Virus record (IMG/VR): IMGVR_UViG_3300032294_001094
Coordinates: 1-45,611 of that record
Reading direction: 5' to 3' (one strand)
DNA from: a virus
Length of the DNA: 45,611 bases
Shown here: one piece after another, positions 1 through 45,611 of the stretch
Numbering within the stretch: position 1 is the stretch's first letter
How the letters are laid out: each line of letters starts with the position of its first letter
Program-made: the position numbers and the translations under genes
The notes under the pieces: model-generated
Database searches by the model: none
Told to the model about the DNA's origin: nothing
The model's input: only the letters and a program-made list of their open reading frames with translations

Positions 1-123
1 AATAACATCTGCGAGAGACTTCGGTCCCCCGTTGCCTGGCGCTCCTGTCGTTACCGAGCCTTCCGAGAGGGCCTTCGCCATCTTGTGGAACACTCTGAAA
101 ATAGCCGGGTTCGATCCAGCACC
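1..123. repeat. Terminal overlap, left copy (circular genome junction)
   Basis: These bases are identical to 45489-45611. The scaffold reading frame runs uninterrupted across the joined ends (45488 to 1), so the contig is a closed circle of 45,488 bp written with a 123-base overlap. A repeat inside an essential capsid gene is unlikely to be a physical terminal redundancy. It is more likely the overlap length of the assembler. Confidence 0.95.
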
Positions 124-621
124 TGTGAGATCGAACGCAGCCCTCACTTCCGGTCCACCGTACTCATCAAGCACTTTCGCGATAGTCGCTTGTGCCTGCT
201 GGAGTTTCTCTCCGGTGAACTCAGGATCACTTTTAATCTCATTAACCCAGGTCCGCTGGGTTTCATGCCACGCCTGCACGGATTGTTCCTGCTGCGCCTG
301 CGCAAACTTAGCGTGGAGAGAAAGAAGCTCTGATGCAGATTCAACCGAAAGCTTATGCTTCGTGGCGAGTTCGGTCAGTTCGGCCTTGGCTTCGTCCGGA
401 AGAACTAGGTTCTCAGGAAGCGTGACTTTCTCGAACGTGAACGGCTCGACAACCGGGGGTTCTTCCGGTTTCGCCTCCGGTGTAGGCTCAGCCGGAGCCA
501 AATCTTTCCCAAGAAGAGACTCAGGCGAGGTCGAGTTCTGGCTGGTCTCCGGAGCCGGAGTTGTCTCCGGAGCCGGAGTTGTCTCCGGCGTCACTTCCGG
601 TGCCATTACTGCGTCGTTCAT
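1..621 (-). CDS. Capsid scaffolding/assembly protein, runs off the window start (main part)
   Basis: The ATG at 621-619 follows GGAGGAGAATA. The frame runs to base 1 and continues through 45488-45474, giving a 211-residue protein ending in TAA at 45476-45474. The N-terminal 60 residues are Pro/Thr/Glu-rich and acidic, with a duplicated TPAPET. The centre (about 70-190) is predicted helical and rich in Ala, Gln and Glu, with no Cys or enzymatic motif. The last residues are SLADVIYGAN. Low complexity, charge and a position directly upstream of the major capsid gene are typical of phage scaffolds, which fill the procapsid and are lost or cleaved on maturation. The stop overlaps the capsid ATG by one base (TAATG). 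The start lies inside the preceding gene. Function is inferred mostly from position and composition. Confidence 0.8.
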   Translation of the reverse strand, partial: MNDAVMAPEVTPETTPAPETTPAPETSQNSTSPESLLGKDLAPAEPTPEAKPEEPPVVEPFTFEKVTLPENLVLPDEAKAELTELATKHKLSVESASELLSLHAKFAQAQQEQSVQAWHETQRTWVNEIKSDPEFTGEKLQQAQATIAKVLDEYGGPEVRAAFDLTGAGSNPAIFRVFHKMAKALSEGSVTTGAPGNGGPKSLADVI

Positions 622-901
622 TATTCTCCTCCATCATCTGAATGTACCGATCCGGGGCGACCCGGATAATTTCTTCGAGCAGTTGCTGCCCAATGTTCAT
701 TTCACCACAGCTAAAACTCATCGCGAGGGCTTCAGGAGAATACGGGTTCCGCCCAATTCCGCACCGCGCGAGCCACTCCCAAAAGAACTTCCGACCCTGC
801 GGCAGCGACAGCATATGCGCGAGGAACTCTTCGCGCTCCCGCGTGGAGATTTTCTCCCGCTTCCGCGCTTCCCTCACATCTTTCCGGCTGTTCGGGTCCA
901 C
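521..901 (-). CDS. Bbp19-like head-region protein
   Basis: 126 residues with a GTG start at 901-899 that overlaps the portal stop by one base (TAGTG). Residues 25-85 hold the recognisable core: a segment like LPQGRKFFWEWLARCGIG, then the GEMNIGQQLLEEI stretch. This matches the small Bbp19 family encoded between portal and scaffold in BPP-1-like phages. Its biochemical role is not known. The C-terminal 35 residues are acidic and Ser/Gly/Asn-rich with repeated NSGSGD. They are encoded in the 101-base overlap with the scaffold gene, so the tail is probably disordered and constrained by the other frame. Family assignment was by eye. Confidence 0.7.
   Translation of the reverse strand: MDPNSRKDVREARKREKISTREREEFLAHMLSLPQGRKFFWEWLARCGIGRNPYSPEALAMSFSCGEMNIGQQLLEEIIRVAPDRYIQMMEENNERRSNGTGSDAGDNSGSGDNSGSGDQPELDLA
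551..586 (-). repeat. 18-bp tandem repeat shared by two overlapping genes
   Basis: The unit GGAGCCGGAGTTGTCTCC occurs twice in tandem (551-568 and 569-586), with a partial third copy at 545-550. Being 18 bases, it keeps both overlapping minus-strand frames open. It encodes TPAPET repeats at the scaffold N-terminus and NSGSGD repeats at the Bbp19-like C-terminus. Confidence 0.85.
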
Positions 902-2574
902 TAGCTAAGCCCCCCGATCATTTGCTGTAGCGCGTTGTTCCCGCCCCCAACATCGGTTTCGCTGAGAACTTTCGCGCCCTGCACCATTGCCCCGGACACC
1001 TGCATCGCCTCAGCCATCTGCTGGCGGCGAGCCGCATCCGCTTCCATTGCTTCAATCTGCGCCCGAGTCCGGACCAGCTTCGGCGGGATGCCCATGATCG
1101 AAGAATACTCGTTTACCGCCTCAACCGAATCCAACGCCTGCATAACCCGAGGATCAACCGCGGACAGATTGCCAGCGAACGCAAAGACTCGTTCAATCCC
1201 CGCAGAACTTGCGGCGCGCTGAGCCTCAGCCAGCATCGAAACGTATTGGATTTGAACGTCCTGACCCTGGATTGACTCGGGCGGGGGCGGCAACAGCCCT
1301 CCGCGCATCATAATTCCGAACACTCGGTTGATGATCGGATCAAGCGCCTCGTTCTCGAACCGTTCCAGAACCGGGCCGAGCATGATCAGCTTCTCTTCCC
1401 GACGCGCGTCAATCTCAGTCGCAGATCGAACCGTTTGCAACTGAGAGATCATCATGAAGAGGTCGTTAAAGAAGATGTTGCGGATTCGGCCCTGGACTTC
1501 CTGAATGTCCAGCATCAGTTCCTGAATGTTCGGCTGGACCTGATAAGCGGGCTTGAAACCGGCGTTGTTTGCTCCGGCGACGTAGGTGATACCGCCAGGG
1601 ATGAGGGAGGCCGGGCGATTCTTAAGCTGAATGTCCGCGACCATCGGGGGCCGAACCATCTTATCAATGGCTTCAGCTTTCCGGCGCTGCTCTTGCTGCA
1701 GTTGCTTAATGTCCCCGAGGGCATCCATGCCAGGCCCGCGGCCATAAGCATCGTTTCCGCTGACGTCCCAGCGCGGGGCAACTACGCAGTCTTCGTTGAA
1801 GCCCTTCTTTTCAAGAAGCTCTCCGCCCGCGGAACCCTTGATCCAGTAGAACTCGCGATAAGGGAACTTCGAGGGAATACCGGGAACGCGATCAGTATTT
1901 GGCTCGATGATGTGGCGGATGATCTTTTCCTGACGGAGACCGGCCCCGCCGCGCTCATACGCTCGCCGCACATCTTCCGGGCAGTTTTCAATACCGAACC
2001 GCTGCACAATCTGGTCAATAGTGAAAGTAAACTCTCGCGCGAAAGTTCCGCCGGAGTTAATTGTGCCCCGTGCGCCGTTGGCGAGATAATATTCTCCGGC
2101 GCACGGGTTATAGCAACGGATTACGTCATGAAAATCCTCGTAGATGAGGAGTGAACCGGTGCCGAAAACGACGAGGTCGAAGTAAAGGACGCCGATGGAG
2201 TTGTAGAAGTTGGACTCCGAGAAGACCCGGCGCATACGAGATTCGCACTCGGAAAGCCACATAGAGACTTCGTTGGTGTCGTCAGCGTTGGTAAAACCGG
2301 GAATTTGAAGTTTGAACCATGGGCGGGTGGGGGAGGTGACACCGGCCAACATACCGCTGGCGCAGGTCCTGGCCGCAACAGTTCCGGTGCTGTCGATAAT
2401 GTTGTTGTTGATGAGCTGCCCGCGCTGCTGATTCTGAGTCAGCAACCACCGATACCGGCGCGGGAGAATATAGTCCGCAAGCTCGCGCCAGTGCTGCAGC
2501 CATGAGTACCGCTCGGTCTCAAGCCCGGATACTCGGCTGTCCAGCTTCTCGCGGAACTTCGGATCAATCTTCAT
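901..2574 (-). CDS. Portal protein (head-tail connector, T7/BPP-1 type)
   Basis: 557 residues, the usual size for the podovirus head-tail connecting family. It forms the dodecameric ring at the capsid vertex through which DNA is packaged and ejected. Family signatures include an N-terminal helical block with WRELADYILPRRYRW (about 28-42), the IDSTGTVAARTCASGMLAGVTSPTRPWF segment split over about 60-88, the GRGPGMDALGDIKQLQ region near 270-285, and RSATEIDARREEK near 380. It follows the stop of the small proline-rich gene directly (TAA then ATG) and is followed by the Bbp19-like gene. The C-terminus is Gln/Ala-rich. Nothing is missing. Confidence 0.95.
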   Translation of the reverse strand: MKIDPKFREKLDSRVSGLETERYSWLQHWRELADYILPRRYRWLLTQNQQRGQLINNNIIDSTGTVAARTCASGMLAGVTSPTRPWFKLQIPGFTNADDTNEVSMWLSECESRMRRVFSESNFYNSIGVLYFDLVVFGTGSLLIYEDFHDVIRCYNPCAGEYYLANGARGTINSGGTFAREFTFTIDQIVQRFGIENCPEDVRRAYERGGAGLRQEKIIRHIIEPNTDRVPGIPSKFPYREFYWIKGSAGGELLEKKGFNEDCVVAPRWDVSGNDAYGRGPGMDALGDIKQLQQEQRRKAEAIDKMVRPPMVADIQLKNRPASLIPGGITYVAGANNAGFKPAYQVQPNIQELMLDIQEVQGRIRNIFFNDLFMMISQLQTVRSATEIDARREEKLIMLGPVLERFENEALDPIINRVFGIMMRGGLLPPPPESIQGQDVQIQYVSMLAEAQRAASSAGIERVFAFAGNLSAVDPRVMQALDSVEAVNEYSSIMGIPPKLVRTRAQIEAMEADAARRQQMAEAMQVSGAMVQGAKVLSETDVGGGNNALQQMIGGLS

Positions 2575-2775
2575 TTACTGCCCAAACAACTGTTTGCCGC
2601 CCGTGATGGCGGGAGATGAAAGGCCCTGCCCGCCGGTCAGCAGCGTTGAACCGACCCCAGCATTTGGCATCGAGCGCTGCCGGGCACCTGCTGCCTGGAC
2701 ATTCGCGTTCGCCATAGTCGGGGCGTTCGGCGGGGGCGGAGGAGGTGGAGGAAGATCGGGAGAACCAAAGGACAT
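2575..2775 (-). CDS. Small proline-rich head-region protein
   Basis: 66 residues. The ATG at 2775-2773 overlaps the terminase stop (TAATG) and the stop abuts the portal ATG. The N-terminus holds a run of eight prolines (about residues 9-16) after MSFGSPDL. The rest is Gly/Ala/Gln-rich and ends in GGKQLFGQ. Short proline-rich proteins often lie between large terminase and portal in podophages of this type, but their role is not established. The tight coupling argues that it is translated. No membrane or enzymatic motif is visible. Confidence 0.75.
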   Translation of the reverse strand: MSFGSPDLPPPPPPPPNAPTMANANVQAAGARQRSMPNAGVGSTLLTGGQGLSSPAITGGKQLFGQ

Positions 2776-4259
2776 TAGGCTACCTCAAGTGCGAAGGGGT
2801 TATAGTCCATTTCAGCGACCGCTGGGCGAGATTCGCCTTTGTACCGCTGCGCGAAAACTGGATACGCGAAAGTGAGCGCAAGGGCATCCGCCCGGTCGGG
2901 GCTTGGTACTCCGCGCTTCTTCATATCGGATTTCTTCTCGAGCTGGATTTCGTCTCGGTCGTTATAGGAATACTCGGGCGCGGCCAGTTGCTCAACCAGT
3001 TCTGTCTCGTTCGGAATCGCGCCGGTCTTGAGCCAGGCTTTCATGAAGCCCCACATTTCACTCCGTTTGTTCCGAAACTTAAAAGTCTCGTTATCCGGGT
3101 CCGGGCGATCAGCTTTCCCGCCGAACTGAACTTCCCACACCTGCAACCCGAGTTGGCGGCAGCGATCCACTACACCGCCACCGACACCGCCACCGTCAAC
3201 GAAGATCATATCCGGTTCATGCTCGGACGCGAGCGAGCTGACCCGAGCCGCGACCGACATAGTATCCTCGCCCCGGAGCACCACCCATTCGATGCTGCGT
3301 GCGTCCCGGCCCCGGCGGAAGCTGATGACTGTTTCGTCATCCCCGAACCGGGCTACGTCCACGCCCATAAGCAGCGGGGAACCGGAGCGGTCGGGCTCAG
3401 CTTCGCGCGCCGCGGCTTCGCGGGCAACTTCACCGGAGATGAACTGCGTCGAACCGGCCCGAGGGAAAGTGCCCCGGACGCGGACTCGAACGAAGTCTGA
3501 ATCCTCGCCGTAGTCTTCGACCCACTTAGCAATCAAGGTTTTGTTGGTGATGCTGACTAGGCGGGAGTCGATCGCGCGAGTAAACCAGCGATGCGCGAAC
3601 TTTCCACCGGGGAAGCACTCCCGGAACCGGCCGGAGTTCTTCGTTGGGTTCCCGGCGCAGAACCAAATGATCTGAGTGTTCGCGTCAGTGAGCGCGCCCT
3701 CGCTCGTTTCCCAGATTACATCAGCGATGGCCGAGGCCTCATCGAAGATCAGAACGATCCGCTTGCCCTGGTTGTGGAGACCGGCGAAGCTTTCAATGCT
3801 GGCTTCGCTCCACGGGATCATGTCGATCCGCCAGGTTTTATCGTGCTCAGGATCGCGGGAGTAAAGCGCAGTTGCGGTCAGGTCGAACATGAACTTCCCG
3901 ATGAAGAGGCGATGCCACTTCCCGAGTTCGGCCCAGGTCTTGGTTTTAAGCTGCCGCTCCGTGTTCGCTGTAACGACCCCGCGAGTATCCTCAAATGTGC
4001 TGATGGCCCAGAGGATCAGCCAGGATACGAAGGCAGATTTGCCTATGCCGTGGCCCGACGCGATGGCGATCTGAATCGCCTCAGTAGGTGTGAGGAGTCC
4101 GTGCTTAATCTGCAAGAGAATCTCGACCTGCCAGGGTTCGGGGCCGGTAGCGGAGGCAAGCTCCGATCCGGGCTGACCCCATGGAAACGAGTACATAACG
4201 AAGCGAAGGGGATCGTCGCTCATACTCGCAAGGTCGAGGATAATGTCCTGCTCTGTCAA
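2775..4259 (-). CDS. terL: Terminase large subunit
   Basis: 494 residues. This is the packaging motor: an ATPase that translocates DNA into the procapsid plus a nuclease that cuts the concatemer. The Walker A-like loop SGHGIGKS is at 68-75 and Walker B with the catalytic Glu (VLIFDEAS) at 169-176. The RNase H-like nuclease has its first Asp in GVDVARFGDD (299-308), a second acidic strand in FVDGG, and a late Asp in SPDRADAL. The most likely start is TTG at 4259, which overlaps the small terminase TGA as TTGA. An ATG 12 codons later is the alternative. The mode of packaging cannot be read from the sequence. Confidence 0.95.
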   Translation of the reverse strand: MTEQDIILDLASMSDDPLRFVMYSFPWGQPGSELASATGPEPWQVEILLQIKHGLLTPTEAIQIAIASGHGIGKSAFVSWLILWAISTFEDTRGVVTANTERQLKTKTWAELGKWHRLFIGKFMFDLTATALYSRDPEHDKTWRIDMIPWSEASIESFAGLHNQGKRIVLIFDEASAIADVIWETSEGALTDANTQIIWFCAGNPTKNSGRFRECFPGGKFAHRWFTRAIDSRLVSITNKTLIAKWVEDYGEDSDFVRVRVRGTFPRAGSTQFISGEVAREAAAREAEPDRSGSPLLMGVDVARFGDDETVISFRRGRDARSIEWVVLRGEDTMSVAARVSSLASEHEPDMIFVDGGGVGGGVVDRCRQLGLQVWEVQFGGKADRPDPDNETFKFRNKRSEMWGFMKAWLKTGAIPNETELVEQLAAPEYSYNDRDEIQLEKKSDMKKRGVPSPDRADALALTFAYPVFAQRYKGESRPAVAEMDYNPFALEVA

Positions 4260-4870
4260 GCGCCGGACTCCTCGTTTTTCCCCGAAGTCGCGGGAGGGCT
4301 GTTCGGGGAAATGTCAATCAACCGGGCTCCGGTTACGGCTCCGCTGGAACGCTCCCGCGCGGCCTTCACCATATCAGCGTAGTTAACCTGAACGTTGACT
4401 GAAGTGGACTTGGTGGCCGGGCCCGCTCCAGTCCGATCCGCCATCGTCTTCACGATCTCGAGGAGCATGTTCGGGGAGAAGTCCTCGGGTTTGTCCTCAA
4501 GGCGCTCGCGAAGTTCCTCAAGCGAATCAAGGCCTAGAGTCTTCATCCGCTCAATCATATCCGCGTGCAGTTCGGTTTCGAGTCCGCGGTAGTGCGACAC
4601 GAGTTCCTGGAACGCCGGATCGGCCTGAAGGATACTGATGCGAGAAGGGGAATAGCCCGTGATGATCTGGCACTGCGCGGGGGTCATTCCAGCTGCGAGT
4701 GCTCGGGCGAGCCCGTGGTGGCTGTCCCGAAGCTTCTTAATCGGCTGAGGCGTGATTCCGCGCTCGGTTGCGAGCAGCGCAAGGTCAGACTCAACGAGTT
4801 CGCGGATCTGTACAGCGGTGATCGGCTGCGCCGCCCTGCCCCTAGTCCGAGTGATGTTGAGATCGAGCAT
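4256..4870 (-). CDS. terS: Probable terminase small subunit
   Basis: 204 residues from the ATG at 4870. The frame stays open further upstream, but that part has an unlikely composition and overlaps the intergenic control sites. The small subunit recognises the packaging site and loads the large subunit. Residues 40-85 look like a helix-turn-helix region (AGMTPAQCQIITGYSPSRIS), followed by helices (ELRERLEDK) and a polar tail. The assignment rests on this architecture and on its place at the head of the morphogenesis operon, overlapping terL by four bases. No family match was verified. It is the first gene after the divergent control gap, so its promoter should lie in 4871-5383. Confidence 0.7.
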   Translation of the reverse strand: MLDLNITRTRGRAAQPITAVQIRELVESDLALLATERGITPQPIKKLRDSHHGLARALAAGMTPAQCQIITGYSPSRISILQADPAFQELVSHYRGLETELHADMIERMKTLGLDSLEELRERLEDKPEDFSPNMLLEIVKTMADRTGAGPATKSTSVNVQVNYADMVKAARERSSGAVTGARLIDISPNSPPATSGKNEESGA

Positions 4871-5018
4871 CAGGTGGAACCTTGGAAATGGGCCGAGGCT
4901 ATCGGAACCTCGGCCCTGTACCGCCCCCCGGCGAACGCGAACCCACCGCGCAGGAGAAGCATGGCAGATTTGTCCGGGGCGGTCAAGTCCCGGCTGCGTC
5001 CGCGCGCACGGGACCGGG

Positions 5019-5030
5019 GGCATAGCCATA
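5019..5030 (-). promoter_or_regulatory. CCATAC-family site
   Basis: On the minus strand this reads TATGGCTATGCC, identical to the sites at 6365 and 26286 and one base different from 14207. It lies about 150 bases upstream of the small terminase ATG, in the orientation of the structural operon. Confidence 0.5.
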
Positions 5031-5060
5031 CATTCAGCTGCAAGTTCAAGACGAAGTCTT

Positions 5061-5098
5061 GGGAGTGAAAGGTATGGGTGTTTCCCAAATTCACTCCC
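5061..5098. promoter_or_regulatory. Inverted repeat enclosing a CCATACC-type site
   Basis: GGGAGTGAA (5061-5069) and TTCACTCCC (5090-5098) are perfect 9-bp inverted repeats with a 20-base centre. The centre contains AGGTATGGGTGTT, whose complement CACCCATACCTTT also occurs at 14230-14241. TGGG and CCCA could form an inner stem. It could act as a protein operator or as an RNA hairpin in either leader. Confidence 0.5.
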
Positions 5099-5383
5099 CG
5101 TATAATCAAGACCAGTGCGTGCGACACCCCACCCCACTCGGCGAACCCCGGGTGCCGGGGCTTCCGGTTTTGGCGCGAAAAATTTTCCCAGCTGGATTGT
5201 TTCGAGCCCGGAATAATTGATCGGCGGAATGCAAAGGCTGGGCCAAGCAAGGTTTGCGCAAAAGTTTTGTAATCACATTTTTGTGAACGAGTCTTTTTGT
5301 TTTTCTGGTTGGCCGGGACTCGTTGCCTTATTTTCGCCACAATTCCAGGGGATGATACATCATCGAAACAAACGGAGGCTGCC

Positions 5384-5587
5384 ATGCGTAAAAAGTTTGT
5401 ACTTAAGGACTCGGACACATTCGCCACAATTTACCGCGACGGCAAACCAGTTGGCACGATTCATCGCGGGCGGATTTTGCGCCATCATAACGAGCCCGCT
5501 TTTTCTGTTTACGATAAGGACGCAAAGCTGATTGGAACGGCTGAAACATGGGGCGAATTGCGCAAGATTGTGCATGGAGACTGGTAA
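5384..5587 (+). CDS. Small early protein, unknown function
   Basis: 67 residues, the first gene of the rightward early operon. The ATG at 5384 follows a good ribosome site (GGAGG at 5374-5378). The product is basic, with alternating short beta-like strands (FVLKD, TIYRDGKPVGTIHRG, AFSVYDKDAKLIG) and a C-terminal WGELRKIVHGDW. It has no Cys, membrane segment or recognisable motif. First position suggests an immediate-early host-takeover role, but that is inference from location only. A short GGGGC-stem hairpin follows it. Confidence 0.7.
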   Translation: MRKKFVLKDSDTFATIYRDGKPVGTIHRGRILRHHNEPAFSVYDKDAKLIGTAETWGELRKIVHGDW

Positions 5588-5593
5588 GCCGAA

Positions 5594-5609
5594 ACGGGGC
5601 TCGCCCCGT
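5594..5609 (+). other. Intergenic GGGGC-stem hairpin 1
   Basis: ACGGGGC, TC, GCCCCGT forms a 7-bp perfect stem just after the stop at 5587. No U-run follows, so it is a weak terminator at best. It may act in RNA processing or stability. It is the first of a series of similar stems. Confidence 0.55.
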
Positions 5610-5670
5610 CCGAACGTGAGGCGACATAAGCGTTTGCTGATGATGGCAAATGTCGCGACGGAGTATGACA

Positions 5671-6123
5671 ATGGCAAATGTTACGCAAAACGGGATCGTC
5701 ACGGTTGAGACCGGGCAAGTGACGTTGCAAGTTGACCTTGGCAAGATGAGCCAAGCGGGACTGGACAAGATATTCGCATACGGACTCAAGAAGATTTTGG
5801 CCGATGCGCACGCCGGGAAGCGGGGCGAAGAAGCCAAGGGCCTTGCAACAAAACGGCTCGATGCGCTAATGTCCGGTGAGTTTCGCCGTGGTGGCGGCGG
5901 GAAGACTTCTGATCCCGTCAAGGCGCTTGCCAAGAGCCTTGCCGAGAGCCAATGGAAATCCTACGCCAAAGCTGCGCAAGAAGCGGTGCTCGCCAAGATC
6001 GGTGGCGACCGGAAGGAGGCGCTTGCCAAGGTTATGGCGAAACTTACCGAGAATAAGATGGATGAAGCCAAGGCGCAACTTGACTCAGTTGGTGATATTG
6101 ACCTTGAGGCGTTGGGGCTTTGA
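5671..6123 (+). CDS. Early protein with Gly-rich R-x-G-G-G-[KR] linker, unknown function
   Basis: 150 residues from the ATG at 5671, chosen because GACGGAG lies 8 bases upstream. In-frame ATGs at 5650 and 5665 are too far from or too close to it. Residues 1-70 are mixed alpha/beta with VTLQVDLGKMSQAGLDKIFAYG. FRRGGGGK at 71-78 is followed by SDPV and a long Ala/Lys helix, and the C-terminus is DIDLEALGL. The linker-DPV-Ala/Lys arrangement recurs in the 182-residue protein at 14376-14924, suggesting the two are distant paralogues. The C-terminal LGL ending resembles that of several other early proteins. Function is not recognised. Confidence 0.8.
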   Translation: MANVTQNGIVTVETGQVTLQVDLGKMSQAGLDKIFAYGLKKILADAHAGKRGEEAKGLATKRLDALMSGEFRRGGGGKTSDPVKALAKSLAESQWKSYAKAAQEAVLAKIGGDRKEALAKVMAKLTENKMDEAKAQLDSVGDIDLEALGL

Positions 6124-6132
6124 TTGCGGCCG

Positions 6133-6155
6133 GGGGCCGGGATTGACTCGGCCCC
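6133..6155 (+). other. Intergenic GGGGC-stem hairpin 2
   Basis: GGGGCCG (6133-6139), a 9-base loop and CGGCCCC (6149-6155) form a 7-bp stem. It is followed by AATTCAACGGAG, the ribosome site of the next small gene. The layout (stop, GGGGC stem, CAACGGAG, ATG) is repeated at 7224-7269. Confidence 0.6.
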
Positions 6156-6176
6156 AATTCAACGGAGTCGTTAAGC

Positions 6177-6254
6177 ATGGAAACTGATCTCGGGCTAATC
6201 GCAGTAACTCTTGCAATCACCGCCGCCATTTGGTTCGGCCTTTTCGCGGAGTGA
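6177..6254 (+). CDS. 25-residue single-pass membrane peptide
   Basis: ATG at 6177 with CAACGGAG upstream. The product starts METDLGL and then has a hydrophobic helix of about 16 residues (IAVTLAITAAIWFGLF) and a final AE. It has no positive charge. Short membrane peptides are common in early phage operons, but their roles are rarely known. The ribosome site and the repeated intergenic layout support translation. Its small size keeps this uncertain. Confidence 0.55.
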   Translation: METDLGLIAVTLAITAAIWFGLFAE

Positions 6255-6273
6255 ACTGCCCCTACAACATCCT

Positions 6274-6313
6274 TTCCGCCGGGCTGCAGGTCACGTCCTT
6301 GCGCCCGGCGGAA
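6274..6313. other. 11-bp hairpin
   Basis: TTCCGCCGGGC (6274-6284) and GCCCGGCGGAA (6303-6313) are perfect inverted repeats with an 18-base loop. The stem is strong and GC-rich. TTGCTCG follows instead of a T run, so it is not a classical terminator. It sits 20 bases after the small membrane peptide gene. Confidence 0.6.
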
Positions 6314-6364
6314 TTGCTCGCGTTTCATGGGGTTCTCGTGTTCACAAGTTTTGGCGCACATGGG

Positions 6365-6395
6365 TATGGCTATGCCGCCGTGCGTCATGTATGGC
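6365..6395 (+). promoter_or_regulatory. Pair of CCATAC-family sites in direct orientation
   Basis: TATGGCTATGCC at 6365-6376 is identical to the left arm of the dyad at 26286. A second TATGGC follows at 6390-6395 in the same orientation, 25 bases on. The centre CCGCCGTGCGTCA resembles CCACCGCGCATCA at 14217-14229. This copy has direct rather than inverted half-sites. Confidence 0.5.
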
Positions 6396-6429
6396 TCAAA
6401 GGCTGGGGGGCGTCTTTTTGTTTTAGTAG

Positions 6430-6456
6430 TGTCTAATATATTTTTTTTTTTTAAGA
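6430..6456. other. AT-rich tract with 12-T run
   Basis: The stretch TGTCTAATATA is followed by twelve T (6441-6452) and AAGATA. It stands out in GC-rich surroundings and is flanked by CCATAC-type sites at 6365-6395 and 6494-6504. It could be an unwinding element or the U tract of an imperfect terminator: GGGGGG lies upstream and CCCCCC downstream, which can pair around it. Confidence 0.5.
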
Positions 6457-6493
6457 TACCCCCCTAGAAGCCATGCCCAAATTTTCGGAAAGA

Positions 6494-6504
6494 GCCATAC
6501 CTTT
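6494..6504 (+). promoter_or_regulatory. CCATACC-family half-site
   Basis: GCCATACCTTT, preceded by GGAAAGA. The complement of 5071-5080 (CCCATACCTTT preceded by GGAAACA) and 14232-14241 (CCCATACCTTT) have nearly the same bases and the same T-rich flank. Confidence 0.45.
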
Positions 6505-6674
6505 GCGCGTCAAAAGTCGTCAACACCAGAACCCCACCGCATTCCAGCAATGCGGTCGGGCCAAACATGGGGACTTACAGGACCGGAAAAAGTAAAGACC
6601 AGGGGCCATCCCCTCGGGATAATTCCGACTGCCCGCCTGGTTCTCAGCAGATAAGTGCCCGACGAAGCCGGTTC

Positions 6675-6706
6675 CCAGCATACGCGGAGGCAAAACCTCC
6701 AGCTGG
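6675..6706. other. Nested hairpin upstream of early promoter
   Basis: The outer pair is CCAGC (6675-6679) and GCTGG (6702-6706). The inner pair is GGAGG (6686-6690) and CCTCC (6696-6700) with loop CAAAA. It lies 37 bases upstream of the -35 box at 6744. It could be part of a small RNA or a protein site. No RNA family is recognised. Confidence 0.4.
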
Positions 6707-6743
6707 AATTGATCGTGTTCATCGGTTTCCTGTAAAATGGGTA

Positions 6744-6772
6744 TTGACACAATGCCGGGGACGTGATATGGT
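6744..6772 (+). promoter_or_regulatory. Sigma70-type promoter
   Basis: TTGACA (6744-6749), a 17-base spacer and TATGGT (6767-6772). The -35 is perfect and the -10 matches 4 of 6. Transcription would start near 6779 and give a leader of about 85 bases before the ATG at 6863. It should drive the early gene cluster beginning there. Confidence 0.75.
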
Positions 6773-6777
6773 GCAAC

Positions 6778-6834
6778 ATTGGAACCGTCCCGGCCATTCC
6801 ACGCGCATACAGCTCGGTTCCAATACGCGCACAA
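6778..6834 (+). other. Leader stem in the 5' untranslated region
   Basis: ATTGGAACCG (6778-6787) and CGGTTCCAAT (6825-6834) form a perfect 10-bp stem that begins almost at the predicted transcript start and closes a 37-base interior. A 5'-terminal stem of this kind commonly protects transcripts from decay. A regulatory role is possible. Confidence 0.55.
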
Positions 6835-6862
6835 GTGGACTGGTCAATCCAAGGTAAAACCT

Positions 6863-7216
6863 ATGTGGAACAAATTTGACACACTCCCGGAAGAAAACCG
6901 CCCGATTATCGTTGCGGTTACGTATAAAGCTGATGCGGGCTTCGCATCAGCTCACCTGTTCTTTGCGTTTGGAACCGAGGCGCACATCGGCTTTAACGGA
7001 ACATTCGTGATTAACAAAACTGACGATGAACGGAAGTCGGTTGAGCGGTTGCCAAGTTATACTCACGCGGTATTACGCGATTGTGGAAAATGGGCATACG
7101 TCTCTGACATTCTTGCCGCCTCAGGTGTCGCGGACATTGCCGAATCTCCGAACGTATTCGTTGATGGCGAGGTCGGCACCAACGCCACCTTGCGCGGCGA
7201 ACATTTCGAGCCATAA
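6863..7216 (+). CDS. Early protein, unknown function
   Basis: 117 residues from the ATG at 6863, with AAGG 8 bases upstream and a strong promoter plus structured leader before it. The sequence (MWNKFDTLPEENRP, then IIVAVTYKADAGF, LFFAFGTEAHIGFNGTFVI, WAYVSDIL) suggests a compact alpha/beta fold with several beta strands and one lone Cys. No motif or family is recognised. It starts its own transcription unit and is followed by a 10-bp hairpin, so it is probably made in quantity early in infection. Confidence 0.7.
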   Translation: MWNKFDTLPEENRPIIVAVTYKADAGFASAHLFFAFGTEAHIGFNGTFVINKTDDERKSVERLPSYTHAVLRDCGKWAYVSDILAASGVADIAESPNVFVDGEVGTNATLRGEHFEP

Positions 7217-7223
7217 TTGAAAC

Positions 7224-7251
7224 GTTGGGGCCAGGTTCGCTTGGCCCCAAC
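7224..7251 (+). other. Intergenic GGGGC-stem hairpin 3
   Basis: GTTGGGGCCA (7224-7233), an 8-base loop and TGGCCCCAAC (7242-7251) form a 10-bp perfect stem, followed directly by the ribosome site ACAACGGAG of the next gene. Without a U run it more likely affects RNA stability or partial termination. Confidence 0.6.
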
Positions 7252-7268
7252 TACAACGGAGAACCCAA

Positions 7269-7556
7269 ATGCAAAATGCAGTCAAATCTACAATGTGGCT
7301 CCCGCAACTTCACGGCAACAAGTGGGTGCGCTTTGACGCCTACCCCCGCGAAGTCAAGGAGCTTTTCTGGTACGCTCTTTCAGGTAGAGCCGGAATGGAA
7401 GGCGCAACCAAAGCTGATGTTCCGTTTCTCAAGCGGAGGTTGGCCGAAATCCTCGCCCGCGATTGCCTCAATACCTACGGCCCGGATCATCCACAAGCTG
7501 AGCGCGGAACGGCAGAGGCCGAGGCCGCCCGGATACTTCAGGAGCTAGGCTTATGA
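7269..7556 (+). CDS. Early protein with C-terminal ILQELGL tail
   Basis: 95 residues. The ATG at 7269 follows CAACGGAG. Residues 10-30 read LPQLHGNKWVRFDAYPREVKE in part, with helices after that, and FLKRRLAEILARD near 53-65. The protein ends AEAARILQELGL. The last seven residues match the endings of the proteins at 8051-8395 and 10930-11172, although the bodies are unrelated. It overlaps the next gene by four bases (ATGA). Function unknown. Confidence 0.7.
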   Translation: MQNAVKSTMWLPQLHGNKWVRFDAYPREVKELFWYALSGRAGMEGATKADVPFLKRRLAEILARDCLNTYGPDHPQAERGTAEAEAARILQELGL

Positions 7557-7861
7557 AATCCTACCGCACACTCAACCTAACCGACGGCCGGAGCTTCCGG
7601 TACTACGTAAGTTCCAGCTTCACCGATATTGCCGAGCACCTCGCCTCGGCAAATATGCCGATTGGCTGGGAATGGGACGATCTCGCACCGTATGATCGGG
7701 AGTTTCAAGAGCAAGTGGCCCGGTACGACAGCATCAGCTATGGCGAAGACGAGATAACCCTCGTGACTGAGGACGGGAAAGTGATCGGGGCGCTTGATGC
7801 TCCGATTCCAGCGGAGTTCGGTCAGAACGGTATTAAAGCGGAGAACAGCAATGCTTCTTGA
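7553..7861 (+). CDS. Small acidic early protein, unknown function
   Basis: 102 residues, coupled to the preceding gene by ATGA. It opens MKSYRTLNLTDGRSFRYYV and contains an acidic middle (WEWDDLAPYDREFQEQ) and a strand pair ITLVTEDGKVIGAL. No motif, Cys cluster or membrane segment is visible. Its last 11 bases overlap the start of the next gene. An antisense frame of 228 codons runs opposite but has no ribosome site. Confidence 0.65.
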   Translation: MKSYRTLNLTDGRSFRYYVSSSFTDIAEHLASANMPIGWEWDDLAPYDREFQEQVARYDSISYGEDEITLVTEDGKVIGALDAPIPAEFGQNGIKAENSNAS

Positions 7862-8054
7862 CTCAATCCAAACCGGCCCTGAAACTTTTGTCGAGCTTCG
7901 GCTCCGCAACGGCAAATATCCCGAGATCAAGATGCTTGCCCCCGGACGCCTGTTCGGTTCCCGCTCAGCTTTAGTCGAAGTCGGATCAACCCAGTTCAAA
8001 ACCCGCGAGAAAGCGGAAGCTGCTTTTGCCCGGATTAAGGAGAGAGCAAAATGA
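7851..8054 (+). CDS. Small basic early protein, unknown function
   Basis: 67 residues from the ATG at 7851, with GCGGAG 7 bases upstream. It has two beta-like strands (FVELRLRNGKYPEIKML, ALVEVGSTQFKT) and a C-terminal basic helix (EKAEAAFARIKERAK). It overlaps the preceding gene by 11 bases and the next by four (ATGA). Function not recognised. Confidence 0.65.
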   Translation: MLLDSIQTGPETFVELRLRNGKYPEIKMLAPGRLFGSRSALVEVGSTQFKTREKAEAAFARIKERAK

Positions 8055-8395
8055 CCTATCCCCTTCCCAGCTACGCCGCATCTATTTGGACTGAGGGCGA
8101 CACGATTTGGCTCGGGCTTCCCAGTCTCAGCGGAGAACGGGGCCATTCGGTCCCAGTGCCTAACTCCCCCGAAGGTATCGCTCAGGTGCTTCGTATCCTC
8201 GCAGCACGGGAAAAGGAGCCGCGCGGGAAGATTGGGACGGACGCCTCCCCAACACGTGGGCAAATCGAAGCTGCTATGGCCCGGCGGGAACAGTTCCGGC
8301 GTGAACGCGAAGCGAAAGCTGAGTCGAAACCGAAATTCAGTTCGCGCGACCTAGCCGATGCGGACAAAATCCTCCAGGAATTGGGGATGATCTAA
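8051..8395 (+). CDS. Early protein with C-terminal ILQELGMI tail
   Basis: 114 residues. The N-terminal half is beta-rich (ASIWTEGDTIWLGLPSL, then GHSVPVP) and carries a helix IAQVLRILAAREKE. Residues 65-100 are highly charged, probably a flexible linker, ending in ESKPKFSSRDLADA followed by DKILQELGMI. The KPK-linker and ILQELG ending match the 80-residue protein at 10930-11172. That arrangement looks like a tethered docking peptide. Coupled on both sides by overlaps. Confidence 0.7.
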   Translation: MTYPLPSYAASIWTEGDTIWLGLPSLSGERGHSVPVPNSPEGIAQVLRILAAREKEPRGKIGTDASPTRGQIEAAMARREQFRREREAKAESKPKFSSRDLADADKILQELGMI

Positions 8396-8718
8396 TGGAC
8401 AAGGCAACAGAAGCTGCGCTCGAGGCGAGCATCAAGCATTGGGAAGAAAATCTCAACGCAAAGACTCCAGATGATGCTGAAATTGGCCCAAATGCTTGCG
8501 CACTATGCACAAAATTCAGATGCAAAGTGCCAGTTTTACACTGCAAAAATTGTCCTGTCGCTGAAGCCACCGGCAGGCACTTGTGCCAAGGCACTCCATA
8601 TGATGAAGCTGAGAACGCTTATTATGCTTGGAAAAATGGAGACGAAGGAGCCGAACTCAGATGGCGCATCGCAGCCCGAGTTGAACTCGACTTCCTCAAA
8701 GCATTGAGGCCAAAATGA
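8395..8718 (+). CDS. Cys-rich putative zinc-binding protein
   Basis: 107 residues, with the ATG overlapping the previous stop (TAATG). Residues 35-67 hold Cys pairs: CALCTKFRC, then LHCKNCPV and HLCQG. Two CxxC-type pairs plus a His are enough for one or two zinc sites. Helices rich in Glu, Ala and Trp follow (DEAENAYYAWKNG). Proteins of this composition are common in phage early regions and have no proven role. Confidence 0.7.
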   Translation: MDKATEAALEASIKHWEENLNAKTPDDAEIGPNACALCTKFRCKVPVLHCKNCPVAEATGRHLCQGTPYDEAENAYYAWKNGDEGAELRWRIAARVELDFLKALRPK

Positions 8719-8951
8719 TCGACCAATTCATGCACAAACTCACCTTAGCGCAAGCCCTCGCGCTTTGCATGAGCGAGCTTCCGTTCTCAGCCGAGGTTAA
8801 CCCGGCTTCGACTGAGGACATTCTTCAGCAAGATCACATTTCCCGGCATGAGTTCGGGAAATTATCTCTTCCCGCGCGAGTTCACGCAATACTGTGGCTC
8901 CGCGGGCAGATCGGTGAAGGTTGTAACTGGGATAACAGAAGATGCAAATAG
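8715..8951 (+). CDS. Small early protein, unknown function
   Basis: 78 residues, coupled by ATGA to the Cys-rich gene. Predicted mostly helical (LTLAQALALCMSELPF, LPARVHAILWLRGQIG), ending in a basic NRRCK. Its end overlaps the start of the next gene by 10 bases. No family recognised. Confidence 0.6.
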   Translation: MIDQFMHKLTLAQALALCMSELPFSAEVNPASTEDILQQDHISRHEFGKLSLPARVHAILWLRGQIGEGCNWDNRRCK

Positions 8952-9247
8952 TTTATTACCACCCACGCGGACGAGATTTAGTCGGCTTTATTCCAATGAT
9001 GCTGAATGAAGCTGATCCACGGCCCGCAACCGAACAGTTGGATACCGGATATGCTCATGGAGGCGGCTGGCGTCCAATGAAACGCTGGAAAGTCCTCGAG
9101 GACAAATCAATCAGCTATCCAGGCGATCCGGCAATCGTTCCAGTCGCGAAGATAATCTTTCGCGACGAGACGATCTATATCTACCCCCACGCCTGGGTTA
9201 TGGTCGAAAAAGCATCAGGTTCCTTTGAAATCGCAAGGATGGACTAA
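8942..9247 (+). CDS. Small early protein, unknown function
   Basis: 101 residues, with the ATG overlapping the preceding gene and an AGAAG-type ribosome site. It contains a GGGWRPMKRWKVLED stretch and two beta segments near the end (AKIIFRDETIYIYPHAWVMVE). Aromatic and beta-rich; no motif or family recognised. Confidence 0.6.
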   Translation: MQIVYYHPRGRDLVGFIPMMLNEADPRPATEQLDTGYAHGGGWRPMKRWKVLEDKSISYPGDPAIVPVAKIIFRDETIYIYPHAWVMVEKASGSFEIARMD

Positions 9248-9248
9248 A

Positions 9249-9512
9249 ATGAACATTCAGGAAATTCTAGTCGAGATGAAATCCAAGAAGATGAACGTCT
9301 TGGTCTGCACTTCAAGCTACAGCGACATTTGGAATGTGACGGTTTCAGTGCTTAACTCCGAGGGCGACCAACTCAGCATCAGCGCGGCCAATCGCGATCT
9401 CGAACTCGCGGTTCTCTCAGCCTATTCTCGGATCAACGAGCGGATGAACTCGGTCTTCATGACCGCGCTGCCGAAGCCGGAAGTTGATCCGACTTATGAT
9501 ATGCCTTTTTGA
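9249..9512 (+). CDS. Small early protein, unknown function
   Basis: 87 residues from the ATG at 9249, two bases after the preceding stop, with AAGGATGG upstream. The frame is open further back, but that part overlaps the previous gene without a ribosome site. It shows an N-terminal helix, beta strands (MNVLVCTSSY, WNVTVSVLNSEG) and a C-terminal helix, then VDPTYDMPF. Function not recognised. Confidence 0.6.
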   Translation: MNIQEILVEMKSKKMNVLVCTSSYSDIWNVTVSVLNSEGDQLSISAANRDLELAVLSAYSRINERMNSVFMTALPKPEVDPTYDMPF

Positions 9513-9522
9513 GGAGCGAGCT

Positions 9523-10578
9523 ATGAAACTGGATGAGAAGGCTTTGGAAGCGGCAGCGCAGGTCATTTACGAAACGTGGATCGACAAGCCCGGCTATGTT
9601 TCTTGGACTGTGCGAGGCAACAGCGACAAGCAAGTTGATGCACGCCGCGCCGCTCACAAAGCAATCACCGCCTACCTCACCGCCGCCCCTCCCGCACCCG
9701 TGGTGGTCGCGAAAGTCATTCATTGTCCGGAGTGCGGCGCGATTCACATTGACGAAGGCGAGTGGGCCACGCGGCTGCACAAGACACATCAATGTCAGTC
9801 CTGCAAGCATGAGTGGCGACCGTATCCATATGCGACTGTCGGCGTTCCCGCACCCGTGGGGGAAGTAGAGGGGCTGGTGAAGCGGTTGCTTAGTAACGAG
9901 CCGCTGCCGATTTGCCCGTTTGATCGACGTTCCCCAGAATATTTTACAACACGCGAGGACGAACCTTGTAAATTTTGTGGCCAAGAGAACACAGCAGAAG
10001 GGCCTGATAAATGTCGCGGGGCGGATACGCGGTTGCTGAAGGAAGCCGCCGACGCCCTCACATCACTATCCGCAAGGCTGGCGGAGTGCGAGCAGGAACG
10101 GGATGAGCATAAACAGACCGCGACTTGGGCGGCTGATCAAATGACCAATGTGCGGAAGGAATTGGACTACCTTCGCGCTGCGAACATCACGCCGCTGATA
10201 CAGCGCGCCGAAGCCGCCGAGGCAAGGCTGGCAGAGTGCGAGCGGGATTTGAAACAGAACGATATTCATATCGGTTCGCAGATGAAGTTAATTTATGCGG
10301 TCATTGACGCTGTAGCCGACCATTGGTTTTTAGACCCGCCCGATGGCGGCGAAGTGTCCCTTGCTGATGGCGTGAAGCGCATTGAAGACGCTTACCTTGC
10401 CGCCACCGCCCGCGCCGAGGCGTTGGAGAAGGAACGGGACGAGGCGCGCGTTGAAATAATCGCAGCCAAGTTGTTCGGCGGTGGCCTGTACGGGGAACAG
10501 GTCGATGACGGCGTGCGCAATTATTACTATCTCGCCGCGCGCGCCGCTCGGGACGCTCTCAATAAGGGAGAGGGATGA
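9523..10578 (+). CDS. Composite protein: zinc-finger segments plus coiled coil (Ead/Ea22-like patchwork)
   Basis: 351 residues from the ATG at 9523, behind GAGGAG. Residues 1-55 form a helical segment of the ITAYLTAA kind seen in phage patchwork proteins. Residues 66-100 are a zinc module: HCPECG, then HKTHQCQSCKHEW. Residues 125-170 hold a second Cys set (ICPFD, CKFCGQ, DKC). The rest is long coiled coil with repeated ARLAECE heptads, ending near NYYYLAARAARDAL. Such modular proteins recur in early and accessory regions of temperate and lytic phages and are exchanged by recombination. Function unknown; structural zinc binding is inferred. Confidence 0.7.
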   Translation: MKLDEKALEAAAQVIYETWIDKPGYVSWTVRGNSDKQVDARRAAHKAITAYLTAAPPAPVVVAKVIHCPECGAIHIDEGEWATRLHKTHQCQSCKHEWRPYPYATVGVPAPVGEVEGLVKRLLSNEPLPICPFDRRSPEYFTTREDEPCKFCGQENTAEGPDKCRGADTRLLKEAADALTSLSARLAECEQERDEHKQTATWAADQMTNVRKELDYLRAANITPLIQRAEAAEARLAECERDLKQNDIHIGSQMKLIYAVIDAVADHWFLDPPDGGEVSLADGVKRIEDAYLAATARAEALEKERDEARVEIIAAKLFGGGLYGEQVDDGVRNYYYLAARAARDALNKGEG

Positions 10579-10856
10579 TGGAGAAGCCGCACGATCAGCC
10601 AGCGTTCCCGCGCCCGTTCTCACTTGATGACTACGGCGATAAGTTGGACCGCTATAAGCAACAAGACGGCATGACCCTTCGCCAGTATTACGCCGGGCAG
10701 GCGTTGCTTGGCATGGGAACGTGGATGCCCTCGTTTGTAAAGCTAAAGGTGGGAACCTACGATCTACAAGCGCCCGAAGTTTTAGCCGCCCGAGCAGAAT
10801 GGGCGGTCAAACAGGCGGACGCGCTGATCGCCGCCCTCTCCCCGGAGGCCCCATGA
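10575..10856 (+). CDS. Conserved small phage protein with GMTLRQYYAGQAL motif
   Basis: 93 residues, coupled by an ATGATG overlap. It has an N-terminal PAFPRPFS, then GMTLRQYYAGQALLGMG (about 32-48), a sequence common to a family of small phage proteins of unknown role, and a C-terminal helix (AARAEWAVKQADALIAAL). It ends by overlapping the next small membrane gene (ATGA). Confidence 0.75.
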   Translation: MMEKPHDQPAFPRPFSLDDYGDKLDRYKQQDGMTLRQYYAGQALLGMGTWMPSFVKLKVGTYDLQAPEVLAARAEWAVKQADALIAALSPEAP

Positions 10857-10933
10857 CCAGTCCCGAGCATCGCGCCGCCCGAGCCATCTCAGTCGGCTTC
10901 ATCTTCCTCATCCTTATCTGGCTCTTCCCATGA
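10853..10933 (+). CDS. 26-residue membrane peptide
   Basis: ATG at 10853 overlaps the preceding stop as ATGA, and its own stop overlaps the next ATG the same way. This chained coupling is good evidence of translation. A basic head (MTSPEHRAARA) precedes a hydrophobic helix (ISVGFIFLILIWLF) and a final Pro, as expected of an N-in single-pass peptide. Role unknown. Confidence 0.6.
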   Translation: MTSPEHRAARAISVGFIFLILIWLFP

Positions 10934-11172
10934 CCCTCGACGAGCAGGAAGCCCTATCCCACATCTACGCCCACTCTGCTCGGATCGTCGTTCTTTCCTC
11001 CGGAAACTTTGCGATTTTCAGCGGATACGAACTCCAGTGCATCACGGCTTCACCGACTTCAGCCGAAATCACCGCCGCATACAACGCATCAGTTGCGAAG
11101 CACGCGGCAGCGAAACCTAAACCTCGATTGAAACTTTCCGCGGATCAACTGTTAAAGGAACTTGGCCTGTGA
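10930..11172 (+). CDS. Early protein with C-terminal LLKELGL tail
   Basis: 80 residues, coupled to both neighbours (ATGA, GTGA). Beta-like strands (ARIVVLSSGNFAIFSGYEL) and a helix come first, then a basic linker KPKPRLK and the tail SADQLLKELGL. The tail is nearly the same as those at 7556 and 8395. It lies immediately before the helicase gene, which may hint at a replication link. Function unknown. Confidence 0.7.
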   Translation: MTLDEQEALSHIYAHSARIVVLSSGNFAIFSGYELQCITASPTSAEITAAYNASVAKHAAAKPKPRLKLSADQLLKELGL

Positions 11173-12623
11173 CCTTCTCCCCCACCCCCGAGCAGTCCGC
11201 AATCGTCGCGGCAGCAAAAACCACCAAATCCAATCTCCTAATCAACGCCCTCGCCGGAGCAGCTAAGACCACCACTCTCCAGCTCATCACTGAATCTGTC
11301 GTCGGCATCCCAATTCTCTCCCTCGCGTTCAACAAGAAGATCGCAGTTGAGATGGAAAAGCGCCTTCCTTCTCACGTGAAGTCCCAGACCCTCAATTCCA
11401 TCGGCCACCAAGTCTGGATGGCGGCCATAGGCCGACGCCAGGCGAAGCTTGACGCACGCAAAACCAACTCCCTCTTCCGCGAGCACGTCGAGTCCCTCTC
11501 AAAACGGGACCGCGGCGATGCTTGGGAAGTCTCCGCCGAAACCCAGAACCTAGTCCGAATGATGAAAACCGCTGGCTACATCCCAGCATCCTCGCCTTCC
11601 GGCCTCCCCCTCGTCACTCGTTCCCAGTTCATCGACTCACTAGAGGAAACCCCAGATGACTTTGCCTTCAACCTCGCCGAAGTCCTCCTCACCAAATCCA
11701 TCCGACTCGCCTACGAAGGATACATTGACTTCGACGATCAGATTTACATGCCCACGCTGTTCGGCGGAACTTGGCCTCGCTTTCCACTGGTACTCGTTGA
11801 CGAGGCGCAAGACTTATCTTCCCTCAACCATGCAATGTTACGAAAACTGGCAACAACACGACTTATCGCTGTCGGTGACCCCTGGCAGTCTATCTATGGC
11901 TTTAGGGGCGCAGTTAATTCTGGAATGCAGAAACTCAAGCGCGACTTTGAAATGACTGAGATGACTCTTTCCATCTCCTTCCGCTGCCCCAAAGCCATCG
12001 TCCTCCGAGCCAACCGCCGAGTCCCGCACATGAAGGCCGCCGACTGGGCAGCCGAGGGCAAAGTCGAAGCCCTCTCTTCACTCTCCATGCGAGACATTCC
12101 GGACAACTCAGCTATCATCTGCCGCAACAACGCCCCGCTGTTCAAACTCGCCCTTAGCCTCATCGCCAATTCTCGGGGCGTGCAACTCGTCGGGGCCGAC
12201 ATTGGCCCGGCTCTAGTCAAAATCCTCCGCAAGCTGGGCCCGGAGTCAATGGACCAGCAATCTGTCTTCACTGCAATCTCGAGGTGGGAAAGTGAATTAC
12301 TTCAGAAATCAAAGGCGAAAGCCAGTATCTCGGATCGGGCTGAATGTCTCCGTATTTTTGCCGGGACAGGACCAAATCTTGGAGCAGCTATTGCATATGC
12401 CGAACACCTTTTTGCCAGCAACGGACCCATTCAACTTCTCTCAGGTCATAAATCAAAGGGGCTTGAGTTTAATATAGTATACCATCTCGATCCATGGCGG
12501 ATTCCTTCTGAATATGCAAAAACCCCAGAAGAACTTGAACAAGAGTTGAATATTCGCTATGTAATTTTAACACGAGCGAAAGAGGCATACTACGAAATAG
12601 ATTTGGAAAATATACATGCTTGA
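11169..12623 (+). CDS. Superfamily 1 DNA helicase (UvrD/Rep type)
   Basis: 484 residues from GTG at 11169 (GTGA overlap). Motifs in order: Q-like region TPEQSAIV (6-13); a degenerate Walker A NALAGAAKTTT (26-36), with the Lys kept and Gly replaced by Ala; Walker B VLVDEAQD (near 206-213); motif III GDPWQSIYGFRG (near 236-247); motif V SGHKSKGLEF; motif VI YVILTRAKE. It should unwind DNA 3'-5' with ATP, in replication or recombination. It is shorter than host UvrD (about 720), with reduced 1B/2B insertions, as in other phage helicases. The last 100 codons become AT-richer towards the homing endonuclease. Confidence 0.9.
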   Translation: MTFSPTPEQSAIVAAAKTTKSNLLINALAGAAKTTTLQLITESVVGIPILSLAFNKKIAVEMEKRLPSHVKSQTLNSIGHQVWMAAIGRRQAKLDARKTNSLFREHVESLSKRDRGDAWEVSAETQNLVRMMKTAGYIPASSPSGLPLVTRSQFIDSLEETPDDFAFNLAEVLLTKSIRLAYEGYIDFDDQIYMPTLFGGTWPRFPLVLVDEAQDLSSLNHAMLRKLATTRLIAVGDPWQSIYGFRGAVNSGMQKLKRDFEMTEMTLSISFRCPKAIVLRANRRVPHMKAADWAAEGKVEALSSLSMRDIPDNSAIICRNNAPLFKLALSLIANSRGVQLVGADIGPALVKILRKLGPESMDQQSVFTAISRWESELLQKSKAKASISDRAECLRIFAGTGPNLGAAIAYAEHLFASNGPIQLLSGHKSKGLEFNIVYHLDPWRIPSEYAKTPEELEQELNIRYVILTRAKEAYYEIDLENIHA

Positions 12624-12647
12624 CATTAAAGGTCTTTGTGGTAAAAT
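12620..12647 (+). promoter_or_regulatory. Sigma70-type promoter ahead of the HNH gene
   Basis: TTGACA (12620-12625), a 16-base spacer and TAAAAT (12642-12647), 5 of 6 in the -10. The -35 includes the helicase stop codon. AAAGGAG and the ATG at 12668 follow. It gives the inserted endonuclease its own promoter and may also feed the downstream genes. Confidence 0.7.
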
Positions 12648-12667
12648 ACACAATAAAGGAGAACGCC

Positions 12668-13168
12668 ATGAAGCTTGTAAAATTAAATGCGACCTTTTTC
12701 GCTCAAGTTGATGACGAAGATTTTGAGTTTATTTTGGCTCAAGGTCGTTGGTACCTAGACAATAGGGGAAAAAGAAAATATGCATCTTTACATAAAGATG
12801 GCAAGAAAATCTACATGCATAGGTTAATTATGAAAGCTGCATCTGGTCTTGATGTTGACCATTTAGATGGAGATGGTCTTAATAACCAGAAAACTAATTT
12901 AAGAATTGCCACTAGAAGTCAAAACAACTTCAACAACCATAATGTTAGAAGTGATAATAATTCTGGAGTTCACGGAGTATACCATTGTAGTTATTATTTC
13001 AAATGGAAAGCTGAAATAAAACTAAATGGTAAAAAATATACACTAGGATCATTTGATTCAAAACAAGATGCGATTTCAGCTAGGCGGTTAGCTGAAGAAA
13101 GAATCGCACAAGGTTTGCCGCCTAAAATATGGACTCGAAAGAAATCTATAACAGGAGAAAATGACTGA
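12668..13168 (+). CDS. HNH homing endonuclease with AP2 domain
   Basis: 166 residues from the ATG at 12668, with AAAGGAG upstream. The HNH_3-type core has YMHRLIM (near 47) and DVDHLDGDGLNN...NLRIATRSQNNFN (about 60-90), supplying the His/Asn catalytic set. The AP2-type DNA-binding segment is near 100-145 (SGVHGVY...WKAEIKLNGKKYTLGSFDS). It is clearly AT-rich against GC-rich neighbours, a sign of recent invasion. Such enzymes cut alleles lacking them and spread by repair. It interrupts no known gene visibly; it sits between the helicase and a small gene. Confidence 0.9.
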   Translation: MKLVKLNATFFAQVDDEDFEFILAQGRWYLDNRGKRKYASLHKDGKKIYMHRLIMKAASGLDVDHLDGDGLNNQKTNLRIATRSQNNFNNHNVRSDNNSGVHGVYHCSYYFKWKAEIKLNGKKYTLGSFDSKQDAISARRLAEERIAQGLPPKIWTRKKSITGEND

Positions 13169-13479
13169 TGGGCTTTTCCGATTCAATCTTCAGCTACGCC
13201 GATGTTCGTGGTCTCCTTGACCGCGCACTCGCAGCCGAACGAGGCATCCGAGTCAAGTTCAACAAGAAAGGAGCCGCTATCAACCTTCGTCAGCGAATGA
13301 ATCACTTTCGGCGCCTTGACCGCCGAGAGAACAAGCAAACATACAAGCCAGGTGATCCGCTCTACGACCGGAGTCAGTATGATATGCTTTTGTTCAAGCT
13401 GAAGGATGAGGGAACCGAGTTCATTCTCGAAGTTGTGAAGGGAAGTGAAGCTGAATTTGATATTGAGGAGATGGAATGA
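13168..13479 (+). CDS. Small basic protein, unknown function
   Basis: 103 residues. The ATG at 13168 overlaps the endonuclease stop (TGATG) with AGGAG nearby. A helical N-terminus (FSYADVRGLLDRALAAERG) is followed by a basic stretch (KFNKKGAAINLRQRMNHFRRLDRREN) that could bind nucleic acid, then beta strands (MLLFKLKDEGTEFILEVVKG) and an acidic end. No family recognised. Base composition returns to the phage norm here. Confidence 0.65.
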   Translation: MGFSDSIFSYADVRGLLDRALAAERGIRVKFNKKGAAINLRQRMNHFRRLDRRENKQTYKPGDPLYDRSQYDMLLFKLKDEGTEFILEVVKGSEAEFDIEEME

Positions 13480-13766
13480 TGAGCGAGATTGTGGAAGTGA
13501 TAGCGCGGGCGATGTGGGATGCTCGACACGAAGCTATTGAGGACGCTGCCCGCGCCGCCATTGCCGCCCTCGACGCCGCAGGCTTCGCCCCGATGCCGAA
13601 AGCCTCCCCTCCCCCGCCTGATGTGGTCGGGGCGCTGGAGCGGCTGGCAGGCATGGAGGCATTCACTAACTCACGGATGGTTGATCCTGACCGGGATGCC
13701 GAATTGCTTGCTAGGATAGACTTTGCCCGCGCCATCCTCGCACAACTTAAGGGAGAGGGAGCATGA
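13476..13766 (+). CDS. Small Ala-rich phage patchwork protein
   Basis: 96 residues (ATGATGA overlap). The N-terminus has EVIARAMWDARHEAIEDAARAAIAALDAAG split around residues 5-36, a helical segment widely shared by phage accessory proteins. A proline-rich linker and a second helix follow. No catalytic residues. It is related in style to the protein at 9523-10578. Function unknown. Confidence 0.65.
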   Translation: MMSEIVEVIARAMWDARHEAIEDAARAAIAALDAAGFAPMPKASPPPPDVVGALERLAGMEAFTNSRMVDPDRDAELLARIDFARAILAQLKGEGA

Positions 13767-14041
13767 GCGAGAAAGAGCCGGGGCAGATAGCGTATGAAGA
13801 ATGGAGCGGCAGCCAAGATATTTGGGGCTACTGCTCAAGCGCGCACAAGGAAAAATGGGCCACAGTCGAAACCGCCATCCGCGCAGACGAGGCCACGAAG
13901 GTCCGCGCGAAGACGATAGAGGAATGTGCGAAGGTGGCGGAAGCCATGATCGACAAGGACGCCGCCGATTTAGGCGACAGATCTGATATGGCGCTCATGG
14001 ATGCCGCCGCCGCCATCCGCGCGCTAGGAGAGAAACCATGA
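13763..14041 (+). CDS. Small Ala-rich phage patchwork protein
   Basis: 92 residues (ATGA overlap). It has a Trp-rich N-terminus (IAYEEWSGSQDIWGYCS), then helices with TIEECAKVAEAM, and ends MDAAAAIRALGEKP. The ECAKVAE and AAAIRALGE segments are frequent in small phage proteins of unknown role. Part of a chain of overlapping small genes. Confidence 0.65.
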   Translation: MSEKEPGQIAYEEWSGSQDIWGYCSSAHKEKWATVETAIRADEATKVRAKTIEECAKVAEAMIDKDAADLGDRSDMALMDAAAAIRALGEKP

Positions 14042-14202
14042 CCTCCACCGAACCAGAAAAAATTTTCTACTTCCAAGGAAAACCAGTCAACGAAATGACC
14101 CGCGAGGAACTCATCGCCGCGATTAAAATCCTCTATTCCCACATCCAGACCCTCCGAACCCAGATCGAAACCACGATGGAACTCAAGCTTATGCGGCAGT
14201 GA
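14038..14202 (+). CDS. 54-residue protein, unknown function
   Basis: ATG at 14038 overlaps the preceding stop (ATGA). The product starts MTSTEPEKIFYFQGKPVNEM, then TREELIAAIKILYSHIQ and a helix ending LKLMRQ. GKPVxxMTREELIAAI is a common start of small phage proteins and looks like a short coiled coil. It is the last gene of its chain before the control site at 14207. Confidence 0.65.
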   Translation: MTSTEPEKIFYFQGKPVNEMTREELIAAIKILYSHIQTLRTQIETTMELKLMRQ

Positions 14203-14206
14203 AGCA

Positions 14207-14237
14207 TATGGTTATGCCACCGCGCATCACACCCATA
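14207..14237. promoter_or_regulatory. 31-bp dyad of the CCATAC family
   Basis: TATGGTTATG (14207-14216) and CACACCCATA (14228-14237) are inverted repeats matching at 8 of 10 positions, separated by 11 bases. Half-site centres are about 21 bp apart, two helical turns. The arms and spacing match the dyad at 26286-26316. It ends 41 bases upstream of the -35 box at 14279, a plausible activator position. Confidence 0.6.
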
Positions 14238-14278
14238 CCTTTTCCTGCAAAAACATTCCCCACAACCAAAGAAAGGCA

Positions 14279-14307
14279 TTGACAGACACCCAACCATATG
14301 ATACATA
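14279..14307 (+). promoter_or_regulatory. Probable sigma70-type promoter
   Basis: Perfect TTGACA (14279-14284) with a 17-base spacer to TACATA (14302-14307), a poor -10. The nearby ATGATACATATCGAA resembles 5352-5367. A weak -10 with a dyad 41 bases upstream would suit an activated promoter. The leader contains two small GC hairpins (14317-14331 and 14346-14357) before the ATG at 14376. Confidence 0.55.
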
Positions 14308-14375
14308 TCGAACCGTGGGCGACAACCGCCCCGCATTAGTCCCAGGGGGCACGCCCCACAACCAGGTGAAACCAA

Positions 14376-14924
14376 ATGTCAGAAGTCAAGACCGACGAAA
14401 TCACAATCCAGGGCTACACGTTCGTCGCCCCCCTCCGCTACGTCGAAGGCCACACGCTTTCCTCGAACGAAGCTGGCGCCCTCAACCAGACGTATCACGA
14501 GAACCTCCGCAACAACTTCGCTTCGTCCGTGAAGAAGAAGCTCGAAGAGCTTTTCGGTTCCGAGGTCGATGGCAAGATCGTCGTCCCCGACGACGCTGAG
14601 CTTTCCGACGAACAGCTTTCTGAGCTTCAGGCCGAGTTCGACGCTTACGCCCAGGCTTACGAGTTCGGCGCGCGCCGCTCCGGTGGTGGTCGTGCTCCGG
14701 TTGACCCGGTTGAGCGCGAAGCTCTCGCCCTCGCGAAGCAGGCCGTTCGTCAGGCGCTCAAGAACAAGAACGTCAAGGCTGAGGCCGATGCGATCAACGA
14801 GGCCGCGAAGCGCCTTGTCGAGTCGAACCCGACCTTCCGCGACACCGCTCGCCGCCGTGTGGAAGAGCAGCAGGCCATCGCTTCCGCTTCACTCGACGAT
14901 GTGCTCGGTGGAATGGCTGCATAA
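14376..14924 (+). CDS. Probably abundant early/middle protein, unknown function
   Basis: 182 residues in an isolated transcription unit with its own promoter, leader and a strong terminator. Codons are strongly biased (CTC, CGC, AAG, GGT), as in abundant proteins. Residues 1-95 include TYHENLRNNFASSVKKKLEELF and an acidic PDDAELSDEQLSEL helix. ARRSGGGRAPVDPV (99-112) is the Gly-rich linker shared with the protein at 5671-6123. Then come a long Ala/Lys/Arg helix and the tail SLDDVLGGMAA. No enzymatic motif. It might be a DNA-associated structural protein, but that is a guess from composition. Confidence 0.8.
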   Translation: MSEVKTDEITIQGYTFVAPLRYVEGHTLSSNEAGALNQTYHENLRNNFASSVKKKLEELFGSEVDGKIVVPDDAELSDEQLSELQAEFDAYAQAYEFGARRSGGGRAPVDPVEREALALAKQAVRQALKNKNVKAEADAINEAAKRLVESNPTFRDTARRRVEEQQAIASASLDDVLGGMAA

Positions 14925-14936
14925 GCCATTCTGCCC

Positions 14937-14981
14937 GCCCCCAGGTTATGTACTCCGTGTAACCTGGGGGCACCCCTTTTT
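14937..14981 (+). terminator. Intrinsic terminator
   Basis: GCCCCCAGGTTA (14937-14948) and TAACCTGGGGGC (14960-14971) form a perfect 12-bp stem with an 11-base loop, followed by ACCCCTTTTT. It ends the unit of the 182-residue protein. It is the longest of the GGGGC-type stems and the only one with a T run. Confidence 0.8.
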
Positions 14982-15068
14982 CGGCGACACCATCGACTGA
15001 CACTTGCAGTTTCTCCGCTTCCTGCAAGCGTCCGAGATTCAGCGGTGGTGTCACTCAAGGAGGCAAAC

Positions 15069-15281
15069 TTGGAACCGAATTGGCTAGAGTTTCTATACAC
15101 CGCGCTTGGCGAGCCATACGGTATCGTCATTGAGACTGACAACTTCGACAAGGCGCGGCAACGTCTTTACGCTGCCCGCCGAGAAGCGCAGGACGAAACT
15201 CTATCCGGTCTTTCCATTCTTCAGTCCCCCACTAACCCCGCGCACATCTGGATAGTTCACAAGGAGACGCCCCGTGCGTAG
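15069..15281 (+). CDS. Small protein, unknown function (TTG start)
   Basis: 70 residues. A perfect AAGGAGG (15057-15063) lies 5 bases before TTG at 15069, so that start is preferred over the in-frame GTG pair at 15045-15050, which precedes the ribosome site. The product (NWLEFLYTALGEPYGIVIETDNFDKARQRLYAARRE, in parts) looks like a small alpha/beta protein and ends HIWIVHKETPRA. A CTTGCAG/CTGCAAG inverted repeat lies upstream (15003-15028). Function not recognised. Confidence 0.65.
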   Translation: MEPNWLEFLYTALGEPYGIVIETDNFDKARQRLYAARREAQDETLSGLSILQSPTNPAHIWIVHKETPRA

Positions 15282-15501
15282 GAAAGAGAATCACCCGCTT
15301 AACAAGCACACGCTAAACCTGTTCGACGGGGACTTCGAGAAGCTCCAGCTTTGGTATCCTCGACTCGGGGCCGCGAAGGTTATCCGCGAGCTTGTTCGCG
15401 CCCACGTCAAGCAGAACGAAGAACGGTTTAACCAGACCGTCGAGCCCCTGCAACTTTCGTTCTCAATCGAAGACTTGCCAATGGAGAAGATTCGTGAGTG
15501 A
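15274..15501 (+). CDS. Ribbon-helix-helix-like small DNA-binding protein (probable)
   Basis: 75 residues from GTG at 15274, overlapping the previous gene. HTLNLFDGDFEKLQLWYP (13-30) could form the beta ribbon and first helix, and AAKVIRELVRAHVKQ (33-47) the second helix, a layout like CopG/Arc-type proteins. The C-terminus (LQLSFSIEDLPMEKIRE) is short and acidic. If correct, it could be one of the phage's own regulators and a candidate ligand for the CCATAC sites. Assignment by pattern only. Confidence 0.6.
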   Translation: MRRKENHPLNKHTLNLFDGDFEKLQLWYPRLGAAKVIRELVRAHVKQNEERFNQTVEPLQLSFSIEDLPMEKIRE

Positions 15502-15703
15502 TATTCAAACCCTATTCGAGCGCGATCCACTTCAACTTTCAACCCAGGACCTCGACCTTATCATCGCCACACTCCGAACTCAGCGGGCCAACTTTAAACT
15601 TGGAGAGAAGTCCGCCGGAAACATGAAGCCGAAGGCAAAGAAACCCGTTACCAAAGCAACTGAAATCGATCTTCTATCACTTGGCCTGCTCCCGAAGGAA
15701 TAG
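15494..15703 (+). CDS. Small conserved phage protein with basic linker and LLSLGL tail
   Basis: 69 residues from GTG at 15494, behind GGAG, overlapping the previous gene by 8 bases. The N-terminal half (LFERDPLQLSTQDLDLIIA, then LRTQRANFKLGEK) resembles a family of small phage proteins usually found near recombination genes. A basic linker (MKPKAKKPVTK) leads to TEIDLLSLGLLPKE. KPK plus LLxLGL recalls the tails of three other early proteins. Function unknown. Confidence 0.65.
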   Translation: MSDIQTLFERDPLQLSTQDLDLIIATLRTQRANFKLGEKSAGNMKPKAKKPVTKATEIDLLSLGLLPKE

Positions 15704-15705
15704 TC

Positions 15706-16638
15706 ATGGACGCCCCCTCGCCATTTCTACCTAACACCAAAATCCAATACGCCTGGGACTCAACCTCCCTCAGCACCTTTAAAACCTGCCCCCGCAAATA
15801 CTACTACACCATCATCCGAGGGTTCCGTTCACGCGGAGAGTCCCCGCATCTTACCTTTGGTATTCACTACCATTCGTGCCTTGAGCACTATGACAAGCAG
15901 CGGGCAACTGGTGCTGACCACCAGACGGCTTTACGTTCCGCTCTCCTCAAGGCCCTAACCGACACCTGGACCGAAGGTCCGTGGGAATCCGAGCACCCGC
16001 TCAAAACCCGCGCCAACCTCATCCGCTCAATCGTCTGGTATCTTGACGAGTTCCAGCACGATCCGGCCCGAACTGTGATCCTTGCTGACGGTTCACCGGC
16101 AGTCGAGCTTTCTTTCCGCTTTAACGTGGACGATTCACTCGTCCTTTGCGGCCACCTTGATCGACTCGTGGAGTGGAACGATGGCATCTACGTTATGGAC
16201 AGAAAAACAAGCACAACCACCCTTTCGAGTTACTATTTCGACCAGTATGAACCCGACAATCAAATGTCACTCTATACCCTTGCAGGTAGGCTCGTCTACA
16301 ATTCTCCTGTCCGTGGTGTTATCATTGACGCCGCCCAGATTGCTGTGGGCTTCACACGTTTTGATCGGGGGCTCACATATCGTTCCGAGTCCCAACTTAA
16401 CGAGTGGCTGACCGACGCCCGGTCCTGGATCGCTATTGCCGGAGATATGGCAAACGATCTCAGTGATTATGAAGGTCGCTATCCAGAGTCCATGTTTCCA
16501 ATGAACGACAAGTCCTGCCACCAGTTTGGCGGCTGCACGTTCCGGAAGATTTGCTCGAAGTCCCCGGAAGTCCGCGAGGCTTTCCTCGCCACTGACTTTG
16601 AAGTTAAGTTCTGGAATCCTCTAATCGTGAGAGTTTGA
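15706..16638 (+). CDS. PD-(D/E)XK nuclease, Cas4/RecB-like with Fe-S cluster
   Basis: 310 residues. The nuclease core shows His in the FGIHYHSCLEH helix (52-61), GHLDRL with the catalytic Asp (149-154), the DRK motif (165-167) and the QMSLYTLAG helix (186-194). Cys28 together with Cys271, Cys277 and Cys283 fits the four-Cys 4Fe-4S clamp of Cas4/AddB-type exonucleases. It probably resects DNA ends to supply single strands for the Sak4-type annealing system encoded next. It begins two bases after the preceding stop and is followed by an inserted homing endonuclease. Confidence 0.9.
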   Translation: MDAPSPFLPNTKIQYAWDSTSLSTFKTCPRKYYYTIIRGFRSRGESPHLTFGIHYHSCLEHYDKQRATGADHQTALRSALLKALTDTWTEGPWESEHPLKTRANLIRSIVWYLDEFQHDPARTVILADGSPAVELSFRFNVDDSLVLCGHLDRLVEWNDGIYVMDRKTSTTTLSSYYFDQYEPDNQMSLYTLAGRLVYNSPVRGVIIDAAQIAVGFTRFDRGLTYRSESQLNEWLTDARSWIAIAGDMANDLSDYEGRYPESMFPMNDKSCHQFGGCTFRKICSKSPEVREAFLATDFEVKFWNPLIVRV

Positions 16639-16639
16639 A

Positions 16640-17134
16640 ATGGCAAAACAAACCAAATGCAACGTGAGCCTCGAACGAGTAAGGTATTTGTTCTCTTACG
16701 ATCCATTCACTGGTTTGTTAACACGTGCAGTTGATACTTGGCGTGGTAAAAAAGGAACTGTTATCAAAAATACATCTTTGAATATAGATGGTGAGTATCA
16801 TAAAACAACGCGCTGGATATGGTTTCATTATTATGGTGAATGGCCTTCAGATTTAATAGATCATATAAATCGTAATACTGCTGATAACTCCATAGCAAAC
16901 TTACGAATAGTTACTGCAACGCAGAATCAGTATAATAAAGTTCAAGCTAATCCACATGGATACAAAGGCATAACATGGCGAGACAGAAAGAAGAAACCAT
17001 GGATAGCAAAAATAAGAGTTGCTGGAACTAGAATAAATTTAGGTTCTTTTGCAACGAAAGAGCAGGCTGCAAAAGCGTATGAAGAAGCTGCATTAAAATA
17101 TCATGGCGAATATGCACAGTTAGGTGTCCGCTAA
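16640..17134 (+). CDS. HNH homing endonuclease with AP2 domain (second copy type)
   Basis: 164 residues, starting one base after the nuclease stop. The N-terminal segment is typical of HNH_3 enzymes (FSYDPFTGLLTR, then a TRWIWFHYYGEWP region). The catalytic core is LIDHINRNTADNSIANLRIVTATQNQYN (about 72-100, His and Asn present). The AP2 domain is near 105-155 (GYKGITWRDRKKKPWIAKIRVAGTRINLGSF, in parts). It is AT-rich against its neighbours, so a recent arrival. It differs from the endonuclease at 12668 and is not a duplicate. Confidence 0.9.
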   Translation: MAKQTKCNVSLERVRYLFSYDPFTGLLTRAVDTWRGKKGTVIKNTSLNIDGEYHKTTRWIWFHYYGEWPSDLIDHINRNTADNSIANLRIVTATQNQYNKVQANPHGYKGITWRDRKKKPWIAKIRVAGTRINLGSFATKEQAAKAYEEAALKYHGEYAQLGVR

Positions 17135-17550
17135 TGTCCACGCGCAGCTACCCTGAGTGGGATCGTATTTGCATGTTTGTCCAGTACCGGAACGGCGTGC
17201 TTGTCTATTCCAGAATGTTCAAAGCCGCGGGTCAACCAGTCCGCAACAAAGCAATCACTATCGACGGTCGCCGCGTCCCAACAGACCAGATAATTTACCG
17301 GGCAGTCCACGGCAAATGGCCCTTGAAAATACCAGCTAAACTTAATGGTGCCCGGACATTCAGCATAACTCTTGAAGCCGAAACAAAGAAAGAGTTAATC
17401 GAACTTGCACAGCAGCGAAACAAATCTCTAAGCCAACTAGCTCGCATCGCAATCGTCAAATATCTAAGGAGCGAAAATGCCAAGCCTCTCAAACCACCAG
17501 TCCAACAGAATTTGCAAACTTCTCCTGATCGGGGATTCGGGCACAGGTAA
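17134..17550 (+). CDS. Chimera: HNH-enzyme N-terminal remnant fused to a ribbon-helix-helix domain
   Basis: 138 residues, overlapping the HNH gene by TAATG. Residues 15-66 (YRNGVLVYSRMFKAAG, then GRRVPTDQIIYRAVHGKWP) look like the N-terminal part of HNH_3 enzymes, which ends in a tyrosine/tryptophan-GxxP motif, but the catalytic DHI..N core is missing. Residues 73-112 (RTFSITLEAETKKELIELA, then NKSLSQLARIAIVKYL) are a good CopG/Arc-type ribbon-helix-helix. It may be a DNA-binding regulator built from endonuclease debris. Its last 74 bases overlap the next gene, so the C-terminus is constrained. Confidence 0.65.
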   Translation: MSTRSYPEWDRICMFVQYRNGVLVYSRMFKAAGQPVRNKAITIDGRRVPTDQIIYRAVHGKWPLKIPAKLNGARTFSITLEAETKKELIELAQQRNKSLSQLARIAIVKYLRSENAKPLKPPVQQNLQTSPDRGFGHR

Positions 17551-18292
17551 AACCGGAGCCCTCGCTTCCCTTGTCGCCGCAGGTTACAAGCTCCGTATCC
17601 TCGACATGGACAATGGCCTCGATTCCCTCACCCAGCAGTGCAAGCAGCGCAAGCTGGATATGAGCAACATCGACTTTCGCACACTCCGTGACAAGTACAA
17701 GTCCAGCCCTATTGGCCCGGTCATCGAAGGTATCCCGAAGGCTTTCGTCGAAGCAACTCAGATGCTCGACAACTGGAAGTACACCTACGACAACCAGCTC
17801 ATTGACCTCGGCAAGCCCGAGACTTGGACCGATGACACAGTGCTCGTCATCGACAGTCTCACTTTTCTTTCCAACGCTGCTATGGCGTGGGCCAGTGCGG
17901 TTAAAGTTCCGCATGGCGCGAAGGGTCAGGATGGCCGAGCAGTCTATGGCGAAGCCCAAAAAGCTCTCGAACACATCCTTTCCCTTCTCACTTCCGAGCA
18001 TTTCCGGGCCAACGTAATCGTTATTTCCCACATAACCTACATCGACCGAGATGACGGCACCCGCAAGGGCTATCCGATGGCGACCGGGCAGTCACTGTCC
18101 CCAAAAATCCCAGCGTACTTTAACTCCGTCGCCCTTTGCGAATCTCAGGGCGCAGGCACCAACATCAAACGCACCATCCGCACAGCCCCGACTTCCATGA
18201 TCGACCTCAAGAATCCCGCGAGCTTTCGGATGGCAGAGCAGCTTCCGATTGAGTCGGCACTTGCCGATTTCTTTAAGACACTGAAAGGATAA
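17477..18292 (+). CDS. Sak4-type RecA-like AAA ATPase (single-strand annealing recombinase)
   Basis: 271 residues from the ATG at 17477, behind AAGGAGCG. Walker A GDSGTGKT is at 19-26 and Walker B TVLVIDSL at 121-128; NVIVISH is a sensor-like strand, and ILDMDNGLDSL follows Walker A as in the AAA_24/Sak4 family. Sak4 proteins are minimal RecA cores that promote annealing of single strands with a phage SSB. The partner SSB-like gene lies at 18526 and the resecting nuclease at 15706, so the three form a recombination module. Confidence 0.85.
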   Translation: MPSLSNHQSNRICKLLLIGDSGTGKTGALASLVAAGYKLRILDMDNGLDSLTQQCKQRKLDMSNIDFRTLRDKYKSSPIGPVIEGIPKAFVEATQMLDNWKYTYDNQLIDLGKPETWTDDTVLVIDSLTFLSNAAMAWASAVKVPHGAKGQDGRAVYGEAQKALEHILSLLTSEHFRANVIVISHITYIDRDDGTRKGYPMATGQSLSPKIPAYFNSVALCESQGAGTNIKRTIRTAPTSMIDLKNPASFRMAEQLPIESALADFFKTLKG

Positions 18293-18295
18293 CCA

Positions 18296-18520
18296 ATGGA
18301 AACCGCGCCCCCGCGTGCCTTACCTAAGGCCGACTCAATTTCCGAGATTCTGTCCCGTACAGATTCCGCAATCCGAGATGAAGTCGTAAAGTCCTCGTCC
18401 CTTTCCGGACTCCTTTCCGCCTTCATCGACATGCAGTCCAGACATAGAAAGGAGCAGACCGAACAACTCGACCTTATCATCCAGAAAGTTAACAGCATCG
18501 CATCAACAATCAAAGGATAA
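18296..18520 (+). CDS. Small helical protein in the recombination module
   Basis: 74 residues, four bases after the Sak4-type gene, with GGATAA upstream. Residues 1-45 are polar and helical (SISEILSRTDSAIRDEVVKS). The C-terminal half is a coiled coil (FIDMQSRHRKEQTEQLDLI, then QKVNSIASTIKG). No family recognised. Position between the ATPase and the SSB-like protein suggests an accessory role. Confidence 0.65.
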   Translation: METAPPRALPKADSISEILSRTDSAIRDEVVKSSSLSGLLSAFIDMQSRHRKEQTEQLDLIIQKVNSIASTIKG

Positions 18521-18525
18521 ATCTC

Positions 18526-18960
18526 ATGGCAAGCTTTATGGACGCACTGAATCGCAAAGCCGACGACATTGAAAAGCCGAAGCCGCTTCCAGTTGGAACT
18601 TACATCGGCACCGTCGCTGGCCCCGCCGAGATCAAGGAGATCGGGCAGAACAATACTCCTGCCGCGATCTTCCAGTTCAACATTCTCTCGGCTGACGCTG
18701 ACGTTGACACCGAGGCGCTCACCCACGCCGGAGGCTGCCAGGGCAAGCGTCTTCGCCAGACGTTCTTCCTCACCGAGGATGCGCTTTACCGCCTCAAGGA
18801 TTTCCTCGTGGAAATCTGCGGGATCGAAGCTTCCGGTCGCACGGTTGGCGAGATGCTGCCCGACGCCGTGAACCGGATGGTGAAGATGACGGTCAAGCAT
18901 CGTCCGAGCCCGGATGGTACGCAGATTTATGCTGAGATCGGCGGTTTCGCCAAAGCCTAA
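18526..18960 (+). CDS. Probable ssDNA-binding protein (OB-fold, DUF669-like)
   Basis: 144 residues. After a short helix, residues 20-60 (KPLPVGTYIGTVAG, then EIKE and AAIFQFNILSA) follow the pattern of phage OB-fold proteins paired with Sak/Sak4 recombinases. GKRLRQTFFLTEDALYRLKDFL and EICGI (about 80-110) resemble the helix-containing second half of that family. Codon use is highly biased, as for an abundant protein. A GC hairpin follows the stop. The assignment rests on pattern and neighbourhood. Confidence 0.65.
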   Translation: MASFMDALNRKADDIEKPKPLPVGTYIGTVAGPAEIKEIGQNNTPAAIFQFNILSADADVDTEALTHAGGCQGKRLRQTFFLTEDALYRLKDFLVEICGIEASGRTVGEMLPDAVNRMVKMTVKHRPSPDGTQIYAEIGGFAKA

Positions 18961-18969
18961 CCTTAACTT

Positions 18970-18991
18970 GGAGGGGCCTAACCGCCCCTCC
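18970..18991 (+). terminator. GGGGC-stem hairpin, possible partial terminator
   Basis: GGAGGGGC (18970-18977), loop CTAACC, GCCCCTCC (18984-18991) form a perfect 8-bp stem directly after the SSB-like gene. ATCCTAACC follows rather than a T run, so termination would be weak. It could instead set the high level of the upstream mRNA. Confidence 0.55.
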
Positions 18992-19014
18992 ATCCTAACC
19001 CAGGCGAAGGCCAA

Positions 19015-20370
19015 ATGAAAACTGTCCCAATCTCCAGCATAGTTGTGGATCGTCCTAATCGTCAGCGCAAAGAACTGACGAACATCGAGGACCTCGCGGA
19101 GTCCATCCGCCGCCACACCGAGTCTCTTCCAGAAACCGGCGGACTCATCAATCCAATTGTCGTCACCCGCGAACTGATCCTCGTTGCAGGCGAACGTCGC
19201 CTCACCGCAGTTCGTGACGTACTCAAGCGCACAGAAATCGCGGTCACTTTCACCGACGAACTTGAGCCGCCACGGCTCCGCGCAATCGAACTCGAAGAGA
19301 ACATCAAGCGCGAGGAACTTCCGTGGCAGGACTATTGCCTCGCAGTTCTCGAGTTCCATTCACTCAAACGTTCCGACACTCCCGAGTGGTCTCACGAAGA
19401 CACAGCGGATGCTGTCGGCCTATCTCGCCAAGCCGTAACCGAACGCCTCGCTGTAGCCGGGGAACTTGTCTCTGGCACCGCTCGCGTTCTTGAAGCCCCG
19501 AAATACTCAGTCGCCCGCGGTATTGTCCAGCGGAAAACGGAGCGTGAATCAGATGTTGCACTCCAAGAACTCAGAGCAGCAGTGGCAAAACCTGTTGCTC
19601 GAAGCCCACAACGAGAACATGAAACTAGCTCAACTCCAGTACCAGAACAGTTGCCACCTGCACTTCCTCCAGCAGCAATTGTCCAAGGAAGCTTTCTCGA
19701 GTGGGCTCCCGCTTACACCGGGCCACGTTTTAACTTTATCCACTGTGATTTCCCTTATGGAATTGATGCAGACAAATTTAATCAGGGTGGAGCTGCAGCC
19801 CACGGCGGATATACCGACAGCGAAGATTACTATTGGCAACTCCTCCGATGCCTCGCAGACAATCTGGACCGTATCGCTGGACCTAGTTGCCACTTAATGT
19901 TCTGGTACTCAATGAAGTACCACACCGAGACCATCGCCTTTCTTCGCGAGCACACTGACTTCACCATTGATGACTTCCCTCTAGTTTGGAGCAAGAGCGA
20001 CAATGTCGGCATCCTACCTGATCCTTCGCGTGGACCAAGACGAGTGTATGAAACTGCTCTCCTCGGATACCGTGGTGATAGGAAGATTGTTCAAGCTGTG
20101 GCTAACTCGTATTCAAGCCCCAGCGACAGGTCGATTCATATGTCAGTTAAACCTGTCCCCATGCTTCGACACTTCTTCCGAATGTTCGTCGATTCAAACT
20201 CCATTGTCCTCGACCCAACTTGCGGCTCTGGATCGGCTATTCGAGCGGCTGATGCTGCTGGCGCAGCAAGAGTCCTTGGACTTGAACTCAACTCCGAGTT
20301 CGCCGAACGAGCCCAACTCGAGTTCGAGCGAGACCGGAAACTGAGAAAGGCTGCGGAGGCAACGAAATGA
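19015..20370 (+). CDS. ParB-like domain fused to a DNA methyltransferase
   Basis: 451 residues. Residues 1-70 are a ParB/Spo0J N-terminal fold with the nucleotide-binding box AGERRLTA (58-65). Residues 100-150 carry a helix-turn-helix (DTADAVGLSRQAVTERLAV). After a Pro-rich linker, 240-450 form an adenine/cytosine-N methyltransferase: catalytic motif IV DFPYG (245-249, variant of DPPY) precedes SAM motif I LDPTCGSGSA (399-408), the order of the beta class. It may modify phage DNA against restriction. Such ParB-methylase fusions are known in phages and mobile elements. The target sequence cannot be read. Confidence 0.9.
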   Translation: MKTVPISSIVVDRPNRQRKELTNIEDLAESIRRHTESLPETGGLINPIVVTRELILVAGERRLTAVRDVLKRTEIAVTFTDELEPPRLRAIELEENIKREELPWQDYCLAVLEFHSLKRSDTPEWSHEDTADAVGLSRQAVTERLAVAGELVSGTARVLEAPKYSVARGIVQRKTERESDVALQELRAAVAKPVARSPQREHETSSTPVPEQLPPALPPAAIVQGSFLEWAPAYTGPRFNFIHCDFPYGIDADKFNQGGAAAHGGYTDSEDYYWQLLRCLADNLDRIAGPSCHLMFWYSMKYHTETIAFLREHTDFTIDDFPLVWSKSDNVGILPDPSRGPRRVYETALLGYRGDRKIVQAVANSYSSPSDRSIHMSVKPVPMLRHFFRMFVDSNSIVLDPTCGSGSAIRAADAAGAARVLGLELNSEFAERAQLEFERDRKLRKAAEATK

Positions 20371-20633
20371 AAGTTCTTTTGATCTGGCAACAAATCCCGG
20401 AAGAAACTACCGGGTATATTCTTGATGGGTATCTGGCTGAACTTGCAATTCAGTCGGCCGGAAAATACATCAATTTAGATGATCTAGCTGAAGATCATCC
20501 GATCATGAAACTCAACAATGAGTTAGTTGCTGACTACAACGGTGATCGAGAATCTTTAACTAAAATTGATCTCGACATTCCAATCAGCGCTGGTATGTTT
20601 GAAGTTATTGTTGTCTGCGGTTTTATACTGTGA
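20367..20633 (+). CDS. Small acidic protein, unknown function
   Basis: 88 residues, coupled by ATGA to the methyltransferase gene. It begins MKVLLIWQQIPEETTGYIL, has acidic helices (NLDDLAEDHPIMKLNNELV), and ends with a hydrophobic strand (FEVIVVCGFIL). It looks like a compact alpha/beta protein, perhaps an inhibitor or adaptor. No family recognised. Confidence 0.6.
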   Translation: MKVLLIWQQIPEETTGYILDGYLAELAIQSAGKYINLDDLAEDHPIMKLNNELVADYNGDRESLTKIDLDIPISAGMFEVIVVCGFIL

Positions 20634-20640
20634 GGGCGAA

Positions 20641-20844
20641 ATGATTGACGTTTCAAAACTAATCCAGGGCGACCGCATCCTCGTCCCCAGCAATGTCGGT
20701 TACGATCAAACCGTAACTGTCCACCACATCTTCGAGAACGAGTCCGTCTACTACGTCGTCGCAAGCTGGCGCAATCACTTTGGCCAGATCTTCTTCGGCA
20801 TATGGGACGGTCTGCAAGTCCGAGGCATAGTCGATGCAAAGTAA
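20641..20844 (+). CDS. Small beta-rich protein, unknown function
   Basis: 67 residues from the ATG at 20641, behind TGAGGGCGAA. Successive short strands (DRILVPSN, TVTVHHIFENESVYYVVASW, IFFGIWDGLQVRGI) suggest a small barrel, SH3-like in style. Its last 11 bases overlap the glycosylase-exonuclease gene. Function not recognised. Confidence 0.6.
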   Translation: MIDVSKLIQGDRILVPSNVGYDQTVTVHHIFENESVYYVVASWRNHFGQIFFGIWDGLQVRGIVDAK

Positions 20845-21841
20845 AATCGCCATAGTCGGTGACTGCTGGGGCGATGAAGAGCAACGTCAGCTTGTCCCGT
20901 TCGTCGGGACGGCTGGCTACACCCTGACCCGAATCCTTGAGGACGCTGACATTCGGCGGGCCGACTGCTTCCTCACCAACGTATTCAACCTAAAGCCTCC
21001 GGGAGGTAACGATGTTGAGTATCTCTGTGGACCTAAAACTTCAGCTATCCCTATCCGTCCCCCTCTCAAGCCCGGAAAATATATCCGCGCTGAGTACGCT
21101 TCTGAACTTGTCCGCCTCGAAAACGAACTTCGAGAACTTAAGCCAAATCTTATCGTCGCTCTCGGCAATGCAGCAAGCTGGGCCTTGCTTGGTGACGGTC
21201 GAGTCTCTCGAATCCGAGGCACCATTAACTCCAGCCCATTCGGAAAAGTACTCCCCACCTACCACCCCAGCGCCGTACTCCGTGAGTGGTCCCTTCGGCC
21301 AACTGTCGTCCTCGACTTCGCCAAAGCCAAGCGACAGTCCGAGTTCCCCGAAGTACGCCGACCCCAGAGATTTGTTCACATTTATCCGACCCTAGCTGAT
21401 CTGGAGAATTGGCATGAGCAGCTTAATCATTCCACGATTATCAGCTTTGACATTGAAACAGCGGGCGACCAGATCACTTGCATCGGTTTCTCACCGGACA
21501 CTCGCACTTCATACGTCATTCCCTTTGTGGACCCTCGTAAACCAGGAGCTTCTTATTGGGCTTCAGCAAGCGAGGAACGCCAGGCATGGAATATCGTTGC
21601 TAAGATTCTCGCAACTCCTGCACGAAAGGTCACGCAGAACGGGCTCTATGACGTTCACTTCCTCTACCGCAGGTACGGTATGACAGTGAACAACTGGTCC
21701 GAGGATACGATGCTTCTACACCACGCGCTTTACATCGAGTCCCAAAAAGGTCTTGACTTCCTCGGAAGTATCTACACCGATGAAGCCAGTTGGAAGCTTA
21801 TGCGTAGCAAGGGTAAAACCACTATCAAGAAGGATGAGTGA
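20834..21841 (+). CDS. Uracil-DNA glycosylase fused to N-terminal part of a 3'-5' exonuclease
   Basis: 335 residues. Residues 1-165 resemble family 4-type uracil-DNA glycosylase: GDCWGDEEQRQLVPFVGTAG (9-28), FLTNVFNLKPP, and the HPS loop (LPTYHPSAVL near 140-149). Residues 195-325 are DnaQ-like: exo I FDIETAG with D206 and E208, exo II NGLYDVHFL with D273, then EDTMLLHHAL. The exo III Tyr/Asp motif is absent here and lies in the polymerase gene at 22160. Glycosylase-exonuclease-polymerase fusions exist in other phages; here the chain is cut between exo II and exo III. The two parts probably assemble. Confidence 0.85.
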   Translation: MQSKIAIVGDCWGDEEQRQLVPFVGTAGYTLTRILEDADIRRADCFLTNVFNLKPPGGNDVEYLCGPKTSAIPIRPPLKPGKYIRAEYASELVRLENELRELKPNLIVALGNAASWALLGDGRVSRIRGTINSSPFGKVLPTYHPSAVLREWSLRPTVVLDFAKAKRQSEFPEVRRPQRFVHIYPTLADLENWHEQLNHSTIISFDIETAGDQITCIGFSPDTRTSYVIPFVDPRKPGASYWASASEERQAWNIVAKILATPARKVTQNGLYDVHFLYRRYGMTVNNWSEDTMLLHHALYIESQKGLDFLGSIYTDEASWKLMRSKGKTTIKKDE

Positions 21842-21842
21842 A

Positions 21843-22163
21843 ATGAAACTTGTTTCAATTGAATCTCCCTACGCCGGTGACACCGAGCGAAACATCACCT
21901 ACGCCAAGCGAGCCATGCTCGACTCCATTGAGCGCGACGAAGCCCCATTCGCTTCCCATCTTCTCTACCCGCAAGTCCTCGACGACAACGATATGTTCCA
22001 GCGGGAAACCGGCTTCGCTTGTTCGTTTGCCTGGATTCAGTGGGCCGATTACCTTGCAGTCTACACCGATTACGGCATCAGTCCCGGTATGCAGCGTGCG
22101 ATAGACTACGCCTATGAAATCGAAGTTGCTGTATTCTACCGCACCATCGGACCCAATCCGTGA
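21843..22163 (+). CDS. DUF7768-type protein inserted between the halves of the polymerase
   Basis: 106 residues from the ATG at 21843, behind AAGGATGAG. SIESPYAGD (5-13) and FASHLLYPQVLDD, then WADYLAVYTDYGISPGM, follow the pattern of DUF7768, a small Rossmann-like family related to nucleoside deoxyribosyltransferases and common in phages. The glycosidase-type activity is unproven for the family. It separates the exonuclease and polymerase genes, starting one base after the first stop and ending with a GTGA overlap. It is not a homing enzyme, so the split is not explained by an intron. Confidence 0.75.
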   Translation: MKLVSIESPYAGDTERNITYAKRAMLDSIERDEAPFASHLLYPQVLDDNDMFQRETGFACSFAWIQWADYLAVYTDYGISPGMQRAIDYAYEIEVAVFYRTIGPNP

Positions 22164-23671
22164 AGATCATCGACACCTCCCTCCTCACCCCCACTTCGCT
22201 TTCAGGCGAAACAGAATCGCTTTGGGTCTACAACGGCCTTGACACCGCAGTTACCCTCGAAGTCTTCAACGCCATCGAGGCCGAACTTGACGAGCAAACC
22301 CGCGCAACCTATTCATTCTCAAAGTCGCTTCAAGCCCCGATCCTCGAAATGAATATGCGGGGAATCCTAGTTGATCAATCGCGGAAGAACGAAGTCCTTT
22401 CCCTCTATCGCCGCGACATTGCTCAACTCGAGTCCCAGTTCAACCGGCTTGTCCTCGAAGTTTTCGACCGCCACATTAACTGGCGGTCGAACAAAGACTT
22501 GATCGAGCTTCTGTACGGAACGATGCAGATTCCAGCGATCAAGAAACGAAACCCGAAAGGCCAGTACCTCCCCACCGTTAACCGCGAAGCCCTGGAGAAA
22601 CTCGATGCTTACTTCTATGCTCGACCAATCCTTTCCCATCTCCTCGCAATGCGGGACATTGGAAAGAAAATCGGTGTACTCGAAACAGACATTGACTCTG
22701 ACGGTCGAATGCGTACCAGTTACAATATCGGTGGAACAACTACCGGACGACTCAGTTCGTCTCTCGGTGACTTCGGGCACGGGACGAATCTCCAGAACAT
22801 CGAACAGCGTCTTCGATCTGTTTTCATCGCTGACCCTGGACATAAGCTCGCTTATATCGACGGAGAGCAAGCCGAGTCTCGTCTCGTAGGCGCACTGTGC
22901 TGGAACCTATTCGATGATGGGAGATACCTCGATGCGTGTGAATCCGGTGACCTACATACCACTGTCACTAAGCTTGCTTGGAGCGATTTGCCTTGGGTGG
23001 ACGATCTCAAGGCTTGCAAAGCCATCGCCGAGCAACCAGCTTACCGGCAGTTGTCTTACCGCGATCTCGCAAAACGTCTCGGCCATGGAACTAACTACAA
23101 CGGCAAGCCACCTACTATGGCCAAACATACAAAACTTGAAGTCGGGATCGTCCGCGATTTTCAGTACAAATATTTCACCGCTTTTCCTGCAATACGACAG
23201 TGGCACGAATGGACCGCGGAAACTCTTGCTCGAACCGGACATCTTACATCACTGATGGGCCGCCGGAGGATTTTCTTCGGTCGCCTACAGGACGACGCAA
23301 CCTTACGTGAAGCCATCGCGTACAATCCCCAGTCCTCTCTTTCCGACATTATCAACCTCGGTCTCCTCAATGTTTGGCGCGCAAACTTCTGTCAAGTCCT
23401 TCTCCAAATCCACGATGCTATCGTTGTGCAGTACCCGGAAGATCAAGAAGAAAAAATCATCCCACAGTTGATCGACCACTTCTTAGTTCCCCAGGAACTT
23501 AAGCACGGTCGTATGCTGCGTATTCCATCTGAGGTTAAAGTCGGTTGGAATTGGGCTAACCAAGAAGATGGAAACCCTGACGGGCTGGTGAAATATGACA
23601 GAGTTAAAGGCGACCCCAGGAAACGGTCAAGGGCTGCGGAGACTTCCATGTTGGATCGAAGGCTTTTTTAA
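22160..23671 (+). CDS. polA: Family A DNA polymerase (carries exo III motif at its N-terminus)
   Basis: 503 residues from GTG at 22160. Residues 24-28 (YNGLD) supply the exo III Tyr/Asp missing from the upstream gene. Polymerase motif A is DGEQAESR (D234, E239, R241). Motif B is RDLAKRLGHGTNY, with R301, K305 and Y313 in place and His309 where E. coli Pol I has Phe762. Motif C is HDAIVVQ (H418, D419), with Ala where Pol I has Glu. All three catalytic carboxylates expected for metal binding can be placed. It is the replicative polymerase of this phage. The 3' end overlaps the next gene by 77 bases. Confidence 0.92.
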   Translation: MKIIDTSLLTPTSLSGETESLWVYNGLDTAVTLEVFNAIEAELDEQTRATYSFSKSLQAPILEMNMRGILVDQSRKNEVLSLYRRDIAQLESQFNRLVLEVFDRHINWRSNKDLIELLYGTMQIPAIKKRNPKGQYLPTVNREALEKLDAYFYARPILSHLLAMRDIGKKIGVLETDIDSDGRMRTSYNIGGTTTGRLSSSLGDFGHGTNLQNIEQRLRSVFIADPGHKLAYIDGEQAESRLVGALCWNLFDDGRYLDACESGDLHTTVTKLAWSDLPWVDDLKACKAIAEQPAYRQLSYRDLAKRLGHGTNYNGKPPTMAKHTKLEVGIVRDFQYKYFTAFPAIRQWHEWTAETLARTGHLTSLMGRRRIFFGRLQDDATLREAIAYNPQSSLSDIINLGLLNVWRANFCQVLLQIHDAIVVQYPEDQEEKIIPQLIDHFLVPQELKHGRMLRIPSEVKVGWNWANQEDGNPDGLVKYDRVKGDPRKRSRAAETSMLDRRLF

Positions 23672-24824
23672 CTACACCGAAGGCCACGCCTCCCCGGATA
23701 TTTTCCGGCGGTGGGTAGGGATTGCAGCACTGGCGGGCGCACTCGAGCGAAAAGTTTGGGTGCGCACGCTTGGCTCTAACCTTTACCCGAATCTTTACAC
23801 TGTTCTTGTCGGCCCGCCAGGCGTCGGTAAAACCACCGTGCTTACTGAGGCTGCCCGGCTTTGGCGCGAACTTACTTCTCACCACGTTGCACCTTCCAGC
23901 GTAACCAAAGCTTCCCTTATCGACTGCCTCGAAGATGCGAAGCGCCGCATTCTCCGTCCCGGTCTCGTTCCGCCGTTCGTGGAGTTTAACTCCCTTCTCG
24001 TCGCGTCAGGTGAACTTGGCGTTCTCATTCCGATGTACGAGAATGATTTTATGAACGTCCTCACTGACATATATGACGGCCACCCTTACGCTGAGCGCCG
24101 CCGCACGAAAGATCTCAAAGTCAAGATCGACCAACCTCAGATCAATCTTCTTGGAGCCACAACTCCATCTTACCTTAACGCATTTATGCCTGAGGGTGCA
24201 TGGGATCAGGGCTTCATTTCCCGAACACTTCTAATCTATTCAGGCGAGCGCGTTATCCGCCCGCTCTTCTCCGACATTCTCCGGGACGAGTCGATCTTCA
24301 AGAACTTAATCGCTGACCTCAAACACATAGGAAACATCTATGGCGAGATTAAATTTTCCGAAGATGCAGCACATGCAATTAGTGCTTGGCATATGGCTGG
24401 AGGTCCGCCTGCTCCCGAGCATCCTAAACTTACTCACTACCTTACGCGACGGACTGCTCATCTTCTTAAGCTGTGCATGGTTGCCACTATTAGCCGGGGC
24501 GATAGCATGGTTATATCACTTAGCGATTACCAACTAGCAATGGATTGGTTGAGCGAGGCTGAATCCGCTATGCCGGACATTTTCCGGTCAATGACAACTG
24601 GCGGTGATTCACGTGCGATTGAGGAAGCTTGGTACTTCCTTTTCCAAATCTACATGAAAGAGAAAAAGCCGGTGCTCGAAACCCGGCTGGTATTCTTTCT
24701 CAAGGAAAAGATTCCGTCCCATCAAATTAAAACTATAATTGAAACGATGGTCCGAGCCGGAATGATTAAACAAGAAGTTGTCTCAGGCCTTTCGGCTTTT
24801 GTGCCGCAGAAGAAATCAGGTTAA
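23595..24824 (+). CDS. DUF3987-type AAA helicase/primase-associated ATPase
   Basis: 409 residues. CWIEGFFNYTEG...SPDIFRRWVGIAALAGALERKVWV (about 19-55) precedes Walker A GPPGVGKTT (73-81). A later stretch (LLGATTPSYLNAFMP, then FISRTLLIY) is like the sensor and arginine-finger region of DUF3987/YfjI proteins, which act as replicative helicases or primase partners. The ATG at 23595 lies well inside the polymerase gene; the conserved WIEGF segment at residue 20 supports it. It ends tail-to-tail with the leftward lysis operon, sharing TTAA. Confidence 0.8.
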   Translation: MTELKATPGNGQGLRRLPCWIEGFFNYTEGHASPDIFRRWVGIAALAGALERKVWVRTLGSNLYPNLYTVLVGPPGVGKTTVLTEAARLWRELTSHHVAPSSVTKASLIDCLEDAKRRILRPGLVPPFVEFNSLLVASGELGVLIPMYENDFMNVLTDIYDGHPYAERRRTKDLKVKIDQPQINLLGATTPSYLNAFMPEGAWDQGFISRTLLIYSGERVIRPLFSDILRDESIFKNLIADLKHIGNIYGEIKFSEDAAHAISAWHMAGGPPAPEHPKLTHYLTRRTAHLLKLCMVATISRGDSMVISLSDYQLAMDWLSEAESAMPDIFRSMTTGGDSRAIEEAWYFLFQIYMKEKKPVLETRLVFFLKEKIPSHQIKTIIETMVRAGMIKQEVVSGLSAFVPQKKSG

Positions 24825-25246
24825 AAAGTTTTGCGGAGAATAGTAATTGCCGTTGTAACTGCAGTTATAATCCCCGCAAACCAAATGCCGAGAATCTGAC
24901 GGACTAGCCACTTTCGATCTTGCTCCAAAGAGTCAATTCGACGCAAATGTTCTTCTTGACTCTTTTCAGCTTCTCTCCTAGTCTGCATCATATCAAGCTT
25001 TTCGTTAATGCCCTCAATGGCATTAGCTTGATTTTCGAGTTTAGCGATAACCTGACCTTTCATCTCAGCCACAACATTGGAGAGTCGGTTAACTTCATTT
25101 TCCAATCTCACCTCCAATTCTTTCGTAGTTTCGCTCAATAAGTCCGCGCTTTCCTTCACACTCAGCAAGGGCAAGCCTGTGATTGAGTGCATCTGTGAAA
25201 GGGTTCTCTGTGACTCCTGGATCACGGCATGGTTCCTTTGCTTCAC
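24821..25246 (-). CDS. Coiled-coil protein with C-terminal membrane helix (holin candidate)
   Basis: 141 residues from GTG at 25246, which overlaps the i-spanin stop as TAGTG. Residues 40-115 are coiled coil and the C-terminus is one hydrophobic helix (LGIWFAGIITAVTTAITIL) plus a basic end. This resembles XhlA-type holins, which are about 80-90 residues. A shorter start (GTG, TTG or ATG near 25110-25063, after GGAGG) would give that size and avoid overlap with the o-spanin. It is the last gene of the leftward operon. Holin function is inferred from lysis-cassette position and topology. Confidence 0.65.
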   Translation of the reverse strand: MKQRNHAVIQESQRTLSQMHSITGLPLLSVKESADLLSETTKELEVRLENEVNRLSNVVAEMKGQVIAKLENQANAIEGINEKLDMMQTRREAEKSQEEHLRRIDSLEQDRKWLVRQILGIWFAGIITAVTTAITILRKTF

Positions 25247-25367
25247 TATCTAGCGGCGGAACCGGGCTTACTTCCAATTCGGATTTGGCGCATCCTATTA
25301 CGCTGAGAAGGAGTCCACTTACAAGCAACAACTTTCCCGCGTTCTTCAAGCTCTTTTCGCAGCCCAT
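25095..25367 (-). CDS. o-spanin (Rz1-like outer-membrane lipoprotein)
   Basis: 90 residues from the ATG at 25367, with AAGGAAGAAG upstream. The signal peptide KLLLVSGLLLSVIGC has lipobox VIGC, with lipidated Cys26. A Pro-containing segment (SPVPPLDSEAKEPCRDPG) and a helical end (HRLALAECEGKRGLIERNYE) fit Rz1-type proteins. It starts inside the i-spanin gene in another frame and extends beyond its end, also overlapping the following membrane-protein frame. With the i-spanin it would fuse inner and outer membranes at lysis. Confidence 0.8.
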   Translation of the reverse strand: MGCEKSLKNAGKLLLVSGLLLSVIGCAKSELEVSPVPPLDSEAKEPCRDPGVTENPFTDALNHRLALAECEGKRGLIERNYERIGGEIGK

Positions 25368-25590
25368 CTGCTTCTTCCTTCTGCACTAGAAAATCCTTGC
25401 GCGTCGCAATAGCGTCCTGTTGCGCGGCTCGGTGAAGTTCAACTGTCCGCTTAAGTTCAGCCGCAAGCTTATCTTTTTCCTTTTGCAGATTTGCTTGTTC
25501 TGCTCTTCTGGCCGCATCACTGTTACCCTTGACGTATGCCGCGCCCGCACTTAGCAGCAAACCAATCAACATCATCACGATGAGATTCAT
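25246..25590 (-). CDS. i-spanin (Rz-like)
   Basis: 114 residues from the ATG at 25590, behind GAGGTG, overlapping the endolysin stop (ATGA). The N-terminal membrane helix (NLIVMMLIGLLLSAGAAYV) is followed by a long periplasmic coiled coil (EQANLQKEKDKLAAELK and onwards) and a basic tail. This is the classical i-spanin layout, and the o-spanin overlaps its 3' part out of frame. The inner-membrane anchor points the coil into the periplasm. Confidence 0.85.
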   Translation of the reverse strand: MNLIVMMLIGLLLSAGAAYVKGNSDAARRAEQANLQKEKDKLAAELKRTVELHRAAQQDAIATRKDFLVQKEEADGLRKELEERGKVVACKWTPSQRNRMRQIRIGSKPGSAAR

Positions 25591-26264
25591 AGCACACCTC
25601 GGACAATGTCGGAAAGTTTTGGTTTGCCTGCGGCGACCCAACGACGGTACAGCATGTACACAATCCCGGCCAACGTCAGCAGTCCAATCGTGATACCGAC
25701 AAAGTCGCCAGAACTCAGTTGATCTTGACTATCCTGCAATTTCTCCGCAATCATCGCAGCCTCACCTGCAACAAAACCGGCACTTACAGTTCCAGTCACA
25801 ACGCCAGTCTGAGCCGTCTTTGATTTCGTAATCTTCTCCGGTGCAACTTCATCCGGCTTGAACCGAGTCGGGCGCGGTTTAAACTTAGTTCCCCACACTC
25901 TCGGTTTGCCAGTATCAATGTGCATAAACCCTGAAGCTGGATAATATCCAAACCCAGTAAATCCACACTTCCGTGCGAGTCTCTCAAACTTTTCCGGGTC
26001 GTGATTATCCATCCTCACATCAAACGCAACACCCTGCATGTGATTAGAGTTCTTCGCTCCACCAACTTTCCGATTATGCTCTGGCGAGCGATAAGCCGAG
26101 TTAATAATCATCGGCTTTCCGAGCATCTCACGTAGCTTCTCTAACTTTGCGAGAGCATCTTCATCAATCTTGATCTTACCAGTTCCCCGGCAAGCAAGTT
26201 CTTCCGGACTAAAATGCTTCGACGGCCAATTATCTACTTCAGACCAATGAAGTGCTTCGATCAT
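25587..26264 (-). CDS. Endolysin, M15A peptidase with C-terminal membrane anchor
   Basis: 225 residues from the ATG at 26264, with GGGGGT five bases upstream. An in-frame ATG at 26276 would overlap that site. Residues 15-120 are an M15A (D-Ala-D-Ala carboxypeptidase-like) domain: SAYRSPEHNRKVGG, SNHMQGVAFDV and HIDTG, with zinc ligands His75, Asp82 and His115. It cuts peptide cross-links in peptidoglycan. A linker leads to a membrane helix (about 187-207, GDFVGITIGLLTLAGIVYML) with a basic end. There is no N-terminal signal, so the C-terminal anchor is unusual and suggests holin-assisted or membrane-tethered release. Confidence 0.88.
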   Translation of the reverse strand: MIEALHWSEVDNWPSKHFSPEELACRGTGKIKIDEDALAKLEKLREMLGKPMIINSAYRSPEHNRKVGGAKNSNHMQGVAFDVRMDNHDPEKFERLARKCGFTGFGYYPASGFMHIDTGKPRVWGTKFKPRPTRFKPDEVAPEKITKSKTAQTGVVTGTVSAGFVAGEAAMIAEKLQDSQDQLSSGDFVGITIGLLTLAGIVYMLYRRWVAAGKPKLSDIVRGVL

Positions 26265-26285
26265 AATAACCCCCATAGTTTAAGG

Positions 26286-26316
26286 TATGGCTATGCCACA
26301 CCGCAACATACCCATA
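26286..26316. promoter_or_regulatory. 31-bp dyad of the CCATAC family
   Basis: TATGGCTATG (26286-26295) and CATACCCATA (26307-26316) are inverted repeats matching at 9 of 10 positions around an 11-base spacer. The dyad abuts the tail fibre stop codon and lies 22 bases upstream of the endolysin ATG on the transcribed strand. It could be an operator for the lysis genes or, as RNA, a hairpin. It has the same geometry as 14207-14237. Confidence 0.6.
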
Positions 26317-27822
26317 TCAAACACTATCTTTCCAACCGTACACACGAGCATTTGCCGAGTTTACAATAGTAACCGAGATCGTGTTCGCTTCCAAAACAAA
26401 CCATGCTGAATTACCTCCAACATCGTTATTGCTGTTAATATTACTTGCCGCAGTTGCGTGGTAAACCGGACTTGCGGCTGCCGCAACATTCGAGTTAGGC
26501 GCAATAGAAACTGTCGATGCCCACGCTGTGATATTTCCCTGAGCACAGATCATCGTCGCTGTCGTCGGCACATGATCGCCAACAACAGTATTTGTTCCGT
26601 TGCTCAGTGTCGGTGCGGCAATACTTGCCGTCACAATATACTGCGCTTCCGTATTACGCTGCCTAGTCCGGCGAAGATTCGCACTTGCTGACTGCGTTCT
26701 TACCCAGCCAACACGATGCCGATAGGTGTATCCACTCGGCAATGTCGGCGCGGTTGCACTCAGCGACAGCATTGCGGCAGTCAAATTGCTCGTCGGATTG
26801 TGAATGATCCAAACCGCATACCAAGTATTGCTCGCCATACTTCCAGTATCAAGTCCATTTGCTCCAGAAGAACCGGCAGCAATTGTAGCCGAAACTGTCC
26901 GAACCATTCTAACTTGGCTGCTTGGATTCGCGAGCGTTATCCAATCTGCAGTTACTGAAACAGCCGTGTCAGAAGTTGCATCTATTGCGAGGTTTCGAAA
27001 CAACCCTTCGCCGATTGGAGGAGACCGAAATGCAGCATCGGTTCCGTCTGACCCGAGGAAAGTTCCATCATTCCCGAGTGCAAGCGCTTCCCACGCAGAA
27101 GCTCCACGCCTTAGCACCATGCCACGAGTATCACCGAGTCTAGCAATGTAACTTACCAGAGAATTGTAGCTCGGATCGGCAAGACTTCCACTCGGATTTC
27201 CAAGCAGCGTATCTGCTCCAGCTTGCCCGAGAGTTCCGGTTACGCCAACGCCAAGTGCTGTTCTTGCTAATGCCGCACTTGCAAGCGCTAGTGTGGTTTC
27301 CCAAAACGCAGAAACAGTCAGTGCGCCAACGTCTACAGTTGCTGTTGCTGCTGGATTCCCCGAAGCATCAAATGTCAGATACTTTCCGGCACGGTCAGCA
27401 GCAGCCGGAAGAATAGCTCCGGTAGATGGATCGGCAATCGAGAACAACAACGCACGCGTAAGTTGCTCTGCATTCTGCTGAACCTGCATCACAATCCGAT
27501 CAAGCGCCTGCTCCAGCGCCTCCGGATAAAGCGTTGACTGGTTTGTCAGATTAGTTTCTTGAGTCACATCAACTCGGCGCAGAATCGTTATTCGCTTTGC
27601 TGATGTAATCGGTGATCCAGTCGTCGGATACGTGACGCTGCCGCCAGCATCATTACCGATTCCAGCGACAGTAAAGTTTGATCCAACTTCAGTATCAATT
27701 CCATTCTCAGTCAAAACGACAACTAGATCGTCCTCGTCTCGAATAGGAAATGAGAACGGGAACACTGTCGTCGCCCCGTTGCCAGTGTAGGTAACTTTGT
27801 TCGTCGTCGATACAAGAGTCAT
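26317..27822 (-). CDS. Tail fibre with T7 gp17-type N-terminus
   Basis: 501 residues. Residues 1-125 match the T7 fibre N-terminal pattern that joins the fibre to the tail: KVTYTGNGATTVFPFSFPIR, GGSVTYPTTGSPI, ITILRRVDVTQET, YPEALEQALDRI. The rest is Ala/Ser/Thr/Asn-rich and beta-prone, probably trimeric, with a C-terminal region (350-501) likely to recognise the host. No chaperone or cleavage motif is evident. A regulatory dyad follows the stop. It is separated from the other fibre-like genes at 39-44 kb. Confidence 0.9.
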   Translation of the reverse strand: MTLVSTTNKVTYTGNGATTVFPFSFPIRDEDDLVVVLTENGIDTEVGSNFTVAGIGNDAGGSVTYPTTGSPITSAKRITILRRVDVTQETNLTNQSTLYPEALEQALDRIVMQVQQNAEQLTRALLFSIADPSTGAILPAAADRAGKYLTFDASGNPAATATVDVGALTVSAFWETTLALASAALARTALGVGVTGTLGQAGADTLLGNPSGSLADPSYNSLVSYIARLGDTRGMVLRRGASAWEALALGNDGTFLGSDGTDAAFRSPPIGEGLFRNLAIDATSDTAVSVTADWITLANPSSQVRMVRTVSATIAAGSSGANGLDTGSMASNTWYAVWIIHNPTSNLTAAMLSLSATAPTLPSGYTYRHRVGWVRTQSASANLRRTRQRNTEAQYIVTASIAAPTLSNGTNTVVGDHVPTTATMICAQGNITAWASTVSIAPNSNVAAAASPVYHATAASNINSNNDVGGNSAWFVLEANTISVTIVNSANARVYGWKDSV

Positions 27823-27825
27823 GGC

Positions 27826-30800
27826 TTACCTCATATACGGAAGATCGTCATTCAAAAGCTGAATAACCTGCTTCAATCCAAAGTGCGTACTATACGGGAT
27901 TATCCGGGCAGCCGCACGAGCCTCACCTTTGCTAACTTCTTCTCCAGTCGCCGCTTGCAATCCAACATTAGCCGCTGTCTTGGTGGCCGAAAGCAGTCCC
28001 ACTGTCGGGCCGAGCAACGATTGTTCCAGCGGAATGTTCCAACTCTTCTGTGAGTCCACATTCGCATCCCCGCCTCCGAGCATAACTAGCGGAGATTTAA
28101 TCGGATTGAAGTGCGCTTGAGTTCCCTTAGTTGCTTTCTCAACTGAGTTTGCAACTTCAAAGAACATCGTAAAGAGCCCAGAATTATCCAGCCCCTCACC
28201 AAGAAGGAACATTGGATTTTCCGCCTGCTTCTTCCAGCGTTCATACGACTCCTGGCCATTGCCGTAAGCCTTTAAGAAGCTTACAGCCATCCCGATTGTT
28301 GTCATTCCAATCAAGCCCGACAGGAACCGCGCCGGACCCTCTTGCAACCCTGCGAGCAGTATCCGCTGATGTGCCGCCATGTTAAAGCTTCTAAACTGAA
28401 ACATCGCCTGCCCCGCCGGAGTCTTCCACCACAGCGGAACATCACCTTGACTCGGGCGAATAATTGTTCGGGTAACTTCCTTTGACAGCGCGTTCCGATA
28501 CGCATCAACTGCGCGGCGGTTTTCCCACTTCTCAGTATTCGCTACCCAAATCCCGTCAACCTGCTCGGCGTGCTTTTCAAGTTCAGTTGAGACTAGCCGC
28601 GCCATTCCGGACTGCTCATCAATCCCGAGCATACTTAGCCAGGTCCGGTCAAACCTTCCACTTCCACCAGTCTTAACCGCATCTACAATATTATTTTGTG
28701 CAGTTATTGACGTCCAACTTTCAAGCCAATCTTGGTAAAGCGCCATCCCGTTCCACTTAGTCGAGAACCGACTCATATTTTCTAGCACTCGTTCTGCCTG
28801 GTTCCCATGCGCAAATGGATCGCCAAGTTCCGCAATGCTCGCCATCTTGCTATGCAGCACGCGCTCAGAAACCAGCCCGGCCAGCTTAGCTTCTCGAACC
28901 GCCGCGGTCGAAACTTTAACTCCTTCGCTCGTCAAGTTCTTGCTCAGCATTCCTGGAAGCGAGCCCAGGCTCCGTCCAAGTCCCTGCATCATCGGAGCGC
29001 GGTACATATCAGAAAGCGAAGCAATCAGAAATGCACCGCTCATCCGAATATAGTTAAATTGATTCGCGGCCCGCAGAGTCCTCCCCCAGTTCGACGCATG
29101 AGCCTCGGGCTTGTACCTGCCCAGGATCAAATCTCTTAGCCCCTGCACATCATTAACGTCCGAGTGCAACTGATCATCGAGCCAACGAAGCAGACCTTGC
29201 TGCGACTTTTCAAATCCTTTGAAGGTCTCTTTCAGCTTCTCCTTGAAACCATAGGTTTCCCCAATCTCTCGCAGCGCTTGCTCGTAACTTTCCGACGAGA
29301 TCACTCGATCTTTTAGTTTCTGATAATCACTTTTAATTTCCCCAATCTTTCCTTCGAGCGTCGGATCACCAGGAAACTTTTTAGCAATCGCAATCTGCCC
29401 GGCCATTCGCCTCGCCATCACTTCACTAACCTGCTTCGATGACGAGTTCAAATAATCTTCAATCATTTCATCAGGGATATGGAACGTGCGATCCCGGAGT
29501 GGTCCGCGCTTAGGACTAATCCGCCACTCACTCATTTCCCCTGTATTCATCATGTTAGTTTTGCCGGTGATCGCATCGACAATTTCCTGAACCGCATCCG
29601 CCGCGGCAGTCTTAAACTTGGCCCGCCCGGCTCCATCCAGTTCCACGCCTTCGCCGAGCATCTTAACTTCCCAGCGATTTCGGAAGTTATCCTCAAACAG
29701 CTTTGCCTTTGCTTCCATCTTAGCGATCTGTTCCGCCACTTTCGCTGGATCAAGTTGCTCCATCCGCGCCAGCAATCTTGCCGCACGTTCACCGCGCCCG
29801 AGCGTCATCGAGCTAATATCAACCAGCAGTTCCTCGACCATCTGATTCAGCGTAGCTCGGACTTCAACCAAGTCCACACCTTCAGCCGCATCCAATCGTT
29901 CTGCAAGCGAGTCTAACTTTGCCCTCCGCGCTTGCTGCGCGTTCTCAAACTTCGCCAGCCTTTCCTGCATCGGGGCCAGCTTCTTTTGATACTCGTTAAA
30001 AGCCTGAGCCCGCTCAACGCCCGACTTTCCTTCCGCTGTCGCGCCAGCTTCTTTTAGCTTTGCTGCTTCCTCATCAATCTTCCTTGTCGTCTCCGCAATC
30101 CGATCGAGCGCAGCATCAAACTGCTTTGCAACCTGATTAAACGTCTCATTCAGTTGCGCAATCTTTTCGATTAGTTCCTGCTCAGTCCCGGCCTTGCCGA
30201 GTTCCCGCTCAAGCCATCGGCCCTTGTTCACTAGCCGTCGAAGACTCGTCAGATTCGCTTCTTCTAAATCGACAAGTTGATTCTGTATCTTTTCAATCTT
30301 TGCGTCGGCAGCTCCAGTCCCCCGTTCAACCACTCGTCTGCGTCGGAGAATTGGATTAACAGCTTCTCGATACTTTGCTGCCGCATCCGCCATACTTTTA
30401 GCTTGAGTACGAAGGCTCTCCGCTTTCGCCTGATCACCCTCCTTCTTCGCTTTGGTCGCCTCCCGGTTAAGTCGCTTGATTTCTTGGTCAGCATCGAAGC
30501 CCTCGCGATAGGTTGTTGCGAGTTCACTCATTTGCATATCAATGTCAGACAAAACTCTAGCCCGGCCCTCCCGATCCAACGCCATATCCGCCATGTTTGC
30601 GCGCAGTTGCTCGACCTTCGTGAGCGTCTTAGCCCGATGTTCCTCAAACGCAGTCGCCATCTTCTGCTCCATCCAAGGCAGCACTCGCGCCTTGAAATCA
30701 GCTTCATTTGCAACGATCTTTTCAATCTGATAAACGCGGCTAAAGTAACTCACAGCCTCATCAATACTTACATCTGGAGGCAGCAACCCTGCATCAATCG

Positions 30801-31932
30801 CCTCTTTTTTCAGCGGCTCAAACGTGTTATTACGCAGTCCTTTAGCTGCCGCGGAGACATAATCATTCTCCCCAACGTCGCCTCGCCGCATAGCCATGCC
30901 AACCGCGCGGTCAAATTCGTCCCAGGTCATGCTCATTCCCGAGGACTTCATTGCCTTATATTGCGTTTCGAGTTCGCTTAGACCCAAGTTTAAACTACTC
31001 CGCAATAACTTAAACGCTTCAGTTTCAACTGCCCCGCCCGGAGCTGCACTGAAACCTTCACTATGCAACTTGTAGTAAAGTGTGTTCTCTCCGAGCATCT
31101 GCCCGAGTTCACGCGAAACAAGGCTAGGCGAAGTCGCGAGCCGAATGTTCGGGTTCATGAAATCTGACGCTGCAACAACTCCGCGGGCGAGCCAACCAGT
31201 CACCGACAGATCGTCATAACTCCACTTCTTCGTAGCCTCCGATCCGACACTAGCCTCGTTAAGATTATTCCATCCGCGCTCAAACAACCGCGCTTCCGCT
31301 TTTGTCAGCGTACTTGCTGCAACCCCACCAAGCAACGCACCAAGCAGCGCTGAACCACCAACTGCAACCGCAGTTTCAACTCCACTTCTCTCTTGCTGAG
31401 TCGCTTGCAACACCGCTTCATCCAGTGCCGCTGATCCCGCCGCCATTCCACCTATCGCTACCGCAGACCTTCCAACAGCATAGCCACCTTGGATAGCACG
31501 TACAAGCCCAACTCCGGGAATGAAATTAGTAGGAGAAGCAAGGCTACCAATAAGATCGCCAACAAAACCGCCGAAGCCAGAAGCTTCACGAATACGCCGA
31601 AACTCACGCTCTTTTTGAGTATGCGAAATAATTGCATTTGCATACCTCTGATTGTTCGCCCACATAAGCTGTTGCGTCATATCTTCGACGCCATTATCTT
31701 TAGCAAACTGAACCGGATTAAACCCAGGTTCAGCCTCATTCCCAATTCGAAGATACTCAGCCGAGTTCAGTGCGGATAGAACCGGGTTTTCCAGATTAAC
31801 GCCAGCACGGAAACCTTCCAGGAACCCAACCGGCTGAGGCTGCTCCCAAAAATCACCGAGCACACTTTGCTGCTTAGGCGCAGCCTGCCCGGTCTCGCGG
31901 TCAATCGGAGAAAATTCATCCAAGAAAGGCAT
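27826..31932 (-). CDS. Giant internal virion protein (DNA ejection)
   Basis: 1368 residues, the largest gene. The N-terminal 250 residues include Gly/Ala-rich, membrane-active-looking segments (AVAIGGMAAGSAALDEAV, GSALLGALLGGVAASTL). Residues about 390-800 are long charged coiled coils. The C-terminal 350 residues are mixed and hydrophobic (IRMSGAFLIASLSDMYRA, FLSGLIGMTTIGMAVSFL). Size, coiled coils and position next to the lytic core protein match the T7 gp16-type ejection proteins, which leave the head and form a channel through the envelope. No catalytic motif seen. Overlaps the upstream stop by TGATG. Confidence 0.8.
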   Translation of the reverse strand: MPFLDEFSPIDRETGQAAPKQQSVLGDFWEQPQPVGFLEGFRAGVNLENPVLSALNSAEYLRIGNEAEPGFNPVQFAKDNGVEDMTQQLMWANNQRYANAIISHTQKEREFRRIREASGFGGFVGDLIGSLASPTNFIPGVGLVRAIQGGYAVGRSAVAIGGMAAGSAALDEAVLQATQQERSGVETAVAVGGSALLGALLGGVAASTLTKAEARLFERGWNNLNEASVGSEATKKWSYDDLSVTGWLARGVVAASDFMNPNIRLATSPSLVSRELGQMLGENTLYYKLHSEGFSAAPGGAVETEAFKLLRSSLNLGLSELETQYKAMKSSGMSMTWDEFDRAVGMAMRRGDVGENDYVSAAAKGLRNNTFEPLKKEAIDAGLLPPDVSIDEAVSYFSRVYQIEKIVANEADFKARVLPWMEQKMATAFEEHRAKTLTKVEQLRANMADMALDREGRARVLSDIDMQMSELATTYREGFDADQEIKRLNREATKAKKEGDQAKAESLRTQAKSMADAAAKYREAVNPILRRRRVVERGTGAADAKIEKIQNQLVDLEEANLTSLRRLVNKGRWLERELGKAGTEQELIEKIAQLNETFNQVAKQFDAALDRIAETTRKIDEEAAKLKEAGATAEGKSGVERAQAFNEYQKKLAPMQERLAKFENAQQARRAKLDSLAERLDAAEGVDLVEVRATLNQMVEELLVDISSMTLGRGERAARLLARMEQLDPAKVAEQIAKMEAKAKLFEDNFRNRWEVKMLGEGVELDGAGRAKFKTAAADAVQEIVDAITGKTNMMNTGEMSEWRISPKRGPLRDRTFHIPDEMIEDYLNSSSKQVSEVMARRMAGQIAIAKKFPGDPTLEGKIGEIKSDYQKLKDRVISSESYEQALREIGETYGFKEKLKETFKGFEKSQQGLLRWLDDQLHSDVNDVQGLRDLILGRYKPEAHASNWGRTLRAANQFNYIRMSGAFLIASLSDMYRAPMMQGLGRSLGSLPGMLSKNLTSEGVKVSTAAVREAKLAGLVSERVLHSKMASIAELGDPFAHGNQAERVLENMSRFSTKWNGMALYQDWLESWTSITAQNNIVDAVKTGGSGRFDRTWLSMLGIDEQSGMARLVSTELEKHAEQVDGIWVANTEKWENRRAVDAYRNALSKEVTRTIIRPSQGDVPLWWKTPAGQAMFQFRSFNMAAHQRILLAGLQEGPARFLSGLIGMTTIGMAVSFLKAYGNGQESYERWKKQAENPMFLLGEGLDNSGLFTMFFEVANSVEKATKGTQAHFNPIKSPLVMLGGGDANVDSQKSWNIPLEQSLLGPTVGLLSATKTAANVGLQAATGEEVSKGEARAAARIIPYSTHFGLKQVIQLLNDDLPYMR

Positions 31933-34526
31933 CAGTTTCCTCCAATCGGGGGCGCACCAGCTTCATTTCCAGTCCAGCTTCTAAGATCATTCCTGCGCTG
32001 CTCCGCTTCAGTACCAGCCCGAACTCCGCGGGCTAGAGCTTCCGGCATCATTGATTCTTGAAACTTACGAGCATCCGGTACCCACACTCGACCATCGCGG
32101 GAACCGGGAACAAACAACTGTTCCCTAATCGGAAACCCGGCCTCACTCATAGTATTATATTGGATAATATATGGAACAGGTTTACCTAAAACAAATGCGT
32201 CGCGAGTAGACATACCGCCACGACCACCATCACTCGGAATCAAAACAATGTCTTCAGGCTTAACCATTTTTCCAACAATTGCAGTTACTTCATCCGCTGC
32301 CTGCTTATATACCCAATCTTTCGATCCGTTAATCTTAGGGATACCTTCCGCTTTTTCAGGTGGAAATTGCATTAACCGATCCCGGCTAATACCAAACTGC
32401 TGACTCAGTTTATTCTTTGCATACTTTTCGGCAGCTTTTTTATCGCCAAATTCATTATAATGCTCGATCATAAATTCTTTGTAGAATTCTTGAGTGGCTT
32501 GTATTTGAGTATAACCTGGGCCAAGCGTTCTTGCAACCGCCTCTTTACCCAATGCTTTAACTTGTCCCCAAAAACTTGGATTAAAGACGCCCAAAATCTC
32601 GCTTGTAAAATCCTTCTTAGCAATTTCTTCTCTAAACTTCGCAGCATCAGTTCCCTTCGGGGCCATCTGCGCTTTCGTTTGCGGATCATTCATCCCTGCA
32701 ATTCGGCGGGTAGCCTCTTCCGCGGTCAACCCGAGCGTCTGCGTCAGCCGCTGATACTCCCAAGCAGCCTTCTCAATCGCAGCAGCATTCTGCGCCCCTG
32801 CAAACGCGTTCTCATTCCGCGCCAGCATGTTCGCGGCAATAGTCGCCGCAGACTGCACACGCTTAGGGTCAGTGCTAATAAGTCCCCCGGCCACACTTGC
32901 AGTTAGGTAATCGCTCGCAATCTGCGTGCGTTCCCAGTTTTTCATATCAAACTGCAGTCGCTCCGTAGGACTCACCTTCCCGTCTAGTTGCTCACTCAGC
33001 GCATTTACCTGCGCCTTATGCTCCTTGAGCAGCGGATTCCACTGGAACTGATCATTTTGAATATTACCCTGAGCTTCTCGCGTGACCGCTGTTTTATTCT
33101 CAACATTTTCGATTTGCTTTTGAAGCCGGAGCAACCCCGCATCATCAATAATCCCCTGTTCCCTGAACGCCAACGCTTCAGTCATTCCTGCCTTGCCATT
33201 ATAAATAGCAAGTTCAAGTGACGCTACTGACTGAGAATTCTGCGCCTCGCGCATTGCAGTTGCTGCTGCCTCGTCCCGAGCCTTTTCCCTCAGTCCGTCC
33301 TGCATTGCTGACTGGAGTTTCTCAAGTGACACACCTGCGTATCGTTCAGGAGCCGCTGCAACCCCAGCGCCCATGCGCATATATGTAGCCACTTTCGTAC
33401 CATTTGCATCCGCACTGTCCCCTCCAGCGAAGAACTTAGCAACGCCACTAGGCCCGCCAAGATGCATTCCAGCCTTCAAGCCTTCGCGTGTAATCTGGAC
33501 TCCGCGAACTTCCTGGCCGATAAACTTATCAAAACCGTTACGCAGGATTTCCTGATCCATACGAGCATCGTGAACTTCATACGCCTTACGCTGCGCAGCA
33601 GGATTCTCAAGAAAATCGTTCAGCGTTTTAACTTCCGGAAAGCCGGGAATGTTAAACTGCCCTGACCATTTTCCAGGCGCATTACGGCCAGACTTACTCC
33701 AAGTCGAAAGGTTCTCACCTTCACCGGCAACATACAATCCCAGCGTAGCAAGCCTCGGTGCCCCAAATTGATAGCTTCCAGCATACCCAAGCTGATTCAC
33801 TGCTTTCGGATTATCTGAAGATTCGCGCTGCCTTAGCGCTGCTTCAAGCCCACCAGTAGCCCCAGCAACAATCTCCGGCGAAACCTTCGCGTCCTGCCGT
33901 GCCCGTGCAAGCCGAAATCCTTCAACTGCAATCCGGGCCATATTATCCTTCACAACCTGAGGCAAGGTCGAACTGCGGATTAGTTCTGCAAACGCCCTCT
34001 CACGTTCAGTCGTCGTATTAGGATCAACCGAGATTCCCTTCACATGTTCCTGAAACGTGGAGTTCAGCGTTGTCTGACTATGCTTATCCTGAAGTTCAAA
34101 CTGCTTCAAAATCGAATTATACGCATACCGTTCCTTCAGCGCTTCGAGCCTCGGCGCAAACTTTTGTTGCTGATCCGGGCGCAGTTTGCTCCGAAAGTCC
34201 TGCTCATATCCAGCGTAAGTCTGGGCCATATTCTGCGGCAGCCCACTCCCATCGACCGGGGAGCTTCGCTGGAGTTCGAGCCACTGCTTATCCAAATTTC
34301 CATTAAGTTGCTGAAACAGTCGTTCCGCTTCAAAGTCCCCGGCCTGCTGCTGGCGCGCCTCAATCTTGACCGCCAGGTTCCCGAGGCCTTCTCCGAAGTT
34401 ATTTACAGCATTACCAATATTTGCCCCGAACGCATCATTCAGCCCGCGCATATCAATTTGCTGAAACGCCGGATTTTCCCTGGCAATCCCAACTTCCGAC
34501 CTAACAGTGTATGGAATCTTCACCAT
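31932..34526 (-). CDS. Internal virion protein with lytic transglycosylase-like domain
   Basis: 864 residues from the ATG at 34526, behind GAGG. Residues 1-215 are helical (ejection-protein-like). About 222-390 form a lysozyme-like domain: GGLEAALRQRESS with candidate catalytic Glu235, then GYAGSYQFG. The remainder is helical and charged. Such virion-borne hydrolases open the peptidoglycan so the ejection channel can pass. It is the middle member of the three core genes (186-, 864- and 1368-residue products) read in order. The enzyme class is inferred from the E-x(n)-YxFG pattern. Confidence 0.8.
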   Translation of the reverse strand: MVKIPYTVRSEVGIARENPAFQQIDMRGLNDAFGANIGNAVNNFGEGLGNLAVKIEARQQQAGDFEAERLFQQLNGNLDKQWLELQRSSPVDGSGLPQNMAQTYAGYEQDFRSKLRPDQQQKFAPRLEALKERYAYNSILKQFELQDKHSQTTLNSTFQEHVKGISVDPNTTTERERAFAELIRSSTLPQVVKDNMARIAVEGFRLARARQDAKVSPEIVAGATGGLEAALRQRESSDNPKAVNQLGYAGSYQFGAPRLATLGLYVAGEGENLSTWSKSGRNAPGKWSGQFNIPGFPEVKTLNDFLENPAAQRKAYEVHDARMDQEILRNGFDKFIGQEVRGVQITREGLKAGMHLGGPSGVAKFFAGGDSADANGTKVATYMRMGAGVAAAPERYAGVSLEKLQSAMQDGLREKARDEAAATAMREAQNSQSVASLELAIYNGKAGMTEALAFREQGIIDDAGLLRLQKQIENVENKTAVTREAQGNIQNDQFQWNPLLKEHKAQVNALSEQLDGKVSPTERLQFDMKNWERTQIASDYLTASVAGGLISTDPKRVQSAATIAANMLARNENAFAGAQNAAAIEKAAWEYQRLTQTLGLTAEEATRRIAGMNDPQTKAQMAPKGTDAAKFREEIAKKDFTSEILGVFNPSFWGQVKALGKEAVARTLGPGYTQIQATQEFYKEFMIEHYNEFGDKKAAEKYAKNKLSQQFGISRDRLMQFPPEKAEGIPKINGSKDWVYKQAADEVTAIVGKMVKPEDIVLIPSDGGRGGMSTRDAFVLGKPVPYIIQYNTMSEAGFPIREQLFVPGSRDGRVWVPDARKFQESMMPEALARGVRAGTEAEQRRNDLRSWTGNEAGAPPIGGN

Positions 34527-34535
34527 AACCTAACC

Positions 34536-35096
34536 TCAATAAAGCGTGCCATAAACACTGGGAGTTCCAAGACGCAACTGCGTCGGAGCGGGGGACGAAT
34601 ACATGTTCCACTTGTCGGAGAACTTAGTTGCGCCCCCGATTAAGCTTGTAGCTCCGCCAAAAATTCCACTCATCATCGCGTTGTTGCCGCGGCTCTCGGC
34701 AAGACTCGCTTCCGCTCGAAAGTTATCAGCGCGATTTTGCAAGTTCCACCCAGCCAACTGCCCAGCGTGCGCTTTACGCAGGCTATCAGTTCGGCCGAGG
34801 ATTGTCTGGGACACACCGATTTCGCGCTGAGTTCCTTCATTTATATCAAAGCCAGACGCTGCCATCGCGGCTCGCTGCATACCAGCTTTCTCTGCGTTAG
34901 CACGATCCTGCTCTTGCGCTGCAATGAGCCCGTTTTGAATTTCAACCCGCTTCATCTGTTCCGCAGCTAGTGCGTTATTCCGGGCTACTTGAGCTTGATA
35001 ATCTGCCGCTTGCTTTTGCGCAAAGCCAGTGTAAACCGCACCTGCCGCACCCATTACAGTCGAAATAACCGGCAATGCCGCCGCCATAAATGCCAT
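34536..35096 (-). CDS. Virion core protein, T7 gp14-like
   Basis: 186 residues, with GGAGGAAC before the ATG at 35096 and a TAATG overlap. A hydrophobic Ala/Gly-rich N-terminus (MAAALPVISTVMGAAGAVYTGF) is followed by a long helix rich in Ala, Gln and Glu (KQAADYQAQVARNNALAAEQ and onwards) and a second Gly-rich hydrophobic stretch near 145-160. This is the layout of gp14-type core proteins, which insert in the outer membrane at the start of ejection. Context next to the two larger ejection proteins supports it. Confidence 0.8.
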   Translation of the reverse strand: MAFMAAALPVISTVMGAAGAVYTGFAQKQAADYQAQVARNNALAAEQMKRVEIQNGLIAAQEQDRANAEKAGMQRAAMAASGFDINEGTQREIGVSQTILGRTDSLRKAHAGQLAGWNLQNRADNFRAEASLAESRGNNAMMSGIFGGATSLIGGATKFSDKWNMYSSPAPTQLRLGTPSVYGTLY

Positions 35097-35548
35097 TAGT
35101 TCCTCCTAAATTCAAACGGATACTGTGCGATACCCTTGGAAATCTTTAGCCCGCCAATCTTCGCGCCAAGCCACTCAAGCCAGCGCAGTGACCTCTTGTT
35201 ATATGCAAAACAATATCCAGTTAGGACTGGAACAGTTTGCAAAATCCGCTCCAGTTCCCGCTGGGACCTCCGCGCGAAGATAAACGGAACTTCATCAGCT
35301 TTTTTGCTCGTCACCATCCATAGGAACCCGACCCCGGAAAGCAGACTTGGCGAGACCACGCCCCAAATTACAGCTATCCGTCCATCCACAAGCCCGGTAT
35401 AACTGCAATTAGCCCGCTCAATTTCAGCCTTAAGCGCTTCCGTTCCATCCAGTTGCAGCAACTCGATCCCGTGCCGATCCTCTTCACGAAGATCAGCCAT
35501 TATCGCCACTGCATCTTCTTGGCGGGCCGGTCTAATCTCCACTTCCAT
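35096..35548 (-). CDS. T7 gp13-like protein with acetyltransferase-type fold
   Basis: 150 residues from the ATG at 35548, which overlaps the preceding stop (TAATG). The frame is open upstream but only inside the previous gene. It begins MEVEIRPARQEDAVAIMADL, the pattern of GNAT-like N-termini, and continues with TGLVDGRIAVIWGVV and GVGFLWMVTS strands. DUF2833/T7 gp13 proteins have this place and fold, between tail tube and core genes, and aid virion assembly. No evidence of real acetyl-CoA binding. Confidence 0.7.
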   Translation of the reverse strand: MEVEIRPARQEDAVAIMADLREEDRHGIELLQLDGTEALKAEIERANCSYTGLVDGRIAVIWGVVSPSLLSGVGFLWMVTSKKADEVPFIFARRSQRELERILQTVPVLTGYCFAYNKRSLRWLEWLGAKIGGLKISKGIAQYPFEFRRN

Positions 35549-38340
35549 TAGTCCGAATCTCCAGGCGTAACTTCCGGGATGACAGCCAACACCGTGGCGG
35601 GCATTGGATAGCTTTGCTGAATGCATAGTTGCCCCTCCACTCCCCAGTTCGGGGCCATGTTGAAATCCTGGTACAACGACACAAGGCTTAGTGGAATACC
35701 GAGGGGAGTACTAGTTGTCAGTTCCTTCACATCACGAAGATCGTTAAACGTATGTCCAACTGAAAGTCCGCGAGTTTTATCAACAATCATAGTGAGTGAA
35801 GTTATTTTCTTCATTTTGCCCTGAATTGTGGGCTGCCCGGTGTCAAGCGGGAGCGTCTGCAACTGCGCAATGAACCTAAGTCCAGCAACAATTTTACTTG
35901 CAGGACGGCTCAATGTAATGCTGCCATTCGTCACGGTAAAATCACCGAGATAGCTACCATCCGCAACCACAGCAACACTTTCGCCTTCGAGATACTCAAG
36001 TCCAGACAGCGTGGAAACTGGAGTTGAAATAGTCCATTTATTTTGCTCGAATATCGGAGCAAGTGTCGTGTCTTCAATCAACTCGCGTATAGGCGAACGA
36101 ACAACTCCAGTCACTTTTGATGAACTAACAAACGCTGTAATATCAACAATCCCACCACCAGCTCGAATAACACGGCCAACAGAACCTGCAGAAAAGATTG
36201 AACTATCAGCATCAATTGAAACTGTTCCAGTACTATTTGAGACCGCGATTGCCGCTGCAGGTTTTTCCTGCGTAAGCTCAAGCGCGCAGTCAAGACACCA
36301 AGCGTCCTCGGCCAAGTCCCAGCGAAGATACCTTTTCTTCATACGCTCAATAAACGTAACCCACTTTCCACCAACAAATCGCTTGACAGCGAAATATGGA
36401 ATATCCTGATCATCTTCGCGAACAGCGACAACTGAAGAAAACAATCCGTTCGTGTCGCAGATAGACCAGCCCGCAACTTCCTGTTCTTTCAAGAACGTCA
36501 GTGCCAGAAGCTTCCCATCATCCCGAACTGCCCAAACAAGCTTAAACGGCTCTTCAGCCCAGGCCCACTCTTTCAGCTTATACCCAACGAAAAAGTGGTT
36601 AGAGAGAACGCTGAGATCGGTTCCGGTATAGATATTCGAGAAGAAATTGTACGAAAGATTCCGGACAGTTGAACCTTTCGACTGAACATAAAGTATCTCA
36701 AAGTTAATCGGTATCGGCGGAATATCATTCGCGCCATTAAAAGCCTGCGGAGTTGCGGTAACAGAAACCGCTGAGATCGGTTCGCCGTTACCGCCCCCGG
36801 AGATTTGCCAGGCACCGCCGCTTGTCAGCACAACAAGTCCGCCCGGCATTGGCTGCAACGCTTTAATGTCGTTAAGCTGAGTTGACGCGAGAGTGAGGTT
36901 CAGCGCATCATCTGGAAGAGTCGGTATCGAAATATCCATATTGTTGAACGCACCAGGACGGCTAGCCCAAATCGTCTGCGGCTTATTATTAGTTGAGGCG
37001 TACATCTGCCTTTGCTGAAAATAACAAGATACTGCAGGATTGACTCCAGTCGAAGGTCCGACAGTTGCTGTTGCGGCCGCGCCCGATCCGTCGCCAGTTA
37101 TAACAACTGTTGGATTTGTGTAGTTAATTCCAGGCTCAAGCACAAGAAAAGCTGTAACTGCGTCACCAGTCACAATCGGAGCTATCCGCGCACCAGTTCC
37201 AGTTGGATCAGTGATCGTTGCGGTTGTTGCGCCCTGTGTGTAGGTCGTCCCGCCTGCCGTTGGAACTACATCGAGAATCTGCCCAGGCGCAAATGGATCG
37301 CGACGAGTCGGAGGAACTTTAGTAAAGTCCGCAACAATGTTTCCGTCAATGAACTCAAGCCCATACGCAGTTCCACAATATCCATATGTAGAACCTACAG
37401 GCACTGTTTGCCCCGGTGAAATTTGAGCCTTATAGACATTGTAGTAAGCTGCGCCTTCACGCCGACCCCACGAGATTTTATTCGATCCAGCTTGCGTTGA
37501 GATGTTCAAGCACTCAGCAGTAACAATGGAACTTGCGACACTCTCTTCGCCGGAATCGGCGGAAACGGCTGTTACGCAGTATGAAAAGAAGGCGTTCTCA
37601 GCCGCAGTGCCTGAAACTGTCGCGCCAGTCAGCACAACTCCAGTTGGCGGTTCAAGCTGACCCTCAAAGTTCTTCTCCGTCAAAGTCCAGTTAGTTGTGC
37701 CAAAACGAGACAAATCTCGCGGACGATAGTTCCTATGCGTCAGCGTGATAACATCTTGAGATTGTGTTGCCCGAAGAGTTGGAAGATCGGATTCAGAGTA
37801 AGGTGTGGCGACTGTGTAAATTCGAGCGCAGGTTGCCCCGGAAGTATATGCAGCCCAGGCGGAACTATCAACTGCGGCCCCATCAAAATCGACCAGTGTT
37901 AGTAAATCGCCAACAGCCGTTCCAATAACATACGTCCTCGTATTCAGTTCATTTGGGCTTGAAAAGTACAGCCAATCTCCAACGATGTAATTATGCCCAG
38001 GAACATTGATAACCGTATTTGCTCCAAGTGTCATCGAAGCAATAGGAAATTCTGTTTCAATTAGCGGCGCACCGTCCTGGTAAAATCGAATGTAATTCGA
38101 TCCAAACTCAAGAACATAGTTCTGCTCAGCGTTAAACTGAAAAGCAAACATGCGAGGATTTGCACTTTTGCTGCGGAAGACGTATTCAGTTCCCGCACGA
38201 GAAGTAGCGCCCCCACGATAGTCTACAAAGAAGTTCCGACATTTAGCAAGCGCAACGTGGTATTTCGCAAGGTCTACTCGCCCGTACATTGTAGGGCTAA
38301 TTTCACCGGACGAGAACGAAGTCTGAATAACAGCGGTCAT
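35548..38340 (-). CDS. Tail tubular protein B (nozzle), gp12-like
   Basis: 930 residues. The start TSFSSGEISPTMYGRVDLAKY (in the first 30 residues) followed by NFFVDYRGGATSRAGTEYV is the signature of podovirus nozzle proteins, which form the hexameric tip of the short tail. The body is beta-rich and contains Ig-like segments (TGVVLTGATVSGTAAENAFF). Length is comparable to gp12-type proteins (about 800). The stop overlaps the gp13-like start. Strong context with tubular protein A upstream. Confidence 0.88.
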   Translation of the reverse strand: MTAVIQTSFSSGEISPTMYGRVDLAKYHVALAKCRNFFVDYRGGATSRAGTEYVFRSKSANPRMFAFQFNAEQNYVLEFGSNYIRFYQDGAPLIETEFPIASMTLGANTVINVPGHNYIVGDWLYFSSPNELNTRTYVIGTAVGDLLTLVDFDGAAVDSSAWAAYTSGATCARIYTVATPYSESDLPTLRATQSQDVITLTHRNYRPRDLSRFGTTNWTLTEKNFEGQLEPPTGVVLTGATVSGTAAENAFFSYCVTAVSADSGEESVASSIVTAECLNISTQAGSNKISWGRREGAAYYNVYKAQISPGQTVPVGSTYGYCGTAYGLEFIDGNIVADFTKVPPTRRDPFAPGQILDVVPTAGGTTYTQGATTATITDPTGTGARIAPIVTGDAVTAFLVLEPGINYTNPTVVITGDGSGAAATATVGPSTGVNPAVSCYFQQRQMYASTNNKPQTIWASRPGAFNNMDISIPTLPDDALNLTLASTQLNDIKALQPMPGGLVVLTSGGAWQISGGGNGEPISAVSVTATPQAFNGANDIPPIPINFEILYVQSKGSTVRNLSYNFFSNIYTGTDLSVLSNHFFVGYKLKEWAWAEEPFKLVWAVRDDGKLLALTFLKEQEVAGWSICDTNGLFSSVVAVREDDQDIPYFAVKRFVGGKWVTFIERMKKRYLRWDLAEDAWCLDCALELTQEKPAAAIAVSNSTGTVSIDADSSIFSAGSVGRVIRAGGGIVDITAFVSSSKVTGVVRSPIRELIEDTTLAPIFEQNKWTISTPVSTLSGLEYLEGESVAVVADGSYLGDFTVTNGSITLSRPASKIVAGLRFIAQLQTLPLDTGQPTIQGKMKKITSLTMIVDKTRGLSVGHTFNDLRDVKELTTSTPLGIPLSLVSLYQDFNMAPNWGVEGQLCIQQSYPMPATVLAVIPEVTPGDSD

Positions 38341-39116
38341 TACAGTCCCCCGAACAACGGGCCATAAGGTTCAGCGTAAATTCCACCGCCCCCGGTCTCT
38401 GTCAGCCCTGCCCCGCGAATACGAATCCAGTCTGGCGTATGCTCCACGACGGTCAATCCCTCGTTTCCATCAATGGCACGCGCAGCAAGGATCATGCTAT
38501 TCGCTTTCGCTGCAAGCATCTGCACTAACTTGTAATCCCCGGAAAGATTAAACGCAAGATTGCTCGCGAGTGCAACAATCAGTGCCGATGTGAACGCAGA
38601 GTCATATAGACTAGTATCAGTGACTCGATCGTTGTAGCACACAAGCGCTTGCTGCTGATTAGTGAATATTGCTTTGACCGAGTTATCATTGCTGTCCGTG
38701 TCGATCCCACGCGAGAACAGTGCCGCGCGGGTCATATTCGGAAGTGCAGATTCATTATACGGAAACACACTAGTGTTCGTTGATTGAATTACATAAGGCT
38801 GTGGCAGCACCGCCCGGACGAGTAAGCAATTTGCAGGTCGCGCGTAACTGTACTGCCAGGGCGGCGGGGGCCACGCATCTGACCACACTCCAGTTGCAGC
38901 AGAATTCTCCGGCGTTCCGGGCGCAGCTTTCAGCAATGCCAGCGTTGTGTACCGTTTCGCAAAGTCCCAATGTGCAAGCTGCAGAAGCTGTTCAAGCGTT
39001 GTGTGATAGCGAAGATTGCACTGAATAGCTTCGTTAGAATTTTCTTCAAGTGAAGCTATCGTTGACCGCGCCCCGGCTTCATTCAGTGCCTGATTGCAAA
39101 TATTAACTACAGACAT
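38340..39116 (-). CDS. Tail tubular protein A (adaptor), gp11-like
   Basis: 258 residues from the ATG at 39116, behind GAGG. N-terminal ICNQALNEAGARSTIASLEE, then CNLRYHTTLEQLLQLAHWDFAKR, is the typical start of the adaptor that sits between portal and nozzle. A WSDAWPPPPWQYSYARPANC segment (about 85-103) is also characteristic. The stop overlaps the nozzle ATG as TAATG, so both are translated together. Confidence 0.88.
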   Translation of the reverse strand: MSVVNICNQALNEAGARSTIASLEENSNEAIQCNLRYHTTLEQLLQLAHWDFAKRYTTLALLKAAPGTPENSAATGVWSDAWPPPPWQYSYARPANCLLVRAVLPQPYVIQSTNTSVFPYNESALPNMTRAALFSRGIDTDSNDNSVKAIFTNQQQALVCYNDRVTDTSLYDSAFTSALIVALASNLAFNLSGDYKLVQMLAAKANSMILAARAIDGNEGLTVVEHTPDWIRIRGAGLTETGGGGIYAEPYGPLFGGL

Positions 39117-39123
39117 ATTAGCC

Positions 39124-40443
39124 TCACATTATAAAGCCTGAATTGCGCCCGCGTGCAACTGAATTAGTCGCAAATAGAACGTCAGCTCCGTCTGTCAAAG
39201 ACAGTGCCGCAATTATCGGAAGCACGCCTTCAGAAATAACTAAATCAGTTTCGTCAACAGCGATTAAATCGCCAAAATTACTCGAACCGCCAAAAGCAAC
39301 TAATGCATCAGACGAATCAGTTACATCAAAGTTTCCAATGACAGGCAAAATAGAAACTGAAGAAAGAATATCCGACTCATCGGTCAAGCTTAACGCTGCT
39401 TGCAACGCAAGAACTGAAGCAGAAACTACTCCGTCAGAATCATCGACAAGATCAAAAATACCCTGAATAACAAGCGCGCCACCTTGAGAACTTAAAGTAT
39501 CGTCAGCATCTGTCATCGACGCTGCCCCGACAATATCTAGCGCACCAGCCGAATTAACTGTGTCAGCTTCGTCAGTTAAACTGAAAGCAGCTGCAATTGA
39601 AGACGATCCATCGGCGCTTACAATATCTGCTGCATCAGTTATATCTGCTGCCGCACCCATTACAATTATACTGGCACTAGTAACAGCATCAGTTTCATCA
39701 GTTACTGAAAGGTCCCCGAGAATTTCCGGAGGTATAGATGAATCTTCTCCGAGAATTAAATTGTTAACACACCAATCAACACTAACTCCATAAATGCCGT
39801 TATAAGTTTGATTGCCTGTTGCGTTAGGAGATTTCCACTGAACCTCTGTATTCATTGAGGTTCCATTGCTGCCGGTGAAAGCAAGAGCTTGTGTCGGAGG
39901 TGATGACCAACTGCCATTAAGCGAGTCAAGATCGCCATTTCCGCTGTTATTGTAACTTGCGACTTCAGCTGCCATAAAACCGAAAATTGTATCACCTAAA
40001 GTCACAGATTCAGTAACAGAAAATGTCGAACCTGTTCCAGTTGAGCCTACTCCAACTGATCTAAATGCAACAGTGTAACCGCTTGTTGGCACAACTTTAA
40101 GAACGATAATTCCCTTAGAAGTGACATTTGGCGAAAACGAACAAGTAACTGTTCCGCTAGAAAGAGCATTCGTAACCGGCGCAGTCCAGCAACCGAGACT
40201 AGAGCCAGCACTTGCCGCACCTGGATCGCGCAGCAAAATTCCGCCACGATTGGTCCAAGTGTTGCTTGCACTGTCACTAATTGAAGTAGTGGTCATTGCA
40301 AGATCGCCGTTGGTGCCAGAATTATCAGCACCAACGATGACGACTAACCAGTCTCCAACGGCAGCCGTAACTCCAGTCTGAGCTATACTCGAACTAGAGC
40401 TAGTGCTGTTCGTAGTACCGAGACTGGAGACACTTAGCGTCAT
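39124..40443 (-). CDS. Virion protein with about nine TDxxD tandem repeats
   Basis: 439 residues. Residues 1-230 form a Ser/Thr/Gly-rich beta domain (for example NTWTNRGGILLRDPG), like adhesin or spike modules. Residues about 240-430 hold roughly nine repeats of 21-22 residues built on LSLTDESDILSS, with hydrophobic and Gly positions between them. The Asp pairs could bind calcium or form a beta-helix. Located in the accessory island between capsid and tail genes, it may decorate the virion or bind host surfaces. The exact virion site is unknown. Start overlaps the previous stop (TAATG). Confidence 0.65.
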   Translation of the reverse strand: MTLSVSSLGTTNSTSSSSSIAQTGVTAAVGDWLVVIVGADNSGTNGDLAMTTTSISDSASNTWTNRGGILLRDPGAASAGSSLGCWTAPVTNALSSGTVTCSFSPNVTSKGIIVLKVVPTSGYTVAFRSVGVGSTGTGSTFSVTESVTLGDTIFGFMAAEVASYNNSGNGDLDSLNGSWSSPPTQALAFTGSNGTSMNTEVQWKSPNATGNQTYNGIYGVSVDWCVNNLILGEDSSIPPEILGDLSVTDETDAVTSASIIVMGAAADITDAADIVSADGSSSIAAAFSLTDEADTVNSAGALDIVGAASMTDADDTLSSQGGALVIQGIFDLVDDSDGVVSASVLALQAALSLTDESDILSSVSILPVIGNFDVTDSSDALVAFGGSSNFGDLIAVDETDLVISEGVLPIIAALSLTDGADVLFATNSVARGRNSGFIM

Positions 40444-40850
40444 TACGCATTTCCGCGCGTGATAGAGAACGTGTTCACGGTGAACGACTGTCCAGAGACA
40501 AACGAAGTGTTATCGACTGTCATGTCGCCACCACCGCCAGTTGCAGTTACTGTGCCTTGAAGGTGGCACACAGTGCCGCCGGAATCATAAATGCGAAAAT
40601 GCGCTGCCGTTCCGGTAGCATCAGCAGATGTATCCTGCCACGTTCCGGATTTAGCTTTTGCGCCAGCCGACGCAGCTGCCATCCAGTCAGATGGAAGTGT
40701 AAGTGTTGCGAGAACCGTGCCAGCATCTGCTGTTGCACAGGTTGCTGGAACCGACCCGGTGCGAATCCGCATGATCGGAGAAGTTCCGACAGCAGTTTCA
40801 ATCGCATCAAGCTGCGCGTTGCGCACAGTGACTGAAAGTTGAAGAGCCAT
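40443..40850 (-). CDS. Small phage structural protein (conserved beta-rich type)
   Basis: 135 residues, with AGGAAAGG before the ATG at 40850. The pattern MALQLSVTVRNAQLDAIETAVG, then MRIRTGSVP, AGTVLATLTL, GTAAHFRIYDSGG and SFVSGQSFTVNTFSITRG, is common among small proteins encoded near phage fibres. It is beta-rich and probably a fibre-associated or decoration protein. The function in the particle is not established. Confidence 0.65.
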   Translation of the reverse strand: MALQLSVTVRNAQLDAIETAVGTSPIMRIRTGSVPATCATADAGTVLATLTLPSDWMAAASAGAKAKSGTWQDTSADATGTAAHFRIYDSGGTVCHLQGTVTATGGGGDMTVDNTSFVSGQSFTVNTFSITRGNA

Positions 40851-40853
40851 GCT

Positions 40854-41438
40854 TTAACCTTTCCTAACATTAAGAACCAAATTAACTACCTGCACCGTTG
40901 CCGCCGAGTCAACCCTAAATCCGAGGTAGTCCCCAGCAGCAATCGTTGTGTTCCATCCAGTAAGTGTGGACGAAGAGTTCTGCGCGACCGAAGCGAGAGT
41001 CGGTTTCGCACTTGCGACGATAGAATCTGCGACAGTCAGTGGAAAGTTTGCGAGAACATCTTTCCAAATGTCGATAACAATGCTGCCTGATGCGTCAGCG
41101 GAAAGTTCCCACGAAAGAATTGTGCAGGCAAACGGGATTTTAATGTGGTTCTTGTAGCCAGCAACGATCGGGGAACCACCACCATCAAACAGAAACTGGA
41201 TTGTTTCTGTTCGCGAACCGTAGATTTCGGCTGTGGTTTTGCCGGGCACTCGCGTCCAGGTGTCGTTCATAAAGAGGATAAGATCGCCGACACGCCAGTC
41301 GGAAATGCCGTCAATCTCAGTTGAACCTGCAACGCTGACTTGATATGAAGCTCCGTTTTCGCCCCGCCCAGATTTAAGCGGGGGAAAATTTGTTGCCGCA
41401 TCCCAATATCCGCGAGTGCCTACATCTTGAAACGGCAT
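40854..41438 (-). CDS. Fibre-associated beta-rich protein
   Basis: 194 residues. The N-terminus (GYWDAATNFPPLKSGRGENG, then YQVSVAGSTEIDGISDWRVGD) is a short module often found in phage fibre and tail proteins. The second half (residues 85-194) is a jelly-roll-like beta region (HIKIPFACTILSWELSADA). Probably a virion surface component. Three bases separate it from the next gene. Ribosome site AAAGG is present. Confidence 0.6.
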   Translation of the reverse strand: MPFQDVGTRGYWDAATNFPPLKSGRGENGASYQVSVAGSTEIDGISDWRVGDLILFMNDTWTRVPGKTTAEIYGSRTETIQFLFDGGGSPIVAGYKNHIKIPFACTILSWELSADASGSIVIDIWKDVLANFPLTVADSIVASAKPTLASVAQNSSSTLTGWNTTIAAGDYLGFRVDSAATVQVVNLVLNVRKG

Positions 41439-41449
41439 CTGCGCAACCT

Positions 41450-41824
41450 TTACGTAACTGGGACAATCGGCGGGATTGCTTCAGCGGCGGCCTTCGCTGC
41501 TTCTGCCTTTTCCCATACAACAGTCTGGTTAAGCAGTTGTACCAGAGTGGCCCTTGCGAAATTCTGTGCGGCCTCTTCGGGCGTGGCTGGGCGAGATACC
41601 CACTCTTGAACCTCGATTGTCGGACGATCCTCTTCAGTTTCGCCTTCACCTGGAGCCCAAGATGCGTCGGGAATGTTAGATTTTACATTCTCTACAACGA
41701 CGCCATAGCCAGACGCAGGCGACATGAGATAAGTCATCGTGCGAACGCTGTCCTGCGCAGAAAGCTCAATTTCCGTCGTCCAGTTTTGTTCAGACCCGGA
41801 AACACCAAATGAAAGAGTTGCCAT
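41450..41824 (-). CDS. Virion island protein, unknown function
   Basis: 124 residues, with GAGGAG before the ATG at 41824, which overlaps the preceding stop (TAATG). The N-terminal half is beta-rich (MATLSFGVSGSEQNWTTEIEL) and the centre acidic (GEGETEEDRPTIEVQEW). The C-terminal helix is Ala-rich (AEAAKAAAEAI). It resembles small fibre-assembly or connector proteins only in general style. No family recognised. Confidence 0.6.
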   Translation of the reverse strand: MATLSFGVSGSEQNWTTEIELSAQDSVRTMTYLMSPASGYGVVVENVKSNIPDASWAPGEGETEEDRPTIEVQEWVSRPATPEEAAQNFARATLVQLLNQTVVWEKAEAAKAAAEAIPPIVPVT

Positions 41825-42000
41825 TATTCAGTCTCCTCAGATTGAGCCTTGGGCGCATTAGCTTCCGCAACAGCCTGTTCCAGCTTTGCGATGATGGGCA
41901 GCGCAGCCTTTGCGCCTTGGATGCCGGTCGCCTTTACCGCTGCGTCAAGCAGAGCGGAAAGGGCGTTAAGATCGTCTTGAGTGAAAGTGATGGTGAGCAC
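41824..42000 (-). CDS. 58-residue helical protein in the fibre island
   Basis: GTG at 42000 overlaps the fibre stop (TAGTG), and the stop overlaps the next ATG (TAATG), so translation is coupled on both sides. The product starts LTITFTQDDLNALSALLDAA, has a helical middle (GAKAALPIIAKLEQAVAE) and an acidic end. It could be a small fibre chaperone or connector. That is inference from position. Confidence 0.65.
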   Translation of the reverse strand: MLTITFTQDDLNALSALLDAAVKATGIQGAKAALPIIAKLEQAVAEANAPKAQSEETE

Positions 42001-43430
42001 TAGCCAATTCTCCAGTTTGTTCCGTCGCTATAGACAGGCACGACGTTTGCGCCGCCGCCCGCAACGATTGCTTGGAATGTGGTGGCGTTGGCGTCCGTGA
42101 CAAGCGAACGAGCGCCCGCGCCAGCCGTACCTGCCGCCGGAAGACCTGCAACAGTTGTAGAAGGAGAGACGAGAGCAGTGCCTGCACGAATGTAGCGCGG
42201 CCTGTTCGCGCCGGATAGGCCGATATCAAGGGTGTTGTCTGTGTTCGCTATAAAATGGCCAGAACCGTTTATTTGCCAGCGTGTCGTGTTTGCACTGTTG
42301 AACTGAAGGAAAGCGCCATTGATAGTTATAACGCCTGCGCCAGCCGTAAAAGATATATCGCGCTCTGTTCCGGTTCCGGTCTTCTGCGTCCGAATAAACA
42401 TGGTGTTGCCGGACCACAAGGTTTCCAGCCACTCGTTATTCGTCCCATCAAACGTGTTGTAGACGCGGAAGTTCTGCGCCGCCGTGCCATTGCGCAGGGC
42501 GAGCGTGTTGGCGGCCTCACCAACCATTTCAGTAATTGTGGAGCCGTAAGTGGATGAATCTGCAAAACGAATTGGAGTAGAAATGTTCAACTGCTGGTTG
42601 AATATGCCAACGCCAGCGGCGCCTGCAGTTGAGCCACTGAAAAGACGATTATCTTTCAGATATACCCAACCATCGAAGTTTGCGCTCCTGTCGCTTGCAA
42701 TCGTTAGCGCCGCGCTCAACGCATTGACCGCCGAGCCGCTCGACCCCGCAGGCGCAACCCGGAAGACAATCGACCCACCAGGGCCCGTTCCTGTGCCCTG
42801 TGAGGCATCAAAGCGAAACTCTTGCCCCGCCGTGTTGCTCGTACCCGTGACGACGGATTGAACGCTAAGTGTTTGGGCTACGGGTGCGGCTGCGTCGGCT
42901 GCGCCTAGGCGAAGGTTGGCGGCTGCGCGGCGGCCAAGGATGAGGTCTGGCGACGCGACTGCGTTTGTCGTGGAACTTGTCCAACCAACGCCTAAACCAG
43001 ACGCCATATTGTAACCGGCGGAGCCAGCAGCAGCCCCTACATAAAATGGCCCGGAGCCGCTTACGCCGTTTACGACAAGACCACCCGTAACGTACGTCGC
43101 ACCATCGGAGCGTATATTAAAAATGGATGCGCCACCAATTTGCAAATCCATGAGCAACGAAGTAGCCGCGCTCGCCGTGTTCGTCACATTCAACCGCCAG
43201 CCCGTGAACGTGACAGCGCCAGCGTTCCATGTCTGGGTCAGGTCAAAGATCGGTTGCGAGGTGGTGACGGTTGCGCCAGTGATCGTCAGCGCGCGGTTCG
43301 TGTCGTTCCACGACGTGCCCGACATACCGCCGAACGCGCCGCCGTTGTTGTACTGAACTTGGCCAGACGACCCGCCCGGCGAGCCGCCACCACCGCCGCC
43401 GCTTCCGCCAGAAACTGCACGAAGAACCAT
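42000..43430 (-). CDS. Tail fibre-like protein with Gly-rich N-terminus
   Basis: 476 residues from the ATG at 43430, behind AAGGAGG. The N-terminus is Gly/Ser-rich (SGGSGGGGGGSPGGSSGQ), followed by VQYNNGGAFGGMSG, typical of phage fibre joints. The middle is repetitive and beta-rich. The C-terminus has LPAAGTAGAGARSLVTDANA and VPVYSDGTNWRIG, a module found at the end of many unrelated fibre proteins. The gene uses more GC-rich codons than its neighbours, so exchange with other phages is likely. It is a second receptor-binding candidate beside the T7-type fibre. Confidence 0.75.
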   Translation of the reverse strand: MVLRAVSGGSGGGGGGSPGGSSGQVQYNNGGAFGGMSGTSWNDTNRALTITGATVTTSQPIFDLTQTWNAGAVTFTGWRLNVTNTASAATSLLMDLQIGGASIFNIRSDGATYVTGGLVVNGVSGSGPFYVGAAAGSAGYNMASGLGVGWTSSTTNAVASPDLILGRRAAANLRLGAADAAAPVAQTLSVQSVVTGTSNTAGQEFRFDASQGTGTGPGGSIVFRVAPAGSSGSAVNALSAALTIASDRSANFDGWVYLKDNRLFSGSTAGAAGVGIFNQQLNISTPIRFADSSTYGSTITEMVGEAANTLALRNGTAAQNFRVYNTFDGTNNEWLETLWSGNTMFIRTQKTGTGTERDISFTAGAGVITINGAFLQFNSANTTRWQINGSGHFIANTDNTLDIGLSGANRPRYIRAGTALVSPSTTVAGLPAAGTAGAGARSLVTDANATTFQAIVAGGGANVVPVYSDGTNWRIG

Positions 43431-43444
43431 TTCAAAATCCTCCT

Positions 43445-43747
43445 TTAGATGCCAAGACCGGCTTTGGCCCTGACAACAGCAGTTCCAGCATCAGTCAAAG
43501 CTGCAATGTGAGTGACACCCTGCCCGACCGTAAAAATTTCAATAGTGTTCGGCAACATTGGAATGTCCGCACTTGTCGCGACAACGCCAGTTTCGCCAAA
43601 ACGAATGTAAACCCATGCTGCGCCGGAAGCTGAGCCAACAACTACGCGAACTTGACCACCCCCAGGCGGGACACTGATCGCGCTATTTGCACTCGTCGTA
43701 CTAGCCGAAATGCTAACTGTCGGCAAGTTTGTCTGAAAAATTTCCAT
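43445..43747 (-). CDS. Small virion island protein
   Basis: 100 residues from the ATG at 43747, behind AAAGGAGCG. The TTG one codon earlier is less likely. It overlaps the previous stop (TGATG). Beta-rich: ISVPPGGGQVRVVVGSA, AAWVYIRFGETGVVAT, NTIEIFTVGQGVTHIAAL. This looks like a small beta-sandwich, possibly a decoration or fibre-base subunit. Role unknown. Confidence 0.65.
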   Translation of the reverse strand: MEIFQTNLPTVSISASTTSANSAISVPPGGGQVRVVVGSASGAAWVYIRFGETGVVATSADIPMLPNTIEIFTVGQGVTHIAALTDAGTAVVRAKAGLGI

Positions 43748-43974
43748 CAAACCGCTCCTTTAATTGGAATAGACTCAACCGGAAGCAGCGTGCCTTCCAT
43801 GCGCTTCTTCACCGCAGCCTTCCCTGCATCGTCAACTCCATCCATGTTGAGTGAGGGGCGGCCGGTGAAGGGGATGGCACAGCCATCCCCAACAACAGTG
43901 CCTTCCTCAAGAAACACGAAGTTACCCGAACTGTCCCGGAGGTAATGCGGGCTCGTGAGCTTGAACTTAGGCAT
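43747..43974 (-). CDS. Small virion island protein
   Basis: 75 residues from the ATG at 43974, with AAGGAG six bases upstream. It reads MPKFKLTSPHYLRDSSGNFV, then FLEEGTVVGDGCAIPFTGRP, and a basic helix (AGKAAVKKRMEGTLL). It lies between the cement protein and the next small virion gene. Short proteins with this opening occur after capsid genes in related phages; function is not known. Confidence 0.65.
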   Translation of the reverse strand: MPKFKLTSPHYLRDSSGNFVFLEEGTVVGDGCAIPFTGRPSLNMDGVDDAGKAAVKKRMEGTLLPVESIPIKGAV

Positions 43975-43983
43975 GTTCACTCC

Positions 43984-44424
43984 TTAGTTGACAACCGTCA
44001 CGCCAGGCGGATATGCACGATTGTTCTGCCGCGTGAGCGCAAGACCAGCCGTAATCGTTCCCGCTGTCATCGGGCCAGTTGCAATCGTGTAGTTCATACG
44101 AATGAACCGCGGAAGCACCTGACCTGCACCGGGGCTAGGAATACGATACCGGCACGGCTCTGACCCAGCCGTCAGCGATGCTACCGGAATAGCGCGCGTA
44201 AGCATAAGATCGAAGAACGTGGAGTTATCGACGCTGCCCTGAACTGCAACCGTCATCGTTGCTGCGCCACCGGCGGTAAATGCAGTACCAACCTGGCAGA
44301 TGACTTCAATATCATCGCCATTGCCAAGATCATACGCCAGGCCAAGATCAATCACGTCAGTGGAAGCTGCCGTAGCAGTTACCGCCTGCGCATTGCTCAT
44401 CAAGAGGTTTTTGTCGAGAATCAT
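43984..44424 (-). CDS. Capsid cement/decoration protein, Bbp16-like
   Basis: 146 residues, with AAGGAG before the ATG at 44424. The start MILDKNLLMSNAQAVTATAA followed by STDVIDLG is the signature of the Bbp16 family; in BPP-1, Bbp16 is the cement protein that clamps capsid subunits. The rest is beta-rich (TMTVAVQGSVDNSTFFDLML, RFIRMNYTIATG). It directly follows the major capsid gene, as in BPP-1. Confidence 0.85.
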   Translation of the reverse strand: MILDKNLLMSNAQAVTATAASTDVIDLGLAYDLGNGDDIEVICQVGTAFTAGGAATMTVAVQGSVDNSTFFDLMLTRAIPVASLTAGSEPCRYRIPSPGAGQVLPRFIRMNYTIATGPMTAGTITAGLALTRQNNRAYPPGVTVVN

Positions 44425-44436
44425 TTCGCTAACTCC

Positions 44437-45474
44437 TTACGTCAGCTGCGCTTCGTTGTTGAGGATCGCATCGCAAGTGCGGATCGGGATGCCACGGAAA
44501 GTCGTGACAGGCCTACCGTTCCACTCTTCCATCTTCAGCAAGACGTTCGTCTTGTTCATCGCCTGCAGATCGAGGTACGTGCGGATCGTGCGGTTACAGT
44601 AAATAACCGTCCGGCCCATCGCACCGTTAACGCTGGGCGAATCCGACGAGGTCGTACCGCTCTGCATGATCGTCGGGATGCGGTGAATACCGCGAACCAG
44701 CGCGTTAATCAGGTTGGCTGCAGAGCCACCCGAAAGATCGCTGACGTCGATATTGGCGATACGAGTGTTGTAGCGCCAATCGCGAACAGTCAGGCCCAGT
44801 TCCCACTTAAAGTGATCTCGGTAAGCCTGGTACTGGTTGCCATCCGCATCACGGACAGTATCTTCGCCAAGGTCACGATGCTGCAGCCCGGCAATCTTCC
44901 CCTTCGGGAAAATGCAGTGCGTCGTATCTGCGCCCCAAGTGATGATCCAAATGCTCGTGTTATCGGAGCCTGCACCGCCTGCCGAAACAACATTCGCCGC
45001 GGTCTGCGCCGTAGCAGCCGTGACAGTGTTGTACCGCGGAGCAAAGCCCATGAACCGCTCCGGATTCACCGCCGTGTTCCCATAGAACATCGTCGATGCA
45101 ACCTGCTGATTCATGCCTTCAAGGAACGCCTTGACTTCAGACAGGCGGAACTCAGCGGAATTGCCGTTGAGGTCAGCGAGGTCTTTATCGACTTCGGCGT
45201 ACACTTCGAGGTTGCCGACAGTATCAGTGATCTGTGCGGTGGTCGATTTTGCTTTCGGGACACCGTAGTTCAGCAGGCGCCATGTTGCCGAGGGCAACCC
45301 AGTGCGAACTGTCGTCTTATGGCCGGTCGGCAGATTGCCTTCCATCCACAGCGAGTCCTCGAGGATTTCATTCGTCTGCGAAAGCAGTTCTACGATAGCG
45401 GCAACTTTGCCGTTATCATCACGACGCTTGGCCCAATCCGCTAGCGTCAATACTTGAGAAGTAAGCGTTGCCAT
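44437..45474 (-). CDS. Major capsid protein, Bbp17-like
   Basis: 345 residues, with GGAG before the ATG at 45474, which overlaps the scaffold stop (TAATG). LTLADWAKRRDDNGKVAAIV, then SQTNEILEDSLWMEGNLPTG, and KTTVRTGLPSATWRLLNYGV are typical of capsid proteins of the BPP-1 class, whose shell fold is an HK97 variant with changed topology. The protein is full length with no frameshift. It builds the icosahedral head with the scaffold and the cement protein. Confidence 0.93.
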   Translation of the reverse strand: MATLTSQVLTLADWAKRRDDNGKVAAIVELLSQTNEILEDSLWMEGNLPTGHKTTVRTGLPSATWRLLNYGVPKAKSTTAQITDTVGNLEVYAEVDKDLADLNGNSAEFRLSEVKAFLEGMNQQVASTMFYGNTAVNPERFMGFAPRYNTVTAATAQTAANVVSAGGAGSDNTSIWIITWGADTTHCIFPKGKIAGLQHRDLGEDTVRDADGNQYQAYRDHFKWELGLTVRDWRYNTRIANIDVSDLSGGSAANLINALVRGIHRIPTIMQSGTTSSDSPSVNGAMGRTVIYCNRTIRTYLDLQAMNKTNVLLKMEEWNGRPVTTFRGIPIRTCDAILNNEAQLT

Positions 45475-45611
45475 TAATTAGCTCCATAAATAACATCTGC
45501 GAGAGACTTCGGTCCCCCGTTGCCTGGCGCTCCTGTCGTTACCGAGCCTTCCGAGAGGGCCTTCGCCATCTTGTGGAACACTCTGAAAATAGCCGGGTTC
45601 GATCCAGCACC
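45474..45611 (-). CDS. Scaffolding protein, C-terminal part (runs off the window end)
   Basis: This is the 3' end of the scaffold gene whose main part is at 1-621. Bases 45489-45611 duplicate 1-123, so only 45474-45488 (Tyr-Gly-Ala-Asn-stop) is new. TAA at 45476-45474 shares one base with the capsid ATG. Join 621-1 with 45488-45474 on the minus strand to obtain the complete 211-residue protein. Confidence 0.85.
   Translation of the reverse strand, partial: GAGSNPAIFRVFHKMAKALSEGSVTTGAPGNGGPKSLADVIYGAN
45489..45611. repeat. Terminal overlap, right copy
   Basis: Identical to 1-123. It closes the circular map. No cohesive-end or pac site can be placed from it. Confidence 0.95.

Follow-up and report, generated by a model that had tools for sequence, protein, structure and literature searches.

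How did the proofreading exonuclease of a phage DNA polymerase come to be divided between two genes with a small, unrelated gene between them, and did that middle gene make the division? The locus that raises this question lies in the window, which is the whole stretch of DNA analysed here: a 45.6 kb IMG/VR virus record that also encodes a head–tail connector and a GP7-type capsid protein. Three co-directional genes occupy positions 20834–23671 of its + strand (Table 1), coding for a uracil-DNA glycosylase–exonuclease protein (UDG-exo), a DUF7768 protein and a family A polymerase protein (PolA); the open reading frames and their coordinates agree with those given in an earlier note on this DNA. 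The N-terminal domain of UDG-exo is predicted to belong to the uracil-DNA glycosylase superfamily from its profile match (68.2 bits to Pfam UDG against a cut-off of 24.3), and a profile search of the PDB found the UDG TM0511.

Table 1. Features of the divided polymerase locus, in window coordinates.
Feature	Position	Strand	Evidence
UDG-exo subunit, 335 aa	20834..21841	+	Pfam UDG 9.9e-19, DNA_pol_A_exo1 1.3e-7
UDG-exo domains: predicted uracil-DNA-glycosylase superfamily, residues 2-154 (N-terminal); 3'-5' exonuclease core, residues ~180-325, with exo I and exo II			
Exo I codons D206, E208	21449..21457	+	Invariant in 99/99 clusters; aligned with Klenow exo I DxE
Exo II codons N269 to D273	21638..21652	+	N269 and D273 invariant in 99/99 clusters; aligned with Klenow exo II NxxxD
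UDG-exo C-terminal tail TIKKDE-stop, clade-conserved	21818..21841	+	Codons hold the Shine–Dalgarno-like AAGGAT (21830-21835) for the next gene
DUF7768 protein, 106 aa, NDT/DNPH1-like predicted fold	21843..22163	+	Pfam DUF7768 3.5e-29; AlphaFold2 pLDDT 95.6; Foldseek NDT, DNPH1
PolA subunit, 503 aa, exo III and polymerase motifs A, B, C	22160..23671	+	Pfam DNA_pol_A 1.3e-35
Exo III codons Y24 to D28 (YNGLD)	22229..22243	+	Y and D invariant in 97/97 clusters with the polymerase present; aligned to Klenow YAAED
Polymerase motifs A (D234), B (R301/K305/Y313), C (H418/D419)	22859..23416	+	Cluster conservation; Klenow alignment

Distribution of the split

Relatives were collected by scans of IMG/VR and clustered at 90% identity of UDG-exo. 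All 152 loci of the window's clade in which both parts were visible are split at the same point; they form 99 clusters, and the usual arrangement of exonuclease and polymerase on one polypeptide is absent, the window and 99/99 clusters alike having two open reading frames. It had been claimed that other phages carry glycosylase, exonuclease and polymerase as one chain, and 24 sister loci do so, including those of Microcystis phage Mel-JY34 and MW202489. On the tree of both parts, which is unrooted, there is a single change between the split and fused states, and the two groups are parted by the longest internal branch. A sequencing error at the stop codon at 21839 is excluded, because the same split is found in 99 clusters with one state change on the tree. 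The split has also been stable, as the earlier note proposed, being kept throughout this large clade. Annotation pipelines label the two halves as a hypothetical protein and a DNA polymerase, as in Caulobacter phage Kuura, and so hide the exonuclease.

A second split site was seen in two other loci (L004 5662-6216 and L113 5729-6572), in which a fused UDG-exo-thumb chain is followed by one or more small genes and then by a palm/fingers chain. Both lie within the fused group on the tree, with the cut in the polymerase domain instead; as they fall among fused sisters, their split is an independent event.

The divided proofreading site

Exo I (DxE), exo II (NxxxD) and exo III (YxxxD) are all present in the enzyme of the window, spread across two chains. 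Exo I and exo II had been assigned to UDG-exo and exo III to the very start of PolA, and alignment with Klenow agrees: Tyr24 and Asp28 fall on the classical exo III residues, so exo III truly lies on the polymerase chain and not elsewhere in the first protein. Residue placement in this alignment and conservation among the clusters (Table 1) both support the proposal that a complete exonuclease site takes both chains. The polymerase motifs A, B and C (D, R/K/Y and HD, respectively) are present, and their scored residues are almost invariant among the clusters.

Alignment to the unsplit homologues, in which the split loci were entered as read-through rows, indicates that the halves join without missing residues. 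On PHROG 17, the profile of the fused phage polymerase, UDG-exo covers positions 480–796 and PolA positions 806–1244, with nine profile positions between them. The spacing from exo II to exo III, with both tails summed, is 84–96 residues in split enzymes versus 69–77 in fused chains; as the split spacing exceeds the fused spacing, residues have been added to the new ends, not lost from them, and no segment is missing.

UDG-exo and PolA were modelled with AlphaFold2 as one tethered chain, the linker being the gap read through in frame 0. The model has a pTM of 0.81 and is confident in all parts but the linker (326–440), which is disordered; using Foldseek, it aligns over most of Klenow (TM 0.79 to 1kln and 0.75 to 8oo6). 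With a tether between the chains and fused homologues in the AlphaFold2 alignment, the model shows compatibility and not association. We infer that UDG-exo and PolA would assemble in trans as a two-subunit polymerase, and a proofreading activity from the shared site of the two chains is likewise predicted. A proofreading site on two polypeptides in about 100 distinct phage lineages would offer a natural system in which to part proofreading from synthesis, and proofreading could also be regulated via association of the subunits.

As a separate observation, His309 of PolA (window 23084-23086) aligns with Phe762 of Escherichia coli Pol I, and this position is His in all 91 clusters that reach it; Phe, Tyr or Leu are the residues usually discussed at the Phe762 position in phage surveys.

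Expression of the genes

The C-terminal tail of UDG-exo is conserved as TIK[KR][DE][DE], and its codons often hold a Shine–Dalgarno-like stretch: a match of at least 5 is found in 49% of UDG-exo tails versus 8% of polymerase tails and 9% of internal 24-mers, which served as controls. In the window the AAGGAT in this tail lies upstream of the DUF7768 start codon (ATG at 21843). UDG-exo ends with TGA at 21839–21841 and DUF7768 at 22161–22163, where the stop codon is overlapped by the GTG start codon of PolA at 22160 (GTGA). Each following gene is probably translationally coupled, through the Shine–Dalgarno stretch in the UDG-exo tail and the overlaps of stop and start codons.

The slot between the halves

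Over the 99 clusters the gap between the halves ranges from −4 (a four-base overlap) to 1354 nt. Counted by cluster, DUF7768 is found in this slot in 19, another gene with the nucleoside deoxyribosyltransferase (NDT) fold in 11 and an HNH gene in 13, while 14 clusters have at least one gene-free member; the slots of other clusters hold MazG-like, KTSC or unknown genes, and DUF1937 also occurs. Pfam and PHROG scans of the 133 slot open reading frames gave DUF7768 (18), HNH_3 (13), DUF1937 (nine), KTSC (seven), pyrophosphatases (five) and others. The slot of the window contains DUF7768 alone, with no HNH gene according to Pfam.

Slot content differs between phages with 97–98% identical UDG-exo: an HNH gene of ∼170 aa is present in L147 and L118 and absent from their respective counterparts L146 and L119, and a small slot gene is present in L170 and absent from L155. 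HNH genes are ∼15-fold enriched per base (11 in 48.5 kb of slots versus 11 in ∼746 kb elsewhere), and those in slots often directly abut the UDG-exo stop or the polymerase start. On the tree, the presence of DUF7768 changes at least 11 times and that of HNH, which is scattered, ten times. The gap upstream of UDG-exo is equally variable and the polymerase–primase junction is tight; the slot thus behaves as an ordinary variable intergenic position of the operon, albeit one within a single enzyme. The observation that the two halves share a reading frame, with start codons 1,326 bases apart, is true of the window but fails as an insertion scar: the same holds in 33/99 clusters, which is the one third expected by chance, and so the shared frame carries no information.

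Some individual slot genes resemble nucleotide enzymes: those at L005 3351-3731, L169 5274-5705 and L172 1907-2338 match MazG-like pyrophosphatases by PHROG, with the loci assigned by eye, and that at L007 7296-7601 appears deaminase-like by eye only, with no Pfam match.

The DUF7768 protein

The best Foldseek matches to the model of the DUF7768 protein are nucleoside deoxyribosyltransferases and DNPH1, with a TM of about 0.7, and its sequence matches PHROG 355 (1.4e-21). Unlike this fold search, a sequence search of the PDB with the DUF7768 profile gave no match, and we found no literature on DUF7768 in open-licence full texts. DUF7768 and the nucleoside 2'-deoxyribosyltransferase/DNPH1 proteins (PF05014 and PF09152, DUF1937) have in common the fold and the SPY and SxGM-type conserved positions. 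They differ at the catalytic glutamate, which is the invariant E96 in the DUF1937/NDT proteins of the slot and is replaced by Ala, Gly, Ser or Asn in 19 DUF7768 proteins, in a profile alignment that is weak (61% probability). As the family glutamate has no conserved counterpart in the aligned DUF7768 sequences, the usual NDT-family chemistry cannot be assumed for DUF7768.

The NDT-fold proteins of the slot (DUF7768, DUF1937 and NDT; 30/99 clusters) might cooperate with the proofreading subunit that contains UDG; they could, for instance, clear unwanted deoxynucleotides or bind where the two subunits meet, and the slot would then not be neutral. We regard this as a long shot; were it true, proofreading, uracil removal and pool cleaning would be one module, and the cut would have made an accessory position.

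Origin of the split

The explanation that we prefer, at a probability of about 0.8, is a single old fission in the exonuclease fold, after which the enzyme persisted as an obligate two-subunit polymerase and the slot cargo turned over. An ancestral single chain comprising UDG, 3'–5' exonuclease and polymerase would have been cut once, between exo II and exo III, and its two products retained as UDG-exo and exoIII-polymerase subunits. Their association would be required for a complete proofreading site, with exo I and exo II supplied by one chain and the exo III Tyr/Asp helix by the other, and the product of the locus would be a two-subunit family A replicative polymerase. The cut point would have become an intercistronic slot, which today is either empty or occupied by between one and four small genes with fast turnover; among these are NDT-fold genes (DUF7768, for example), HNH endonucleases and MazG-like genes. 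We infer that the direction was fission rather than fusion, because exonuclease and polymerase are continuous in PolA generally and the cut lies inside a domain. A fission inside an essential domain could thus be fixed and then host small genes, HNH endonucleases among them.

The earlier note held that insertion of DUF7768 made the split. On this account DUF7768, or a mobile unit carrying it, entered a one-chain gene and was later lost elsewhere, which we consider unlikely. DUF7768 does occur in slots on both sides of the deep branches of the split clade, within ±5 kb of the polymerase it is found in split phages in the slot only, and its distances correlate with those of UDG-exo (Mantel r of 0.52 overall), a partly congruent tree that is compatible with an ancestral slot DUF7768 and so with its having been the first insert. 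However, there is little congruence among distant pairs (r of 0.17), the gene is found in only 19/99 clusters with its many changes on the tree, 14/99 clusters have gene-free slots, and the fused locus L093 carries DUF7768 (1435-1881) ∼2 kb upstream of its one-chain polymerase; we know of no mobility function for DUF7768. Since near-identical phages differ in slot content, DUF7768 presence changes so often and distant congruence is weak, the middle gene is best seen as an interchangeable passenger and not as the cause of the cut. Another possibility, which we entertain only tentatively, is that an HNH homing endonuclease made the original split and that most lineages have since lost or replaced it. 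The slot enrichment of HNH genes (13/99 clusters), their flush positions and their presence or absence between near-identical phages speak for it, as do the precedents of nrdA, gene 60 and the seg-associated gene 43 (PMC2988022); against it, their scattered distribution looks recent, the slot of the window has no HNH gene, and an HNH gene may invade a pre-existing gap, a course of events that has been suggested for gene 43 of Aeromonas phages, itself a split gene (PMC2988022). As this account concerns the origin only, it is compatible with the fission that we prefer.

Two further alternatives concern the products of the locus. The exonuclease could be dead or single-chain, with UDG-exo no longer proofreading or working without exo III; this is very improbable, as the six scored exo positions are invariant over 97–99 diverged clusters on both chains, which is unexpected in a decaying site. 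Splicing of an intron, or recoding, that would restore a single protein from the two parts is scarcely credible, even though introns with HNH genes are frequent in essential phage genes and ICP1, which splices its tape-measure and terminase transcripts (PMC10448857), provides a precedent. A search of positions 20500–24000 gave no Rfam match even at E ≤ 1, and hence no group I or group II intron structure; an intact gene fills the gap in the window, some members in 14 clusters leave no room for an intron, each half has its own stop and start codon, and there are additional residues at both new ends.

Comparison with known systems

The one-chain UDG-exo-PolA enzymes (PHROG 17; for example Mel-JY34 XAI96477 and the MW202489 DNA polymerase) have the same domains in the same order as the split enzymes, and exo I–III and the polymerase motifs align with no segment missing. 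They differ in being a single polypeptide without the extra ends of the split clade, namely the TIKRDE-type tail and the MKIIDTS-type N-terminus. In MEP401-type OM43 phages the family A polymerase lies in two open reading frames, cut in the polymerase domain (PMC10580990). These phages, Vibrio phage VS-ABTNL-3 (L004) and L113 resemble the window in having two open reading frames with one or more small unrelated genes between them, but their cut lies inside the polymerase domain (at about residue 215 of the window PolA), unlike the exonuclease-site cut of the window.

T4-type genes in pieces include nrdA/mobE of Aeh1, gene 60/mobA of T4 and gene 43A/43B of Aeromonas phages 25 and 44RR, and in divided replication genes of this type the endonuclease may have entered an already existing gap (PMC2988022). 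They share with the window an essential replication gene in two chains that need reassembly, as is predicted here, and an insert that can, but need not, be a homing endonuclease. The window differs in that its enzyme belongs to family A and is cut in the proofreading site, and in that the split is clade-wide with a variable slot, which in the window contains no HNH gene. Among open-licence full texts, none that we found describes an exonuclease site split throughout a clade, and nothing useful turned up on UDG-exo-pol fusions; the clade-wide cut inside the exonuclease site appears to be new, whereas phage genes in pieces are already known.

Other observations

Three loci (L007 7603-10305, L008 3354-6056 and L052 6351-8789) have polymerase open reading frames of 812–900 aa with an insert inside the polymerase domain; in L007 and L008 it is ∼260 aa long and lies near motif B, and none of the three inserts has an intein match in Pfam. 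Elsewhere in the replication region of the window, an HNH_3 + AP2 endonuclease is encoded at 16640-17134. Upstream of UDG-exo, at 19015-20370, a ParB_N-like domain is fused to an N6/N4 DNA methylase, and relatives of this gene lie upstream in many of the split loci.
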